Shown one piece after another: positions 1-64,000 of a DNA stretch of 64,000 bases. The notes below the pieces were generated by a model. The model was not told where the DNA came from. It was given only the letters and a program-made list of their open reading frames with translations, and did not search any database. Numbering within the stretch: the first letter of the stretch is position 1; every line of letters starts with the position of its first letter. The stretch is from Methylobacterium tardum (lineage in GTDB: Bacteria; Pseudomonadota; Alphaproteobacteria; Rhizobiales; Beijerinckiaceae), in NCBI RefSeq assembly GCF_023546765.1, contig NZ_CP097484.1:3690001-3754000 (forward strand), in the 5' to 3' direction. A program made the position numbers and the translations under genes.

Positions 1-1794
1 GGTGAGGGGCGTCACGCAGGATGGCCTGCGCCGCCTCGCCGCGCTGCTGCGGCACGCCCCCGGGCCGTTCGCCGCCCTGCCGGAGGGATGGACGCGGATC
101 CTGCCCCGCGAGGCCCCGCTTTCCGACCTCCCCGCCTGGGAGCGCCTGCTGGGCGGGGAGGGAGTGACCGGCCACTCGGAGGGTCCCGCGCTGGCCGCCG
201 GGCTTCGCGCGATCCTGGCGCTCCTGGCCGCCGGGACCGCGGGGGCCGCCCGGGCGGGGAGGCCCTGCTATCCGGGCTCGCGCTCCGGATCTGGCGGAAG
301 GCCTTGCTGGAGGGGGCGCCCGCCGTGGTCGACCTGACGCTGTCACGGCAGCGCATCGACGACGACGCCGACGCCGGCACGTCGGTGGTCTGGGTGCCGG
401 CGTCCTCCCTGGCGAGCGCCCCGCGGCGGTTCGTCCGGCTCCTCGGGCTGAGCTCGCGCGGCTGGCCGCAGGTGGCCACGGAGGACCGGCTGCTGTCGGA
501 CCATCTGGTCCCCTCGCACGTCCTGGATCCGCAGCCGCGCTCGGCCGTCGACCGGGGCGACTTCGACGCGATCCTCGCCACGAGCGCGGACGCCGTGGTG
601 CTGTCGCGGGCCCGCCGCGGCGCCGACGGCCGGCTCCTCGGCCGCAGCCCTCTTCTGCGCGACCACCCCGACGGCGCGCACCTCGGGAGGAACCGCGTCC
701 CCGAGCATGCCGCCGGCGAGGTCGACCGGCTCACGGCGCGGCCGGAGGAGTTCGCGTCCACGGCCCAGGCCCGGTCCGCCGCTTCCTGCTGGGCGTCGTG
801 GGCCTCCCACTCCCCGACGCCGCACGACGGCCTGGTCCGGCCCGACCACCCCGTCATCCTGTCGGTGCTGGGCCGGGTGCACTCCGCCAACTCCCTGCGC
901 AAGCTGCTGCGCGACCCCCTCGGTTTCGTGTGGCGCTACGGCCTCGGCCTCCAGGCCGCCGATTCCAGCCAGGAGACGCTGACGCTGGACGATCGCGCGT
1001 TCGGCAACCTCATGCACGAGGTGCTGGAGCTGGCGGTCATCGCCCTTGAGGCGGGGGACGGGGCCGCGTCGTCCGAGGCCGCGCGGCGGGCGGCACTGGA
1101 GGGCGCGGTCCGGGCCGTGGCCGACGCGTGGGAGCGCGGGCGGGCGATCCCGCCCGCGGTGGTCTGGCGCCGGGTCCTCGACGACGTGTCGGTCGCGTCG
1201 TGGAGCGCGCTCACGCACCCCGACGACGCCTACGAGGGGCAGTCCAGCTGGGTCGAGGTGCCGTTCGGCGGCCGGGGCCCCAAGCGGGCCGGGGGCGCCG
1301 TCCCGTGGGATCCGGACCTGCCCGTGGAGATCCCGGGGACGGGCTTCCGCATCTCCGGCTACATCGACCGCCTCGACCTCTCGGGGGACCGCGCCTCGGC
1401 CCGCGTCCGCGACTACAAGACCGGCAAGCCCCGCGGGTCCGACGACGTGCTGGCCGGAGGCCGGGAGCTGCAGCGCTGCATCTACGGCTACGCCGCCCGG
1501 GTCCTGCTCGGCGGCGACGTGGCCATAGACGCCTCGCTTCACTACCCGCGCGAGCGGACCTGCATCGCCCTCGAACGCCCCGACGCGGCGCTGGCCGACC
1601 TGGCCCGGCACCTCGCGGCGGCCGGGCGAAGCCTCGGGGCGGGCAACGCCTTGCCCGGACCCGACACCGAGGCCGGGTGGAACGACCTCGCCTTCGCGCT
1701 GCCGGCCAACGCCGGCGAGGTGTACTGCCCGCGCAAGCGGGCGTCGGCGACGGCGGCGCTCGGCGACGCCGCCCTGGTGTGGGAAGCGCCCTGA
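1..1794 (+). CDS. AddB-like PD-(D/E)XK nuclease/helicase-like protein (5' partial, frameshifted)
   Basis: The gene enters from the left edge. Its C-terminal third carries a RecB-type nuclease: the conserved His in FGNLMHEVLELA, an Asp in ISGYIDRLDL, and the DYKTGK motif, then a late cysteine in EVYCPRKR. Upstream text such as ADAVVLSRARRGADGR and a DRLTARPEEF stretch resembles the inactivated helicase part of AddB-like proteins. The stop overlaps the start of the downstream UvrD-type gene (ATGA), so the two are translationally coupled, as in addB-addA. Reading begins in the frame of position 2 and must move to the frame ending at 1794 near 257, where a G-run appears one base short; the joined reading is GAARAGEALLSGLALRIW. 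The family role is end resection or DNA degradation with the AddA partner. A defence role is inferred only from the neighbourhood. Confidence 0.72.
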   Translation, partial: GEGRHAGWPAPPRRAAAARPRAVRRPAGGMDADPAPRGPAFRPPRLGAPAGRGGSDRPLGGSRAGRRASRDPGAPGRRDRGGRPGGEALLSGLALRIWRKALLEGAPAVVDLTLSRQRIDDDADAGTSVVWVPASSLASAPRRFVRLLGLSSRGWPQVATEDRLLSDHLVPSHVLDPQPRSAVDRGDFDAILATSADAVVLSRARRGADGRLLGRSPLLRDHPDGAHLGRNRVPEHAAGEVDRLTARPEEFASTAQARSAASCWASWASHSPTPHDGLVRPDHPVILSVLGRVHSANSLRKLLRDPLGFVWRYGLGLQAADSSQETLTLDDRAFGNLMHEVLELAVIALEAGDGAASSEAARRAALEGAVRAVADAWERGRAIPPAVVWRRVLDDVSVASWSALTHPDDAYEGQSSWVEVPFGGRGPKRAGGAVPWDPDLPVEIPGTGFRISGYIDRLDLSGDRASARVRDYKTGKPRGSDDVLAGGRELQRCIYGYAARVLLGGDVAIDASLHYPRERTCIALERPDAALADLARHLAAAGRSLGAGNALPGPDTEAGWNDLAFALPANAGEVYCPRKRASATAALGDAALVWEAP

Positions 1795-4700
1795 TGACCG
1801 TGCACGACAGGGCCTTGGCGGACGCGGGGCAGCGCGCCCTGGCCATCGCGCGGCACGACCGCTCCATGCTCGCCGAGGCCGGCGCCGGCTCCGGGAAGAC
1901 GGCGGTCCTCTCCGGCCGGATCGCCATGATGCTGGCGTCCGGCGTCCCGCCGCGCGAGATCGCGGCGGTGACGTTCACGGAGCTCGCCGCGAGCGAGCTG
2001 CTGGAGCGGATCGGCGACGTCGTCCACCGCCTCCTCGCCGGGGAGGTCCCCGAGGAGTTGCGCTGCGTCCTGCCGCATGGCCTGACGCGGGAGCAGGAGG
2101 GGAGCCCGGCCGCCGCGCAGGGCCGGATCGACGAACTGGTGTGCACGACCATCCACGGGTTCTGCCAGCGGCTCGTGAAGCCGTACCCGGTCGAGGCCGA
2201 CATGGACCCCGGGGCGCGCGTCGCCGACGACGCCGAGGCCGACGGCCTGTTCCGCGACATCCTGGACGGCTGGCTGCGCGAGACGCTCGCGGGCGGCCGA
2301 TGCCTCGTGGCGGAGATGTTCCTCGCGGATCCCGTCGCCGCCGAGAAGGCGGTAGAGCGCGTCGCCGGCTGCCTGCGCGCGGGCCGCGCCGTGGGCCCGC
2401 CGCCCCCGGTGCCGTCGTCCCGCCTCGCCGAAGGCTTCGCCGAAAGCGTCGCGGCCTACGCCGCCTTCGTCGCGGCGTCGCCCGCCGAGGCCGAGACCGC
2501 GGCCGCCGCCGCGGCCTTCGGCGCGATGGCGTCCCGGACGCCGGCGCACGGCCCGGTCGGGGACGCGGAGCTCCTGGGCGTCCTGACGGCGAAGCCCGAC
2601 CCGGCGCTCTGCACGTCGAAGGGCGCGTTCGCGGCCTACAAGGGCGGGAAGGGCAAGTGGCAGGCCGCGGTCCGGAGCGCCGGGCTCCCGAAGGTCGAGG
2701 CGGACAGGCTCCATGCCGCGGCCAAGACGCTGCACGGGGATTGCTGCGCCGCGTGGGACGGCATGCGGGCGTCCGCGGCGAGCGAGCTCCTGGCCGTGCT
2801 CGTGCCCCGGGTCCGGACGGTCCTCGACCGCTACCGGGAGCGCAAGCGGGCCGGCGGCCTGCTCGACTTCGACGACCTCGCCGAGGCCGCGGTGCGCCTG
2901 CTCCGGGACCACGAGCCGGTCCGGCAGGCGCTGGGGCGGCGGCACCGGCACGTGCTGGTGGACGAGTTCCAGGACACCGACCCGCAGCAGGCGATGCTGT
3001 TCTGGCTGCTGTGCGGGGAACGGCCGGAGGGGGCGCCCGCCGACGACTGGACGGCGCGCGTGCTGCGGCCCGGCGCCCTGTTCCTCGTCGGCGACCCGAA
3101 GCAGGCGATCTACCGCTTCCGCGGCGCCGACGTCTCGACCTACGTCCGCGCCCGCGAGCGGATCCTGGCCCGCTCGCCCGACGACGTCGTGCCGATCTCC
3201 ACGAACTTCCGGTCCTGCCGGTCGATCCTCGCGTTCGTCCGACCGGTGCTTCCAGGACATCCTGGCCGGACCCGGCCAGCCCGGGTTCGCCCCCTCGCGG
3301 CGTTCCACGAGGACCACGACCGCGGCCCCTGCGTCGCCGCCCTCGACGTGCCCGGCCCGGCGGACGGGACCAAGCGCAAGGCGGGCGCCCTGCGGGACGC
3401 CGAGGCGGAGGCGGTCGCCGAACTCTGCGCCCGCCTGATCGGGACGCAGCTGGTCACGTGCAAGACCCACGGCACGCGGCCCCTCCGGCCCGGCGACATC
3501 GCCCTGCTGGCGCCGAGCGGGAGCGACCTGTGGCGCTACGAGGAGGCGCTGGAGGCCCGGGGCGTCCCCGTGTCGACGCAGGCCGGCAAGGGCTTCTTCC
3601 GTCGCCAGGAGGTCCAGGACCTCATCGCCCTGACCCGCGTCCTCGCCGACCCGCGCGACACCCTGGCGCTCGGCGCGTTCCTGCGCGGGCCGACCGTAGG
3701 CCTGACCGACGAGGAACTGCTGGACCTGGTCCACGGCCTGCCGCGCGACCCGGACCGGCCGGACGCCGTGCCGCCCCTGCGCCTCGGGATCGACGTGGCC
3801 GCCGTCGCGCACCCGGTCGCGCGCCCCGTCCTCGAACGCCTCCAGGCGTTGGCGCGGCAGGCGCTGGGGACCACGCCGTACGACATCCTCAGCCGGGCGG
3901 TCGACGCCGTCATGCTGAGGCCGGTCCTGGGCCGGCGTCACGACGGCCACGCCGAGCGCGCCCTGGCCAACGTCGACCTGTACCTTGAGATGTCCCGCCC
4001 GTACGCCGTGCGCGGACTGCGCGCGTTCGCCCGCGCGATGCAGGCCGCCTGGGACGGCCGGACCCGCGCGGTCGAGGGGCGTCCGGACGCCCAGGCCGAG
4101 GCCGTCTCCCTGTTCACCATGCACGCGTCGAAGGGCCTCGAATGGCCCGTGGTCATCCCGATCAACACCTCGACGCTCACGATCCCGGCGAGCGGCGCCT
4201 TGGTCGACCGCGCCTCGAACTGCCTCTACTGCCCGGTCTTCGGGGTGCGGCCGGCCGGCTACGACGCCGTCCTGGCCGCCGAGGACCGCGAGGTCGGGAA
4301 CGAGCGCGTGCGGCTCTGGTACGTGGCCGCGACCCGCGCGCGCGAGACCCTGGTGATCCCGCGGTTCCCCGACCCGGCCCACGACGACGCCTGGGCCTCG
4401 GTCGTCGGCCTGGGGCTGGACCGGCTGGCCGCCATCGACATGGACCGGCTTCCGGTCCCGGGCGCGAGGACCGGTCCCGCGGGTCGCAACGCCCAGACGC
4501 GCGAGAGTTTCGCGGAGGAGGCCGCGCGGGTGGCAGGCCACCGCCGGTTGAGATGGGTCGTGCCGAGCCGCCACGAGGGCGACGAGGCCGCGCCCGGCGG
4601 GGCCCTCGACATCGAGGCGCCCGACATCGAGGCGCCCGTCGCGCCGCCCGGCCTCGCGGCGGCCGTCCGCGGGAGCCGCGATCGCGGGCTGATCCTGCAC

Positions 4701-5206
4701 AAGCTCATCGAGGAGCTGCTGACCGGCGAGACCGACGAGGGCGGCGATCTCGCGCTCCGCGCTTCCCAGCTCGCGATGCAGCTCGCCGTCCGGGACGTGG
4801 ACCCCGACGAGGTGGCGGCCTGCGCGGCCCGGGCCTTGGCCGTGCCCGCCATCGCGGCCCTGCGCGCACGCCTCGTGCCGGAGCTGCCGGTGTACGCCTT
4901 GGAGGAACGCGACGGCGAGGACCACGCGACGGCCGGCATCGTCGACGCGATGGCCTACGACGAGTCCGGGCGGCCGGAGGTCGTCGTGGACTGGAAGAGC
5001 GACGTCGCGCCGACGGAGTCCGCGGTCGAGGGGTACCGGGGCCAAGTCCGGCGCTACATGGCCGCGACGGGCGCCGGCATCGGCCTGATCGTGTTTGCCA
5101 CGGACGGGCGGGTCGTTTCGGTAGCTCCCCCGGCGGGGCCCTGGCCGGGGCCGTACGTGAGGCGTGCCGCACCGAGGCTCCGCCGTCACTCGCCGGCGGC
5201 GCATGA
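1794..5206 (+). CDS. AddA-like UvrD-family helicase-nuclease (frame disruptions)
   Basis: A superfamily 1 helicase of about 1,130 residues, starting at the ATG that overlaps the upstream stop. Motifs in order: Walker A AEAGAGSGKT, TFTELAASEL, TIHGFCQRL, Walker B LVDEFQDTDPQQ, LVGDPKQAIYRFRGAD, STNFRS, TMHASKGLEWPVV and LWYVAATRARETL. A C-terminal RecB-type nuclease follows (GIVDAM, then VVDWKSD). With the preceding gene it forms a helicase plus two-nuclease AddAB-type pair. Three disruptions are seen. One extra C near 3238 and one missing C near 3295 compensate each other; the segment between reads DRCFQDILAGPGQPGFAP in the shifted frame. A third lies in a C-run near 5130: without it the frame runs on to 5504 as Arg/Pro-rich nonsense, while a shift gives a natural-looking end at 5206. 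It converges on the E1/E2/JAB operon. Confidence 0.75.
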
Positions 5207-5350
5207 TCCTCCCCGTCGCCTGACGTCGGGAGCCGGCAGCGGAGCCGGCCCGGCCTGCGCGGCCGGCCGAAGATCCGGGCGGCCAAGGCGGACACGGCGT
5301 CCCTCACCGCGACCCCGGCCGGCGCGGAGGACCCGGATCGCCATGGCCCG

Positions 5351-5835
5351 CTACGGCGTCACCTCGTCGACGACCTCGACCCCGACGGGGGCGACGCCCT
5401 TGGCCGCCGGGCGCCGGGTGCCAGCCTCCAGGCTCCGGCGCGCCAACCGTCCGCCCCGCGGAACAGGATCATCATGGCCGGGTCGGGACAACCCAAGGGG
5501 GTGAAGCCAGCCAGCTTCGCCAGGGTCGCGACGTCCAACCGGCTCAACGCGGCGTCCGTGGCGTCCGGATGGGAATGCCAGTCCGCCAGGAACGCCACGT
5601 CGCCGCCACGGTCCGCGAGATCGCGGATCCGGCGATTCTGCCAGTCGTGGTCGACTTCGAGCCAGGTCCGGGCCCGGCGCGCGCCGGGCCCGGACCCGAT
5701 GACGTGGCGTACGAACCGGTCGCCGCGGCCGTCCCGCGATCCGAGCAGGATCCCGCCCTCCTCGTGCGGCAGGGCCGCGTCGGCCGCCGCGACGCAAAGT
5801 TCGAGAAGGCGTCGGGGGATGGCGAGACGGGTCAA
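5351..5835 (-). CDS. JAB/JAMM (Mov34/MPN) isopeptidase
   Basis: A small JAB-domain metalloprotease of about 160 residues. The N-terminal Glu lies in PHEEGGILLG, the zinc histidines in DWHSHPD, and the Ser and Asp in ALSRLD; the HxH-to-Ser spacing is one residue longer than the classical JAMM pattern. In bacterial ubiquitin-like operons such proteins process or remove the modifier. The likely start is a TTG whose last two bases begin the TGA of the E2-E1 gene, giving a 4-base overlap; this start is inferred. The last codons shift frame near 5408, after which the reading ends KGVAPVGVEVVDEVTP. It is the third gene of the operon. The enzyme family is secure; its substrate is unknown. Confidence 0.72.
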
Positions 5836-7553
5836 CCGCAGGCGCAGGCCGGATGGCGTTCGAATGGATCGAAGCGCCAGGCGGGCCTCCGGTCCTCGCC
5901 GACGAAGTTCAATGTCTCGACGAACGACGTCGCCGGCGCCGCGCGGAGGGTTCGGACCGCGACGCGCACCGCGTGCATCGACAGCTCGCCCAGGTCGTGC
6001 GAGGCTCCGGAGAAGGTCGCGTCGGCGCAACCGGGCAACCGAACCGCGTGCGCGTCCCCCCGCTCGCCGGACGGCCGCGCGATGGCGCCGGACCCGTATT
6101 GGTGGAGCAGGCAGTTCGGGCAGCCACCCCCGGGCGCGAAACATGCCACGACGCCGCCGGTGAACGCCGCCGTGCCGTAGGCGGAAATCAGCGGCGCACC
6201 CATGCTCCCGGCATGTCGGGCGAGGAGCCGCTCGACCTCGAACGAGGTGCTGCAGTCGGCGACGAGATCGGCCTGGTTGAGGGCGGCGACGAACTCGCCC
6301 CCCTCCCCCTCGGCCGTCCGGAAGTCGAGGTTGCCGATCGGCATTCGGGCGACCGCCGTCCGCGTGGCCGCATGGTTGGCCGCGATGAAGTCGGCGAGGG
6401 CGTCGACCTTGAAGCGTCCCCATGCCGACTCGCCGAGCGGCCAGCGCACGGCATTGCCCGGCGTGACGATGTCCAAGTCGGCCATCGCGATCGAACGCGC
6501 CCCGTTGCGCGCTAGGTCGAGGGCGACCGGGGCGCCGACGGCGCCGAGGCCGACGATCGCGATCCGCTTCCCCGCGATGACGCCTGCGGACGGGGAGCGT
6601 GAGCGGCGGTCGTCCAACCCCGCCCGCAACGTCCGGGCCGTGCCGGAATGGATCTGGTCCGCGCGGCCGTGCTCGAACGCCCGCCGGCTGCCCGTGCGGA
6701 CCAGGAGGATCCAGGACAGGCCGCGCTCGCCGTGCGTGATCTCGGTCCTGCACGCCACGGCCGCGATGCGGGCGCGCAGACTGTCGGCGAGCGGGATCAG
6801 CCCTGTCGTGCCGGTGCCGGGCGACACGGCGCCGAACACGCGTTCGTATTCGTCCGGCTGGGGTTCCTCGTCGAGCAGTCGCCACGGGACACGGATCGAA
6901 CGCGCTGCGGAGAACTCCAGGGGAAGCGGACCGGCGTTCCGGGCGATCTCGCCGCCGCCGCCGTCCAGGACCCCTTCCACGAACGCTCGCAGCGCGGGGG
7001 CGGCCGGGCACCACCCCGACCCGCAAGGCCAACGTGCCGCAGGTATGGGTGCCCAATTCCCATCCCGACTCGATCACGAAGGCCGAGCCCGGCACGGCGA
7101 GCGCCGCCCACCAATCCTCCATGGGCTCGGCCACCGGCTCGCCGTCGGGGGTGCCGTCCAGGATCATCGGCAGCCGATCCTCGATGTAGGATGCGACCGA
7201 CGTCTCCGGCTGCCGGCATGCCGGTCGTGCGCCAGGAAACAGAGGTTGCCGTTCACCGGGTTGCAGTGGTTGCGCGGGCGATCCTCGACCCGCAGCATCC
7301 GGATCTCGGGTCGCGTCAGGGGAAAGCCGGGCGGGTAGATGATCGCCAGCGGAAGCGTGCGGCCCCGATGGTCCCACTCGTATCGGACGACCAGGAATCC
7401 GGGCGGCGCGGTCTCGCGGCCGGCGCCGGTCACGCGCCCCCGCTCGCGCAGCCGGGCGAGCTCCCAGGTGAAACGGTCCGGCCAGGCCGCCCCGCACGGC
7501 GTGTCGCCGCCGACGGGGCCGCCCGACCGGGCCATGGGAGCCGGCACGCTCAT
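5832..7553 (-). CDS. E2-E1 fusion (ubiquitin-conjugating-like plus ThiF adenylation domain)
   Basis: About 574 codons. The N-terminal part (residues 10-115) is E2-like: WELARLRERG, IIYPPGFPLTRPEIR, then HCNPVNGNLCFL, where the Cys after NL occupies the E2 catalytic position. The C-terminal half is a ThiF/E1 domain: IVGLGAVGAPVALDL nucleotide loop, the Arg of NAVRWPLG, ADCSTSFEVERLL, and a CPNC pair in FAPGGGCPNC that probably binds zinc. This domain order matches Cap2-type E2-E1 fusions of CBASS and related bacterial ubiquitination-like operons. The ATG overlaps the upstream stop (ATGA). E2 and E1 lie in the same frame, but the linker is shifted between about 7217 (one base missing) and 7013 (one G extra). 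The repaired text reads HAWQPETSVASYIEDRLP and RVGWCPAAPALRAFVEG. Strong by motifs; its cognate modifier is not identified. Confidence 0.75.
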
Positions 7554-7912
7554 CCGACGCGACGCGGGGGGACCACCGGCGGGTTCCCGGGGCCGGGCGC
7601 GGGGGGAGCGGCCGGCGGCACGGGCTGACCGCCATGGGCGGGCGGGCAATCGCCGCCGTTCAGGGCATCGCGAATGTCGCGGTCGTCCTCGGCGATCCGC
7701 CGCTCGTCGGCGGCGATCGCCGCGTGCGCCTTCGTGGCGGCGTCCTCCTGGATGACGCGACGGCGCGCGAGCTCGGCCATCTCGGCGTCGATCCGCGCCG
7801 TCTCCGAACGGGCGTCCAACTCGATCGCGCGCTGCCGCTCGATGTCGGTCGCCGCCTCGACGATGTCCGCCGCATCGTGCTGGATCCGATCCTGCTTGTT
7901 TCCGTCCTGCAT
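7550..7912 (-). CDS. small helical charged protein with Pro-rich tail, first gene of the E2-E1/JAB operon
   Basis: 120 residues. The ATG is preceded by a good AAAGGAG six bases upstream. Residues 5-85 are Ala/Glu/Arg/Asp-rich and predicted helical or coiled coil (IERQRAIELDARSETARID, AAIAADERRIAEDDRDIRD). The last 35 residues are Pro/Gly-rich and end PPVVPPRRVG. The stop overlaps the E2-E1 start (ATGA), so it is co-translated with the conjugation enzymes. I do not recognise a family. It lacks the beta-grasp pattern and the Gly-Gly end of ubiquitin-like proteins, although it holds the operon position often taken by the modifier. It could be a substrate, an adaptor or a diverged modifier. Confidence 0.65.
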   Translation of the reverse strand: MQDGNKQDRIQHDAADIVEAATDIERQRAIELDARSETARIDAEMAELARRRVIQEDAATKAHAAIAADERRIAEDDRDIRDALNGGDCPPAHGGQPVPPAAPPAPGPGNPPVVPPRRVG

Positions 7913-8034
7913 CGCCGCTCCTTTCGCCTCGCCGCCTGTGTCACCTATGTCCGGATGACGCCGCCTCGCGCCGGTCGCCGGCATCCTTCCGTCGGTCGCC
8001 GCGCGAGAATCGGCGACCCGTCTAGTCCATAGAT

Positions 8035-8053
8035 GGGTATTGTTGCTATACCC
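8035..8053. promoter_or_regulatory. palindromic operator candidate between E1/E2 operon and WYL regulator
   Basis: GGGTAT and ATACCC form an inverted repeat with a 7-base spacer, in the short divergent intergenic region 24 bases upstream of the WYL gene start. WYL regulators of defence operons (CapW, BrxR) bind palindromes placed like this and repress both themselves and the operon. Binding is inferred. Confidence 0.5.
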
Positions 8054-8076
8054 GTCAAGTGAGCGGAGGGGTAGAC

Positions 8077-9024
8077 ATGGCCGAGCCGGAGCGGCGCGTC
8101 TGGGCGAGGAACGTCCGATACGAGTTCATGGAATGGAAGCTGTTCTGGGAAGGGCAGCTCAACCGCAGCGACCTGGAGGCGGCCTTCGACATCTCGACGC
8201 CGCAGGCCTCGGTCGACCTCAAGAATTACCGCGGCCTGGCGGAGGGCAACGTCGAGTACGACTCCACGGCGAAGTCGTTCGTGCCCGGCGCCGCGATCCG
8301 GCCCCGGTTCCTCGTGCCGTCGGCGGACAGGCTCCTGCTGCAGCTCCGGGCGCTGATGTCCGGGGCCCTCCCCCGGGACGTCGTGTGGTTCAAGACCTTG
8401 CCGGCGATCGACATGGCGCCGGACGTCGCGAGGCACGTGGATCCGGAGTGCCTCCGGCTGATCCTCGGCGCGATGCGGTCGCGCAGCGCCCTGCGGATCC
8501 GCTACCAGTCGCTGACGAACTCGCGTTGGCGGGTCATCGCGCCGCACGCGCTCGCCTTCGACGGTGCGCGGTGGCACGTGCGCGCCTGGGCTTGCGACCA
8601 CAAGGATTTCCGGGACTTCGTCCTGAGCCGGATCGACGAGTTCGGGGGGGCGGAGGCCGCCAGCTACGAGCCCGCCGACGACGTCGAGTGGCACACGACG
8701 ATCACCTTGAGGGTGCTGCCGCATCCCGGGCTGACGGACGACCAGCGCCGGGCGATCGAGCGCGACTACGGGATGGTCGACGGCGCCAGGGAGGTGGAGG
8801 TGCGTCTGTCGATGGCCTTCTACTTCATCAAGCGCCACAACCTGGACCTGATCGACCTGCCGCCGGAGCGGGTCCAGTTGCGCCTGGAAAACCTCGCCGA
8901 GGTCGGCCTGCGGGTCGCCGCGGCGAAGGAGGAGACCCGCAGGCGGGTCATCCCGTCCGGCGGCGGCGGTCCCGCAGACGGTTTGAGCCATGCCGCGGAC
9001 CCGTGGGATTCAAGCCCGGCATGA
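8077..9024 (+). CDS. WYL-domain transcriptional regulator (CapW/BrxR-like)
   Basis: 315 residues. The ATG was preferred over an upstream GTG at 8059 because GGAGGGG sits six bases before it. An N-terminal winged helix-turn-helix (residues 1-75) contains LNRSDLEAAFDISTPQASVD. A WYL domain (about 130-200) contains LRIRYQSLTN, WRVIAPHALAFDGARWHVRAW and FRDFVLSRIDEF. A C-terminal WCX-like segment follows. Regulators of this architecture control CBASS, BREX and other defence operons by derepression during infection. It is divergent from the E2-E1/JAB operon and close to the palindrome, which supports local control. Confidence 0.82.
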   Translation: MAEPERRVWARNVRYEFMEWKLFWEGQLNRSDLEAAFDISTPQASVDLKNYRGLAEGNVEYDSTAKSFVPGAAIRPRFLVPSADRLLLQLRALMSGALPRDVVWFKTLPAIDMAPDVARHVDPECLRLILGAMRSRSALRIRYQSLTNSRWRVIAPHALAFDGARWHVRAWACDHKDFRDFVLSRIDEFGGAEAASYEPADDVEWHTTITLRVLPHPGLTDDQRRAIERDYGMVDGAREVEVRLSMAFYFIKRHNLDLIDLPPERVQLRLENLAEVGLRVAAAKEETRRRVIPSGGGGPADGLSHAADPWDSSPA

Positions 9025-9221
9025 ACCTTCCGAATGCATCATGCACTGGGACGCGTCGATTCCGTGGATCCTGCCAACGCCCCCGGCCCCGGAATATGCT
9101 TTCGCGCGCAGAGTTCCGCGCCACTATGCCAAGAGTTTCCTCACGCAAGATTTTTGACTTCAAGCCCTTCCGAGGGTTCGTGATATCGAGCGGGGCGTAG
9201 GCTTCGGCTCGACAAAGCGCC
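9025..9221. other. intergenic, no gene recognised
   Basis: Lies between the WYL gene and a decayed ynfA. I see no convincing coding text or RNA gene. It may contain the right boundary of the accessory island, but no direct repeat could be confirmed. Confidence 0.4.
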
Positions 9222-9455
9222 ATGGTGGCTCGCGCCCGGCTGATCTCGCTGGCGCTGCTGGCCTACTTGCTCACGCCTGTGGAAGGCGAGGCCGCCGGCC
9301 GCGCCGACGCGGCCTACGGCGGCTTCTGCATCGTTGCGGCCATCTTCCGGCTCCGCGTCTTCGAGGGCCATCGCCGAGACCGGTGTGACGTAACCCGCGG
9401 CTTGGTGTGCCTGCCCGGCGGTACCCTCAACCTGTTCGCTCCGCGCGGTTCGTAG
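9222..9455 (+). pseudogene. ynfA (UPF0060) membrane protein remnant
   Basis: The text LALLAYLLTPVEGEAAGRAD, then AAYGGFCIVAAIFRLRVFEG, and the ending LNLFAPRGS match the second half of YnfA/UPF0060 small membrane proteins (family pattern AYGGxYI, WLWxVEG, FAPRG). The N-terminal transmembrane helices are missing and several family residues are changed. Listed as 5'-truncated and decayed. Confidence 0.55.
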
Positions 9456-9590
9456 GCCGCCGGGCTGCCGGCCCACAGCGCCGCGGCTGGCGCGACCATG
9501 GACAGTCCCCGCCGATGATGCCGGCGCCTGGTCAGCGAGGCGCCCTGGTCGCATGGGGGCCATGGATGGCAGCTCCGGGTGGGCCGCCGG

Positions 9591-10085
9591 TCAGATTCGT
9601 GCGCGCAGAAGCTGCAGAGCGTTGCCCGTCACCGGAACGGTCGCCCCGGTGTCGGCCAGGATCGCCGGCAACAGGCCGGTTATGCCGACGATGGTCGTCA
9701 CCAGGAAAACCAGCTTCAGGCCGATGGCGATATCCGCCCGGATGTTGCCGAGCGTCTAACGGGCGAGCGCGACCATGCGGGCCACGTCCGCGGCCCGTCC
9801 GTGCAGGATCGCGGCATCGGTGGTCTCCTACGCGACGTCCGTGCCGCCACCCATGCGATCCCGACATCGGCGGCCGCCAGCGCCGGGGCGTCGTTGATGT
9901 CATCGCCGACCTTCGCCACGACGGCGCCCGCGCCCTGGAGCTCGCGCACGATGCGCAGCTCGTCCTCCGGCAGGAGCTCGGCCCGGGCCCCGATGCCGAG
10001 CGCGCTGGCGACGGCCTGGGCCGTGCGGGCATTATCGCCGGTCAGCATGATGGCGCCTGCGCACGCGGCCGCGACGCTGTCAGCT
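9591..10085 (-). pseudogene. heavy-metal P-type ATPase C-terminal remnant
   Basis: Recognisable pieces of the HAD domain and C-terminal helices of a ZntA/CopA-type ATPase: [53 protein letters not shown], then after frame changes [20 protein letters not shown] and [20 protein letters not shown], ending LQLLRARI. The GDG(I/T)NDAP motif reads GDDINDAP. At least two in-frame stops and a frame change occur, and the first two thirds of the gene are absent. This is genuine decay. At its 5' end it abuts an IS110 fragment. Confidence 0.75.
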
Positions 10086-10150
10086 GCATCGACGGCATGA
10101 ACCTGAAAGATGCTCTTGGCCAGATGGATGCCGACAGTGGTGATCTCCAT
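10085..10150 (-). mobile_element. IS110-family transposase 5' fragment
   Basis: An ATG followed by codons for [20 protein letters not shown] reproduces the start of IS110-family DEDD transposases ([21 protein letters not shown]), with the first catalytic Asp changed to His. The homology stops after about 22 codons and runs straight into the P-type ATPase remnant, so only the tip of the element remains. Confidence 0.65.
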
Positions 10151-10309
10151 GGGGATGGCTCCTGCACCTGCGTGGCTGCGGATTCGGTAGCAACCACATC
10201 TTGGCACCGACATGCCGTCAGTCGGAGCGGGAGCCATCCACTCCATCTGCTTCCGGGAGGCTGCCGGCTTCATCTGACTTCCGGCACTCGCCGCAAAGCC
10301 GAACGACAG

Positions 10310-10415
10310 GTTTCGCGCGCCCGGCGATCCGCTATGGCGTAGTCTCGCCAAAAGCCGTCGGTCTGCTTCGGAGAGGCCACGCCGGACAAGCGGACCAACC
10401 TCTATCGACCCAACA
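10310..10415. repeat. degenerate interspersed repeat, copy A
   Basis: The stretch beginning GTCTGCTTCGGAGA and ending CTCTATCGACCCAAC closely resembles 36910-36963, with weaker similarity extending 50 bases to the left in both places. Neither copy lies in a gene. The rest of 10151-10602 shows no convincing coding sequence. Confidence 0.45.
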
Positions 10416-10602
10416 CGGTGGTGCGGGTGTCCACCGGAGCATCCCAAAAGCAGCCATCCGCGGGCCACATGGCAACTCCGACGTGGATCAGAGAGCCATC
10501 GTAAAGCGCTGAACCGAACGCCGCAGTGACGTTGCGATGGCCCTTCGCTATCAGCGCGCTCAAAGGACGACATTATTCGCCGGGGGGCGGGCGTAGTTTT
10601 AA

Positions 10603-13326
10603 ATGAACAACGATCTGCATGGCCTCTCGCGCGAGGAACTTGAGGCAGAGGTCCTGCGCCTTCGGGCGGAGCGAGGCGAGCGGACCGCTCACGGCGCAGA
10701 AGCGTTCAGCCGGCGTGACCACTCTCCTGTATCTGATGCCGACGTGCTGTTCTCCGCCGTCGACAAGACCGGCCTGCCGATGATCCTCACGGATCCCAAC
10801 CAGGACGACGACCCCATCGTCTTCACCAACCGCGCCTTCCTCGACCTCACGGATTACGGGATCGACGAGGTCGTCGGTCGCAACTGCCGGTTCCTCCAGG
10901 GTCCGGCCACCGAGCCCAACCACGTCGACGAGATCCGCGCGGCGTTGCGCGACAACCGCGACCTCACCATCGAGATCACCAACCATCGCCGGGACGGCAC
11001 GCCCTTCGTCAACGCCCTGTTCATCGGACCCGTCTTCGACGGCGAGGGCCGCCTGCGCTACCGCTTCGGCAGCCAGATCGACGTCACCGAGGCGCACCGC
11101 AACCGGCGCCGTCTCGCCGAGAGCGAGGCGCGCCAGCGCGCGATCTTCGACAGTGCGAGCGAGATGGCCATCGTCGTCACGGATGCCGCGGGCAAGGTGA
11201 CCGACTGGAACGTCGGGGCGGAACGCATCCTGGGCTGGAATGCCGAAGAGATGCGCGGGCAGACCATCGAGCGGATCTTCACGCCCGAGGATAGGGCGAC
11301 GGGTCGAGCCCGGGAAGAGATGGCTCTCGTCCTCGACGAGGGGCATGCCGAGGACATGCGCTGGCATCTGCGCAAGGACGGCGGCCGGTTCTACGCGGTC
11401 GGCGACATGACCTCGCTGCGGGGGCTCGACGGGACGCACCAGGGTTTCGTCAAGGCGTTCAGCGACCGCACGCAGGAGCGCAACGCCGCCACGAAGGAAC
11501 AGGCCGACGCCGAGTTCATGCGCAGCGTCCTGGCGTCGTCCGCCGACTGCATCAAGGTGCTCGACCTCGACGGCGGCCTGACCTTCATGAGCGAGGGCGG
11601 CCGGAAGGTGATGGAGGTCAGCGACTTCAATCACATCAAGGGCTGCCCATGGCCGAGCTTCTGGCAGGGCCGGGGGAACGCCGATGCGCTCGCGGCGCTG
11701 GCAGCGGCCCGGGACGGGCGGATCGGTCACTTCCAGGGGCGCGCGGACACCTTCCTCGGTAACGCCAAGTGGTGGGACGTCCAGGTGACGCCGATCTTCG
11801 GCCCCGACGGGCGGCCGGAGCGGATCCTGTCCGTGTCGCGCGACATCACCGAGCGGCGGTCGTTCGAGGAGCGCCTCGCGACGAGCGAGGCCCATTGGCG
11901 CGGCCTGTTCGAGCGCCTGAGCGAAGGCTTCGTCGTCGGTGAGGTCGTGCGCGACACGACCGGGCGCATCACGGATTGGCGCTATGTCGACGTCAACTCC
12001 GCCTGGGGCCGTCTCGTCGGCATCGCCCCGGCCGACGTCGTCGGCCGCACGGTCCGCGAGGTGATCCCCGGCGTGGAGGACGCCTGGGTCGACGAGTTCG
12101 CCGACGTGGTCGAGACCGGGGAGCCCGTAACGTTCGTCCGGCAGGTCGGCACCCTGGCGCGGTGGTACGAGGGCCGGGCCTTCCCGCTCGGGAGCGGGCG
12201 CTTCGGCGTGATCTTCATGGAGGTGACGGAGCGAGTGCAGGCCGATGCCCGGCGCAGCGGCCTCCTGGAGTTCGGGGAGCGGCTGCGGAGCGCCATCGGC
12301 ACCGACGCGATCGCGATGGCGGCCTCCGCCATCCTCGGGCGTGTGCTCGGAGTCGGTCGGGTGGGCTACGGCACCGTCGGCCCCGACGGCGAGGGCTTCG
12401 TGGTCGAGGAGGACTGGACCGCTCCCGACTTCCCGACGCTCGCCGGCCGCTACCGCATGGACGATTACGGCCTCTACGCCGAGGACCTCCGGCAGGGGCG
12501 GACGGTCGTCATCGGCGACGTGCGCGAGGACCCGCGAACCGCCGCTTCCGCCGCGACCTTGGAGGCGGTCTCCGCGCGAACGCTGGTCAACGTGCCCATC
12601 GCCGAGAAGGGCCGGACGGTGGCGGTGCTGTACGTGAACGACGACCGTCCGCGCTCCTGGGGGGAACCGGAGGTCGCGTTCATCCGCCAGATCGCAGAGC
12701 TGACCCGCCAGGCCGTCGAGCGGCGGCGCGCGGAAGAGCGGCAGGACCTGCTGAACCACGAACTCTCCCACCGCCTCAAGAACACGATGGCGATGGTCGT
12801 GAGCATCGCGCACCAGACGCTGCGCTCCGTGTCGGAGCGCGGACCGGTCGAGGCTTTCGAGAAGCGCATCCAGGCGCTGGCCTCGGCCCACGACCTGTTG
12901 CTGCGCAAGGACTGGACGGCCGCCGACCTGCGAAGCGTCTGCCGGGAGGTTCTGGGCACCGCGGCCGAGGCGCGCCGCTTCACGCTCGATGGCCCCGACG
13001 TGGCGCTCGGCCCCAGTGCCGCGCTGTCGGCGTCGCTGCTCCTCCATGAACTGGCGACCAACGCGGCCAAGTACGGCAGCTTGTCCGGCGAGGAGGGCGA
13101 GGTCAAGGTGCGGTGGTGGATCGACGGCGATGCGGGAGAGCCGGGGTTGGTGCTGCGGTGGCGCGAGCACGGCGGCCCTCCCGTGGTGGCCCCGACGCGG
13201 CGCGGCTTCGGATCGCGCCTGATCCGGACCGGCCTGGTGGGAACGGGCGAGGTCGACGTGACCTATCATACCGAGGGGCTCGTGGCGGCGATGCGTGCGC
13301 CGCTGGTCGAGGTGCAGCGTCTATGA
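10603..13326 (+). CDS. LOV-PAS-GAF HWE-family sensor histidine kinase (blue-light photoreceptor candidate)
   Basis: 907 residues, soluble. Residues 45-160 form a LOV domain with the signature GRNCRFLQG (photoactive Cys95), followed by [17 protein letters not shown] and [10 protein letters not shown]. Three further PAS domains (about 165-290, 305-425, 435-545) precede a GAF domain (555-700) and an HWE-type kinase core: [16 protein letters not shown] around His723, [16 protein letters not shown] (N-box), and WREHGGPPV, which holds the HWE-type W-x-E motif. In this family blue light forms a flavin-Cys adduct and changes autokinase activity. The stop overlaps the start of a receiver gene, the likely partner. 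Confidence 0.88.
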
Positions 13327-13706
13327 CAGCGAGACAGCCGGACGGAGCGAACCCGAAGCCGGTCGTGCTGGTGCTCCAGGACGAGCCGATCCTGGCGGGG
13401 ATCATGAGGGACTTCGCCGAGGAGGCGGGATGCGAGGCCGTCGTTGTCCGCACCGCCGAGGCGGCGGTCCGCACCCTGGAGGGGCGGACGGACATCCGGG
13501 TCGTGTTCGCGGACCTCGACGTTCGCGGCTCGACCACGGGGCTGAAGCTGGTGGCGATGATCCGCGACCGGTGGCCGCCCATCGAGCTGGTCCTGACGGG
13601 CGCCCTGGCACCGGACCTCGACGCCATCCCGGCGCGGGGCGTGTTCTGCGACAAGCCCTTTCGGGAGAACAAGGTCATCTCCGCCATCCGTGGCTTCGCC
13701 GCCTGA
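13323..13706 (+). CDS. single-domain response regulator
   Basis: 127 residues, essentially one receiver domain. The acidic cluster reads VLVLQDEP, the phospho-acceptor Asp lies in VVFADLDVRG, the switch Thr in LVLTGAL, and the conserved Lys in FCDKPF. It overlaps the LOV kinase gene by ATGA. No output domain is present, so it probably acts by protein contact or in a phosphorelay downstream of the LOV kinase. Confidence 0.85.
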   Translation: MTARQPDGANPKPVVLVLQDEPILAGIMRDFAEEAGCEAVVVRTAEAAVRTLEGRTDIRVVFADLDVRGSTTGLKLVAMIRDRWPPIELVLTGALAPDLDAIPARGVFCDKPFRENKVISAIRGFAA

Positions 13707-13748
13707 GCGCGAAAGCTGCGCCCTCCCGGGGCGTCGCTTCACCCGGGC

Positions 13749-16313
13749 CTATCGCGGGCCGGTCTCCGACCGTCCCGGTACCGCCCGGAAGGCCTCGGCG
13801 ACTTGCGCGGCCGAGTAGGGCTTGCGCACGAGGTCGAAGCCGTGCGTGCCCTCCCGGGCCATCACGTCGCTGTAGCCGGACGTGAGGATGATGGGCAGGT
13901 CCGGCAGCATCGCCCGGATGCGGTGGGCCATCGCGATGCCGCCCATCCCCGGCATCACCACGTCGGAGAACACCGCGTCGAACCGGTCCGGGTCGCGCTC
14001 GATCTCGGAGAGGGCCTCCTCGCCGTTCCTTGCCCAGACCGTGGAATGCCCGAGCTCCTCCAGGATCTGCGTGCAGGTCCGCCCGACATCGAGGTTGTCC
14101 TCGACGACGAGGATGCGCAGCGCCCGGCCATCGGACGCCGCCGTTTGCGTGTCCGGTGCCTCGGCGGCGGGGGCGTCGGCTTGGGGCAGGTACAGGGTGA
14201 AGGCCGTTTCGCGGCCAGGGACGCTGGCGACGTCGACGTCGCCGCCGGACTGCTTGGCGAAGCCGATGACCTGGCTGAGTCCGAGGCCGGTCCCCTTGCC
14301 GATGCCCTTGGTGGTGAAGAACGGCTCGAAGATGTGGGGGAGCGTCGCCGGGGGGATGCCCGTACCCTGGTCGATGACGGAGACCGCGACGAACGGCCCG
14401 CGCGTGCCGGCGTGCCCGCGGATCTCGGGCAGGCTCCGCCGGCATTCGAGCCGCAGCGTCAGCGTGCCCTCGCCGTCCATCGCGTCCCGGGCGTTGACCG
14501 CCATGTTAATCAGCGCCGTGTCGAACTGGGTCGGGTCGGCGAAGACGTGGCAGGTCGCCGTCGGGACCTCGACGACGACCCGGATGCGGGCCCCGGTGAC
14601 CGATGACAGCATGTCGGCGGTCGAGGCGATGCGCGCGCCGACGTCGAACGTCTCGGGCATCAACGACTGACGGCGGGCGAAGGCGAGGAGCTGGCCCGTG
14701 AGCTTGGCGGCCCGGTCGACGGTGTCGGACACCGCGTCCATGTAGCGCCGCCGCCGCTCCTCCGGCAGGTCGGGCTTGCGCAGCAGGTCCATAGACGAGC
14801 GGATGATCGTCAGCAGGTTGTTGAAGTCGTGGGCGACGCCGCCGGTCAACTGCCCGACGGCCTCCATCTTCTGGGCTTGGCGCAGGGCTTCCTCTGCCTT
14901 GGCGAGCTGCTCCAGGTCGCGCAGCCGCTGGGTCACGTCGGTCGCGTACTGGAAGGCGCCGATGCGTCGGCCGTCCGCGTCGCGCAGCGGGGTGAAGGCG
15001 AGTTCGTAGTAGGGCCGCTTGCGGTCGGGGTCGCCGAACTCCTCGACCAGCGTGAAGGCATCGTCCGTCAGCGCCCGGGACCAGACGGCCCGCGCCTGGG
15101 CCTGCTGGTCGGGGGCGTGCGAGAGCAGGCCGATCAGGTCGTCGCCGACCTGGGGCCGGATGCCGTAGATGGCCTCGAACTCGTCGGCGTAGGCCCGGTT
15201 GAGGGCGAGCAGCCGGAACTCCGGGTCGAGGGCGCAGACGAGGGCGTCGGTGATCTCGAACACGTCCGCCCAGAGCTTGCGCTGGGCGAGCGCCTCCTCG
15301 ATGCGACGCTCCAGGTGCGCGTTGAGCTCGCGCAGGTCGCGCTCGGCGAGCTTGCGGTCGTGGATGTCCTCGACGACGCCGTACCAGGAGACGATGGCAC
15401 CGGTCCCGTCCCGGCGCGGCTGGGCGCGGGCGCGCATCCAGCGGTACTCGCCTGTCGAGCCCATGCGCAGGCGGTAATCGACGTCGACCGTGTCGCCCGA
15501 GGCGAGGCAGGCCGTGAAGACCGTGACCGTCGACGGGATGTCTTCGGGATGGACCGCCTTGATCCAGCCGGACCCGTAGGGCTCGCGCGGCCCCTGGCCG
15601 GTCAGGGTCAGCCACCGATTCGAGAACGAGGTGACGTTCCCTTCCGGGTCGCAGGTCCAGGGCACCTGCGGGTTCAGCTCGACCGTGTGCCGGTAGTGGT
15701 CCTCGCTCTCCCGGAGCGCCGCCTCGCCGACGACGCGGGCGGTCGTCTCCGCGGTGACGCAGAACAGGCCCGCGATCCGACCGTCCTCGCCGAAGGCGGG
15801 CGAGTAGGTGAAGGACCACCAACCCCGCTCCGGCCTGCCGTCGCGCGAGAGGTCGAGCGGCATGTCGGTGACGGTTGTGCCCTCGCCGGCCAGCGTCGTG
15901 GCGACGAGCGGGCCGATCTCGTCCCAGATGCTGGCCCAGACCTCCCGGAAAGGACGTCCCAGCGCCGTGTCCCCGCGGTAGCCAAGGATCGGCCGGTACG
16001 CGTCGTTGAAGAAGCACAGGAGATCGGGCCCCCAAGCGAGAAACATCGCCGTGGGGCACGCGAGCATCTGCGCCAGCGTGCCCTTGAGCGCCGGCGACCA
16101 GGTCCCGGGCAGTCCGAGCGAAGTGCTCGACCATTCGCGCTTACGGATCTCGGCGCCGGTGACACCGCCGGAGGGGAGGAACTGGAACGGGTCGATCACG
16201 CCGGGTCGGACCCCGCTATCGCGGCGCGGCGGGCATTCCGGCAAGGGCTCGTTCCTCGGCGGCGGAAGTCGCCGCCGGGAGCGGGCGAGCGGAAGATCGA
16301 TAGGAGTGGCCAC
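13749..16313 (-). CDS. PAS hybrid histidine kinase with C-terminal receiver
   Basis: 854 residues from a GTG start; a shorter start near residue 38 is possible. Three PAS-like sensor regions (about 60-205, 210-320, 345-455) lead to a HisKA domain with [17 protein letters not shown] (His495), then HATPase_c motifs [27 protein letters not shown] and [10 protein letters not shown] receiver domain (about 730-845) has VVEDN, the Asp of [17 protein letters not shown] and RKPY. No membrane segment is visible. The kinase and receiver core is strongly similar to that of the kinase at 26146-28701, so the two are paralogues. Confidence 0.85.
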
Positions 16314-16919
16314 ATGCGGCGGCTATCGCCCGTGATGGTGGGCCGGGCAATCGGACGGCCTGTCACGCCTTGCCACCAGCAGTTGGTGCAGGTTCGTCGC
16401 CTTCTTGACCCCTCCCGCCCTGGTTCGGATCGGGCGGAGGCAGGTGCGGCGGGGGCAACCGACCGGGGCTGGGAGGCGTCGGCAGGCCGATGTCCTCGGT
16501 CACCGGCGGGACTTCGCCGGATTCAATGTCGTTTCCCATCGCCTTGCCCTACGCTCGACAGCGAGGGACAACGCGGAAGTATCCGGAAGGTCGCTGGCCC
16601 AATCCTAAACCGAGAAGTCGAGACCGGAACGGCAAACGGCCAGACCGTTCGCACCGGAGAGGTCGTCCGTGCTGCCGCCGGCTGCACAACACCTCGCCGG
16701 TGCCGCAGCTTGCCTTCCATACGGACAAGGGCATGTGAAGCAGGTGCTTGCTCTGAGACCAGCCCCAGCCCACCGCACGACGCGTGGGACCTGACTCTAC
16801 CAGCCGCTTCCCGTAGCCGGCCGCAGGATCGCCGAAAGGCAGTCCTAACCGGGCTGACGGCTCAGGTCGTCTCGGAGCTGCAGCGACTTCGTCCGGTACG
16901 AGACAGGCTTATCAGCGCC
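16314..16919. other. 606-base intergenic region
   Basis: No convincing gene. Open frames here lack ribosome-binding sites and family resemblance. It separates two convergently unrelated minus-strand genes and should contain the promoter of the hybrid kinase. Confidence 0.4.
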
Positions 16920-17726
16920 TCAAGCTCCCATGGTCATGACCGAGCCACCGTCGACCCGTAGGAACTCACCGGTGATGAAGCTGGCGTGTTCCGAACAGAG
17001 GAACGTGACTGCGGCGGCGACTTCCTCCGCGCGTCCGCGGCGCTTGGCGACGATGCCGGGGCGCTCCTCGTCCAGCGTCACCTGGACCGCCTCGCCGAAG
17101 GAGATGCCCTTCTCCCTCGCCTTCTTTTCCATCTGGGCGTCGGTCATCGGCGTGGCGATGAAGGCCGGCCCGACCGCGTTCACGAGTACGCCGTCAGGCC
17201 CGTAGGCCTTGGACAGTCCCTTAGCGAGGTTCAGGACGCCCGCTTTGGCCGCGGCATACGGCAGTTCCTCGACGTAGGGCTGCACGGCGTCCTCGGAGGA
17301 GAACAGCACGACCCGGCCCCAGCCGGCCTTGCGCATGTGTGGGATGAACGCCCTGGTCGCGCGCACTCCGGCCATGAGATCAGTTTGAATTGCCTCAAGC
17401 CAGTCGTCGTCGGTCAATTCGAGGAAGTCCCCCGACGCCCCGGTGATGCCTGCGGCGCAGACGAGGATGGTGGGCTTGTCGCCGAAGGCCATGTTGGCGA
17501 AGGCGGCGAGCACGTCGATCCCCTTGGCCGTGCTCAGGTCCGCCTCAACGGCGCGAACCTCGCCCAGCGCCGCCAGTTCGTTGGTCGTCGCCTGCAGCTC
17601 GGGACCTTCCTTGTCAGTCAGGACGACGTGGACGCCCTCGCGCAGAAGGTGTTCGGCGGTCGAGCGGCCCATGCCCGACTTGGCCCCCGTCACGACTGCG
17701 ACCCGTCCGCTGATGCCGAGATCCAT
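16920..17726 (-). CDS. short-chain dehydrogenase/reductase
   Basis: 268 residues; start taken at the ATG of MDLGISGRVAVVTGA rather than the long upstream extension. It has a Rossmann glycine motif TGAKSGMGRS, a CAAG motif (LVCAAGITG), catalytic Ser in VLFSSEDAV, YAAAK, and GPAFIATPMT. This is a classical NAD(P)-dependent SDR, with GEFLRVDGGSVMTM at the end. The substrate cannot be told from sequence. Confidence 0.82.
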   Translation of the reverse strand: MDLGISGRVAVVTGAKSGMGRSTAEHLLREGVHVVLTDKEGPELQATTNELAALGEVRAVEADLSTAKGIDVLAAFANMAFGDKPTILVCAAGITGASGDFLELTDDDWLEAIQTDLMAGVRATRAFIPHMRKAGWGRVVLFSSEDAVQPYVEELPYAAAKAGVLNLAKGLSKAYGPDGVLVNAVGPAFIATPMTDAQMEKKAREKGISFGEAVQVTLDEERPGIVAKRRGRAEEVAAAVTFLCSEHASFITGEFLRVDGGSVMTMGA

Positions 17727-18017
17727 CTCTACGGTTCCGTTAATCCTTGGGAGGTCCACCCGGGGGCCCGGCAGGACCGGTAGTTGAGAAGTCCGCCTTT
17801 TGACGGGAGTTCCGTTCCCTTGATCCTCCCCGGGGGGAGCACAAGCTTGACGTTTGCGTGCGCCTGGACCGAACGACCACTTCAACTGGTGCAACGACCC
17901 CGCGTCGAACCGATGCACCCTGGACGATGCAGGCCTGCAAACCTGCAGGGCGGTGTCCGACTGGGGGAACCTCCTTTACGCTCCACTATTGCCGCCTCGA
18001 CACAGTGGAGCACAGGC

Positions 18018-18554
18018 ATGGCGACGAGCAGCACCCCGCGTACTCACCAGACCCGCAACAACACCAATTCCAACGCCAAAAGGGTTTCCATCGAGGCGCT
18101 GAACGCACGGCTGGCCGACGGCATCGACCTCGCCCTCGCGATCAAGCAGGCCCATTGGAACCTGAAGGGACCGCAGTTCATCGGCATCCACCTGATGCTG
18201 GACGGCTTCCGTGCCGAGATCAGCGACCTCAACGACAAGGTAGCGGAGCGGGCGGTTCAGCTCGGCGGTACGGCCCTGGGAACGGCGCAGGTCGTGGCGG
18301 GATCGACCAAGCTCCCCGCCTACCCGACCGGCATCTATGCCATCGCTGACCATATCGCCGCGCTGATAGACAGCTATGCCGTGTACGCCAACGCCGTGCG
18401 CGAGAACATCGACGAGACCGATGAGGCGGGAGACCCCGACACCGCCGACCTGTTCACGGAAGTGTCCCGCGCCGTCGACAAGCAACTGTGGTTCCTCGAA
18501 GCCCACGTCCAGGAGCCGACAGGCCAGATGCGGGACGGCGACGCCCGCAGCTGA
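18018..18554 (+). CDS. dps: Dps-family ferritin-like DNA-protection protein
   Basis: 178 residues. The basic, Asn/Thr-rich N-terminal tail (MATSSTPRTHQTRNN) is typical of DNA-binding Dps proteins. The inter-subunit ferroxidase ligands lie in KQAHWNLKGP and in GFRAEISDLNDKVAER. The C-terminal helix has DKQLWFLEAHVQ. Dps binds iron and protects DNA in stationary phase and oxidative stress. Monocistronic, no clear partner. Confidence 0.9.
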   Translation: MATSSTPRTHQTRNNTNSNAKRVSIEALNARLADGIDLALAIKQAHWNLKGPQFIGIHLMLDGFRAEISDLNDKVAERAVQLGGTALGTAQVVAGSTKLPAYPTGIYAIADHIAALIDSYAVYANAVRENIDETDEAGDPDTADLFTEVSRAVDKQLWFLEAHVQEPTGQMRDGDARS

Positions 18555-18634
18555 GTTGTGTGCCGCCTCTCCGTGACCGACCGAACGGGGGCGGCTACGG
18601 TGCTCATCGACGAGCGATGCGCTCGGCAGGTCGG

Positions 18635-19036
18635 TCATCCCCGACACCCAAGCCGCGACCTGCCGAGGCTGCGCGGGAGCTGACCCAGCGTTGCCTGCCC
18701 CGCGAGCGACGGGCGTCCCTCAGCCATGACCGGGATTCCGCCGACGCCTCGCGGTCGAAGCAGGGCGGCCGCATTACCGCGCAACTCCATGGCGCGGATG
18801 CGCTGGCTGCGAACCAGTACGCACAAGGTTGGAACGTGGATGTCCCCGGGCCTGCATACCGCCAGGTCCACCAGGGCTTCGGCATGAAACTCACGCCCGA
18901 CTGCCTCGTCCAGCAAGCGGCGCATCGAACCGTATTCCCCGTCGTGCATCCCGATCCACGTCGCTTCGCGGTCCAAGTGAGCCGGGCCCGCTGCCGCGGA
19001 GATGTCGACGCGACCACGGCTAGTCAATTCAATCAC
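18635..19036 (-). CDS. hypothetical protein
   Basis: 133 residues from a GTG, in the 590-base gap between dps and a kinase. The first hundred residues (for example HLDREATWIGMHDGEYGSM, AEALVDLAVCRPGDIHVPT) have balanced composition, unlike the Arg/Pro-rich text of neighbouring shadow frames. There is no strong ribosome-binding site and no family I recognise. It may be a decayed or spurious gene. Confidence 0.35.
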   Translation of the reverse strand: MIELTSRGRVDISAAAGPAHLDREATWIGMHDGEYGSMRRLLDEAVGREFHAEALVDLAVCRPGDIHVPTLCVLVRSQRIRAMELRGNAAALLRPRGVGGIPVMAEGRPSLAGQATLGQLPRSLGRSRLGCRG

Positions 19037-19147
19037 GCTACGACAGGCCTTGCCGCCACCGCTTTGTCACGGCATGGGGCGTCACGCCTATACCGAAGTG
19101 GGCGGGCGTCATCTTCCCCGCCAATCTATCGACCAAGGAGAGCTTGC

Positions 19148-20680
19148 GTGGAGCGAGCCGCGAACCTGACTGCGGACGACTTCCGGGCGCTCGCCGACGC
19201 GCTGCCGCAGATGGCCTGGGTCGCCGAGCCGAACGGCGACATCATCTGGTACAATCGGCGCTGGTACGACTACACCGGCACCACCATCGAGCAGATGCGC
19301 GGCTGGGGCTGGCGCGACGTCCACCATCCCGACCATGTCGAGCGCGTCGTTGCGCTCATCAGCGAGGCGTTCCGCACCGGCGAGCCGTGGAAGGACACTT
19401 TCCCGCTGCGCGGCACCGACGGCGAGTACCGTTGGTTCCTGTCGCTGGCCGCACCCTACCGCGGTCCGGACGGCGCCATCCTGCGCTGGTTCGGCACCAA
19501 CACCGACATCACCGAGCGCAAGGGCTTGGAGCGCCGCCTCGCCCGTCACGCCATCGACCTGCGCCGCTCGAACGAGGAACTGGAGCAGTTCGCCTACGTC
19601 GCCTCCCACGACCTGAAGGCGCCCCTGCGCGGCATCGAGAACCTTGTCGGGTGGATCGAGGAGGACCTGGAAGGCTCGCTGACCGGCGACGTCCAGACAA
19701 ACATGGAGTTGCTGAAAAGCCGTGTGCGCCGGCTGGACAGCCTGCTTGACGACCTCCTGGCCTACTCACGGGCCGGGCGGGCTGATGCGACGATGGACAC
19801 GGTGGACACGAAGTCCCTCGCCGATGAGCTCGCCGTGCTGGTAAGCCCTCCAGAAGGCTTCGCCATCACGGCAGATGCGTCCCTCCCGACGTTACAGGCG
19901 GCGCGTGCACCGCTGACCCAGGCCTTGCAGAACCTCATCGGCAACGCCATCAAGCACCACGACCGGCCGGCCGAGGGGCACATCCGGGTCGAGGCGAGGC
20001 CGGCAGGGGACGTGGTCGAGTTCGTCGTGACAGACGACGGCCCCGGCATTCCCGAACAGTTCCGCGAGCGCGTGTTCGGCATGTTCCAGACGCTCAAGCC
20101 CCGCGACGAGGTCGAGGGCAGCGGCATGGGGCTCGCCATCGTGCGCAAGCTGGTAGACCGTCAGGGCGGGAAGGTCTGGCTCGCCGACGGGCCGGACGGG
20201 CGCGGGCTGGCGGTGCATTTCACGTGGCCGCTCGACGGCCGGAAGGACGGGCGGATGGGATCGACGGTTAACATCCTGCTGGTCGACGACGACGAGGTCG
20301 ACGTGCAGGGGCTGAAGCGGGCGTTCAAAAAGAGCAAGATCGGCAACCCGATCACGGTCGCCCGCGACGGCATCGAGGCCCTGGAGATCCTGCGCGGCCA
20401 GAACGGGCGCGAGCGCCTGCCCAAGCCGCACCTGGTCCTGCTCGACCTGAACATGCCGCGCATGAACGGCATCGAGTTCCTGGAGGCGGTGCGCGCCGAC
20501 GAGGACCTGCGCTCGGCGGTGGTGTTCATGATCACCACGTCGAAGGCCGACGAGGACCGGATGCGTGCCTACGGCCACAACGTCGCCGGCTACATCGTGA
20601 AGCGGGACCCGGCCAACACCTTCATGGAGGCGGTGGCGCTGCTGGAGCACTACTGGAAGGTCGCCGAGTTTCCTGCATAG
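19148..20680 (+). CDS. PAS sensor histidine kinase fused to a Rcp1-like receiver
   Basis: 510 residues from a GTG with AAGGAG eight bases upstream. Order: PAS domain (10-125: PQMAWVAEPNGDIIWYNRRW, TNTDITERK), HisKA with YVASHDLKAPLRG (His154), HATPase_c with LIGNAIKHH, DDGPGIP and GSGMGLAIV, then a receiver from about residue 370 with ILLVDDDEVDVQGLKRAF, Asp in LLDLNMPRMNG, TTSKADEDR and IVKRDP. In relatives the Rcp1-type receiver is commonly a separate downstream gene starting MGSTVNILLVDDD. Here no stop lies between them, so it is read as one hybrid protein. A receiver-kinase gene follows seven bases later. Confidence 0.85.
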   Translation: MERAANLTADDFRALADALPQMAWVAEPNGDIIWYNRRWYDYTGTTIEQMRGWGWRDVHHPDHVERVVALISEAFRTGEPWKDTFPLRGTDGEYRWFLSLAAPYRGPDGAILRWFGTNTDITERKGLERRLARHAIDLRRSNEELEQFAYVASHDLKAPLRGIENLVGWIEEDLEGSLTGDVQTNMELLKSRVRRLDSLLDDLLAYSRAGRADATMDTVDTKSLADELAVLVSPPEGFAITADASLPTLQAARAPLTQALQNLIGNAIKHHDRPAEGHIRVEARPAGDVVEFVVTDDGPGIPEQFRERVFGMFQTLKPRDEVEGSGMGLAIVRKLVDRQGGKVWLADGPDGRGLAVHFTWPLDGRKDGRMGSTVNILLVDDDEVDVQGLKRAFKKSKIGNPITVARDGIEALEILRGQNGRERLPKPHLVLLDLNMPRMNGIEFLEAVRADEDLRSAVVFMITTSKADEDRMRAYGHNVAGYIVKRDPANTFMEAVALLEHYWKVAEFPA

Positions 20681-20687
20681 TCGACCC

Positions 20688-21860
20688 GTGACGAATCCGA
20701 CCCGCATCCTGCTGATCGACGACGATGCGGTCGACCGTGCGGCCGTGCGCCGGGCGCTGCGCAAGTCCGGGCTCAAGCATACGCTGACCGAGGCGTCGGG
20801 TGGCGAGGAAGGCCAGCGCCTCGCCGCCGAGATGGCCTTCGACTGCGTCCTGCTCGACTACCGCCTTCCGGGTATTGATACCTTCGCACTGCTCAAGACC
20901 CTGCTCGCGGCGGAAGGCGATGCGCGGGCGGTGCTGATGCTGACCGGCGAGGCCGACCCGGAGCTCGCGACACGGCTGATGCGGGCCGGCGCGCTGGATT
21001 ACCTCGACAAGGCCGAGGTCACGCCGTCCGGCCTAGCCAGGGCTATCCGCTACGCCGAAGCGAGGCGGGCCTTTCAGGCGGAGCTTGCCGCCGCGCGGCG
21101 GGAGGCCGAGGCGAAATCCCTCGAACTCGACACGCTGAACCGGCAGAAGTCCCTCTTGTTCTCGATCATCGCCCACGACCTGCGCAACCCGTTCCAGGCC
21201 CTCCTCGGGCTGTCGGAGGTGCTGGGCAAGGCTGTCGCGGCCCGCGACCCCGCCTCCATCGAACGGCGAGCGAAGGGCATCCACGAGGCGGCGACGCAAG
21301 CCTACGCCCTGCTGGAAAGCCTGTTCTCCTGGGCGAGCCTGCAGATGGACACGATGGCGGTCACCCTGACCGACGTCGACCTCGACGCCGTGACCAGTGA
21401 GGTGGTGCGCGGCGCGGCGGAGGCCGCCTCGGACAAGGGTTTGAAGATCGAGGTTTCCTGTGGCGGGATCATCGTTCGCGCACAGCGGGACATGCTGACC
21501 ACGGTGTTGCGCAATCTCGTCGGCAATGCCGTCAAGTTCACGCTGCCCGGCGGGACCATTTCCGTCACGGGCCGCCAGGATTGGGACGACGTCGAGATCT
21601 CCGTTACGGACACCGGGGTCGGCATGCCGCCAGGCAAGGTCGACGACCTGTTCCGGCTGGACAGGCGGACCACCACGAACGGCACGGCTGGCGAGCGGGG
21701 AAGCGGGCTCGGCCTGCTGCTGTGTCGGGACCTGGTCGAGCGACAGGGCGCCGTGCTGACCGTGACGAGCGCCGTCGACCGTGGCACGACCTTCCGGTTC
21801 CGTCTGCCTGCACCGCTCATGGCCAGACAGGTCCCCGCCTCCGCCGCATCGACTTCCTGA
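20688..21860 (+). CDS. receiver-histidine kinase protein
   Basis: 390 residues from a GTG seven bases after the upstream stop. An N-terminal receiver (1-125: RILLIDDDAVDR, Asp in LLDYRLPG, MLTGEAD, DKAEV) is joined by a coiled-coil linker to HisKA (SIIAHDLRNPFQA, His163) and HATPase_c (LVGNAVKFT, DTGVGMP, GSGLGLLLC). Receiver-first kinases of this type take phosphate from an upstream kinase and pass it on. Gene order suggests the upstream hybrid kinase is the partner. Confidence 0.85.
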   Translation: MTNPTRILLIDDDAVDRAAVRRALRKSGLKHTLTEASGGEEGQRLAAEMAFDCVLLDYRLPGIDTFALLKTLLAAEGDARAVLMLTGEADPELATRLMRAGALDYLDKAEVTPSGLARAIRYAEARRAFQAELAAARREAEAKSLELDTLNRQKSLLFSIIAHDLRNPFQALLGLSEVLGKAVAARDPASIERRAKGIHEAATQAYALLESLFSWASLQMDTMAVTLTDVDLDAVTSEVVRGAAEAASDKGLKIEVSCGGIIVRAQRDMLTTVLRNLVGNAVKFTLPGGTISVTGRQDWDDVEISVTDTGVGMPPGKVDDLFRLDRRTTTNGTAGERGSGLGLLLCRDLVERQGAVLTVTSAVDRGTTFRFRLPAPLMARQVPASAASTS

Positions 21861-22033
21861 ACTCCTCCAACGCCCCTGGCCTTTCGGAGGTGACGAAACG
21901 TCCGTCGCCCCGGGAAAAAGTCGCGCCTCCTTGGACGACTTTGGCTCCACTCGTCAGGTATCGGACTTCTTCGCGCCAGGAAATCCGCTAGTTCGCAACC
22001 CGACGACCAGCGCTGCGACCATCCCCCCGTGAA

Positions 22034-22709
22034 CATCCGCCCTTCATCGACGGCAACTTGCTGCTCGAAGCCCTCGATGCCGACGACCGCAACCTGCCGG
22101 CTCTGCACGCCGAGCGGCGCGAGGTCGAACGGGGCGACGTCCTGTTCCGTGCCGGCGACGACGTCAGCCACGTCACCTTTCCGGCTCACGGCTGCGTCGT
22201 CATCCTGGTTGTGCCGCTCATGGACGGGAAGTCCGTCGAGACCGCCACGGTCGGTCGCGAAGGCGCCATGCGCGGCGTCGTCAGGCATGGATACCTGCCG
22301 GCGTTCGGGCAGGCGGTCCAGGTCGGCGGCCCGGTCGTCCGGATCGACGCCGCGCGCCTGTCCGAGGCCAAGCAGGCCTCGAAGGCCATCCGCGACCTGT
22401 TCGTGCGCTACGCCGACTGCCTGCTGGCGCAGGTGCTGCAGTCGGTCGCCTGCAACGCCGCCCATACCATCGAGCGACGCTGCCTGCGCTGGCTCCTGAC
22501 CCGGCAGGACCGCCTCGGCACGCCCGACTTACCGGTGTCCCGTGAGATCCTAGCCGACATGCTCGGGTGCGCCGCGCCTACCTTACGGAAGTGCTCGGGC
22601 GCATACATCGGGAGGGTTTGATCGAGATCGGCCACCGGCGCCTGACGCTGCCGGACCGTGCACGCGCGGAAGCCGCGTCCTGCGAGTGCCATGCCGCCGT
22701 CCGACATCA
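22034..22709 (+). pseudogene. Crp/Fnr-family regulator, frameshifted
   Basis: The cyclic-nucleotide-binding fold (AERREVERGDVLFRAGDDVS, FPAHGCVVIL) and the start of the winged helix (LPVSREILADMLG) are in one frame. The frame then stops at 22621, while the family continuation VRRAYLTEVLGRIHREGLI and DRARAEAASCECHAAVR is in the +1-shifted frame. One G is missing near 22563. No good start is in frame upstream of a TTG at 22058, although HPPFIDGNLLLEAL before it is family-like. It runs directly into a kinase fragment. Confidence 0.65.
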
Positions 22710-23433
22710 CCGCATCACCATCGAGACCGCCAACCGTTGGATCGACGAGGCCGGCGGCCGCCAGCACGACCTCGCGCCCGGCCAGTACCTGGGCGTCTGC
22801 GTGACCGACACCGGCACCGGCATGGCCCCGGACCTGATCGGCAAGGTGTTCGAGCCGTTCTTCACGACGAAGCCCACCGGCGAGGGCACGGGCCTCGGCC
22901 TGTCCATGGTCTACGGCTTCGCCAAGCAGTCCGGCGGGCAGGTGCGCATCTACTCCGAGGTCGGCGAGGGCTCGACCGTCTGCCTGTACCTGCCGCGGCA
23001 CTACGGCGAGGCCGACGAGGACGAGGTCGTGCGCAGGCTCGCCGAGGTGGAACAGGCGGGCCAGGGCGAGACGGTGCTCATCGCCGACGACGAGCCCTCG
23101 GTGCGGATGCTGGTTACCGAGGTGCTGGAGGATCTCGGCTATACCGCCATCGAGGCGGCCGACAGCGTCGCCGGCCTCAAGGTGCTGCAGTCGGACGTGC
23201 GCATCGACCTGCTGGTCACCGACGTCGGTCTGCCAGGGGGTATGAACGGGCGCCAGATGGCCGATGCCGGCTGCGAGCGTCGCCCAGATCTCAAGGTGCT
23301 GTTCATCACCGGCTACGCAAAAAAATGCCATGCTCGGGAACGGTTACCTGCGCCCCGGTATGCAGGTCCTGACCAAGCCGTCCGTGCTGGAAACCCTTGC
23401 CACCCGCATCAAGGATCTCATCGCCGAGAGTTA
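22710..23433 (+). pseudogene. hybrid histidine kinase 3' fragment (HATPase_c + receiver) fused to Crp remnant
   Basis: Begins abruptly with ITIETANRWIDEAGG, normally preceded by the N-box of a hybrid kinase. It continues with [31 protein letters not shown] and a receiver (VLIADDEPSVRMLVTEVL, Asp in LVTDVGLPGGMNG). The last part shifts frame at a run of seven A (23319-23325), after which it reads GMQVLTKPSVLETLATRI. The His-box and sensor are absent, so it cannot work as a kinase. The join to the Crp tail is in frame. Confidence 0.7.
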
Positions 23434-23473
23434 GTCTCCCGCGCATGCGCCGACCCCTGATCGCCGCAGCGGG

Positions 23474-24394
23474 TCAGATTCCCGCGTACCAAGCGTAGCC
23501 CTGGTCTTCCCAGTATCCGCCCTTGCCCTCGCCGATGTCGGCGAAGCTCTCCACCACCTCGATGCGCATCACGTACTTGGCTTGCTTGTAGCCGAGGTTG
23601 CGTTCGAGGCGCAGCCGCAGGGGAGCGCCGTTCGCCACGGGCAGGGTCTTCCCGTTCAGCTCGTAGGCGAGGATGGTCTGGGGATGGAAGGCGTCCACGA
23701 GGTCGATGCTCTCGTAGTAGCGAATGGGCGCGTCGTTGCCAGTGGAGCTTCCCTCGGCGGCCTGCTGGCCTCCGGAATCCCGCTTGTCCTCACCCCCGCC
23801 CGATTGCTTCGTCATCGCGGGGTTGGCGTTGCCGCCGGACGAGGCGTCCTCCGTCCCGTCACCCTCGGCGCCATCGTCCTCGCCCTGGTCCATCGTGTCG
23901 GCGCAACGGAACACGACGTAGCGCGCCTGCGGTTTCAGCCGTGCCCGGTCCAGGATCTCGGACAGTGGCACGCCGGTCCACTTGCCGATGCAGCTCCATC
24001 CCTCAACGCAGTCATGCCGGGTGATCTGCGTCCGGGAAGGGAGCTTGCGCAACTCGGCCAGGGAAAGCTTCAGCGGGGTCTCGACGAGGCCGCACACCTC
24101 CAGCCGGTAGTCCGCGAACTTGCGCCGCTCCAGCGCCTTGTAGGCCCGGTCCGGCGGATCCTCGGTGCCGTTCGGCTTGAACCACGGCGAGATGTCGGCC
24201 TCGGCGTACTCGGGCGCGAGCGTTCGCTCCGTGAGGAGCAGCCGCTGCACGAACAGGTTCGCGTCCTCGCCGGCCTTGAGCGTGCGCCGGAACCAGTCGG
24301 CCTCGCCGAGGCGGTCGCAGCCTCCGAGCATCGCTGCTCCGGCCGCGGCGGTGGCGCCGAGCAGGAGGGAGCGTCGGCTGGGCTTCCGGGTCAT
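23474..24394 (-). CDS. TAT-exported molybdopterin-dependent oxidoreductase (sulfite oxidase family fold)
   Basis: 306 residues. A twin-arginine signal (SRRSLLLGATAAAGAAMLG) is followed by a lipobox-like GGC. The oxidoreductase molybdopterin domain has the Mo-coordinating Cys in RHDCVEGWSCIGKWTGVPL and the later AYELNGKTLPVANGAPLRLR. A low-complexity acidic/Gly/Ser insert of about 50 residues sits mid-domain. It overlaps by ATGA with the upstream cytochrome b gene, so the pair forms a periplasmic molybdoenzyme with a membrane electron carrier. The substrate is unknown; it differs from the two sulfite oxidases farther along. Confidence 0.82.
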   Translation of the reverse strand: MTRKPSRRSLLLGATAAAGAAMLGGCDRLGEADWFRRTLKAGEDANLFVQRLLLTERTLAPEYAEADISPWFKPNGTEDPPDRAYKALERRKFADYRLEVCGLVETPLKLSLAELRKLPSRTQITRHDCVEGWSCIGKWTGVPLSEILDRARLKPQARYVVFRCADTMDQGEDDGAEGDGTEDASSGGNANPAMTKQSGGGEDKRDSGGQQAAEGSSTGNDAPIRYYESIDLVDAFHPQTILAYELNGKTLPVANGAPLRLRLERNLGYKQAKYVMRIEVVESFADIGEGKGGYWEDQGYAWYAGI

Positions 24395-25275
24395 GCCCGG
24401 TCTCCCGCGCGGTCCGCCGATGCGGGCTCGACCTTGCGCTCAATCACGAACCAGCCGGTGAGCATGCCGCGCATGTTGTTCCAGAACCCCGAGAGCACGA
24501 CCAAGGCAACGTGGACGACCACGAACAGAACCAGCAGGGCCGCCACGACGAAATGGACCGTGCGGGCCGACTGCCGCCCGTCGAACAGGGTCAGGAGGAA
24601 CGGGAACGCCGCGTCCATGGCTGGAGACATCGCCAGCCCGGCCAGAACCTGCATCGGCAAGAGCACGAACAGCACGATGGCGTAGGTTAGCTTCTGGATG
24701 ACGTTGTAGCGCTTGGCCTCGTCGCCTTGCGGGAAACGCAGGGTCACGTGCTCCCACACCGAGGCGGCGAAATGCCGGACCTGGTCGCGCTGCGGGACGA
24801 CGCGAAAGCGAAGCTGGCCGCTCAGCAGCCCGTACAGGAGGTACAGGGCGCCGTTCAGGACGAAGGCCCAGGCGAAGAAGAGGTGCCAGGAGCGCCCTCC
24901 CGTGAGGTCCTGATCGCTGGGAAGCGTCAGCCAGGAGGGGAAGCCGCGGTCGGCCGGCTCGCCGTCAGCGCCGGGCGAGGAGCCTAGCCAGCCGGTGGTG
25001 TCGAGGCTGTGGCCTAGCAAGGTCGTGACGCCCTTGGGCGGGTCGTCGTCAGTCGAGGTCATCGACAGCAGCGGGTGATCGAAGGTCGAGACCTTGCCCC
25101 AGTACAGGGCCGGGTGGGCGTTGAAGATCTGCAGGCCGCTCATCAGCAAGACGAGCAGGCACAGGGCGTTGACCCAGTGGGTGATCCGGATGACGGCGGG
25201 GTGCCTGAACATCCAGCGCCGATGCTCGACCTCTCCGGTGTCGGGGGCGGAGCGCGTCAGGTAGGTGCGGGGCAC
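24391..25275 (-). CDS. cytochrome b561-like membrane subunit
   Basis: 294 residues from a GTG. Di-heme b-type family features: RITHWVNALCLLVLLMSG (helix 1 with heme His), SWHLFFAWAFVLNGALYLL, IQKLTYAIVLFVLLPMQVL and ARTVHFVVAALLVLFVVVH (later His). Four to five membrane helices. It probably exchanges electrons between the quinone pool and the periplasmic molybdoenzyme encoded immediately downstream. Confidence 0.85.
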   Translation of the reverse strand: MPRTYLTRSAPDTGEVEHRRWMFRHPAVIRITHWVNALCLLVLLMSGLQIFNAHPALYWGKVSTFDHPLLSMTSTDDDPPKGVTTLLGHSLDTTGWLGSSPGADGEPADRGFPSWLTLPSDQDLTGGRSWHLFFAWAFVLNGALYLLYGLLSGQLRFRVVPQRDQVRHFAASVWEHVTLRFPQGDEAKRYNVIQKLTYAIVLFVLLPMQVLAGLAMSPAMDAAFPFLLTLFDGRQSARTVHFVVAALLVLFVVVHVALVVLSGFWNNMRGMLTGWFVIERKVEPASADRAGDRA

Positions 25276-25351
25276 AAGGGCGGCTCGTCCTGAGGACCGA
25301 GGGGCGCGGCGACCGGACCGAGGGTCGGGCCGCCGCGTTCGGGATGGCCGC

Positions 25352-25585
25352 TTACATGCGGTTCATCATCATCTTCCGCTTCATCATCCGGCGCTTCATC
25401 ATCTTCTTATGCATCATGCGCTTCTTCATCATCATGCGCTCGCTGTGCGTCATGCGGACCTGCGTGATGCCTGCCGGGCCGGCCTGAAGGCCGTTCGGGC
25501 CCATCGGGGCGGCCGAGGCGGCGCCAGTTCCAAGCGCGAGGCTTCCGAGGACCGAGGCGGTGAGCGCGAGGGTGGTGATCTTCAT
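25352..25585 (-). CDS. small exported Met/Lys/Arg-rich protein
   Basis: 77 residues. The ATG follows AAGGAG. A Sec signal peptide (MKITTLALTASVLGSLALG, cut near ASA-AP) leads to a mature chain whose last 30 residues are almost only Met, Lys, Arg and His, in short units like MMKKRM, MMHKKM and MMKRRM. This resembles MxKDx-type repeat proteins and could bind metal or polyanions. The function is not known. Confidence 0.7.
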   Translation of the reverse strand: MKITTLALTASVLGSLALGTGAASAAPMGPNGLQAGPAGITQVRMTHSERMMMKKRMMHKKMMKRRMMKRKMMMNRM

Positions 25586-26145
25586 TCGGTATCTCCTTTA
25601 CAGGGTAGAATTTCCCTTTCGCACAGTGGAGCAAGAAGGGAAATACGTCACAAGTTCCTGATTTATCGAATTAATTTCTTTGATTAGTGGCCTATGGGCG
25701 CAACTCTCCGGGCGCCGGGGCGAGGCGCCGCGCCACGCCCCAACCGGGCGTACCCCGACCTGTACGGAGGCTCGCCGCGGAAGGTTTCAGGGGGCGGGAA
25801 TAATCTGGTCCCGGGCATGAATGGGGTTGTTGGCATTTTACACCCTATTGGCATCACGGACGGGAGCGGACCGGAAGCCGAGCAGCTTGACCTGCGCTGG
25901 CCTGTTACTGAATGGAGCGGACTAACCTTCCTTCTGTTGCCTCGCCACCGACAAGGGGACGGCTTCCTCCCCGGCCGGATCTGGGGGATTCGGGCAACCG
26001 CGGCACCAAGAAGGCGCGACCGCGAACGTCGCGTGGGCCGGTGCGTTCTCCCAAGGCCAGGCTGCGGACGGGAATAGAGTTGGCACAGGTTCCTCGACGA
26101 GCGGACAACACGGCTGCGGCGGGTCCCGCGGCAAGGGCAAGGGCC
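25586..26145. other. 560-base divergent intergenic region
   Basis: Between the Met-rich protein and a hybrid kinase. 25640-25690 is unusually AT-rich for this genome (CGAATTAATTTCTTTGATTA) and is a likely promoter zone. Open frames here, including a possible upstream extension of the kinase to 25912, look non-coding. Confidence 0.45.
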
Positions 26146-28701
26146 ATGTCCCGGGCGCTCGCCTACTTTGGCATCGCGGTCTCGATCACTGTCGCCTCGG
26201 GCTGGGCGTTCCGATTGCCTCTCCTGACGACGATCCTACCGGGCGAGGCGCCGATGGTGGCGCTGACCGCCCTCGCGGTGCTGATCCTGTCGGTCTCGTT
26301 GCTGCTCTCGGCCCAGCCCGAGGGGCGAGAGGTCGACAGGTCTGTGGGCCGCTGGCTCGCCGTCGTCGCCGTCGCGGTGGCCGCCGGCGGAGGCATCCAG
26401 TACGCCAGTCCGCACGGTTTCCGGCTCGACGACTGGCTGCAGCGGCTCGTGTCAGGCCCGCTCGGGCCGGACAACGGGATGTCGCTCGCGACCGTGGCCT
26501 GCGTCCTGGGGGCCGCGGCCGGTATCATCCTCGGCGACGCGCGAGGCCGGACATTCACCCGCCTCGGCGTGGCGACGGCTGCCTTCGCCTTCGTCGCCGC
26601 CGCCGTCGGCGGCCTGGGCTACGTCTACGGGGTCGGCGCCCTCCATCAGGGCGGCCCGTTCTCGCGCATGTCGCTGCTCAGCGCCCTGGCCCTGGGCCTG
26701 CTGTCGGCCGGGGTGTTGCTCTCCAGGCCGCACGGGCCGTGGGTCGCGACCGTACTCCGCGGCGGCGAGGTCGCGCGTGTCCTCCTGCCGGCCGTCGTGG
26801 TCGCACCGCTGCTGCTCGGGGCGCTGGAGATCTACGCCGTCCGTTCGAACCTGCTGGAGCCCGAGACCGGGACCGCTCTCCTCGTCACGGTGCTCGCGAT
26901 CTGCCTCGCCGCGCTCGCCCTCCGCCTCGCGCGTGACGTCGAGCGGCGCATCGTCGGAGAGAGACGGCTCAGGGATGCTCTCCAGGCCATGAACGAGGCG
27001 CTTGAACGGCGGGTGGAGGAGCGGACCCGCGACCTCGCCCAGGCGCAGGACGCCCTGATCCAGGCCCAGAAGATGGAGGCCATCGGGCAGCTTACCGGCG
27101 GCGTGGCCCACGACTTCAACAACCTCCTGACCATCATCCGGTCGTCGGTCGAGTTCCTCCGCCGGCCGAACCTGCCGGAGGAACGGCGTGTTCGGTACAT
27201 GGACGCCGTGTCCGACACCGTGGACCGGGCGGCGAAGCTCACCGGGCAGCTCCTCGCCTTCGCCCGGCGGCAGCCGCTGAGGCCCGAGACCTTCGACGTC
27301 GGCTCCCGCCTCGTCGGTCTGGCCACGATGCTGGACACCCTGACGGGGGCCCGCATCCGCGTCGTGACGACCAAGCCCGAGTGCCCCTGCTTCGTGCACG
27401 CCGACGCCAGCCAGTTCGACACCGCCATCGTCAACCTCGCAGTGAACGCCCGCGACGCGATGGACGGCGAGGGCACGCTGACCCTCACCCTGTCCTGCGG
27501 CAGGGAGAAGCCGGCGATCCGCGGCCACGCTGGCCTGTCGACGCCGTTCGTAACGCTCGGCGTCGGCGATACCGGCGCGGGAATCGCGGCGGAGAACGTG
27601 GCCCGCATCTTCGAGCCGTTCTTCACCACCAAGGAGGTCGGCAAGGGCACGGGCCTCGGCCTCTCCCAGGTCATCGGCTTCGCGAAGCAGTCCGGCGGCG
27701 ACGTCGACGTCGCGAGCGTCGTCGGTCATGGGACCACGTTCACGCTGTACCTGCCGCAGGGCCAAGAGGCGGTCATGGACGTCGCCGAGGACGCCGTCCA
27801 TGACGACGCACAGGCCGACGACGAGGCCCGGTGTATCCTGGTGGTCGAGGACAACGTGGAGATCGGGCGCTTCTGCACGCAGATCCTGCACGACCTGGGT
27901 TACGGCGCGATCCTGACGGAGACCGCGGAGGCGGCGCTCGCGGAGATCGAGGCGGTGCCGTCCCGCTACGACGCGGTGTTCTCGGACGTCGTCATGCCGG
28001 GAATGGGCGGCTTCGAGCTGGCGAAGCGGCTGCGGGAGACTCACCCCGGCCTGCCGGTGGTCCTGACGTCCGGCTACAGCCACGTGCTGGCGCAGGACGA
28101 CGCCCACGGCTTCGACTTGGTGCGGAAGCCCTATTCCGCCGCCCAGGTCGACGGTGCCCTACGTTCGGCGACGCGCCGTCGACGACGCGCGCGCGCACTC
28201 GGCATCCATGCGGGAGATGAGCTCATGACCACCTCGAAGCCTCGCCTCGTCGGGCTGAACCACGTCGCGCTTGAGGTCGGAGATATCGGGGAGTCACTCG
28301 GGTTCTACCGGGCCGTGTTCTCGTTCGAGCTCCGGGGCACCCATGAGGATGAGGCAGGCCGCACGGTCATGGCCTTCCTCGACATGGGCGACCAGTTCCT
28401 CGTCCTGTCGGCCGGGCGGGAACAGCCGGCCGACACGGAGCGGCATTTCGGACTCGTCGCCGATGATCGGACCGGCGTCATGGAACTCGCCGAGAAAGCG
28501 GGTGCGAAGGTCCTGGACCGCCCATTCAACTTCCTCGACCCCTGGGGCAACCGCCTGGAGATCGTCGCCTACCCGGATGTCCAGTTTACGAAGGCGGGCG
28601 AGATTCTCGGAGGCATGGGCCTGAATCTCGGGAAAGGCGATGAGGCGTTGGGGGAGTTGCGGCGCAAGCTGTCTTCGCCTCCGGCACGCGCCGAAGATTG
28701 A
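26146..28701 (+). CDS. membrane-anchored hybrid histidine kinase with receiver and C-terminal VOC domain
   Basis: 851 residues. About eight N-terminal membrane helices (1-265), for example SRALAYFGIAVSITVASG and VARVLLPAVVVAPLLLGAL. A coiled coil (LERRVEERTRDLAQAQDAL) leads to His[19 protein letters not shown] (His322), HATPase_c ([26 protein letters not shown]) and a receiver (VVEDNVEIG, Asp in [20 protein letters not shown]). After an Arg-rich linker the same frame continues into a glyoxalase/VOC domain. No stop separates them. A kinase-VOC fusion would be unusual; alternatively the kinase stop has been lost. Confidence 0.8.
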   Translation: MSRALAYFGIAVSITVASGWAFRLPLLTTILPGEAPMVALTALAVLILSVSLLLSAQPEGREVDRSVGRWLAVVAVAVAAGGGIQYASPHGFRLDDWLQRLVSGPLGPDNGMSLATVACVLGAAAGIILGDARGRTFTRLGVATAAFAFVAAAVGGLGYVYGVGALHQGGPFSRMSLLSALALGLLSAGVLLSRPHGPWVATVLRGGEVARVLLPAVVVAPLLLGALEIYAVRSNLLEPETGTALLVTVLAICLAALALRLARDVERRIVGERRLRDALQAMNEALERRVEERTRDLAQAQDALIQAQKMEAIGQLTGGVAHDFNNLLTIIRSSVEFLRRPNLPEERRVRYMDAVSDTVDRAAKLTGQLLAFARRQPLRPETFDVGSRLVGLATMLDTLTGARIRVVTTKPECPCFVHADASQFDTAIVNLAVNARDAMDGEGTLTLTLSCGREKPAIRGHAGLSTPFVTLGVGDTGAGIAAENVARIFEPFFTTKEVGKGTGLGLSQVIGFAKQSGGDVDVASVVGHGTTFTLYLPQGQEAVMDVAEDAVHDDAQADDEARCILVVEDNVEIGRFCTQILHDLGYGAILTETAEAALAEIEAVPSRYDAVFSDVVMPGMGGFELAKRLRETHPGLPVVLTSGYSHVLAQDDAHGFDLVRKPYSAAQVDGALRSATRRRRRARALGIHAGDELMTTSKPRLVGLNHVALEVGDIGESLGFYRAVFSFELRGTHEDEAGRTVMAFLDMGDQFLVLSAGREQPADTERHFGLVADDRTGVMELAEKAGAKVLDRPFNFLDPWGNRLEIVAYPDVQFTKAGEILGGMGLNLGKGDEALGELRRKLSSPPARAED
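28225..28701 (+). CDS. VOC/glyoxalase-superfamily domain (possible independent start)
   Basis: From an internal ATG preceded by GGGAGATGAGCTC, 158 residues form a complete VOC fold: LVGLNHVALEVGDIGESLGF (first metal His), VMAFLDMGDQFLVL, ERHFGLVADD and NFLDPWGNRLEIVAYPDVQF (Glu ligand). In relatives such proteins are usually stand-alone genes. It is in frame with the upstream kinase and could be translated both as a fusion and on its own. The substrate is unknown. Confidence 0.6.
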   Translation: MTTSKPRLVGLNHVALEVGDIGESLGFYRAVFSFELRGTHEDEAGRTVMAFLDMGDQFLVLSAGREQPADTERHFGLVADDRTGVMELAEKAGAKVLDRPFNFLDPWGNRLEIVAYPDVQFTKAGEILGGMGLNLGKGDEALGELRRKLSSPPARAED

Positions 28702-28894
28702 AGGCGTGTTTTTCGGGAAAGGCGGGCATCGGATCACCCGCATAAGCGATGGACGGTCGCAGGTCTCCTGGCGCGAACTACAAGAACGATGGCCCCATCC
28801 ACATACGGAAAATGGCGACCGAGGGGCTGTCAGTCGCCCCTTTCGTTTCCATCCTGACGATTTGGCCTCGAACCTCCGATGACTCCGCAATGCC

Positions 28895-28987
28895 TCAGTA
28901 ACCGTAGCCGTAGGCCCGGCAACCGTACCTATAGTTCGGCGCGTAGCCATCACCGGCGTATGAATTTGCGTCATCGACACGCGAAGC
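28895..28987 (-). pseudogene. fragment of a Tyr/Gly-rich small protein
   Basis: A minus-strand frame reads SYAGDGYAPNYRYGCRAYGY and stops with TGA at 28895. Such Tyr/Gly tails end many small exported proteins in this group. No start codon is visible before the GMC gene end, so this is at most a 3' remnant. The rest of 28702-28990 shows nothing. Confidence 0.25.
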
Positions 28988-28990
28988 CGG

Positions 28991-30688
28991 TCACCGCCTC
29001 CTCGCGAGTATCCGGTCCGCCGTACGCAACGCGACCGCTTGGATCGTGAGCGAGGGATTGACCCCCCCAACCGTCGGGAAGACCGAACCGTCGCAGACGT
29101 ACAGGTTCGGGATGTCCCAGGACCGGCAATCGGCATCGACCACGGAGGTCCGCGGGCCGGACCCCATCCGGGCGGTGCCGTTCAGGTGGCAGGTGTCATC
29201 ACCCTGGTCCCAGACCTCGCGCCCGCCCGCGGCCGATAGGGCCTCGCGCATGAACTTGAGCGCGTGCCGGTTCAACGCCTTGTCGTTGTCGCACCAGGAG
29301 TAGGTGATGCGCGCCACCGGCAGCCCGTACTGATCCTTCACGTCCGCGAGGGTCACCCGGTTGCGCTCCTGCGGCATGTACTCGGAGACGACCTTGAGCC
29401 CGGCGACGTGGTTGTAGCGCTGCATCTCCGAGACGAGCGCCTCCCCCCACAGGCCGTGCGCCGAGGCCTGTGTGTTTGCCCAGAGCTGCGGCAGCGGCCC
29501 CTGGCTCATGTAGGAATAGCCACCGAAGAAGTCCTTTACGAAGGGGCCGTGACCCTTGTCGTCGTAGTTCCAGTGCTCGCTGATCGCCAGAGATGGCGGG
29601 CCCTTGTAGCTACGGATCTCCTCGCCGAAGACGCCCCAGACCGCTTGGTTGCCCTGGACCATCAGGTTCTTGCCGACGAGGCCCGAGGAGTTGGCGAGGC
29701 CGTCCGGGAACTCCTGGTTCGCCGAGTTCAAGAGGAGCCGCGGCGTCTCGATGGCGTAGCCCGCCACCACGACGTTCTTCGCGCGTTGAAACCGCCACTT
29801 CCCCTCGCGGAAGTAGTGGACGCCGGTGGCGCGCCCATTCCTCGTCTCGATCCGCCCGACCATGGCGAGGTCGCGGATCTCGGCGCCCGCCTTCAGGGCG
29901 CGCGGCAGGTAGCTCACGAGCACGCTCTGCTTGGCGTTGGTCGAGCAGCCCAGCGTGCAGAAACCCCGGTAGACGCAAGGCGGTGCGTCGCCGTGCGGCG
30001 CCGAGACCGTAGCGAGCGGCGTCGGCGTCCAGTTGATGCCCATCGCCTCCGCGCCCCGGGCCAGCACCTTGGCGGCGGCGTTGATCTCGTGCGCACGGCG
30101 GTGATAGCGGCGACGGTGCGGTCCCCATGGGTAGGAGACCGGGCCGGAGATCTTCAGGTCGTCCTCGACCTGATCGTAGTAGCGCCACATCTCCCGCCAA
30201 TCGAGCGGCCAGTCGGCGCCGTAGCCCATCAGGGTGCGGGTCTTGAACCATTCCGGTCGGAAACGCAGGGCGACCATGGCGTAGTGTACGGTCGAGCCAC
30301 CCACCGCCTTGCCGGAATTGTTCGAGCCCATCTGCAGCGGGTTCTCGCCGTCGACGATGCGCTCGTCCGTCCAGTAGAGCTTGGACTGATGGCTCTCGTC
30401 CGAGGCGAAATCCTCCAGCGGCCGGAAATACGGTCCGGCGTCGAAGGCCACCACCGACACGCCACCCTCCGCGAGCCGGCAGGCCAGGGTGCCGCCGCCC
30501 GCGCCGGTGCCGACGATGGCGAAGTCGACCTCCTCCTCGTCCCGGTGCTGGCGCATCGGCACCCATTCGCCGATCCGCATGACGTTGGGCGCGCGGCCGT
30601 CGCGGGCGCGGGGATGGTGCTCCGGGTCGTCGCCGGGCGTGGCGTGCTTGGGGTTGTCGGCGGCGTTGCCGAGGCCGGGGATGCGCAT
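28991..30688 (-). CDS. GMC-family oxidoreductase (gluconate 2-dehydrogenase large-subunit type)
   Basis: 565 residues. FAD-binding Rossmann motif DFAIVGTGAGGGTLACRLAE, GMC signature GKAVGGSTVHYAMVALRF, and the C-terminal catalytic region DDTCHLNGTARMG with VGGVNPSLTIQAVA. There is no signal peptide; enzymes of this type are exported together with a TAT-bearing subunit 3, whose gene ends 15 bases upstream. It oxidises sugars or sugar acids and feeds electrons to a membrane cytochrome, which is not seen here. Confidence 0.85.
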   Translation of the reverse strand: MRIPGLGNAADNPKHATPGDDPEHHPRARDGRAPNVMRIGEWVPMRQHRDEEEVDFAIVGTGAGGGTLACRLAEGGVSVVAFDAGPYFRPLEDFASDESHQSKLYWTDERIVDGENPLQMGSNNSGKAVGGSTVHYAMVALRFRPEWFKTRTLMGYGADWPLDWREMWRYYDQVEDDLKISGPVSYPWGPHRRRYHRRAHEINAAAKVLARGAEAMGINWTPTPLATVSAPHGDAPPCVYRGFCTLGCSTNAKQSVLVSYLPRALKAGAEIRDLAMVGRIETRNGRATGVHYFREGKWRFQRAKNVVVAGYAIETPRLLLNSANQEFPDGLANSSGLVGKNLMVQGNQAVWGVFGEEIRSYKGPPSLAISEHWNYDDKGHGPFVKDFFGGYSYMSQGPLPQLWANTQASAHGLWGEALVSEMQRYNHVAGLKVVSEYMPQERNRVTLADVKDQYGLPVARITYSWCDNDKALNRHALKFMREALSAAGGREVWDQGDDTCHLNGTARMGSGPRTSVVDADCRSWDIPNLYVCDGSVFPTVGGVNPSLTIQAVALRTADRILARRR

Positions 30689-30702
30689 GGACGGAGGTAT
30701 CC

Positions 30703-31361
30703 TTATCGACCGACCCGAAGGTTCTCTTGGTAGGCCTCGTCCTCGCGGCCGGGCTTGGCCTCGGCGGCCTCCCAGGGGTCGCGGCGGTCGAAATCCATGC
30801 GCACGTAGCCGCGCGGGCTCGCCGGGCCGCCCCAGCCGATCTCGTTCCAGGCCGTGGGGTGGGCGTAGTACGCCTTGACCACATCGGCGAGGACGCGCTG
30901 GTGGAAGAACAGCTTCGAGGGCATGCCCTCCCAGACCGCACCGGTCAGGTCACCCTTTTCAGCAAGCTTCAGAAGCTCGTCCTGCGCCCAGGCGCCGAGT
31001 TCGTGGAAGCGTGCCCCGAACCGTGCCCGTGCCTCGGCATCGAGGGCGCGCAGTCCCAGGCGCCATGCCTCGCGCTCCCCGGGCATTTCGGCGTTGCGGT
31101 AGCCGTCGCGGGTATCGGTCGCGAGCTTGTGGTCCACGAGGGCGGCCACCGGAACCGGATCCCCCGGTCGGCGGGTTGCGGGACGATCCGCTCGGCCAGC
31201 GACTTCATCGCCGACCATTCGGCCTCGCCGAAGAAGCGGCGCGTCTCAGGTCCGATGGCGAGCCGTTCCTCCAAAACCTCGCGGGTCTTGGCGTTCCAGG
31301 ACGGGCCGTCGCGCTTCGCGAGCACGTCGTAGCCCGGATAAAGGTCCAGTCTCGGACGCAT
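30703..31361 (-). CDS. gluconate 2-dehydrogenase subunit 3 family protein (frameshifted)
   Basis: About 219 codons from MRPRLDLYPGYDVLAKRD. The N-terminal third (FGEAEWSAMKSLAERIVPQ) is family-typical, and the C-terminal part (VAALVDHKLATDTRDGYRN, VWEGMPSKLFFHQRVLAD, GYVRMDFDRRDPWEA) continues in another frame. The switch lies in a G-run near 31162, one base short; the repaired join reads PADRGDPVPVAALVD. No TAT signal is visible at the chosen start. It probably pairs with the GMC dehydrogenase directly downstream. Confidence 0.72.
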
Positions 31362-31375
31362 GATGATCTTTCGGG

Positions 31376-32362
31376 TCAGAAGCGGAAGCGGCTGCGTTCG
31401 ATGAGTTCGAGGGCCGCGAGCCCCCCGAGCGCCACCCCCGAGAAGGAGGGCGGGGCCGGCAGAGGCGGCCCGTCGATGAGGTTCTGGCGCCAGTTGGACC
31501 AGCCGCCCATCATCCGGGCGACGCCGTAGCCGTGGAACGCGACGCCACCGACGCCCATCGCCGAGACCGCCCACATCCCCCACTTGGCGCCCGATTGACT
31601 CGCTCCCTCCGGTTTGGTCGCGGCGCGGACGAGAAGGGCGGCGGCAAGCGGCGGCAGGGTGACGGGAACGAACATCGCCGGGTTCTGGAAAGCACCCCGG
31701 AAGTGAAGCAGCCCGGCCTCCAGGGTCGTGCCGGCGAGCATGCCCGCCGTGGCGACTGCAAGGGAGCGCCCCGCCGGCAAGCCACCGAGCCGCGGCTCGT
31801 CGGGGTCGGCGTCGCGCACGCGCTCGGCGATGACCCCGAGGACGCCGGCCAGCGTCAGAGCCATCGGCGCGCCGATGGGGGCGGAATAGAACAGGTTCTG
31901 GAAGGAATACCCACCCTCGCGCTTGCCGACGTTGTAGGCGTGGAAGCCGAAGCCGATCAGCCCTGTCAGGCCGGCGAGCGCCTGCACCCCGTGCCGGACG
32001 CGGGAGCTGCCGGGGTCGGTGTCGCCGGCCCCGTGCAGGGACGCCGCCAGGATGACGCTGGACACGACGATGGGCGTGTACATCGCCCGGTTGAAGAACT
32101 GGCCGCGGTAGTGCTCCAGGCCGGAATCGAACAGTACCGAGGCGGCGAGCATCGCCGAGGCGTGGTTCAGGCGCTGTGCCGCGCTCGCGGTGACCTCGCG
32201 CCCCCGCGGGCTGTAGCTGCGGCCGCCGGCGGCGTGACCTAGGGGCTTGGAACGCCCGGCGGCGAACCAGGTCAACAAACCGGCCCCCGCCGCCACCGCG
32301 GCGAGGACCACCACCGGGTGGACGGCCGCCTCAACTCTCACAGGTGCGACGCGCCGCTTCAT
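31376..32362 (-). CDS. conserved multi-pass membrane protein
   Basis: 328 residues, starting at the ATG of MKRRVAPVRVEAAV. Eight to nine hydrophobic helices, including VVVLAAVAAGAGLLTWFAAG, ALAGLTGLIGFGFHAYNVGK and AVSAMGVGGVAFHGYGVARM. Two internally related halves each contain a GLExxRGxFxNxxMxxPV pattern (SGLEHYRGQFFNRAMYTPIV and AGLLHFRGAFQNPAMFVPVT), showing a duplication. It lies 14 bases upstream of the subunit 3 gene and may be its membrane partner. I do not recognise a named family. Confidence 0.7.
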   Translation of the reverse strand: MKRRVAPVRVEAAVHPVVVLAAVAAGAGLLTWFAAGRSKPLGHAAGGRSYSPRGREVTASAAQRLNHASAMLAASVLFDSGLEHYRGQFFNRAMYTPIVVSSVILAASLHGAGDTDPGSSRVRHGVQALAGLTGLIGFGFHAYNVGKREGGYSFQNLFYSAPIGAPMALTLAGVLGVIAERVRDADPDEPRLGGLPAGRSLAVATAGMLAGTTLEAGLLHFRGAFQNPAMFVPVTLPPLAAALLVRAATKPEGASQSGAKWGMWAVSAMGVGGVAFHGYGVARMMGGWSNWRQNLIDGPPLPAPPSFSGVALGGLAALELIERSRFRF

Positions 32363-32402
32363 GCCTGGCGCATGTTGACGTTTCGGCGGGGGTGGGCCGC
32401 GA

Positions 32403-33497
32403 TCAGACGGCATAGGCATCGGCATCCCGGGTCTTGAGGGTGAGGCCGTGTCCCGGCCGGGTCAGATCGGGGGTGATCACGCTATCGCGCGGTGCGGGCG
32501 CCCCGTCGAACAGCATCCGCTCGATGCGGACGTGGTCGTGGAACCATTCGAGGTGTCGGAAGCGGGGAGCCGCAACCGCCACCGGGAGGTGCAAGGCGGG
32601 GGCGCAGTGGCCGGACAGATCGATATGCGCCGCCTCGCACAGGGCCGCGATCTTCAGAAACCCGCTGTAGCCGCCGCAGCGGGTCACGTCCGCCTGGGCC
32701 ACGTCGACTGCCCCTACGTCGAGCAGTCCACGCAAATCGTTCAAGGTGTAGATGTACTCGCCCGCGGCGACTTCGATGCCGGCAGGCGTAGAGGCACGGA
32801 CGGAAGCCATACCTGCGGGATCGTCACTGGACACGGGTTCCTCGAACCACGCCACGTCGTAGCGGTGTGCTTCGTGCGCAAGGGCGACGGCGCGCTTCGG
32901 GGTGAAGGCGCCATTGGCGTCGATGAACAGACGTGCATTGCCGATGGCTGCCTTCGCCACCGCCATGCGCGCCGGGTCGTGCTCGGGAGCGCTGCCGACC
33001 TTCATCTTCACCGCCCGGCAGCCGTCTCGCTCGACCCACCCGGCAAGCTGCTCGCGCAACTGCCGGTCGCCGTAGCTCGTGAAGCCGCCGCTGCCGTAGA
33101 TCTCCGCGTGTTCCCGCGCCTGCCCGAACAGGCTCGCCAGGGATACGTCGAGGAGGCGTGCCTTGAGGTCCCACAAGGCGGTGTCCAATGCCGAGATCGC
33201 CGTGGCGGCCAGCCCGGAGCGCCCGAGGTTCCGCACGGCGCCCCACAGCACGGCATTGGCCCGCGGGATGTCGAAGGCGGACAACCCGGTAAGACGCGAT
33301 GCGAGCGTGCCTACAATCAAGCGCGCGACACTGGCGTCGGTGTAGCTGTAGCCGAGGCCGGTCTCGCCCCCGGCCTCGACATGGACGACAACGAGCGTCG
33401 TCCTGTCCCAGCTGAACGTCCCGTCCGCCTCCGGCGCGTCGGTGGGAACGGTGTAGGCTCGCGCCCGCACCGTTCCGATCCTCGGATCGTCATGCAT
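32403..33497 (-). CDS. mandelate racemase/muconate-lactonizing-type enolase superfamily enzyme
   Basis: 364 residues. N-terminal capping domain, then a TIM barrel with the KxK base motif (RAVKMKVGS), metal ligands in LFIDANGAFTP, AWFEEPVSSDD and VAAGEY, and a conserved His in LSGHCAPALHLPVA. Members dehydrate or epimerise acid sugars. With a lactonase and a sugar dehydrogenase nearby, a sugar-acid dehydratase is the most likely role. It is in line with the ThDP gene upstream (16-base gap). Confidence 0.8.
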   Translation of the reverse strand: MHDDPRIGTVRARAYTVPTDAPEADGTFSWDRTTLVVVHVEAGGETGLGYSYTDASVARLIVGTLASRLTGLSAFDIPRANAVLWGAVRNLGRSGLAATAISALDTALWDLKARLLDVSLASLFGQAREHAEIYGSGGFTSYGDRQLREQLAGWVERDGCRAVKMKVGSAPEHDPARMAVAKAAIGNARLFIDANGAFTPKRAVALAHEAHRYDVAWFEEPVSSDDPAGMASVRASTPAGIEVAAGEYIYTLNDLRGLLDVGAVDVAQADVTRCGGYSGFLKIAALCEAAHIDLSGHCAPALHLPVAVAAPRFRHLEWFHDHVRIERMLFDGAPAPRDSVITPDLTRPGHGLTLKTRDADAYAV

Positions 33498-33512
33498 GCC
33501 GTAGAAGCCGTC

Positions 33513-35300
33513 CTACTTGCTGCCCGGTAGGACGGAACTCAGCACCTGTCGGGCGGTGTCGACAAGGAGATGACGCTCCTTCGGGTCGCCCTTGCCGAGC
33601 ATCGACATGAAGTTCTGCACCTGCTGGAGCGTGAAGAACGGCGGCAGCGGCGGCACCTCGGGGTCGGTCTTTACCTCCAGCACCACCGGCACGGGGCTCG
33701 CCAGCGCCTCGTCCCAGGCCGCCCCCATGCGCTGGGGATCATCGACGTAGATGCCCTTCAGGCCGATCAGCTCGGCGAACTTGTGATAGGGCACGTTCGG
33801 GATAGTCTGGCTCGCCTCGAACTTCGGGTTGCCCTCCATCACCCGCTGCTCCCAGGTCACCTGGTTCAGGTCCTCGTTGTTGAACACGCAGCAAATCCAG
33901 GTCTTGTTCGACCAGCGATGCATGTACTTTGAGACCGTGATCAGTTCGGCCATGTTGTTCATCTGCATGGCGCCGTCGCCGACCAGCGCGATCACCGGCC
34001 GGTCGGGATGGGCTACCTTGGCGGCGATGGCGTAGGGGACCGCCGCGCCCATGGAAGCGAGGCCGCCCGACAGCGAGCACATCTGGCCGCGGCGCATCTT
34101 CAGGTCGCGGGCGAACCAGTTGGCGCAGGACCCGGAATCCGAAGTGATGATCGCCCGCTCGGGCATGCGCGGCGAGAGTTCCCAGGTGACGCGCTGCGGG
34201 TTGACCGGGCTGGCCTTGGCCATCGCCCGGTCCTCGGCCTCCTTCCACCAGGAGACCATCCCCTTCTCGATGCCGGTGCGCCAGGAGCCACCCTCCTTCT
34301 TCTGCTCCAGCAGCGGCAGCAGGGCACGCAGGGTCTCGGCGGACTCGCCGCAGAGCGGCACCTCCATCGGGTACCGCAGCGACAGCATCTCCGGTGAGAT
34401 GTCGATCTGCACACCGCGGGCCTGCCCCTCCTTCGGGAGGAACTCGGCCCAGGGAAAGCCGGAACCGATCATCAGGAGGGTGTCGCAGTCCTCCATCATG
34501 TCCGAGGACGGCTTGGACCCGAGCAATCCGATGGTGCCGGTCACGAACGGCAGGTCGTCCGGCAGCGCCGCCTTGCCGAGCAGCGCCTTGGCGACGCCGG
34601 CCTGAAGCTTATTGGCGACGGCGATGACCTCGTCGGTGGCGTGCAAGGCGCCCGCACCGACCAGGATCGCGACCTTCTTGCCGGCGTTCAACACGTCGGC
34701 GGCGCGGCGCAGATCGGCGTCGAAGGGCACGACCTTCGGGGCGGTGTAGCCCACCCCGGAGAAGGTGTTGCCGTGCTTGCGTACCGGCTCCTCGTAGGGA
34801 ACGTCCTGCAGGTCGTTCGGTAGAATGATGGCCGAGACCTTCCGTTCGGCCTTAGCGATCCGCATGGCGCGGTCGGCGATGTGGCGGACCTGCGCGGGCG
34901 AGGACGCCTGCTGCACGTAGGCCGAGACGTCCTTGAAGACGCTCGTGAGGTCGAATTCCTGCTGGTAGTGGGCGCCATTGACGTTGCGCGCCTGCTGCCC
35001 GCAGATGGCGAGAAGCGGCACGTGGTCGAGATGGGCGTCGTACATCCCGGTGAGCAGGTGCGTCGCGCCGGGACCGGAGGTCGCCATGCAGACGCCGACC
35101 TCGCCGGTGAACTTGGCGTAGGCCGCGGCCATGAACGCCGCCATCTCCTCGTGGCGGACCTGGATGAACTCGAACGGCAGGTCGTTGCGCTGGAGGGCGC
35201 CGAGCAGGCCGTTGATGCCGTCGCCGGGATAGCCGAAGATCTTCTTCACCCCCCACTCGGCCAGGCGCTTCCAGAAAAAGTCGGCGACGGCTTCGGCCAT
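33513..35300 (-). CDS. thiamine-diphosphate-dependent enzyme (pyruvate oxidase/acetolactate synthase-like)
   Basis: 595 residues, from the ATG of MAEAVADFFWKRLAEWG with GAGG upstream. The three POX/ALS domains are complete: PYR domain with catalytic Glu in IQVRHEEMAAFMA, central domain, and PP domain with ALVGDGAMQMNNMAELI followed by NNEDLNQVTW. The family includes PoxB-like and stress-induced ThDP proteins of rhizobia. A GGAACC/GGTTCC palindrome at 35421-35434 upstream might belong to a general-stress promoter, which is weak evidence. The substrate is probably pyruvate or another 2-oxo acid. Confidence 0.85.
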   Translation of the reverse strand: MAEAVADFFWKRLAEWGVKKIFGYPGDGINGLLGALQRNDLPFEFIQVRHEEMAAFMAAAYAKFTGEVGVCMATSGPGATHLLTGMYDAHLDHVPLLAICGQQARNVNGAHYQQEFDLTSVFKDVSAYVQQASSPAQVRHIADRAMRIAKAERKVSAIILPNDLQDVPYEEPVRKHGNTFSGVGYTAPKVVPFDADLRRAADVLNAGKKVAILVGAGALHATDEVIAVANKLQAGVAKALLGKAALPDDLPFVTGTIGLLGSKPSSDMMEDCDTLLMIGSGFPWAEFLPKEGQARGVQIDISPEMLSLRYPMEVPLCGESAETLRALLPLLEQKKEGGSWRTGIEKGMVSWWKEAEDRAMAKASPVNPQRVTWELSPRMPERAIITSDSGSCANWFARDLKMRRGQMCSLSGGLASMGAAVPYAIAAKVAHPDRPVIALVGDGAMQMNNMAELITVSKYMHRWSNKTWICCVFNNEDLNQVTWEQRVMEGNPKFEASQTIPNVPYHKFAELIGLKGIYVDDPQRMGAAWDEALASPVPVVLEVKTDPEVPPLPPFFTLQQVQNFMSMLGKGDPKERHLLVDTARQVLSSVLPGSK

Positions 35301-35480
35301 GGCGGATCCTCGGAATAGGTATTGGTGCCGCCCGCTGGGCGAACGTGGTCGGGGGCGGCATGGGATGAAGCCTGCGTGTACCGGCACACGGCTTCCTTAG
35401 TCCGAGGCCAACCTCGCGTGGGAACCCAGGTTCCTAGGAGTTTCCGGAGCGTTCTGACGATGCCGTGATTTCACCCCGAT

Positions 35481-36425
35481 CTACTGGGCGGCGAGGTCCA
35501 GGGCGTACAGGTGCTGTTTGGACGTGATGAACAGCCGTTGCTGCTCCGGGGAGAAGCAGAGATTGGAGCACACCTGAGGCGTGGGAATCAGTCCGAGCCG
35601 GTGCCCCTCCGCGGAGAGGACTTGAACCCCTGCCTCCGAGCTCGTCCAGATCCAGCCGCGATGGTCCACGCGGAACCCGTCCGGCACGCCGGGCTCGACC
35701 TCGGCAAAGACCCGCGGTTCGCCCAGGGTTCGGTCATCCACGACCGCGTAGGCGTGGATCGTGTGCCCGTCACCGCCCTCGGTCCGTGAAGTGTCGCTGA
35801 CGTACAGGGTGTGCCCGTCCGGCGAGAAGGCCAGCCCGTTCGGTTGGCCGAGGTCGGCCATGCGCCTGACGGAGCCGTCCGCCGGGTCAAATCTGTAGAC
35901 GCTGTGATGGCCCAGGTCGGACGCGGCCAACACCCCCTGCCTGGGTAGCCGTAGCCCATAGGCTGGATCGGTGAACCAGAGGGCGCCGTCGGCGGCGCAG
36001 ACCACGTCGTTCGGAGCGTTGAACCGGCGGCCCTCGTAGGTCTCGACCAGGGCCTCGTAGTGTCCGTCCGGGGATGTGCGTGACAGGCGGCGGTTGCCGT
36101 GCTCGCAGTGGATGAGGTTGCCGTCCCGGTCGACCGTGTTGCCATTGATGAACGGGGTTGCGTCGATGACGACCCGCACGCAGCCGTCGGCGTGCCAGCC
36201 AAGCACCCGGCGCCCCTCGACATCGGACCAGACCAATATGTCCCGCGCGGGCCACCAGGTCGGCCCCTCGCTGAAGACGGCCTGATCGTAGAGCGAGACG
36301 AGACGGGCGTGGTAGGGCACTACCTCGGTGAAGCGCGGGTCGGACGCCCGGGGTGGATCGACGTGGTGGACGGGCTCGGGCGGACCGGGTCGCCGCAGCA
36401 GATTCGACGCGGGTTCAGCGTTCAT
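35481..36425 (-). CDS. SMP-30/gluconolactonase-family lactone hydrolase
   Basis: 314 residues, six-bladed propeller. Divalent-metal ligands are in FSEGPTWWPARD (Glu), NAPNDVVCAADGALWFTDPA (Asn) and LYVSDTSR (Asp), with GVPDGFRVDHRG after. Proteins of this family hydrolyse aldonolactones formed by sugar dehydrogenases such as the GMC enzyme in this cluster. No signal peptide, so probably cytoplasmic. Confidence 0.85.
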   Translation of the reverse strand: MNAEPASNLLRRPGPPEPVHHVDPPRASDPRFTEVVPYHARLVSLYDQAVFSEGPTWWPARDILVWSDVEGRRVLGWHADGCVRVVIDATPFINGNTVDRDGNLIHCEHGNRRLSRTSPDGHYEALVETYEGRRFNAPNDVVCAADGALWFTDPAYGLRLPRQGVLAASDLGHHSVYRFDPADGSVRRMADLGQPNGLAFSPDGHTLYVSDTSRTEGGDGHTIHAYAVVDDRTLGEPRVFAEVEPGVPDGFRVDHRGWIWTSSEAGVQVLSAEGHRLGLIPTPQVCSNLCFSPEQQRLFITSKQHLYALDLAAQ

Positions 36426-37075
36426 GATCCCTCCCTGATCGAAGTTTTAGGGCACCTCAGTGGGTGCATGTCTCGAACGGTTAATCCCTCCGGGTTGATG
36501 TCGTTCTCCCGCCACCCCCGGCTGACTTGTCGGGTACGACCTAAAGAATGCGGGATCGCCGAAGATCATGAATCAAGAAAAACGCCGATCTTTTCGATGA
36601 CGACTGCAGCCGGCACCTTGGGGCTAGGTTACTGTCGGCGCACGTCCCGAAGGTCGAACGCAATCGCGAACCTCGTCTTCAGGGCGGCATGGAGACCATT
36701 TTAGAAATGGGTGCCCAGCTAAACGCAAGCCCGACCGTGGAATATCGTTCCGTAGCGTCGCCTCATGCGAATGGCCGATCGCAGCTGGTAGCGTCCACTT
36801 ACGGGATATTGTCAGAACCATCTGAATGACCGGGATGGGCGCGAAGACGAATGTCCGGTGTTGCGCGCTCCAGCGGTACGGCGTGACAAAGTGGGGCCGA
36901 AAGCGACTGGTCCGCTTCGGAGAACTCCCGCGGGAAAAGCGGACAGCCTCCTATCGACCCAACTGCGCCGTAGAAGCAGTCCGACGTCGTTCTCGAAAGC
37001 AGACATCGAAACTGGGCTCGCGCCGCCAAGGTACTCTTATGAGTGTTCGCCTTCCGAACTAGCGCCCCCACTCGA
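36426..37075. other. 650-base intergenic region with repeat copy B
   Basis: No gene recognised. 36910-36963 (GTCCGCTTCGGAGA to CCTATCGACCCAAC) resembles copy A near 10361-10415, and the similarity reaches back to about 36860. The repeat is degenerate and non-coding in both places. Confidence 0.5.
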
Positions 37076-38512
37076 TCAATCCACAGTCTGCATCTGGACG
37101 ACACTGCCGAGTTCACCGGGCTTGCCCGAGACCACCACGAGGTAGCGCCGGCTAGCGCCGGCATCCGTGCGGGTGACCTGTCGGATCGGGCCGATCGCGT
37201 TGACGATGGCCGCGCCGGCCGGGTTGGTCATGAAGGCGGCGAGCGGCTCCAGGCCGGTCGCTCCCTTCGGATTGGCGGCGAGCGCCAGCACGAAGGGCAT
37301 TTTCGCGGGCAGTCCTGTGACCGCGGCCTGTAGCGTTTGCAGCACGCCTTGGTCGAACAGGGTGACCTGCGTCGCCGGCTTGTCATCGGAACCGGTGAGC
37401 GTCAGCGCGCTGGTCTTGCCGGCAGCACCCAGCGGCTGGAGGTTCTGCTTTCCGTCGCCCTCCGGCACGGCGTTCGGGACGTAGGCGACGCCCTGCGGAC
37501 CCTGCCCGATCGGCACCTCAGCGATCACCGTGTTCGACGCCGTGTCGATCACCGCCGCCATGTCGGCGTTCTCCAGGCCGACATAGACGCGGCTGCCGTC
37601 GCCCGAGGGCCAGAGCCCGTGCGGCAGGGCGCCGGTCGCGATGGTGGCGACCTGAGAGAAGTCGTCGGTGCGGAACACCTTGAGCTGGTTCAGGCCGCCG
37701 ATCGTCACGTAGGCGAACTGGCCGGCCTTGGTCGAGACGATGTTGACGTGGTTGGTGATCGGCCCGGTCTCGATCGTCTTCAGCGGCGCGAAGGGCGGAC
37801 GCGCCGAAAACACTTGGGTGCGGCCGACATCCTTAAGGGTGAACCACACCTGCTTGCCGTCCGGCGTCGCGGCGATGTCGGGGCAGAACGGGCTCTCTTG
37901 CTTCACGCGGCCGACGATGGTGTGGGTCTTGGTGTCGATGACGACGGTCTCGGGGCTGAAGCTGGAGCAGACGTAGCCGTAGGCGCCGTCCGGCGAGAAG
38001 ATCGTCATGCCGGGCCCGTTCGGTACGGTGATCCGGCGGGTCTCCTTGGCGGTGGCGGCATCGAGCACCGCGATATGGTCCTCGCCGCGCACGCTCACCC
38101 AAACCTCTCGGCCGTCCGGCGTGAAGAAGGCTTCGTGCGGCGAGCGGCCGACATAGGCGGTGTGGCGGACCGCGTTGGTCGCCGTGTCTATGAAGCTCAC
38201 GGAGTTCGAACCGATCGAGACCGCGAGCAGGGTCCTGTGGTCCGGCGAGAAGCCCATGCCGTGAACCAGAAGCTGCCCGCGATAGAGCGGGCTCAGGTTC
38301 ATCGGCGTCGGGTCGCCGAGCCGGATCACCCCGAGCAGGGTGTTGGCGGCGGGATCGACCACCGAGACCGTGTTGGAGAACTGGTCGGAGGTGTAGAACC
38401 GATCCTTGCCGCTAACCGGCACGTCCGGGGCGGAAGCTGCGCCCGGGGCCTGCCCGGCGAGCGCCGGGCCGGAGAGCAGCGCGAGGGCGAGGATAGTCAG
38501 GGCGGTCTTCAT
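37076..38512 (-). CDS. exported YVTN-type beta-propeller protein
   Basis: 478 residues. Sec signal peptide (LTILALALLSGPALAG). Repeated propeller units such as NTVSVVDPAANTLLGVIRLG, NSVSFIDTATNAVRHTAYVG and MAAVIDTASNTVIAEVPIGQ, then a non-repeat C-terminal domain. It overlaps the DUF305 gene by ATGA and so shares the ECF-type promoter upstream of that gene. Role unknown; it may be a periplasmic scaffold or redox partner in the sulfite regulon. Confidence 0.75.
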   Translation of the reverse strand: MKTALTILALALLSGPALAGQAPGAASAPDVPVSGKDRFYTSDQFSNTVSVVDPAANTLLGVIRLGDPTPMNLSPLYRGQLLVHGMGFSPDHRTLLAVSIGSNSVSFIDTATNAVRHTAYVGRSPHEAFFTPDGREVWVSVRGEDHIAVLDAATAKETRRITVPNGPGMTIFSPDGAYGYVCSSFSPETVVIDTKTHTIVGRVKQESPFCPDIAATPDGKQVWFTLKDVGRTQVFSARPPFAPLKTIETGPITNHVNIVSTKAGQFAYVTIGGLNQLKVFRTDDFSQVATIATGALPHGLWPSGDGSRVYVGLENADMAAVIDTASNTVIAEVPIGQGPQGVAYVPNAVPEGDGKQNLQPLGAAGKTSALTLTGSDDKPATQVTLFDQGVLQTLQAAVTGLPAKMPFVLALAANPKGATGLEPLAAFMTNPAGAAIVNAIGPIRQVTRTDAGASRRYLVVVSGKPGELGSVVQMQTVD

Positions 38513-38961
38513 CGGCGGGTCTCCGAGGGCATGGCGGCGGGGGCTGCACTGTGGTCGTGGGAATGGGCCGCACCAGTCGATGGCTGCGGCGCTTTAGGAA
38601 GACTGGCGAGCGCACGGCGCATCACATCGATCTCCTGGCCCTGCTCGACGACGATTCCTTGCGCGAGGCGACGCAGGACCGGATCCTTGCCGTAGAGCAG
38701 CTCCGCCTTGGCCATCGCGATCGCGCCCTCGTGGTGGGGGATCATCATCGCGGCGAAATCGCGGTCGGGATCGCCCGAGGGCGGGACCATCATGTCGGCG
38801 TGCATCCGCGTCATCGACTGCGCCATCATCGCGTCGAACGACGTTGACGACGCGGCCGGAGGCTCGCTGGCGGCCAGCGTCGGGCGCATCATCATCCGGC
38901 CGCCGACGAGGCCGCTCGCCATCAGCGCCGACGTCACGGCAAATCCCAGTGCTCCGCGCAT
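38509..38961 (-). CDS. DUF305 family exported protein
   Basis: 150 residues. N-terminal hydrophobic anchor or signal (GFAVTSALMASGLVGGR). Ferritin-like DUF305 signature MIPHHEGAIAMAKAEL, preceded by a Met-rich helix (MMAQSMTRMHADMM) and followed by a His-rich tail (GAAHSHDHSAAP). Relatives bind copper in the periplasm. First gene after the promoter at 38995-39019. Confidence 0.82.
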   Translation of the reverse strand: MRGALGFAVTSALMASGLVGGRMMMRPTLAASEPPAASSTSFDAMMAQSMTRMHADMMVPPSGDPDRDFAAMMIPHHEGAIAMAKAELLYGKDPVLRRLAQGIVVEQGQEIDVMRRALASLPKAPQPSTGAAHSHDHSAAPAAMPSETRR

Positions 38962-38994
38962 GCGGCCTCCTCGCGATCCGGTATCAATGGAAGG

Positions 38995-39019
38995 GATGCC
39001 AGAGGACCGCCTTTATTCC
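38995..39019 (-). promoter_or_regulatory. ECF-type promoter of DUF305/propeller operon
   Basis: On the minus strand GGAATAAA, twelve bases, GCATC, ending 33 bases before the DUF305 start. Same layout as 39077-39101, 44407-44431 and 46125-46149. The -35 elements of this and the facing promoter lie in a perfect 14-base inverted repeat (39008-39021 with 39075-39088). Confidence 0.6.
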
Positions 39020-39076
39020 GCGGCGGGGCCGAAAAAGCGTTCGCGCCGATGGGATCGCCTTTTTTCGTGTGTCAGC

Positions 39077-39101
39077 GGAATAAAGGCGCCCGTTTCGCAT
39101 C
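39077..39101 (+). promoter_or_regulatory. ECF-type promoter of the sigma-factor operon
   Basis: GGAATAAA, twelve bases, GCATC, ending 41 bases before the Y-X4-D-repeat gene, which is followed by the ECF sigma gene. The position implies autoregulation by that sigma factor. Confidence 0.6.
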
Positions 39102-39142
39102 CCTCCCGATGCGGTCATGCTCGACCGCGGGAGACTTCACCC

Positions 39143-39526
39143 ATGCGCAATCTGCTGATCCGCACCGCCTTCGCGGCTATCGCCTTCTCCGCCGTGGCCG
39201 CCCAGGCCGCCGCGCCCGCCATGACGGCCGAGACCGCCAAGGGGCCGGCGCTCGTGGATGCCAAGAGCATGACCCTCTACACCTTTGACAAGGACATGGG
39301 CGGCAAGTCGATGTGCAACGGCCCCTGCGCCGCCAACTGGCCGGCCCTGACGGCTGCCTCCGGATCGGCGGCCTCCGGCGATTGGACGACGGTGACCCGG
39401 GACGACGGCACGATGCAGTGGGCCTACAAGGGCAAGCCGCTCTACACCTTCGCCAAGGACACCAAGCCGGGCGACACCACCGGTGACGGCTTCCTCAACG
39501 GTGCGTGGCACATCGCAAAGCCCTGA
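39143..39526 (+). CDS. exported repeat protein of the Y-X4-D family (COG4315-like)
   Basis: 127 residues. Signal peptide (TAFAAIAFSAVAAQAAA). Two copies of the Y-X4-D repeat: MTLYTFDKDMGGKSMCNGPC with CAANWPAL, and KPLYTFAKDTKPGDTTGDG. Such small periplasmic proteins often sit beside ECF sigma operons. It is seven bases upstream of the sigma gene and likely co-transcribed. Function unproven. Confidence 0.82.
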   Translation: MRNLLIRTAFAAIAFSAVAAQAAAPAMTAETAKGPALVDAKSMTLYTFDKDMGGKSMCNGPCAANWPALTAASGSAASGDWTTVTRDDGTMQWAYKGKPLYTFAKDTKPGDTTGDGFLNGAWHIAKP

Positions 39527-39533
39527 TCGGTGA

Positions 39534-40079
39534 ATGCCCGGATCGGCTCCCTCTGATTGGGACACGTCGTTGGACGAGATCGCCCCCCTGATCGAACCGC
39601 AGATCCCGGCCCTGCGGCGCTACGCGGTCGCGCTTCTTCGGGATCGCGAAGCGGCGGACGACCTCGTCCAGGACACCCTGGAGCGGGCATTGTCCGCCTG
39701 GTCCGGGCGTCGCCGCGACGGCGACCTGCGGGCGTGGTTGTTCACGATCGAGCGCAACCTGTTCCTCGCCGCCGTCCGACGCCGGGGCCGGCGCGGCGCC
39801 GATCTCGGCGCGGAAGTGTTGGAGCAGGTGCCCGATCCGAGCGCCGACCCGGGGGCAGCTTTGGGAGCCCGTGACGTACTCGCAGGGCTCGACACCCTGC
39901 CCGAGGAGCAGCGCTCGGTGTTGCTCCTCGTGGCGGTGGAGGACCTGTCCTATGCCGAAGCGGCACAGGTGCTCGGGGTGCCGCTCGGCACGGTGATGTC
40001 ACGATTGAGCCGGGCGCGCACGCGGATGCGCGGATTTGTGGAGACGGGCCGGACAGGCCTGCTGAGGAGGGTTAAATGA
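39534..40079 (+). CDS. ECF-family RNA polymerase sigma factor
   Basis: 181 residues. Sigma region 2 (LRRYAVALLRDREAADDLVQ, AWLFTIERNLFL) and region 4 with the helix-turn-helix LSYAEAAQVLGVPLGTVMSR. The stop overlaps the start of a membrane anti-sigma gene. The shared GGAATWRA-N12-GCATC element before this operon and before sorA, DUF305 and a propeller gene is its likely target. In rhizobia, ECF factors next to sulfite-oxidase genes respond to sulfite; that role is inferred here from gene content. Confidence 0.88.
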   Translation: MPGSAPSDWDTSLDEIAPLIEPQIPALRRYAVALLRDREAADDLVQDTLERALSAWSGRRRDGDLRAWLFTIERNLFLAAVRRRGRRGADLGAEVLEQVPDPSADPGAALGARDVLAGLDTLPEEQRSVLLLVAVEDLSYAEAAQVLGVPLGTVMSRLSRARTRMRGFVETGRTGLLRRVK

Positions 40080-40885
40080 GCGGGGATCCGCGCCCGGTCG
40101 GCGAGGACGATCTGCACGGCCTGATCGACGGCCGCCTTGAACCGGAGCGGCAGGCGCTGGTCGAGGCGTGGCTCGTGGGGAACCCCGCGCGTGCGGCTGA
40201 AGTCTCGACGGACCGAGTTCTGCGCGAGCGCCTGCGCGCCCGCCTCGCGCCGATCGCCGAGGAGGCGATCCCGGCGCGACTGCGGGTGGCCAACATCCGC
40301 TCGCGACACCTGTACCCTGGCGCACGCTGGTTCCCCATGGCGGCTGCGGCCGTGCTCTGCCTCGCGCTCGGCAGTGCCGGCGGCTGGGTTGGCCATGCCC
40401 TGCACGGTGTGCCCGCGGCGGCGGCGGTGGCGGAGGCACCGGCGACGCAGGACGCGGTCGCAGCCTTCCGCACCTTCGTGGTCGAGGCGGTGCATCCGGT
40501 GGAGGTGCGCGCCGACGAGAAGCCCCACCTCGTGACGTGGCTCTCGAAGCGTCTCGGTCACGCGGTCGCGGCCCCCGACCTCTCGGCGCAGGGCTTCCGG
40601 CTGATGGGCGGGCGCCTGTTGCCGGCCGGCACCGAGCCCGCGGCGATGTTGATGTACGACGACGACCGCGGCACCCGGCTGACGCTCTACAGCCGCGTCG
40701 GTGACGGCGACGGCCGCACGCTCTTCCGCTTCGCCCGCGAGGGCGACATCGCTGCCTTCTCCTGGGTCGATGGTGGCATGTCATACGTCGTCACCGGCCG
40801 CACCGACGAGGCCCGGCTGCTCTCCGTCGCGCAGGCGGTCGATGCGCACGTCCGCGACCTCGCGCCGGATCGTCGGCAGCCATGA
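40076..40885 (+). CDS. membrane-anchored anti-sigma factor
   Basis: 269 residues. N-terminal anti-sigma helices (EDDLHGLIDGRLEPERQALV), one membrane helix near residues 85-105 (WFPMAAAAVLCLALGSAGGW), and a periplasmic C-terminal part. It overlaps the sigma gene (ATGA) and the following LysR gene, so the pair is co-translated. No HxxxCxxC zinc motif is visible. It presumably holds the ECF factor until a periplasmic signal arrives. Confidence 0.82.
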   Translation: MSGDPRPVGEDDLHGLIDGRLEPERQALVEAWLVGNPARAAEVSTDRVLRERLRARLAPIAEEAIPARLRVANIRSRHLYPGARWFPMAAAAVLCLALGSAGGWVGHALHGVPAAAAVAEAPATQDAVAAFRTFVVEAVHPVEVRADEKPHLVTWLSKRLGHAVAAPDLSAQGFRLMGGRLLPAGTEPAAMLMYDDDRGTRLTLYSRVGDGDGRTLFRFAREGDIAAFSWVDGGMSYVVTGRTDEARLLSVAQAVDAHVRDLAPDRRQP

Positions 40886-41772
40886 CCCTCGATCAGCTTC
40901 GCATCTTCGTGGCGGTGGCCGAGCGACAGCACGTGACGCGGGCCGCCGAGGCGCTGAACCTCGTCCAGTCGGCGGTCAGCACGGCGATCGCCAACATCGA
41001 GGGGCGGCACGCGACGAAGCTGTTTCACCGGGTTGGCCGCGGGATCGAGCTGACCGAAGCAGGGCGCGTGTTCCTCGCCGAGGCCCGCGCCGTGCTCGCC
41101 CGGGCCGAGGCCGCCGAACTTGTGCTCGCCGACCTCAGCGGCCTACGACGCGGGACGCTGGCGCTTTTTGCCAGCCAGACCATCGCCAGCGACTGGCTGC
41201 CTCGCCACCTCGTCGCCTTCCGCCGGGCCTACCCTGAGATCGCTATCCGGTTGGCGGTGGGCAACACCACCGACGCCGCCGACGCGGTGCGCGCGGGGCA
41301 GGCCGAACTCGGCTTCGCCGAGGGGGCGCTGGACGACCCGACGCTCGCAAGCACGACCATCGCCCAGGACAAACTCGTCCTCGTGGTCGCCCCAAACCAT
41401 CCCTTCGCCGGGGCGGCTGCACTCGCACCCGAAGACCTCGCCGGGGCCGACTGGGTGCTGCGCGAAGCGGGATCGGGAACCCGCTCGGCCTTCGAGGCGA
41501 CCCTGGGTGCGGCCGGCCTTGCCGCGGCCCAGCTCCGGGTCATGCTCGAACTGCCCTCGAACGAGGCAGTGCGCGCCGCCGTCGAGGCCGGGGGCGGGGC
41601 CGCCGTCCTGTCCGAGACCGTGGTCGCCGCAGCGCTTCGAACCGGGACCCTGGTGCGGGCGGCGTTCGACTTACCGAGCCGGCCGTTCCGGGTGCTGCGC
41701 CACAAGGAGCGCTACCGCAGCCGGGCCGCCGACGCGCTTCTCGACCTGATCGCGACGGCGAACATCAAATGA
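40882..41772 (+). CDS. LysR-family transcriptional regulator (CysL/YeiE-like)
   Basis: 296 residues. N-terminal helix-turn-helix (MTLDQLRIFVAVAERQHVTR, LNLVQSAVSTAIANIE) and a periplasmic-binding-like effector domain (GTLALFASQTIASDWLPRHL). LysR proteins of this group control sulfur or anion genes, including yeiH-type exporters, one of which lies 6 kb away. It overlaps both neighbours by ATGA. Confidence 0.85.
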   Translation: MTLDQLRIFVAVAERQHVTRAAEALNLVQSAVSTAIANIEGRHATKLFHRVGRGIELTEAGRVFLAEARAVLARAEAAELVLADLSGLRRGTLALFASQTIASDWLPRHLVAFRRAYPEIAIRLAVGNTTDAADAVRAGQAELGFAEGALDDPTLASTTIAQDKLVLVVAPNHPFAGAAALAPEDLAGADWVLREAGSGTRSAFEATLGAAGLAAAQLRVMLELPSNEAVRAAVEAGGGAAVLSETVVAAALRTGTLVRAAFDLPSRPFRVLRHKERYRSRAADALLDLIATANIK

Positions 41773-42140
41773 GCGAGCCCGCGAAACCAGTGCCCCCCGA
41801 CGACCCGCGGGTGAGGCTCGCCGAGGACCGGACGGTGCTGGCAGCCGAGCGTACGTTCGTGGCGTGGCTTCGAACCGGGCTCGCCTTTCTGGGCGTCGGC
41901 TTGGCCGCGCAGCGCTTCCTGCGGGAGGTGCTGGCGGTCTGGCCGCTGAAGGTGCTGTCGCTCACGTTGATCGGCTGCGCGCTTGCCTCGTTCGCCGGCG
42001 CCGCATGGCGGGACCGGGCGATCCGGGCGCGTCTCGCCCATGCCGAGATCCCGATGATGCCGCGCATCCTCACCATCGGGATCGCGGCCTTGCTGATCGC
42101 GATCTCGGGCCTCGCGGCCACCGCCTTGCTCTGGGCGTGA
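41769..42140 (+). CDS. DUF202 (YidH-family) small membrane protein
   Basis: 123 residues with three membrane helices and the family motif RTFVAWLRTGLAFLGVGLA. Last gene of the sigma operon, converging three bases from the sulfite-oxidase-family gene. Unknown function. Confidence 0.82.
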   Translation: MSEPAKPVPPDDPRVRLAEDRTVLAAERTFVAWLRTGLAFLGVGLAAQRFLREVLAVWPLKVLSLTLIGCALASFAGAAWRDRAIRARLAHAEIPMMPRILTIGIAALLIAISGLAATALLWA

Positions 42141-42143
42141 TGA

Positions 42144-43256
42144 TCAGGCCACGGTGACCCGCACCCGGTGCCATGCGGCGCTAAGGTAGCCCTTGTAGTT
42201 CCAGGTGTCGTCGGGGGCGGCCGGCTGGGTCTGGCCGGCGGAGTCCCAGGCCCGCACCGCAAGTTCGTGCTCGCCGGCCGTCAGCTCGCGCTCGATCTCC
42301 CAGAATGTCCACGCGTAGGGCGCGTCGGCATCGCGGTCGATCCGGGCCTGCGCCCAGCTGCGGCCGCCATCCGTCGAGACGTCGACGCGGGCGACCGCGC
42401 GGTCGCTGGCGATGGCATAGCCGCGGATCGCGTGCCGGCCGGCCTTCAACGCCGCGCCGCGGGCGGGCTCGCAGATCGCGCTGTTGAGCGGCATCGCCTC
42501 GATGGTGATGCCGTGGGCGGGGTCCGCGGTCTCGGCCGTCACGTCGGGCGGAAACAGCTTGTAGTCGTCGGCCTGCATCGGGTTGTCGGAGGGCCGGTCC
42601 TGCACCGTGATCCGGGCGAGCCATTTCGGGCTGCGGATGCCGGCAAATCCCGGCACCACCACGCGCAACGGATGGCCGTGCTCGGGGGCGAGAGGCTCGC
42701 CGTTCATCGCGAAGGCAAGCAGCGTCTCGGGCGCCAGCGCCTTGGCGAGAGGGATCGAGGCGCCGAAGCGCGTGTCCGTGTCCGCGATCCGGTCGTGGCT
42801 CTCGAAGGCGACGTAGCGCTCTTCATCTGCATCGATGCCGGCCGCGCGCAGCACCTCGGCGAGCCGCACGCCGGTCCATTCCGCGTTGCCGATGGCACCG
42901 GGCGCCCACGGGTCACCGGAGACCGGCGCCACCGCCAGCATGTCGGCCCGTCTGTTGCCGGCGCATTGCATCACCGCCGTGACGGTGGCGTGCGCAAAGC
43001 GCGCCTTGAGTTCCGCGAGGGAGAGTTCGAGCGGCATGGTGACCATGCCATCTACCGTCAGGCGGTAGCTGTCGGCGTCGAGGTCCGGGATGTCGCCGTG
43101 GCTGCGGACGTAGAAGTCGGCCTGTTCGGTGAGGAACGCCGCCCGCAGGCGATCGAGCGGCGGCTCGGCGTTGTAGGGCGCCTTTCCGTGGACGATGAGG
43201 CGGTCCTTGCGCTGGAACAGGCGGAGCATGGGGTCTTTGTCCTGCGTACTTGACAT
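42144..43256 (-). CDS. sulfite-oxidase-family molybdoenzyme, no signal peptide
   Basis: 370 residues. Molybdopterin domain with Mo-ligand Cys in VMQCAGNRRADM, EWTGVRLAEVL and FAMNGEPLAPEHGHPLRVVV, then a Mo-co dimerisation domain (RVDVSTDGGRSWAQARID, WDSAGQTQP). The N-terminus lacks TAT or Sec signals, so the protein may stay in the cytoplasm. It differs from the TAT-exported SorA-like protein at 44824-46047. Oxidation of sulfite to sulfate is the family reaction. Confidence 0.85.
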   Translation of the reverse strand: MSSTQDKDPMLRLFQRKDRLIVHGKAPYNAEPPLDRLRAAFLTEQADFYVRSHGDIPDLDADSYRLTVDGMVTMPLELSLAELKARFAHATVTAVMQCAGNRRADMLAVAPVSGDPWAPGAIGNAEWTGVRLAEVLRAAGIDADEERYVAFESHDRIADTDTRFGASIPLAKALAPETLLAFAMNGEPLAPEHGHPLRVVVPGFAGIRSPKWLARITVQDRPSDNPMQADDYKLFPPDVTAETADPAHGITIEAMPLNSAICEPARGAALKAGRHAIRGYAIASDRAVARVDVSTDGGRSWAQARIDRDADAPYAWTFWEIERELTAGEHELAVRAWDSAGQTQPAAPDDTWNYKGYLSAAWHRVRVTVA

Positions 43257-43270
43257 GTCGACGACGAGAA

Positions 43271-43300
43271 CGCGCCGGGGGCGATAAGGCCCCCGGCGCG
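43271..43300 (-). terminator. strong hairpin terminator
   Basis: A perfect 12-base GC-rich stem (CGCGCCGGGGGC with its complement) around the loop GATAAG, placed just after the propeller gene and before the sulfite-oxidase gene. It should limit read-through between them. Confidence 0.65.
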
Positions 43301-43307
43301 CGTCGCC

Positions 43308-44291
43308 TCAGGGCTTCATTGTCGAGACCACCGCATTCTTCGCGCGATCGACCACGGCGACGCTGAGATCGCGGTTGAGGACGTAGGCGCGGGCGTTGTC
43401 GGCCGAGAACGCGATCGCCTGGCGCGGCTCGTTCAGGCCGGTCACCGTGGCGACAACCTTGAGGGTGCCGGTGTCGATCACTGAGAGTGAGTTGTCCTTG
43501 AGGTTGCCGGAATAGACGAAGCGACCGTCCGGTGTCAGTGCGGCTCCGTAGGGGTCCTTGCCCACCTCCACCTCGGAGGTGACTTTGCGGGCGGCGATAT
43601 CGACCACGCCGATGGTATTGCGGCCGCTGTTGGCGGCAAACAGCGTCTTGCCGTCCTTGGTGATCGAGATGGCGCGCAGCTTGTCGAACCCAGCGATCTC
43701 GCCGGTGATCTTGTTGGTGGCGGTATCGACCAACGTGATTTTGTCGCCGAGGAAGTTCGTCACGAACACGGTCTTGCCGTCGGGCGACAGCTTCACGCCC
43801 TGGCGCGGCTGCGCGAAGCCGGGAATCACGGCATCTGCCAGCATAGTCTTGGTGTCGAACACGGTCAGCGTGCTCGCGGCCTCGTTGTTGACGTAGAGCT
43901 TGCCCCCGTCGGCCGAGAGCACGGTGCCGAAGACCCCGGGCCCGGCGGCGAGAACGCCGGCTTCCTTGCCGGTGGCGGTCTCGTAGACCGTGATCCGGCC
44001 GGTGCCGCTGTCGGAGACGTAGAAGCGGGCGCCGTCCGGCGCGAACACGATGTTGCGCGGCGTGACGAAGCCGTCGAGGCGGCGCAGCACCGTGCCCTTG
44101 GCGACGTCGTAGACGACGACGGCGCTCTCCTCGCTGTTCGATACAGCGGCGACGGTCCCGGCAGCGTTCAGCGCCAAGGCGTTGTTCTTGATCGCGCCGT
44201 CGAAACCAGCGGCGGACCCGGGCTGGCCCTGGGCGAGAAGCAAGGCAGCTCCGGCGAGGAAGGCGCGGAGACTGGTGCGGATATGGGTCAT
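43308..44291 (-). CDS. exported YncE-like beta-propeller protein
   Basis: 327 residues. Signal peptide (SLRAFLAGAALLLAQGQPGS, then AAG). Seven YVTN-type units, for example ARFYVSDSGTGRITVYETAT, KTVFVTNFLGDKITLVDTAT and RFVYSGNLKDNSLSVIDTGT. An ECF-type promoter lies 116 bases upstream (44407-44431) and a terminator follows. It belongs to the sulfite regulon by context; role unknown. Confidence 0.8.
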   Translation of the reverse strand: MTHIRTSLRAFLAGAALLLAQGQPGSAAGFDGAIKNNALALNAAGTVAAVSNSEESAVVVYDVAKGTVLRRLDGFVTPRNIVFAPDGARFYVSDSGTGRITVYETATGKEAGVLAAGPGVFGTVLSADGGKLYVNNEAASTLTVFDTKTMLADAVIPGFAQPRQGVKLSPDGKTVFVTNFLGDKITLVDTATNKITGEIAGFDKLRAISITKDGKTLFAANSGRNTIGVVDIAARKVTSEVEVGKDPYGAALTPDGRFVYSGNLKDNSLSVIDTGTLKVVATVTGLNEPRQAIAFSADNARAYVLNRDLSVAVVDRAKNAVVSTMKP

Positions 44292-44406
44292 GAAGCGGGT
44301 CTCTTGGGCATGCGCGCTCGTTCGGCGGCCGGGGCCAGCCGTGCGGGCGGGTTCGAAATCGGATTGCGTCGTGCGGGACCGGTCCGGCCATGCATCGCCT
44401 TAAGGA

Positions 44407-44431
44407 GATGCCAGCGAGGGCGGTCTATTCC
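44407..44431 (-). promoter_or_regulatory. ECF-type promoter of YncE-like gene
   Basis: On the minus strand GGAATAGA, twelve bases, GCATC. Spacing is identical to the other three copies. It lies in the gap between the cytochrome c gene and the propeller gene. Confidence 0.55.
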
Positions 44432-44473
44432 CCGAGGCCGGCGAAAAACGCGGCGGCCTCGGGATTCGGGAGT

Positions 44474-44812
44474 TCAGGGGGTCGGCTTCAACGCCGTGAG
44501 GTAGTCGACGATGGTCTGCACGTCGGCCTGATCGACCGGAGCCTTGTAGATGTGGACCATCTTGTTCACGGTCTCGGTCCACTGCGCCTTCGTGAGCTTG
44601 GGCTGGGTCAACACCATCCCGGCCGAATGGCAGGCGAGGCAGTTGTTGTTGACCGCCTCGGCCCCGGGCCCGTCGGGGAAGATCCGGTCGGAGGTCGGCA
44701 TCTCGATCGATTGCGAGGTGAAGCGCATCGGCTCGGGAGCCGGGGCGGCGAGCGCCACCAGGGGAGACAGTATGAGCGCGACGCTGAGGGCTGCAGAGCG
44801 GATCGGGGTCAT
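44474..44812 (-). CDS. sorB: SorB-like cytochrome c subunit of sulfite dehydrogenase
   Basis: 112 residues. Signal peptide (SAALSVALILSPLVALAA). Single heme-c site CLACH with a later Met (GMVLTQPKL or VNKMVHIYK) as possible axial ligand, and a C-terminal helix DVQTIVDYLTALKPTP. It lies 11 bases downstream of the SorA-like gene, the usual sorAB order. It accepts electrons from the molybdenum subunit. Confidence 0.85.
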   Translation of the reverse strand: MTPIRSAALSVALILSPLVALAAPAPEPMRFTSQSIEMPTSDRIFPDGPGAEAVNNNCLACHSAGMVLTQPKLTKAQWTETVNKMVHIYKAPVDQADVQTIVDYLTALKPTP

Positions 44813-44823
44813 GGCTGTTCTCC

Positions 44824-46047
44824 TCAAGCGGCCTGGAAGGACACGGTTTCTATACCGTTCTGCATGAAGCCGGCCCCGTTCCAGACCCGGTCCGTGGGCT
44901 GCGCGACGCCGTTGGTGTTGGTGCAGCGGACCTTCACCGTGTGGGTGCCGGCGGCCAACGCCGGCAGGCTGCCCTCGAAGCGGCGGAAGCTGTAGGGGCC
45001 CTCGTCCGCGCCGAGCTGTGCTGGAAACCACGTCGCGCCGCCGTCGCCGGAGAAGTCGACCGCCTTCACCCCGCAATCGCCGCCGAAAGCGATGCCGCGC
45101 AACGCCACCGGCGCGCCGGCCGTCACCTTGGCGCCATCCTGCAGGTTGGTGACGAACGAGCGCGGTACCATCTTGTTGATCGGCACCGTCTTGAAGCCGG
45201 TCTGGCCGGGCTTGATGTTGGCGCCCGGCACGTCCGGGATGCGGTAGGCGGTCTTCATCCAGTACTGGTCGTCGGGCTTGTCCAGCACCTCGATCTCCGA
45301 CAACATCTTGACCCAGTAGGTCGAGTACCAGCCCGGCACCACGAGGCGAAGCGGGAAGCCGTTGAGAAGCGGCAATTGCTCGCCGTTCATCGCGTAGGCG
45401 ATCATCACCTCACCGTCGTAGGCGTGGTCGAGATCGAGCGACTTCTTGAAGTCCGGCGCGTCGTCCACGACCGGCTCATCGAGGCCGCTGAAGCGCACCT
45501 GCACGGCACCGGCCTTCACCCCGGCCTTTTCGAGCACGTCCTTGAGGCGCACCCCGGTCCAGCGGGCGTTTCCCATCGAGCCGTTGGCCCATTGCGCGCC
45601 GGGAACCCGCGGCTCGAACAGCCCGCGGGAGTTGCCCGAGCACTGGTTGACCGCGGCGATCTCGAAGCGCGGCAGGCCGGCGATGGCATCGAGGGAGAGC
45701 GAGAGCTCCTTCTCGACATGACCGTGGACCTTGAGACGGAAGGTGCCGGCATCAACCTCGGTTGGGATCGAGGCCCAGTGCCAGCGCACGTAGAAGCGGT
45801 CGTTGGGGGTGAACACGCCCTCATCGAACACCGCAAACGGCGTCTCCAGCAGCGGCGGATGGGTACGCTGGAGGATCATCTCGCCCTTGCCGGGAAAGGC
45901 CGTCGTGAGATCCCGCACATCCGGGCCGCCGGGTAGCGGCAGCTTCACCGAGCCCGCGGCCCAGGCCGGCATCGCGGCGGCAAGGCTGCCGAGCCCGAGC
46001 CCGCCCAACAGGAGGCGGCGGTTCGTCGGTCTTTCCAATCCGTGCAT
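44824..46047 (-). CDS. sorA: SorA-like sulfite dehydrogenase molybdenum subunit
   Basis: 407 residues, starting at the ATG of MHGLERPTNRRLLLG with GGGAG upstream. TAT signal (NRRLLLGGLGLGSLAAAMPA). Mo-ligand Cys in AVNQCSGNSRGLF, NARWTGVRLKDVL and YAMNGEQLPLLNGFPLRLVV, and the dimerisation domain GVKAVDFSGDGGATWFPA. It oxidises sulfite in the periplasm and passes electrons to SorB. An ECF-type promoter lies at 46125-46149. Confidence 0.88.
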   Translation of the reverse strand: MHGLERPTNRRLLLGGLGLGSLAAAMPAWAAGSVKLPLPGGPDVRDLTTAFPGKGEMILQRTHPPLLETPFAVFDEGVFTPNDRFYVRWHWASIPTEVDAGTFRLKVHGHVEKELSLSLDAIAGLPRFEIAAVNQCSGNSRGLFEPRVPGAQWANGSMGNARWTGVRLKDVLEKAGVKAGAVQVRFSGLDEPVVDDAPDFKKSLDLDHAYDGEVMIAYAMNGEQLPLLNGFPLRLVVPGWYSTYWVKMLSEIEVLDKPDDQYWMKTAYRIPDVPGANIKPGQTGFKTVPINKMVPRSFVTNLQDGAKVTAGAPVALRGIAFGGDCGVKAVDFSGDGGATWFPAQLGADEGPYSFRRFEGSLPALAAGTHTVKVRCTNTNGVAQPTDRVWNGAGFMQNGIETVSFQAA

Positions 46048-46124
46048 GGTCTCTCCCTTCAAAGTTCGTCGGCGTCGATGCGTTCGAGGGCACCGGACCC
46101 GTGGCGATTCCTTGCGACTAGGGA

Positions 46125-46149
46125 GATGCTACGGGATGCGTTTAATTCC
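46125..46149 (-). promoter_or_regulatory. ECF-type promoter of sorAB
   Basis: On the minus strand GGAATTAA, twelve bases, GCATC, 78 bases before the SorA start. Same arrangement as the three other sites around the sigma operon. Confidence 0.6.
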
Positions 46150-46243
46150 CACCAACGGTCTTTCGCGATGCGAACGATCTCCCAATGCGATGATTTGAGA
46201 ATTTTGGATCTCCGCGCCGGTGGTGCCAGATATCGTCTCGACG

Positions 46244-47440
46244 TCAGACCGCCGGTGCTTCGACAGGCGCGGTCCTGCGACACCCGAACAAGGCGTGACG
46301 CTCGGCGAAACCGCGAAGGGCGACAATGCCGAGCGGTTCGAGGGCATGCGCCAGGCCGTGGAGGAAGGTGTCGGTGGCGATCAGCGGCGTGTCGTAGGTC
46401 TTGCACAGGCGCTCGACGCGAGCGAGCACGTTGAGATCGCGGCCGATCGCCGTGAAGTCGACCCGGTCGCCGCCGCCGATATTGCCGTAGGCGACCTCCC
46501 CAACATGAAGTGCGACGCCGACCTCAAAGGCAGCCCTGTCACCGTCGCGCAGGGTCGCAAGCGCATCGAGTGCGGCCTCGGCGGCACGCAAGGCGGCACG
46601 GCGCGCCTCGGCCTCGTCGCGATCGGCATCGAACACGGCCAGCAGCCCGTCACCAATATACTTTAGCACCTCGCCGCCTTCCGCCTCGACGGCCGGCACG
46701 ATGGCATCGAACATCCGGTTGAGGGCGGCCACGACATGGTCGGGGCTTTGCCGGTCGGACAGTTCACCGAACCCGCGCAGATCGGTCAGCATCATCGCGG
46801 CCCGCATGAGGCGTACGTCGCCGCGCCGCACTGTGCCGGCCAGGATTTGCCGCGCCGGGTCGCGCCCGACATAGGCGCTCAGGACCGCGCCAAGCATGTC
46901 GCCGAGCGCCTTGATTTCGAACAGCAGCGAGAACGGCTCGACCAGCGCTAGCAACGTCTCGATCTCGATCGGCGTGAAGCCGCCCGGTCTCGCCGTGGCC
47001 CAGGAGGCGGCACCCATGCGTCCACGCGCGGCATGCAGCGGCGCGATGAGGTAGTCGGTCAGACCCTCGTTGCGAAGCTCGCCAAGCACGGGAAACGGCA
47101 GCGGCCCATCCCCGTCGAGACGGCATTGGAGTGGGGTCCGCGTCTCGACCACGTGCTCGACGGTGTTGCCGTGGAAGGTCGGCGTGCCCTCGATGCCGTG
47201 GCGGCGACGCAGGGCTAGGCTCGACGTTCCTGGATGCCAGACGCGCATCACCCACCGGAACGACGGATGCAGGGTCGGCGCGTGGGTGGTGGCGCGGGCC
47301 AGCGGCAGGCCAAGCCCCGAGAGGCACGCACTGAACCCATCGAGAAGGGCTGCCGCGTCCACCGCTTCGCGACCCGGCCCCATCAACCATCCCGTCGCCT
47401 GCGCGACTGCCTCGGATGAAGATTGGGACGAACGTGTCAC
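46244..47440 (-). CDS. class III adenylate/guanylate cyclase
   Basis: 398 residues from a GTG; an upstream start at 47503 would overlap yeiH. The N-terminal 200 residues form a GAF-like sensor (YLIAPLHAARGRMGAASWAT). The C-terminal cyclase domain has metal Asp in MLTDLRGFGEL, Asp in LKYIGDGLLAVFD, and VALHVGEVAYGNIGGGDRVD with TAIGRDLNVLARVE. Soluble. Adjacent to yeiH with a 43-base gap, perhaps co-transcribed. Confidence 0.85.
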   Translation of the reverse strand: MTRSSQSSSEAVAQATGWLMGPGREAVDAAALLDGFSACLSGLGLPLARATTHAPTLHPSFRWVMRVWHPGTSSLALRRRHGIEGTPTFHGNTVEHVVETRTPLQCRLDGDGPLPFPVLGELRNEGLTDYLIAPLHAARGRMGAASWATARPGGFTPIEIETLLALVEPFSLLFEIKALGDMLGAVLSAYVGRDPARQILAGTVRRGDVRLMRAAMMLTDLRGFGELSDRQSPDHVVAALNRMFDAIVPAVEAEGGEVLKYIGDGLLAVFDADRDEAEARRAALRAAEAALDALATLRDGDRAAFEVGVALHVGEVAYGNIGGGDRVDFTAIGRDLNVLARVERLCKTYDTPLIATDTFLHGLAHALEPLGIVALRGFAERHALFGCRRTAPVEAPAV

Positions 47441-47483
47441 GGCAATTCTTCCATCAAGGGGTCGGATCGTGCCATAGCGTGGA

Positions 47484-48581
47484 TCAGACGAGGCCGAGCA
47501 CATGGATCAGGCCGAGGCTGACGGCGCCGAGGGCAAGGAGCGAGGCGACCACAGCGAGGGTCACCCGCGCCCCGGCCTTGGCGACGCTGCGCACGTCGAC
47601 CCCGAGGCCGAGTGCCGCCATCGAGACTACGGTCAGCACGTTGGCGGTCTCCGACATCGGCGCGAGCGCGACTTGCGGGATCAGCCCGGCCGAGCGGAGT
47701 CCCGCGAGCGCCAGGAAGGCGAGGATGAACCACGGCACCAGGCGGTGGATCGCGAGGCCGCCGGGGGCCGGGCGGTCGCCGGTTGTGACGCCGGGGGCGG
47801 CCTCGTCGGTCTCCTCGCGCAGCCGGCTCGCGCCGAGGGAGAGCATCAGAACGACCGGCCCGAGCATCAGCACCCGGACGAGCTTCACCAGGGTTCCGAC
47901 CTGGACGCTGAGCGCCGCGACCGGCGCGGTGGCGGCGAGGACCTGCGGCACGGCGTAGACGGTGAGGCCGGCGAGCACGCCGTACTGCATCGGCGACAGG
48001 CCGAGCAGCGGCACCAGCAGCGGCAGGCCGAGCACCACCAGCACGCCCAGCACCGCGGTGAAGGCGATGGAGGCGGCGACGTCCTCGCCGTCGGCGCCGA
48101 TCACCGGGGCGGTGGCGGCGATCGCCGAGTTGCCGCAGATCGAGTTGCCGCAGGCGACGAGGATCGCCATGCGCGAATGCAGTCCGAGCGCCCGGCCGAT
48201 GCCGTAGCTCGACAGGATCGCGACCACGACGACGCCCGCGATGCCGAAGAGCAGGCCCGGGCCGGCGGCGAGGATCGTCGCGAGGCTGAGCGACGCGCCT
48301 AGCATTACGACCGCGATCTCCAGCACGGTCTTGGCCCCGAAGGCGATGCCGGGAAAGAAACGCTGCGACGGGGTCCAGGCGGTGCGGATCGCGCTCCCGA
48401 GGAGGATCGCCAGCACCAGGGCTTCGAGCCAAGCGCGACCGAACAGGTGCGTCTCGACGGCTTCGAAGCCGACCGCTGCGGCGGTAACTGCCACGCAGAG
48501 GCCCAGTCCTGGAAGGATGGCTCTCGTGCCGGCCAGGGCACGCATCGATCGAGGGTGGGAGACAAGTCTGGGGGCGGACAT
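47484..48581 (-). CDS. YeiH-family (UPF0324) putative sulfate/sulfite exporter
   Basis: 365 residues from MSAPRLVSHPRSMR; ten or so membrane helices. Family-typical VACGNSICGNSAIAATAPVI and AGLTVYAVPQVLAATAPV, plus GLGVDVRSVAKAG. Members are linked to export of sulfur oxyanions and are often controlled by LysR proteins. Its place next to the sulfite-oxidation cluster fits removal of the product or of sulfite itself. Confidence 0.85.
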   Translation of the reverse strand: MSAPRLVSHPRSMRALAGTRAILPGLGLCVAVTAAAVGFEAVETHLFGRAWLEALVLAILLGSAIRTAWTPSQRFFPGIAFGAKTVLEIAVVMLGASLSLATILAAGPGLLFGIAGVVVVAILSSYGIGRALGLHSRMAILVACGNSICGNSAIAATAPVIGADGEDVAASIAFTAVLGVLVVLGLPLLVPLLGLSPMQYGVLAGLTVYAVPQVLAATAPVAALSVQVGTLVKLVRVLMLGPVVLMLSLGASRLREETDEAAPGVTTGDRPAPGGLAIHRLVPWFILAFLALAGLRSAGLIPQVALAPMSETANVLTVVSMAALGLGVDVRSVAKAGARVTLAVVASLLALGAVSLGLIHVLGLV

Positions 48582-48728
48582 GGGTGGCTCCGATGTGATG
48601 CCGGAGAATCCCACTTCCCTTTCATTCACTCCAACGGAATGATTAGATAATTCCAATCACTTAATTAGATCAAATGGGGATCCCTTCGAAGCGTGAGGCG
48701 ACCCATTCTTGGGGGCCTACAGGCGGAT

Positions 48729-49367
48729 TCAACCGTCGATCCAGCGGGCCTCGATCGTCGTGTCCGCAGCAAACTCATAGATCCTGACGGAGCCCGTCGC
48801 GAGTTCGAGTTGCTCGACCTCCGCCGGGCTGAGGTCGTCGAGCGCCATAACGAGCGCCCGCAGGCAATTACCGTGGGCGACGACGAGCACGTCCCCGCCC
48901 ATGACCGCCGGTAGGATGGATCGGAGGTAGCATGGCACGATGCGGGCGACGGTATCGCGCAGGCTCTCACCGTTCGGCGGCGCCTCGGCGTAGGAGCGCC
49001 GCCAGGTCTCGATCCGCTCCGCCCCCCAGCGCGCATCGGCGGCGGTCTTGTCGAGCCCGCTGAGGTCGCCGTAGTCTCGCTCGTCGAGCGCGGCGAAGCG
49101 TTGAGGGATTAATCCGGGTTGCCCGAGCGTATCGAGGATAAGCCGGCCGCTCACGACGGCCCGCGTCAGCGTCGAGGTGAAGGCATCGGAAAAGCGCCAG
49201 CTGCGCTCGGCCAAACGCCGCCCGGCTGCCACGGCTTCTATCCGACCCTGCTCGGTCAAGGGCGAGTCCAGCAATCCCGTGAACAGACCGGATCGGTTGG
49301 CTACGCTCTGGCCATGCCGGACCAGCACGAGACGTCGCGTGATTGGGGCTTTGCGATCGTGAATCAC
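48729..49367 (-). CDS. histidine phosphatase (GpmA-like phosphoglycerate mutase)
   Basis: 212 residues from a GTG with GGGAG five bases upstream; a longer ATG form to 49427 is possible. Catalytic RHG motif in LVLVRHGQSVANRSGLFTG, DSPLTEQGRIEA, ERDYGDLSGLDK, NGESLRDTVAR and the second His in VLVVAHGNCLRALV. These match dPGM-type mutases closely. Whether it is the housekeeping enzyme is not certain. Confidence 0.82.
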   Translation of the reverse strand: MIHDRKAPITRRLVLVRHGQSVANRSGLFTGLLDSPLTEQGRIEAVAAGRRLAERSWRFSDAFTSTLTRAVVSGRLILDTLGQPGLIPQRFAALDERDYGDLSGLDKTAADARWGAERIETWRRSYAEAPPNGESLRDTVARIVPCYLRSILPAVMGGDVLVVAHGNCLRALVMALDDLSPAEVEQLELATGSVRIYEFAADTTIEARWIDG

Positions 49368-49684
49368 TCTGTCTCCCAAGGCAACGCACTTTCGCGTCGG
49401 TCGCATCGCCTCTGATGAAAACGGCATCCGGCTTTAACGAACTTCGACCCTGAGATGGGTTGGACCGTCCATCCGGAGACGGCGATTCATCCTAGGTCCG
49501 CTTTAGAACGTCTTGCGACCGAAAGCAGCCAAGCTGCTTCCCACCCCGAGCGGTCATACGGCGAGCGCCCCGTCCGTGATCACCGGGTCGAGCACGGCTG
49601 CAAATCGTTCATGCCCGCGGATAGCTCCCTCATTCGGTTTGGTTCGGCGACGCCCTAGGTGAGTTTGAAAGGGAGGCCGACCAC

Positions 49685-50965
49685 GTGGAGCAGGACAGCG
49701 GCGAGGATGACGGGCAGCCTGCCGCCCAGGTGCGAAAGCCCATCTCCAGACCTCTCGATCTCCTGAACTTCCTGCTGATCGACGTGAACGGGGCGATCAA
49801 GCCCTACCTCAACGTCTACCTCTACGTGCATCGCGGATGGGACGACGCCTCGGTCGGACTGGTCAGCACGGTGTCAGGCATCGTCGGCATCGTGGCTCAG
49901 ACACCCATCGGGACGGCCATCGACGCAGTGCGGGACAAGCGAGTCATCCTGCTCGGCGCCCTGGTCGCGCTCTCGCTGGCCACGCTCCTCGTCGCGCTCT
50001 TCCCGCAGTTCTGGCCCGTGCTCGCGGCTTCCTGCGTGTTAGCCGCCGTCGGGGGCATGCTGAGCCCGGCCATCGCAACGCTGACCCTCGGCCTTTTCCC
50101 GGCCGACAGGCTCGCCCGGCGCTTCGGCCGCAACGCCGCACTGGAGCGGACCGGGAACGTCGCCATCGCCGTGCTAATCGGGCTCGTCGGTTGGCTGTTC
50201 CCGGACCGGGCGGTCTTCCTCTTGGTCCCGGCCTGCGCCATCGTCTCGGCCGCGGCGCTCTACTCGATCCCGCGAGGTGCCATCGACGCGCGTCGAGCCC
50301 GCGGTGGCGGCGAGGGTGAAGGCGAACAAGCCCCGGCCGGATGGCGAGCCCTGCTGACCTGCCGGCCGCTCATGATCTTCGCCGCCTGCGTGGGTCTTTT
50401 CCATCTTGCTAACGCGCCGCTGCTGACCCTTGTCGCTCAGGAGATCGGGCAAGCGCGCCCTGACTGGTCGTCCGTCATCGTGTCCGTCTGCATCGTCGGC
50501 GCGCAGGCGGTTATGGTGCCGATGGGGCTCATCGTCGGCCGCCGGGCCGAACATTGGGGCCGTAAGCCTCTTCTCGTGATCTGCTTCGCCGCGCTGCCCA
50601 TGCGCGCCTTGCTTTATCTCGTCTGGCGCGACCCGTATTGGCTGATCGCGGTCCAGTGCCTCGACGGCGTCGGCGCCGGCCTGCTCAGTGCGGTGAAGCC
50701 CTTGGTGATGGCCGACATCACCCGCGGGACCGGCCGCTACAACGCCGCCCACGGCCTGATCGGGACCGTTCAGGGCGCGGGCGCTTCCCTATCGTTCGTG
50801 ATCGCCGGAACCTTGGTCCAGCAGGCGGGGTTCGATGCCGCCTATCTCGCGTGCGCCGCCGTCGCGGCGGTCGCGCTCGGGGTGCTCGTGGTGATGCTGC
50901 CGGAGACCGCCCCCGGGAAAGCCTTGGAGCTGGCCGGCGACGTGACTGCGGGCGGTACGACCTGA
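49685..50965 (+). CDS. MFS transporter
   Basis: 426 residues from a GTG preceded by AAAGGGAGG. Twelve predicted helices, with DAVRDKRVILLGALVALSLA (loop 2-3) and GRRAEHWGRKPLLVICFAAL (the equivalent loop of the second half). PAP2 phosphatase gene follows after 19 bases, so perhaps the two are one unit. The substrate is unknown. Confidence 0.82.
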   Translation: MEQDSGEDDGQPAAQVRKPISRPLDLLNFLLIDVNGAIKPYLNVYLYVHRGWDDASVGLVSTVSGIVGIVAQTPIGTAIDAVRDKRVILLGALVALSLATLLVALFPQFWPVLAASCVLAAVGGMLSPAIATLTLGLFPADRLARRFGRNAALERTGNVAIAVLIGLVGWLFPDRAVFLLVPACAIVSAAALYSIPRGAIDARRARGGGEGEGEQAPAGWRALLTCRPLMIFAACVGLFHLANAPLLTLVAQEIGQARPDWSSVIVSVCIVGAQAVMVPMGLIVGRRAEHWGRKPLLVICFAALPMRALLYLVWRDPYWLIAVQCLDGVGAGLLSAVKPLVMADITRGTGRYNAAHGLIGTVQGAGASLSFVIAGTLVQQAGFDAAYLACAAVAAVALGVLVVMLPETAPGKALELAGDVTAGGTT

Positions 50966-50984
50966 CACGGCGTGAGGAGGGGCG

Positions 50985-51713
50985 GTGAAACATCGGAACT
51001 TCGTCAGGGGCTGCCAGCGATTCACTGCGACGCTGGCGGTGGTCCTGTCCCTTGCCCTGCCTGCCGCCGCCGCCGGGACGCTGCGCAGCACCTACATCGA
51101 CCCGGAGGCGATGGCGCTCCAGCGCGTCCTACCGCCCCCGCCCGAGGCCGGTTTGGAAGCAGCCAAGGTGGACTTGCAGACCGTGGAAGCCGCCGTCCGT
51201 GCCCGCACGCCCGAGGACGAGCGCCGCATCACCGCGAACCTGCCGTGCACCCTCGACCGCTTCACCGGTGTGCTCGGCCCGGCCTTCACGGCGGAGACGA
51301 TGCCGGTCACCGCAGCGCTGATCGAGCATGTGTTCCAAGACGGCGAACTCGCCGTGCTGGCGGCCAAGGCCACCATCGCCCGGCCGCGCCCCTATAAGGT
51401 GAAGCCGGACCTCGCCACGTTCGGCCATCGCTCCGACAGCACGTCCTATCCGAGTGGGCACGCCACGTTCGGGTATCTCGCGGCCACGGTGTTGTCGCGC
51501 CTCGTGCCCGAGAAACGCCAGTCGCTGTTCGCGTTCGCGGCCTCCTACGGGGAGAACCGCATGATTGCCGGAACCCATTTCCCGTCAGACCTCGAAGCCG
51601 GGAAGATCGCCGCGGCCGTCATCGCGGAGGTGCTGTTCCGCGATCCTCGCTTCGAACGGGATCTCGACCGGGCGGCCGCGGAGATCGCGGCCCAGGGAGC
51701 GTCAGGTCGTTGA
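50985..51713 (+). CDS. class A acid phosphatase (PAP2 family), exported
   Basis: 242 residues from a GTG after GAGGAGG. Signal peptide (TATLAVVLSLALPAAAA). PAP2 triad motifs: KATIARPRPYKV, TSYPSGHATFGY and GENRMIAGTHFPSDLEAGK. This matches bacterial class A non-specific acid phosphatases of the periplasm. It lies behind an MFS gene, which hints at uptake of a dephosphorylated product. Confidence 0.88.
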   Translation: MKHRNFVRGCQRFTATLAVVLSLALPAAAAGTLRSTYIDPEAMALQRVLPPPPEAGLEAAKVDLQTVEAAVRARTPEDERRITANLPCTLDRFTGVLGPAFTAETMPVTAALIEHVFQDGELAVLAAKATIARPRPYKVKPDLATFGHRSDSTSYPSGHATFGYLAATVLSRLVPEKRQSLFAFAASYGENRMIAGTHFPSDLEAGKIAAAVIAEVLFRDPRFERDLDRAAAEIAAQGASGR

Positions 51714-51888
51714 GGCGGACGCCGCTTCGGTGAGGATCACGAAGGCGGGAGCCGGGTTGCGACGCCCGCCCGCGTGTCCATCTCCGATTCCAAGCACCCC
51801 GGGCGTCCGCGCGCCCTTCGTCGCCGCATGCACTTACCCCGGAGACAGGCCGCTCGACGTCCGAGCCCCGAACGACAGGAGGCCGACC

Positions 51889-52065
51889 ATGCACTACGTC
51901 ACCAAGGAAAAGGCGGCCGACGGGCACTTCATGGTCAAGGTCGCCGGTCGGCCAGTCATCGAGACCTGCGAGAAGCGTCAGGCCAAGAAGCTCGTCCGCG
52001 CGATCAGGAGCCTGCGCCGCCTGAAGAAGGCCAGGAAGCAGGCTGGAGCCTGGCGCCTGTACTGA
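51889..52065 (+). CDS. small basic hypothetical protein
   Basis: 58 residues with a very good AGGAGG seven bases before the ATG. Very Lys/Arg-rich second half (EKRQAKKLVRAIRSLRRLKK). No family recognised. The ribosome-binding site and composition argue for a real gene, possibly nucleic-acid-binding. Confidence 0.55.
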   Translation: MHYVTKEKAADGHFMVKVAGRPVIETCEKRQAKKLVRAIRSLRRLKKARKQAGAWRLY

Positions 52066-52486
52066 ACGGGCCGGGGGGGGGGCTGGGTCGCTCAGACGAG
52101 CCTCATATCGCCCGGCTTGAGGCCTAGACTCCGTGTCAGGTCCCGTGAGAGGGCGCTGGGATATCGACGCGTCAGGACCGAGGTCAATCGACACGCTCAG
52201 GGCGCCCCCGCTCACGTGCGAACTCCGAATCGGCCGTGAAGGCGAGCTTGACGCTCCACGGCCCGATGCGTCCGGCCTTGGTCTGGGCGAGGAGCCGGGA
52301 AGGTCAGCGAATGGCTTGCATACAGGTCGGAGATAGCCCCAAGCACCGCGTTTGGGGGTAGCTTATTCGAACGGCGCGGCAGGCGATGGCACTGCTTCAA
52401 CTCGGGTTGCAAGGGCGAAGGGGTAGCCTATTCCGTCAACCGGGGGACGTTAAACCCTATTTGGGGCATGTTAAACGCGCTCCTGA
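52066..52486. other. 420-base intergenic region
   Basis: No gene recognised. It begins with a run of ten G (52070-52079). It ends where a truncated oxidase begins, so it may contain an old deletion or insertion joint. Confidence 0.4.
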
Positions 52487-53053
52487 CAGACGCCGCCCCT
52501 CGGCCACGATTACCCGTTCTACGCGATCATCGAGGTCGAGTGCGTCTCCGAGGAAGCCGACCGGTTCCTCGGGCTGCTCGAAGGCCTGATGGGCGAGGGC
52601 ACGATCCTCGACGCGGCGGTCGCCTCCTCGGAGGAGCAGCGCCGGGGCATGTGGCGCATCCGCGACCGCGTGGAGCACCTCAACGCCGACGGGATCGAGC
52701 GCGCCTTCGACGTCAGCGTGCCCCTGGCGAAGATGGACGGCTACGTCCGCGAGGCGCTCGACCGGCTCGCCGCGATCCCGGGCTGCCGGGCCGTCGTCTA
52801 CGGGCATATCGGTGACAACAACCTGCACTGGAACACGACCCGCCTCGACGCCGCCGGCAACGCCGCCATCGACGCGGCGATCTACGAGCCCCTGGCGGCG
52901 CTGAACGGCTCCGTCTCGGCGGAGCACGGGATCGGCCTCGAGAAGCGGGCCAAGCTGAAGCTGTCGCGCTCCCCCGAGGAAATCGCCGTCATGCGGCTCG
53001 TAAAGCGGGCGCTCGACCCGGATAACCGCCTGAACCCCGGCAAGATCTTCTGA
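52487..53053 (+). pseudogene. 3' fragment of an FAD-linked oxidase (GlcD/D2HGDH type)
   Basis: The frame opens after a stop at 52484 and from about 52502 reads GHDYPFYAIIEVECVSEEAD, then VVYGHIGDNNLHWNT, VSAEHGIGLEKRAKL and a perfect family end DPDNRLNPGKIF. This is only the last third of a 450-480-residue FAD-linked 2-hydroxyacid dehydrogenase; the FAD-binding half and start codon are missing. The remaining part is intact, so truncation looks recent. A short ATG-initiated form (52589) is possible but would be non-functional. Confidence 0.75.
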
Positions 53054-53063
53054 GACCTCTGCG

Positions 53064-53345
53064 GTGGCGATCCGGCTGGCGGTGCGCCTCACGCCGCGCG
53101 GTGGCCGCGACGCCGCTGAGGGTTGGGCCCGCGACGAGAAGGGCCAACCCTATCTGAAGGCCCGGGTCACGGCCCCGCCGGTGGACGGGGCCGCGAACGC
53201 GGCGCTCGTGGCCCTGATCGCCAAGGCGCTGAAGGTCAGCCGCGGCTCGGTCCGCATCGTCACCGGCGACCAGAGCCGTCTGAAGATCCTGGAGATCGAC
53301 GGCCTCGCCCAGGCGGATCTGGACCGGGTGTTCGGCCAGCCCTGA
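53064..53345 (+). CDS. DUF167 (UPF0235) family protein
   Basis: 93 residues from a GTG ten bases after the oxidase fragment. Full family pattern: LAVRLTPRGGRDAAEG, LKARVTAPPVDGAANAALVA, KGxxR-like SRGSVRIVTGDQSRLKILEI. Small conserved protein of unknown role. Confidence 0.85.
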   Translation: MAIRLAVRLTPRGGRDAAEGWARDEKGQPYLKARVTAPPVDGAANAALVALIAKALKVSRGSVRIVTGDQSRLKILEIDGLAQADLDRVFGQP

Positions 53346-53356
53346 TCAACTGCCGA

Positions 53357-53446
53357 CGTCTTTGCGAGCGCAGCGAAGCAACCCAGCCGCGCCGCGCACA
53401 CCATCGTCCCGCCGCCCTGGATCGCTTCGCTGCGCTCGCAAAGACG
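53357..53446. repeat. REP-like palindromic repeat
   Basis: Two perfect 23-base arms (53357-53379 and 53424-53446), beginning CGTCTTTGCGAGCGCAGCGA and reading the complement on the right, enclose a 44-base GC-rich loop. This is the interspersed palindrome common between genes in Rhizobiales. It separates convergent genes and may also act as a bidirectional terminator. Confidence 0.75.
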
Positions 53447-53466
53447 GAACGGTCACACCGACGCCC

Positions 53467-54396
53467 TTAGAACGCGACCTTGTCGCCGCCCTTCAGCGCC
53501 AGGATCTCGCGCGCCTCGTCAGGCGAGGCGACGGCAAGGCCCAGCCCCTCGATGATCGAGCGGACGCGGCGGACCTGCGCGGCGTTGGTCTCGGCGAGCT
53601 TGCCCGGCCCGTCCCAGAGGCTGTCCTCCAGACCGACCCGGACGTTGCCGCCCATCGCGGCCGCCATGGCGGCGATGTTCATCTGGTTGCGGCCCGCCCC
53701 TAGCACCGACCACCGATACTGGTCACCGAAGAGCCGGTCTGCGGTGCGCTTCATGTGCATCACGTCGTCCGGATGTGCGCCGATGCCACCCTGGAGGCCG
53801 AACACCGTCTGGATGAACAGCGGCGCCTGCACGAGACCGCGGTCGAAGAAGTATTTGAGATTGTAGAGATGCGCCGTGTCGTAGCACTCGAACTCGAACT
53901 TGGTGCCGTTCGGTCCGCAGGTCGTCAGGATGTGCTCGATCTGGCCGAAGGTGTTGCGGAAGATGATGTCCTTGTTGCCGAGGTAATCCCGCTCCCACTG
54001 GTGCTTCAGGTCCTTGAAGCGGTCGAGCATGCCGAACAGGCCGAAATTCATCGAGCCGAGATTCAGCGAGGCGACTTCCGGCTGGAAGGTCGCGGCCGGG
54101 CGCACGCGCTCCTCGATCGACATGGTCGGCGCGCCGCCGGTGGTGATGTTCACCACGCAGGAGGAACGCTGCTTGATCACCGGCAGGAACTTGGCGAAGG
54201 CCTCGGGCGTCTGGTCGGGCTGGCCGTTCTCCGGGTTTCGGGCGTGCAGGTGCACGATGGCCGCGCCCGCCTCGGCGGCGCCGATGGCGGCGTCGGCGAT
54301 CTCCTCGGGCGTCACCGGGAGATGCGGCGACATGCTGGGCGTATGGATCGCGCCCGTCACCGCGCAGGTAATGATGACTTTCCGCTGTGAGGCCAT
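53467..54396 (-). CDS. beta-keto acid cleavage enzyme (BKACE)
   Basis: 309 residues. KVIITCAVTGAIHTPSMSPH, zinc histidines in AAIVHLHARNPENGQPDQ, NITTGGAPTMSIEERV, and FRNTFGQIEHI. BKACE enzymes condense a beta-keto acid with acetyl-CoA and release acetoacetate plus a new CoA ester (as with 3-keto-5-aminohexanoate or dehydrocarnitine). It lies two bases downstream of a lambda-crystallin-type dehydrogenase that could make the keto acid. The actual substrate is unknown. Confidence 0.88.
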   Translation of the reverse strand: MASQRKVIITCAVTGAIHTPSMSPHLPVTPEEIADAAIGAAEAGAAIVHLHARNPENGQPDQTPEAFAKFLPVIKQRSSCVVNITTGGAPTMSIEERVRPAATFQPEVASLNLGSMNFGLFGMLDRFKDLKHQWERDYLGNKDIIFRNTFGQIEHILTTCGPNGTKFEFECYDTAHLYNLKYFFDRGLVQAPLFIQTVFGLQGGIGAHPDDVMHMKRTADRLFGDQYRWSVLGAGRNQMNIAAMAAAMGGNVRVGLEDSLWDGPGKLAETNAAQVRRVRSIIEGLGLAVASPDEAREILALKGGDKVAF

Positions 54397-54398
54397 GC

Positions 54399-55322
54399 TC
54401 AGTCCTTCTGTGAAGCCTTGTGGGCCCGCAGGGCCGCGAGCCGCGCATCGCGGCGGTTCATGCGGGCGGGCAGATCCGCGGGCGCCTGCCAGTTCGCCAG
54501 GATCGCCTCGGTGGCCGGCGCCTCGTAAACACTCGGCGGTGCCGGATCGGCGGCGAGGTTCTTGTAGAAGCCGGTGTAGCGCGCGCAATAATCGGCGATG
54601 CCGCCGGGCGCGTTCAGCTCGATGGTCTCGAACGGCCCCATGAAGCTCCAGCGCAGGCCCAGCCCGTCCGAGACTGTCTTGTCGAGATCCTGCGGGGTGA
54701 CGTAGCCCTCCGAGGCCAGGCGGAACGCCTCCGCCAGGAGAGCACCCTGGAGGCGATTGAGGATGAAGCCCTCGATCTCCTTTAACACGGTGATCGGCAC
54801 CTGGCCGATGGCTTCGTACGTGGTCCGGGCCCGGTCCAGCACCCTGGCGTCGGTCCACGGCGCACCGGAAATCTCAACCAGCGGGATCAGGTGCGGCGGG
54901 TTCACCGGATGGCCGATCAGGCAGCGCGACCGGCCGGGCAGACTCTCGGTGAACAGCGAGCAGCGGATCGCCGACGACGAGGAGGCGATGATCGCGTCCG
55001 GTGGCGCCAGAGCGTCGAGCTCGGCGAACAGGCTCTGCTTCACGTCGAGCCGCTCCGGGCCGTTCTCCTGCACGAACGCGACCCCGTCGAGGGCGTCGGC
55101 GAGGTTCCCGGCGGCGCGGATGCGGCGCGCGGCACCTTCCGGGTCGGGGCAGAGGCCGTTCGCCGCCAGGGTCCGCAGGCCCTCGGCGCAGAGCGGCACC
55201 GCGGCCTCGGCGACGCTCGCGGCGGCATCGAACAGGCGCACGTCCCACCCGGCGCGGGCGAAGATCATCGCCCAGGCCCGGCCGATCAGGCCGGCGCCGA
55301 CGATCGCGACGGATTCGGTCAT
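54399..55322 (-). CDS. 3-hydroxyacyl-CoA-dehydrogenase-like enzyme (lambda-crystallin/L-gulonate 3-dehydrogenase type)
   Basis: 307 residues. NAD motif SVAIVGAGLIGRAWAMIFAR, ASSSSAI, catalytic GHPVNPPHLIPLVEISGAPW, then EIEGFILNRLQGALLAEAF and SDGLGLRWSFMGPFETIELN. This pattern matches lambda-crystallin-type dehydrogenases, which oxidise free 3-hydroxy acids rather than CoA esters. Upstream of and almost touching the BKACE gene. Together: 3-hydroxy acid to 3-keto acid, then cleavage. L-carnitine dehydrogenase is a related alternative. Confidence 0.82.
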   Translation of the reverse strand: MTESVAIVGAGLIGRAWAMIFARAGWDVRLFDAAASVAEAAVPLCAEGLRTLAANGLCPDPEGAARRIRAAGNLADALDGVAFVQENGPERLDVKQSLFAELDALAPPDAIIASSSSAIRCSLFTESLPGRSRCLIGHPVNPPHLIPLVEISGAPWTDARVLDRARTTYEAIGQVPITVLKEIEGFILNRLQGALLAEAFRLASEGYVTPQDLDKTVSDGLGLRWSFMGPFETIELNAPGGIADYCARYTGFYKNLAADPAPPSVYEAPATEAILANWQAPADLPARMNRRDARLAALRAHKASQKD

Positions 55323-55416
55323 GGCTGGATCCTCCTGTGCTGACCGGACGATCCGACCCTCGTCCTCATCCTGAGGTGGGTCGGTCGAACGTGCCAAGTG
55401 CGATGGTAATATCCGG

Positions 55417-57975
55417 TCACAGCCACAGCACTTTCCGCCGCAACTCCTGATCCTCGCGCAGGAGGCGTGATTCACCGGTCCATTGCACGCTGCCGCGCTC
55501 CAGCGCGACCGTGCGGTCGGAGAGCGCGAGGGCGAGGTCGAGGTGATGGTCCACCAGGATGATCGCGATCTCGCGGCGCAGGCGGTCGAAGGCTTCAAAC
55601 AGCTCCTCGGTCACGGCCGGCGACAGGCCCTCGAAGGGCTCGTCGAGGAGGAGGAGCCGCGTATCGCCCGAGAGCGCGCGGGCCACCGCCACCATCTGCT
55701 GCTCGCCCCCGGACAGGCGCGCGGCGTCCACGGTCCAGCGTTCCTTCAGCCGGGGGAAGAACTCCAGCACCCTGTCCTCGTCCCAATGGATGCCGGCGCC
55801 GGTGAGCCGCCGAAGCCGGCCAAGCCCGAGATTCTCCGCGACGCTCATCCCGGCGAACAGCGCCCGGCCCTGCGGCACGTAGCCGATGCCGAGCCGGGCG
55901 ATCCGGTCGGGCGACAGGCCGGCGATGTCCGTGCCGCCGAGCACGATGCGGCCGGCGGCCGGCGGCGCGGTGCCGATCAGCGTCTTGAGCAGCGTCGACT
56001 TGCCGGCGCCGTTTCGGCCGAGCAGGGCCACGACCTCGCCCCGGCGCACCGCGAGGTTCACGCCGTTGAGGATGTGCGACTTGCCGTAGAAGGTATCGAC
56101 GCCCTCCATGGCCAGCAGCGTCTCGGCCTCGGCCGCGCTGGCGCGCGGCTTCGCGGCGATCGCGGCCGTGCCCGAGCCGAGATAGACGGCCTGCACGCGC
56201 GCGTCGTCGCGGGCATCCGCCACCGAGCCGTCGACCAGCACGGCGCCGTCGGCCATGACGGTGACGCGGTCGGCAAGGCGGAACACGCGGTCGATGTCAT
56301 GCTCGACCAGCAGCACCGGGATGTCGGCCGACAACGCCTTGATGAGGTCGCCGACCCGCTCGCGCTCGGCGGCCGCGAGGCCCGCGAGGGGCTCGCCGAG
56401 GAGCAGGACGCGGGGCCGCGTGGCCAGTGCCAGACCCATGTCGAGCAGGCGCTGACCGCCGTAGGACAGGCTGCCGGCTTCCGCCCGCTCGATGCCGGAC
56501 AGGCCGGTCCAGCGCAGCAGCTCGGCCGTGTCGTCGGCGATCTGGCGGATCGCCAGTGCGTCGCGCCAGGGGCTGAAATGCGCCTTGTGCCGTGCCTGGA
56601 CGGCGAGGCGGACATTCTCCTCCACCGACAGGCCGGGGAACAGGTTGGTGATCTGGAACGAGCGGCCGAGACCGGCCCGGGTGATCGCATGCGGCTCGAG
56701 CCCCGCGATCTCGTGGCCGTCGAGGCGGATGCTGCCCGCGCTCGGCCGGAACATGCCGGAGAGCAGGTTGAAGGCCGTGGTCTTGCCGGCCCCGTTCGGG
56801 CCGATCAGGGCGTGGAGCGTCCGGTCGGCCACCGCAAAGGACACGCCGCGCACCGCCGCGACGGGGCCGAAGTTCTTCTTGATGTCGTCGGCGACCAGCA
56901 CCGGCCCGTCGGTGCGGCCCTCCGCGATGAACCTTGCCGGGACGCGGCCCGAGGCGCCGGCGCGGCGGGCCGACATGGCCGCTCCCTCGGTGGGCACGCG
57001 CCGGAACGGCTTCAGCAGCCGCGCCGCGATGCCGACGAGACCATCCGGCGAGAACACGATGAAGGCGACGAACAGCAGGCCGAAATACAGCAGCCAGTCG
57101 GCCGTGTAGATCGACAGGAACTCGCGGAAGAGGATGTAGAACAGCGCGCCGAGCGCCGGCCCGAGGAACGAGCGCATCCCGCCGATCACCACCATGGCGA
57201 GCAGCTCGCCCGAGAAGGCGATGGAGATCGGGTCGGCCGAGGTGAAGCGGTGGCTGTAGGCCGAGAGCGCCCCGGCGAGGCCGGTGATCGTCGCCGAGAT
57301 CACGAAGGCCGCGAGCTTGTAACGGTTGGTGGCATAGCCGAGGAAGCCGGCGCGCTGCTCGTTCTCGCGGATCGCCACCAGGACGGAGCCCATCGGCGAG
57401 CGGCGGAAGCGCCAGAGCGCGACCAGCACCGCGAAGGCGATACCCGACACCGCCGCGTAATAGGCTCCGGGCTCCTGCAGCGCCGCCCAGCGGTGCAGGT
57501 TGCCGATGCCGTTCTCGCCGCCGGTGAGATCCGTCCAGCGGAACGCGATGGCGTAGAGCATCGCCGTGAAGGCGAGCGTCAGGAGCGAGAAGTACACCCC
57601 GCGCCGCCGCAGGATCAGGCCTCCGGCCACCAGGGCGGCCAGCCCGGTGATCGCCAGCGCACCCAGCAGCGGCAGCGCCATGTCGCCGGGGAACAGCCGC
57701 GTCTGGAGGATCGCTACCGCGTAGGCGCCGATTCCGAACCAGGCCCCATGGCCGAAGGAGGTGAGCCCGGTCCAGCCGACCAGGATATTGAGGCCCAGCA
57801 CCGCGAGCGCGAAGATCACCACGTCGGTGGCGGTGATCAGGGTCAGGCCGATCGCGTCGAGGGCGAAGGGCAGGACGATCAGGGGGGCGAGCGCCGCCCA
57901 GAGCTGGCGGCTCTCGCGCAGGATCAGGCCGCGCTGCGGCAGGGCGAGCGGCAGCGGCTCGGCGGTTCCGGACAT
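55417..57975 (-). CDS. LivM-LivG-LivF fusion of a branched-chain-type ABC transporter
   Basis: 852 residues in one uninterrupted frame. A LivM permease (1-335, about ten helices, for example VGWTGLTSFGHGAWFGIGAY), a LivG ATPase (350-600: Walker A GPNGAGKTT near 392, LSYGGQRLL), and a LivF ATPase (615-852: GRNGAGKST near 653, LSGGEQQMVAVARAL, LLLLDEPFEGLSP). The LivG Walker B reads LLLGEPLAG, with Gly527 where Asp is expected. Two-domain LivM-LivG fusions are common; all three in one chain is less so. The export/import partner genes livH and livK follow the normal order. Confidence 0.85.
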   Translation of the reverse strand: MSGTAEPLPLALPQRGLILRESRQLWAALAPLIVLPFALDAIGLTLITATDVVIFALAVLGLNILVGWTGLTSFGHGAWFGIGAYAVAILQTRLFPGDMALPLLGALAITGLAALVAGGLILRRRGVYFSLLTLAFTAMLYAIAFRWTDLTGGENGIGNLHRWAALQEPGAYYAAVSGIAFAVLVALWRFRRSPMGSVLVAIRENEQRAGFLGYATNRYKLAAFVISATITGLAGALSAYSHRFTSADPISIAFSGELLAMVVIGGMRSFLGPALGALFYILFREFLSIYTADWLLYFGLLFVAFIVFSPDGLVGIAARLLKPFRRVPTEGAAMSARRAGASGRVPARFIAEGRTDGPVLVADDIKKNFGPVAAVRGVSFAVADRTLHALIGPNGAGKTTAFNLLSGMFRPSAGSIRLDGHEIAGLEPHAITRAGLGRSFQITNLFPGLSVEENVRLAVQARHKAHFSPWRDALAIRQIADDTAELLRWTGLSGIERAEAGSLSYGGQRLLDMGLALATRPRVLLLGEPLAGLAAAERERVGDLIKALSADIPVLLVEHDIDRVFRLADRVTVMADGAVLVDGSVADARDDARVQAVYLGSGTAAIAAKPRASAAEAETLLAMEGVDTFYGKSHILNGVNLAVRRGEVVALLGRNGAGKSTLLKTLIGTAPPAAGRIVLGGTDIAGLSPDRIARLGIGYVPQGRALFAGMSVAENLGLGRLRRLTGAGIHWDEDRVLEFFPRLKERWTVDAARLSGGEQQMVAVARALSGDTRLLLLDEPFEGLSPAVTEELFEAFDRLRREIAIILVDHHLDLALALSDRTVALERGSVQWTGESRLLREDQELRRKVLWL

Positions 57976-57989
57976 GGGACGCTCTCCGC

Positions 57990-58865
57990 TCACTCGAACC
58001 GGGCGATGTGCTCGCCGAACAAGCCGCGCGGGCGCAGCAGCAGGACCAGCACCATGAGACCGTAGACGGCAGCTTCGGTGGCCGGCGGGTAGGCGTAGGC
58101 GGTGAGGCCCCGGACCACGCCGACGATCAGGGCGGCGAGCACCACCCCCCAGAACGACCCGAGGCCGCCGATCACCACCACCACGAAGGCGAAGGTGAGG
58201 ATCTCGGCGCCCATGGCTGGATGGACGCCGGTGACCGGGGCCATCATGGTCCCGGCCAGCGCCGCGAGCCCGACCGCGATCGTCACCACCGCGGTCATGT
58301 ACGGACGGAGTGAGATGCCCAGCGCCGCGACCATGTCGGGGTTCTGCACGCCCGCCCGGACTACGCGCCCGAAGCTGGTCCGCGTGAGGAGAAGCCACAG
58401 ACCGGCGACGCAGGCGAGCGCCACGACGAGGATCGAGAGCCGGTAGCGCGAGTAGATCAGGTCGCCGATGAAGACCTGCCCGCGCAGCCACAGCGGGATC
58501 CCGAACGGCACCGGCGCCGCCCCGAAGGCCATGCGCAGGGCCTGCTCGGCCACCATGGCGAGCCCGAAGGTGAGGAGCAGGCCGAGCGTCGGGTCGCCGC
58601 GGTAGAAGCGCCGCAGCAGGAAGCGCTCGATCAGCAGGCCGAGCACGCCGACGACCAACGGCGAGGCGACGAGGGCGCCGCCGAAGCCGATCGTCGGCGT
58701 CAGCAACACGGTCAGGTAGGCGCCGATGGCGTAGAAGGCGCCATGGGCGAGGTTCACGATCCCGCCGAGGCTGAAGATCAGCGACAGGCCGAGCGCGATC
58801 AGCAGGTATTGCACGCCGATCAGCAGGCCGTTGAGCACCTGCTCCAGGATGAAGACGAGCTGCAT
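57990..58865 (-). CDS. LivH-like ABC transporter permease
   Basis: 291 residues, eight or nine helices. Family-typical LNGLLIGVQYLLIALGLSLI, GGIVNLAHGAFYAIGAYL, and ATEAAVYGLMVLVLLLRPRG at the end. It pairs with the LivM domain of the downstream fusion protein to form the membrane channel. Confidence 0.88.
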   Translation of the reverse strand: MQLVFILEQVLNGLLIGVQYLLIALGLSLIFSLGGIVNLAHGAFYAIGAYLTVLLTPTIGFGGALVASPLVVGVLGLLIERFLLRRFYRGDPTLGLLLTFGLAMVAEQALRMAFGAAPVPFGIPLWLRGQVFIGDLIYSRYRLSILVVALACVAGLWLLLTRTSFGRVVRAGVQNPDMVAALGISLRPYMTAVVTIAVGLAALAGTMMAPVTGVHPAMGAEILTFAFVVVVIGGLGSFWGVVLAALIVGVVRGLTAYAYPPATEAAVYGLMVLVLLLRPRGLFGEHIARFE

Positions 58866-58872
58866 GGACGCC

Positions 58873-60131
58873 TCACGCCGGGAAGGTGCAGGCGTTCTCG
58901 TCGCGGGTCGTGGCGAGCACTTCCAGGCTCTCGCCCGGTCCCGGCAGCGGACCGGTCGAGGAGAAGATGTCGTAGGGGTTCTTGACCTGATCCGCCGGCA
59001 GGGCGGTGATCGCGAACATCTCCTGCATCAGCTCGTGATCCCAGGGGCGGAAATAACCCTCGCGAACCTTGGCGATGTCGAACTTGGCGCCCGATTCGAG
59101 GTGCTCCACGACCTTGATTGATTCGGTCGATTTCAGCTCGTTCATCGACTGGGCGACGATCTTCATCGCCGTGTAGTCGCCCCAGCCCTGGTTCTCCGGC
59201 GGCTTCTTGTATTTGGCCTTGAAGGCCGCCACGAATTTCTTGGCCGAGGGCGAGTCGATCTGGTGGTGCCAGATCACCGGCCACGTGCCGAGGAAGTTGC
59301 CGGGCCCGGCGCCCCAGGCAAGCGCCGTGTCGAAGCCGAAGCCGGCGACCGGGAACGGCAGGCCGAACTCGCTGAACTGCTTGAGGAAGTTGGTGATCTG
59401 CGCGCCCGCGAGGTTGCAGATTACGAGGTCCGGTTTGGCCTGACGGAGCTTCAGCAGGAAGGGCGAGAAGTCGGTCAGCTCGGTGGGGATCAGGTCCTCG
59501 CCGACGACGGTCGCGTCGTGGGCCGCAAAGTATTTCTTGGCCTGCTTCAGCAGATCGTGCCCGAAGGCGTAGTCGGCGGTGAGCGCGTAGACCTTCCGGC
59601 CCTTGATCAGCCCCCGGTCGAGGAGCGCGCGGCCGCAGGCGCGCACCATCATGGTGTTCTGCGATTCGACGTGGAACATGAAGCGCTTGCAGTCGGAGCC
59701 GCGCAGCGCGTCCGAGTTGGCGCCGGTGTTGATGAACAGGATCTTCTCGCGCTGGGCCACCTGGCTGATCGCCAGCGCCGAGGCGGAGTTGATCTCGCCG
59801 ACGAGGCACGCCACGCGGTCACGCTGGACCATGCGCTCGGCCTTGGCCGAGGCGGTCTGCGGATTGACGCTGTCTTCCGAGAGCAGCTCGACCTTCCGGC
59901 CGGCGATGCCGCCCGCGGCGTTGATCTCCTCGACCGCCAGCTGGGCGGCCTGAACGGCGAACTCGCCGAGCGGCCCGAGGAAGCCGGTGCGCGGTGTCAG
60001 GTGACCGATGCGGATGACGTCGGATTGGCCCTGGGACAGCGCCGGGCTCGCCAGGGCCGGCGCGAGGAGAGCCGCGCCACCGGCTCTGAGAAGGCTGCGG
60101 CGAGAAAAGGAATCCCGAACCGGTCCGTCAT
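58873..60131 (-). CDS. LivK-like substrate-binding protein, TAT signal, 5' frame disruption
   Basis: About 420 residues. TAT signal SRRSLLRAGGAALLAPALAS, then a Leu/Ile/Val-binding fold (IRIGHLTPRTGFLGPLGEFA, VEEINAAGGIAGRKVELLSE, VYALTADYAFGHDLLKQAKK). No good start lies in the frame of the mature protein: the longest form uses a GTG at 60207 inside a palindrome. An ATG at 60131 with GGGAG seven bases before it would give MTDRFRDSFSRRSLL if one C is missing near 60117, and that start is chosen. The ligand is unknown; the neighbouring genes suggest an organic acid. Confidence 0.78.
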
Positions 60132-60198
60132 CGTTCCGCTCCCGTACGTTTCCTCCAGCCGGGCTTTTTTGATGGGCTCTACCGGCCCTCACCCAAAC

Positions 60199-60208
60199 TG
60201 TGATCACA
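60199..60208. promoter_or_regulatory. palindromic operator candidate for GntR regulator
   Basis: TGTGATCACA is a perfect 10-base palindrome, partly repeated as GATCAC eight bases away, in the divergent gap between livK and the GntR gene. FCD-type GntR regulators use short palindromes of this kind. Confidence 0.45.
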
Positions 60209-60250
60209 GATCACTAGCGCGATAGTGCCGGTTCCGTCTAGTGTCGGCAC

Positions 60251-60964
60251 ATGAGTTCCATTTCGGCACTGGCCGAACTTCCACAGCTCGAGCGGCGGAC
60301 CCTGTCCGACACGGTCTACGAGGCACTCTCGGACCTGCTCGCCTCCGGCCGGCTGGCGCCGGGAGACCGGCTGTCCCTGCGCCAGAGCGCGGCGGCACTC
60401 GGGGTTTCGGTGATGCCGGTGCGCGAGGCGGTGAGCCGTCTGGCGGCCGACGGCGTGCTGGAGGTGGCGCCGAACCGGGTCATCCGGGTGCCGGTCATGA
60501 GCGCCGCGGCCTTCCGGGCGCTGGCCGAGACCCGCATCGCCGTCGAGGGCATCGCCGTGGCGCGCGCCGCGGAGCGGCGCTCGGCCGGCGAGCTCGCGGC
60601 GATCCGGCAGGCCGAGGCGGCGTTCCGGATGGAGGCCGAGGCCGCGCATCCGGACCGAACCCGCGCTGTCCAGCTCAACCGCGTCCTGCACTTCGCGATC
60701 TACGGTGCCTGCGGCCTCGCACCGCTGCAAGAGATCATCGCCCGGCTCTGGCTGAAGGCCGGCCCGGTGATCAACCTCGATCTGCGTGCCCATCCGGAAC
60801 GGCTGCTCCAGGGCTTCGCGCTCCGGCGGCACGCCGAGGCTCTGGCGGCCATCGAGATTCGCGACGGCGCCGCGGCCTCGGCCGCCATCGCGGCGGATAT
60901 CCGCGAGGCCGCCGACTTCATCCTGTCACGCGGCGGATTGCGAGACCATCAGGGAGAGGAGTGA
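60251..60964 (+). CDS. GntR-family (FCD) transcriptional regulator
   Basis: 237 residues. N-terminal winged helix (RRTLSDTVYEALSDLLASGR, RQSAAALGVSVMPVREAVSR) and FCD effector domain, with metal-binding-type positions in LNRVLHFAIYGACG and RRHAEALAAIEIRD. Divergent from the transporter operon and directly upstream of an SDR. It probably controls the whole catabolic cluster, with an organic acid as effector. Confidence 0.87.
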   Translation: MSSISALAELPQLERRTLSDTVYEALSDLLASGRLAPGDRLSLRQSAAALGVSVMPVREAVSRLAADGVLEVAPNRVIRVPVMSAAAFRALAETRIAVEGIAVARAAERRSAGELAAIRQAEAAFRMEAEAAHPDRTRAVQLNRVLHFAIYGACGLAPLQEIIARLWLKAGPVINLDLRAHPERLLQGFALRRHAEALAAIEIRDGAAASAAIAADIREAADFILSRGGLRDHQGEE

Positions 60965-60966
60965 CC

Positions 60967-61734
60967 ATGGATCTGGGGATTGCCGGCCTGCGCGTCCTGG
61001 TGACGGCGGGCGCTGCCGGAATCGGGCGCGGGATCGCCGACGCCTTCCAGGAAGAGGGCGCACGCGTCTTCGCGTGCGACATCGACGCGGAGGCTCTGAA
61101 CGGCCTGCCGGACGCGGTCGGCCGCACGCGGACCGACGTGGCCGATCGCGACGCGGTGGCCGCGATGATGGATCAGGCCGTCGACTTCCTCGGAGGCCTG
61201 GACGTGCTGGTCAACAATGCCGGCATCGCCGGGCCGACCGGACGGGTCGAGGAGATCGCTCCCGAGGAGTGGGACCGGTGCCTGACGGTCTGCCTGACGA
61301 GCCAGTTCAACTGCGCGCGCCTCGCGGTGCCGCATCTCCGGCAGAGCGCGAACGCCTCGATCGTCAACCTGTCCTCGGCCGCGGGGAAATTTGGCTTCGC
61401 CCTGCGGAGCCCGTACGCGGCGGCCAAGTGGGGGGTCATCGGCTTCACCAAATCGCTCGCGATCGAGCTCGGCAGCGCCGGAATCCGGGTGAACGCGATC
61501 CTGCCCGGGCTCGTCGCCGGCGACCGCCAGCGGCGGGTGCTCGAATCGAAGGCGCAGCAGCAGGGCACGAGCTTCGACGAGATGGAAGCGCGCGCTTTCT
61601 CGTTCGTGTCCGTCAAGGAATACGTCACCGCGCGGCAGCTCGCCGACCAGATTCTGCTGCTCTGCTCACCTCGCGGCCGGACCATCTCGGGTCAGGCGAT
61701 CTCGATCGACGGTGACACGCGGATGCTGTCCTGA
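60967..61734 (+). CDS. short-chain dehydrogenase/reductase
   Basis: 255 residues. [18 protein letters not shown] nucleotide loop, NNAGIAG, catalytic Ser in [18 protein letters not shown], and [13 protein letters not shown] at the end. It starts two bases after the GntR stop, so the two are co-transcribed. It likely oxidises or reduces an intermediate between the transporter substrate and the dehydratase. Confidence 0.85.
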
Positions 61735-61874
61735 AATCAACCCAGCCGAGACGGTGCTGCGAAGTTCGTCGCGGCAGAGTAGATATCCTCGAAACTGAGA
61801 CGGCGAAGGCTGCGGCGCGTTCGGGTGACCGGAGCCTCTCTGCCGGCGACACCCGCCGATGCGAGGGACTGACC

Positions 61875-63681
61875 ATGAGCGACAAACGCCGGATCACGCC
61901 CGCCGAACTGCGCTCGAAGGCGTGGTTCGACAATCCGCACAACCCGGGGATGACGGCGCTCTACCTTGAGCGCTACCTGAACTACGGGCTGACGCCGGAA
62001 GAGCTCCGCTCCGGCAAGCCGCTGATCGGCATCGCCCAGACCGGCTCGGACCTGTCTCCGTGCAACCGCCACCACATCGAACTCGCCAAGCGAGTGCGGG
62101 AGGGCATCACGGCGGCGGGCGGCGTCGCCTTCGAGTTCCCCTGCCACCCGATCCAGGAGACCGGGAAGCGGCCGACCGCATCCCTCGACCGCAACCTCGC
62201 CTACCTATCGCTGGTCGAGGTGCTGTACGGCTATCCCCTCGACGGCGTCGTACTGCTCACCGGTTGCGACAAGACCATGCCGGCCTGCCTGATGGCCGCC
62301 GCCACCGTGAATATCCCGGCGATCTCGCTCAATGTCGGGCCGATGCTCAACGGCTACTTCCACAAGGAGCTGACCGGCTCGGGCACCATCGTCTGGAAGG
62401 CCCGCGAGCGCCACGCCGCCGGCGATATCGACTTCCAGCAGTTCATGGACATCGTCGGCTCGTCGGCGCCCTCCACCGGCCATTGCAACACGATGGGCAC
62501 GGCCTCGACCATGAATGCGCTGGCCGAGGCGCTCGGTCTCGCCCTGCCGGGCTCCGCGGCGATCCCGGCGCCGTACCGGGAGCGCGGCCAGGCGGCCTAC
62601 GCCACCGGTCAGAGGATCGCCGAGATGGTCTGGGAGGACCTGAAGCCCTCCGACATCCTGACCCGGGAGGCGTTCGAGAACGCCATCGTGGCCAATGCCG
62701 CGATCGGCGGCTCGACCAACGCGCCGATCCACATCAACGCCATCGCCAAGCACATCGGCGTTCCCTTGACCTGCGACGACTGGGAGCGGGTCGGCTTCGA
62801 GATCCCGCTGCTCGCCGACATGCAGCCGGCCGGCCGCTGGCTCGGCGAGGAATACTTCCGTGCGGGTGGCCTGCCCGCCGTGTTCGCCGAGCTGATCGAA
62901 GCCGGGAAGGTCCACGAGGGCGTCCTGACCTGCAACGGCCGCACCGTCGGCGAGAACTACCGCGGCCGGCACAGCTGGAACCGCGACGTGATCCGCGCCT
63001 ACGGCGAGCCGCTGATGGAACGCGCCGGCTTCCTCAACCTCAAGGGCAGCCTGTTCGACTCGGCGATCATGAAGACCTGCGTGATCTCCGAGGAATTCGC
63101 CGCCCGCTATCTGCGCAATCCCGCCGACCCGATGGCCTTCGAGGGCCGGGTGGTCGTGTTCGACGGGCCTGAGGACTACCACACCCGCATCGACGATCCC
63201 GCCCTCGACATCGACGAGAACACCATCCTGATCATGCGGGGCGCCGGCCCGATCGGCTATCCGGGTGCCGCCGAGGTGGTGAACATGCAGCCGCCCGGCT
63301 CGCTGATCCGGCGCGGCGTCACCTCCCTGCCCTGCATCGGCGACGGGCGCCAATCCGGCACCTCCGGCACGCCCGCCATCCTCAACGCCTCGCCGGAGGC
63401 CGCAGCCGGCGGTGGATTGGCGTTGCTGCAGAGCGGTGACCGCATCCGCGTCGATCTCAACCGGCGCAGCGCCGACATCCTGCTCCCGCCCGAGGAGCTG
63501 GAGCGGCGGCGGGCGGACCTCGGCGAGTCGCCGCGGTTTCCCCTACCCGGCCACCCAGACGCCCTGGCAGGAGATCTACCGCGATCAGGTGGATCAGCTC
63601 GACCAGGGCATGGTGCTCAAGGGCGCGGTGAAATTCCAGAAGGTCGCACAGGCCTCCGGCGTGCCGCGGGACAACCACTGA
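61875..63681 (+). CDS. IlvD/Edd-family sugar-acid dehydratase (L-arabinonate dehydratase type), frameshifted near 3' end
   Basis: About 602 codons. Fe-S cysteines in [15 protein letters not shown] and [20 protein letters not shown], plus [16 protein letters not shown] and [18 protein letters not shown]. This subgroup dehydrates pentonates and related aldonic acids. The frame is intact to about 63530; one extra base there moves the family-typical end ([32 protein letters not shown]) into another frame, ending at 63681. It lies 140 bases after the SDR. Confidence 0.85.
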
Positions 63682-63796
63682 TCCGGCCCCGTCCCGCGCC
63701 GGAAGCGCGCAGCGCGCGCGAGGCGATTTCCGAACCTGTGAATTTTGAATACAATCCCCCTTCGGTGGTCCCGGACCACCGCGGGAGGATTGGGAC

Positions 63797-64000
63797 GTGA
63801 ACGGATCAGGGGCGCAGATCGCCACGGCGCCGCGGGCAGCGGCGCGCCTGGATGCCGGCTTGGCGCGCAGGCTTGCGGAGCAGCTGCAGGGGGAGGCGCG
63901 CTTCGACGCCTTCACGCGCGGTCGCTACAGCACCGACGCGTCGATCTACCAGATCATGCCGGCCGGCGTGGTGCTGCCCCGCTCGGCCGCCGACATTGCC
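63797..64000 (+). CDS. FAD-linked oxidase, D-lactate dehydrogenase/YdiJ type (3' truncated by window)
   Basis: The first 68 codons from a GTG with GGGAGGA upstream. [20 protein letters not shown] and [11 protein letters not shown] match the start of large FAD/Fe-S oxidoreductases acting on D-2-hydroxy acids. It runs off the right edge. As part of the dehydratase cluster it may oxidise a hydroxy-acid intermediate. Confidence 0.75.

Follow-up and report, generated by a model that had tools for sequence, protein, structure and literature searches.

What does a ubiquitin-type conjugation operon conjugate when no ubiquitin is visible beside its enzymes? The question is raised by a locus in Methylobacterium tardum, found within a contiguous stretch of 64,000 nucleotides (hereafter, 'the window'). 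A first-pass annotation of that stretch had described a co-translated E2-E1 fusion, JAB isopeptidase and small helical protein, opposed by a CapW/BrxR-like WYL gene; it had seen neither a cyclase nor a beta-grasp modifier, and it proposed a distinct defence variant in which the small protein might be the modifier or the target.

Organization of the locus

All four genes were confirmed. Three of them lie on the minus strand: the gene for the 120-residue small protein, the candidate modifier (7550..7912, with AAAGGAG ahead of its start); that for the E2-E1 fusion (5832..7553); and that for the JAB (JAMM) isopeptidase (about 5352..5890, of uncertain exact start and overlapping the end of the E1 region). 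The ATG of the E2-E1 gene overlaps the stop codon of the small protein gene as ATGA, a configuration of translational coupling. The WYL gene is found on the plus strand (8059/8077..9024, with ATG 8077 as its likely start), divergent from the operon.

Between the divergent starts lies a palindrome, GGGTATtgttgctATACCC (8035..8053), which represents a candidate CapW operator; it is the sole copy of its pattern in the 64 kb, a pattern that was picked after being seen, and it was not reported by a repeat finder. No sigma-70-like promoter was seen at positions 7900-8100.

The E2-E1 protein comprises 574 residues where intact. In the window assembly it is distributed over three frames (E2, 7553-~7215; E1, ~7000-5832; and between them a segment at ~7215-~7000), and the C-terminal end of the JAB protein is likewise frame-broken. 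The near-identical genome of Methylobacterium sp. 2A (locus L022) carries E2-E1 as one 574-residue frame, and the window genome aligns with genome G1304 at 99.9% identity over 69 kb with 20 gap openings, so that the breaks look like assembly errors. A pseudogene was rejected as an explanation, because the breaks are missing from a 99.9% identical genome. The intact L022 sequence was used for the analyses of E2-E1, and the window frames were left unmended.

Conjugation and deconjugation enzymes

Profile searches, which the first-pass annotation had proposed as a check, uphold the identities of the encoded proteins. ThiF was matched by the E1 region (2e-20), Prok-JAB by the isopeptidase (4e-10) and WYL by the regulator (7e-13); the E2 region is weak in Pfam (0.15) and firm against a UBE2L3 profile (2.5e-5, over profile positions 19-142). 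The fusion displays the E2 residues Cys105 and His96 and, in E1, a GxGxxG motif, Cys510 and zinc cysteines; the cysteines of both catalytic domains are therefore present, as CBASS type II requires. Thirteen of 14 tested positions are invariant in 18/18 aligned rows, and the remaining one (Cys573) is found in 16/18. The JAMM residues of the JAB protein (E, HxH, S and D) occupy five positions that are kept in 8/8 JAB rows.

The closest characterized relative of the fusion appears to be the CBASS enzyme Cap2 (PDB 7TO3), which is matched by profile at 5e-21 across the E1 part and is the top Foldseek match of the E2-E1 model (1.4e-18, aligned over nearly the full length). A VIA-align ordering places single E1 domains (UBA5, ThiF and MoeB) above Cap2, and full-length superposition on Cap2 gives an rmsd of 24 A over 409 residues, a poor value attributable to uncertain domain placement in the model (pLDDT 73.5), such that only the match of the E1 domain is firm. 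Four E2-E1 proteins score 65.8-90.4 bits against the cap2_3 equivalog, below its cut-off of 320, and the Cap3 model NF050170 (NCBIfam; cut-off 200) gives 24.5 bits for the window JAB and 46.3 bits for that of NGR234.

In a phylogenetic tree, the E2-E1 proteins form one clade related to CBASS Cap2 (support 100/100, with 20/20 rows together). The tree was built without L045 and L049 (in which E2-E1 is split), the copies L120-L122, and proteins P0014 and P0016-P0018, and it carries a long-branch warning for L006, L097 and L125. Sixteen loci of the clade were examined, from Methylobacterium, from one further genome and from plasmids of six genera (14 plasmid loci). A JAB frame lies directly 3' of E2-E1 in 16/16 of these, although L042 and L049 have it split in two; genes are split or broken in some copies (L042, L045 and L049). 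The system is rare, with counts that are lower bounds because the genome scans scored only 3, 9 or 12 first-look candidates per genome. A phage-borne system was considered and rejected: viral contigs yielded 29 pattern-matching stretches, of which 0 were confirmed, and phage records held no relative.

A proline-rich protein in place of a cyclase

The slot immediately before E2-E1 was compared across 31 loci, 16 from the clade and 15 from its sisters. In 14 of the 15 sister loci the slot is occupied by a CBASS cyclase (13 loci, 10 called by HMM and 3 by annotation) or by a metallo-beta-lactamase (MBL) protein (one locus); the remaining sister, L127, has neither partner nor JAB. Twelve of the 13 sister cyclases have Ala or Gly as their last residue, as Cap2 substrates do, the exception being that of L111, which ends in GFGGI. 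The MBL partner at L125 (MBL-type by annotation) lies directly upstream of the enzyme gene and ends in MGGQ. Cap2 is reported to form a thioester with cGAS through the last residue of the latter, a Gly for which Ala can partly substitute (PMC10097602).

In the clade, exactly one proline-rich ORF ending in [RHK]xVG (with 0-2 further residues) lies directly 5' of E2-E1 in 16/16 loci, whereas 0/6313 ORFs in 121 control loci fit that pattern, which was written after the loci had been seen. Nine loci whose sequence duplicates parts of clade loci (L001, L023, L050, L051, L135, L136, L137, L141 and L146) were kept out of the control set, many members of which span only about 3.4 kb and some of which overlap one another. 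At L045 the slot comparison was anchored on the E1 half of the split enzyme, and the peptide of that locus was taken from the ORF analysis instead. The 16 loci represent only 12 distinct peptides, because the peptides are identical in four pairs of loci (L118 and L045, L120 and L042, L121 and L044, L122 and L043); that of L119 differs from that of L042 by one residue. Residues beyond the terminal Gly occur in two loci (an Arg in L107, giving VGR, and two Gln in L046, giving VGQQ).

Fifteen of the 16 loci encode a short form, a proline-rich peptide of 44-59 residues; the Methylobacterium form joins an 86-residue helix to a tail of the same kind. An AlphaFold model of the window protein (P0001) consists of a helix at residues 2-86 followed by a disordered, proline-rich tail with the C-terminus GNPPVVPPRRVG-COOH. 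That tail is the key feature of the protein: its last ten residues (PPVVPPRRVG) are identical in 4/4 sequences, the window included, and in the Methylobacterium type the helical N-terminus is likewise conserved. The first impression that no beta-grasp modifier is visible holds, in that the model contains one helix plus coil and no beta-strands, and neither the window protein nor eight relatives have a Pfam Ubl match; a hidden beta-grasp Ubl was rejected on these grounds. Comparisons of the coding sequences indicate that purifying selection on the peptides is strong (pS 0.629 vs pN 0.058 for L042/L044; pS 0.701 vs pN 0.137 for L043/L118).

A profile built from ten short peptides recovered 17 proteins at E<=10, and every one of them terminates in V(G/A), with Gly as the last residue in 15 and Ala in 2; these matches are weak (6e-5 to 3) and of low complexity, and the profile itself contains the tail. 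Two of the matched proteins (P0029 and P0036) are without the tail Arg. Several other matches were set aside as chance: those of the helical protein across the class (385 genomes, with matches in its own and in 16 more at E 7e-4 to 0.009), taken as chance helices; those linking P0003, a helical relative, with designed filaments (8UBG, 1.9e-5; 8UB3, 0.23) and with 9HY4 (0.097); and three Pfam matches below threshold.

At 13 of the 14 plasmid loci the peptide gene is missing from the gene table used, which is itself incomplete. Missing annotation of this kind, at two loci on pNGR234a among others, may have produced the appearance of 'enzymes without ubiquitin'.

Regulation and genomic context

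The WYL protein matches CapW (PDB 9C5G) at 5.7e-125 (419.7 bits, over 292 residues) and, by this match, is a CapW. Derepression induced by single-stranded DNA or DNA damage has been reported for CapW (PMC13373217). A CapW gene is found near 1/16 clade loci (the Methylobacterium one) vs 3/15 sister loci (L113, L115 and L124), and control by CapW therefore cannot be general.

On its other side the operon is convergent with a gene for an AddA-like helicase-nuclease (1794..5204, plus strand), noted here as context only. It is a second, diverged copy that scores 253 bits; the housekeeping AddA elsewhere in the genome scores 1132 bits. An AddB-like PD-(D/E)XK protein is encoded beyond it (2..1794, plus strand; frame-broken in the window, a single frame in G1304), and to the left of that gene lie SngC, SngB and SngA, all three of the Shango genes. 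CapW and Shango, adjoining the operon, support an immune role at the Methylobacterium locus.

No CD-NTase is present in the window operon, and the cyclase models PF18144 (SMODS) and PF18134 (AGS_C) have no match in the whole genome (DncV-type PF21654 lies outside that scan), in keeping with the initial view that no cyclase is visible. Among the other clade loci, L121 alone has a nucleotidyltransferase gene listed nearby, on the opposite strand, and an MBL-fold gene is listed about 3 kb from L043 and L122.

A proposed conjugation pathway and its alternatives

Taken together, the gene order, coupling, catalytic residues, conserved tail, purifying selection and defence-island context observed in the sequence point, with good probability, to a CapW-controlled defence operon that conjugates a non-beta-grasp modifier to target proteins, from which JAB removes it. 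The (R)xVG tail of the small protein would enter the E1 site and be adenylated; the protein would then pass, as a thioester, from Cys510 of E1 to Cys105 of E2 within the same polypeptide, and its terminal Gly would be joined to amines of target proteins. JAB would remove it from those targets and would probably also mature the VGR and VGQQ forms. CapW would repress the operon, and DNA damage or attack by phage would relieve that repression. Conjugation, the existence of targets and protection against phage are what we infer from these features.

Four other explanations must be weighed. The small protein might itself be a signalling or effector component, switched on, like cGAS in CBASS, by attachment to a lipid, a membrane protein or a scaffold, with the Methylobacterium coiled coil driving oligomerization; an enzyme does fill the slot in the 13 sister loci with a cyclase, and conservation of the helical N-terminus fits such a role. 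The peptides of the other 15 clade loci, however, leave scant room for enzyme activity, and two that were searched have no Pfam match, which makes this reading unlikely. It is quite improbable that a microcin C-like natural product is built here, with the C-terminus of the peptide adenylated by the E1 domain: MccB, an E1-like enzyme that acts on a short peptide, is indeed among the fold matches of the E2-E1 model, and NRPS, MATE transporter and phosphopantetheinyl transferase genes lie just upstream in three Sinorhizobium loci (L042, L119 and L120), but the enzyme has an E2 domain with an invariant Cys, the JAB frame is always present, and the NRPS cluster is absent from the (incomplete) gene tables of the other 11 plasmid loci.

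A sulfur carrier bearing a C-terminal thiocarboxylate, as in ThiS or MoaD, is very improbable, despite the resemblance of the E1 to ThiF/MoeB and the association of JAB with some sulfur carriers noted in parts of the survey by Iyer (2006); the E2 Cys is conserved, and the (incomplete) tables of the 14 plasmid loci list no sulfur-transfer, rhodanese or cysteine-synthase gene. Finally, a type II CBASS that decayed after losing its cyclase, leaving an incidental small ORF, would account for enzymes that are nearest to Cap2 and Cap3-type proteins and for the damaged genes of L042, L045 and L049, but it hardly merits belief, being largely refuted by the separate deep clade, the tail conserved in all 16 loci and the strong purifying selection.

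A distinct defence variant with the small protein as modifier remains the best-supported reading, as had been suggested at the outset, given the separate clade, the two cyclase models that find nothing in the genome, the tail present in all 16 clade loci, the strandless model and the CapW and Shango neighbours. That the protein would be modifier rather than target we infer solely from its tail and the Cap2 precedent. A disordered protein with a conserved, Gly-ended tail, encoded where ubiquitin would be expected, hints at a novel kind of protein tag. It also seems reasonably likely that the E1-E2-JAB clade as a whole acts on stand-alone, disordered, proline-rich peptides: a foldless modifier outside the beta-grasp family, recognized solely through a short PPxxRxV(G/A)-type tail, with varied N-terminal bodies (none, or a coiled coil) and a use in bacterial immunity. 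If so, E1-E2 chemistry would be separable from the ubiquitin fold, and a peptide tag could function with a very short recognition tail. Three small genes make the idea of a peptide modifier testable.

Comparison with known systems

The operon type 6b of the 2006 survey includes, in the parts available, entries from NGR234a and the actinobacterial 'Asp.', which are perhaps the same enzymes as those of the clade; those parts do not mention the proline-rich peptide alongside them. Among titles and abstract openings in the literature (preprints outside, subscription journals thinly covered), no proline-rich or non-beta-grasp modifier was found for such loci, CBASS cGAS aside.

CBASS type II (Cap2/Cap3, corresponding to type 6b) shares with the window operon an E2-E1 fusion followed by JAB, an adjoining substrate with a C-terminal Gly/Ala tail and no beta-grasp fold and, at some loci (L113, L115 and L124), a neighbouring CapW. 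It differs in that the slot 5' of E2-E1 holds a cyclase rather than a stand-alone proline-rich protein; the window E2-E1 also falls in its separate clade, and its JAB scores below the NCBIfam Cap3 cut-off. Ordinary CBASS was rejected on the basis of that slot and clade and the lack of PF18144/PF18134 matches. The 6A-MBL systems (E2-E1-JAB with a metallo-beta-lactamase-fold partner) have homologous E1 and JAB domains and, at L125, a partner gene directly upstream; in contrast, the four E2-E1 proteins scored fall below the cap2_3 cut-off, JAB is a separate gene here, and the slot in all clade loci holds the small proline-rich gene instead of an MBL partner.

The modifier of Bub systems is a beta-grasp Ubl. 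Bub and the ISG15-like Bil systems resemble the window operon in that a single operon encodes the modifier together with its E1, E2 and protease, with immune regulators nearby. BilA, the Bil modifier, is likewise a beta-grasp Ubl, as described in parts of PMC11354881. Bil enzymes are separate proteins, unlike the fusion described here, and the model of the window small protein is strandless.

Pup offers a further parallel, as a small protein tag that is mostly disordered and has a Gly region at its C-terminus; it is attached by the PafA ligase, not by E1-E2-JAB enzymes such as those encoded at the window locus.

Enzymes and organization of the locus

The enzyme set and opposing WYL gene described in the first-pass annotation were confirmed: four genes occupy window positions 5352-9024, with Pfam matches to ThiF (E1 part, 2e-20), Prok-JAB (JAB part, 4e-10) and WYL (regulator, 7e-13). 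The minus strand encodes a 120-aa protein, then an E2-E1 fusion (ATGA overlap), then a JAB protein; the WYL gene begins on the plus strand (ATG 8077), approximately 165 bp from the minus-strand genes. In the window assembly two breaks interrupt the E2-E1 frame and one the end of JAB, and these frames were kept unmended. At the Methylobacterium sp. 2A locus, 99.9% identical, E2-E1 is a single 574-aa frame. Because alignment of the window genome with the near-identical genome G1304, which is probably that of strain 2A itself, shows 20 gap openings at 99.9% identity over 69 kb, the breaks are read as probable assembly errors, and gene frames of the window assembly are unreliable.

The nearest families identified with PADLOC and NCBIfam are CBASS E1-E2, Cap3 and 6A-MBL; NCBIfam scores fall far under the curated cut-offs, with the exception that the NGR234 JAB exceeds that of the unnamed family ICE_VC0181 (210 bits, cut-off 127.6). 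A profile built from 18 relatives matches the E1 part of Cap2 (7TO3; 5e-21) and, at positions 19-142, ubiquitin-conjugating E2s (2.5e-5). Cap2 is the first Foldseek match of the E2-E1 AlphaFold model; in VIA-align, single E1 domains stand above Cap2 and superposition over the whole length is poor. All 18 rows are identical at E2 His96 and Cys105, the E1 nucleotide loop, Arg, Lys, Asp, Cys510 and cysteines 479, 482 and 571 (C573 in 16 of 18), and the JAMM residues are identical in 8/8 JAB rows; the catalytic roles are those assigned in the respective families. All 16 loci of the clade (Methylobacterium, L107 and 14 plasmid loci) have a JAB frame after E2-E1. In L042 and L049 that frame is divided into two pieces; E2-E1 is split or frame-broken in L045 and L049, and for L118, L045 and L048 the gene table lacks the JAB frame.

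A conserved Pro-rich tail

A search for related proteins, with the 120-aa one as query, returned three relatives besides itself, and all four end in exactly PPVVPPRRVG, preceded by a variable linker. The AlphaFold model of the 120-aa protein consists of one helix (2-86) and a low-confidence Pro-rich tail, with zero strands. Fourteen plasmid loci that encode relatives of E2-E1 and JAB (from Sinorhizobium, Sphingobium, Hymenobacter, Indioceanicola, Arthrobacter and Iamia) and L107, in genome G586, carry a small Pro-rich ORF immediately upstream of E2-E1; one of the 14 plasmid ORFs is present as a gene in the PLSDB tables, which are incomplete. GGAG shortly precedes the start codon in 14/16 clade loci. 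The 16 loci together encode 12 distinct peptides. These end in (K/R/H)xVG, with one further residue in L107 and two in L046, for which trimming would be needed. With a scan pattern set after the loci had been seen, Pro-rich ORFs ending [RHK]xVG plus 0-2 residues numbered 16 in 16/16 clade loci (2254 ORFs), all directly before E2-E1, and none among 6313 ORFs of 121 other loci.

Because pS lies well above pN in both pairs compared (S. americanum and S. meliloti, 0.629 and 0.058; Sphingobium and NGR234 copy 2, 0.701 and 0.137), the peptide gene is protein-coding and constrained. At E<=10, a ten-peptide profile matched 17 proteins, seven of them under 0.05 and the best at 6e-5; all end in V(G/A) (15 Gly, 2 Ala), the tail itself being part of the profile. 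One of them, P0023, bears the same tail behind an N-terminus that is charged and helix-like by eye, and links the short-peptide and Methylobacterium types. This conserved tail family is an addition to what had been observed earlier.

Distribution and genomic surroundings

Within Methylobacterium, the system was found in at least 2 of 111 genomes (its own and the near-copy). Full-length matches were found in at least 2/397 genomes of the order sample and at least 2/398 of the phylum sample (the same two), at least 1/376 of the class sample and at least 1/149 of the family of G586, all lower bounds with few first-look candidates scored per genome. The system is rare and, judged by its plasmid homes, mobile. 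The symbiosis plasmid pNGR234a carries two different copies, L041 and L118, with different peptides. A divergent RES-toxin/Xre-antitoxin pair adjoins peptide-E2-E1 in L043, L045, L118 and L122 (Sphingobium and Sinorhizobium plasmids).

The regulator is CapW (9C5G match, 5.7e-125), described as a repressor of immune operons that is relieved by single-stranded DNA or DNA damage (PMC13373217), and the divergent starts of the WYL gene and the operon are separated by a stretch that contains a perfect palindrome. CapW is nearby in 1/16 clade loci and 3/15 sister loci (those with a related E2-E1 outside the clade), and its control is therefore not general. The operon is convergent with a second AddA-like helicase-nuclease gene (window 1794-5204; 253-259 bits to addA_alphas, cut-off 861); the housekeeping AddA (1132 bits) lies elsewhere in the genome. 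Beyond the AddA-like gene are an AddB-like nuclease gene and then SngC, SngB and SngA of Shango (7e-252, 3e-173 and 2e-34, SngA over part of its length). In G1304 all three Shango genes (C1:245516-252578, L141/L142; left of the window) stand beside the AddAB-like pair and the Ubl-like operon, forming a compact GC-rich defence island, in which the second AddA-like enzyme may belong to defence, linked with Shango, and not to repair. Over its first 8 kb the window has a GC content of 0.73-0.77, and from there on 0.65-0.73. Left of the window, an insertion of about 1.7 kb relative to G1304 (own-genome ~3671749-3673408) lies in an ORF that by eye resembles an IS3-type transposase.

A putative modifier in the cyclase position

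In a maximum-likelihood tree that also contained 26 other E1 rows, 20/20 clade E2-E1 rows fell into one group (support 100/100). The slot before E2-E1 in the 15 sister loci holds a CBASS cyclase by HMM in ten (10/10 tested), a gene annotated as nucleotidyltransferase in three further plasmid loci and an annotated MBL protein in one; L127 has no partner gene there. The last residue is Ala in 11 of the 13 sister cyclases and Gly in one (examples are KPxGFA and GGRYA), the exceptions among partners being the L111 cyclase, with GFGGI, and the MBL protein, with MGGQ. In CBASS the C-terminal Gly that Cap2 takes up as a thioester is that of cGAS, a protein without a beta-grasp fold, whose last residue is strongly conserved as Gly/Ala across 1,583 aligned cGAS proteins (PMC10097602); a second study reports the same rule (PMC11153139), and PDB 7TSQ and 7TSX contain Cap2 with bound CdnD02 C-terminus. 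These parallels support the small Pro-rich protein as a putative modifier. A natural-product pathway in place of protein tagging would suit the NRPS-MATE transporter-phosphopantetheinyl transferase cluster found upstream of peptide-E2-E1-JAB in three Sinorhizobium plasmids (L042, L119, L120). Also counted against the modifier reading is a nucleotidyltransferase gene in L121 (3278-3949), which is encoded on the other strand, some 0.9 kb ahead of the peptide gene.

The suggestion of a distinct defence variant with the small protein as modifier is supported, as judged from sequence, by the separate clade (100/100), slot, tail, CapW and Shango. Iyer et al. (2006) defined operon types 6a-6e, of which 6b includes a polymerase-beta nucleotidyltransferase and contains NGR234a and one actinobacterial species (PMC1779556); those entries may be the same enzymes as the present clade, and no mention of the peptide was found in the available sections of that paper. 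No account of a stand-alone Pro-rich peptide variant was found in a literature search that covered mostly open-access journal papers. A 2025 review names Cap2 as the sole known such system with a non-beta-grasp protein substrate (PMC12355090). In most sister loci a cyclase, usually with a Gly/Ala end, occupies the slot before E2-E1, whereas in the clade described here the same slot is occupied by a stand-alone tail.
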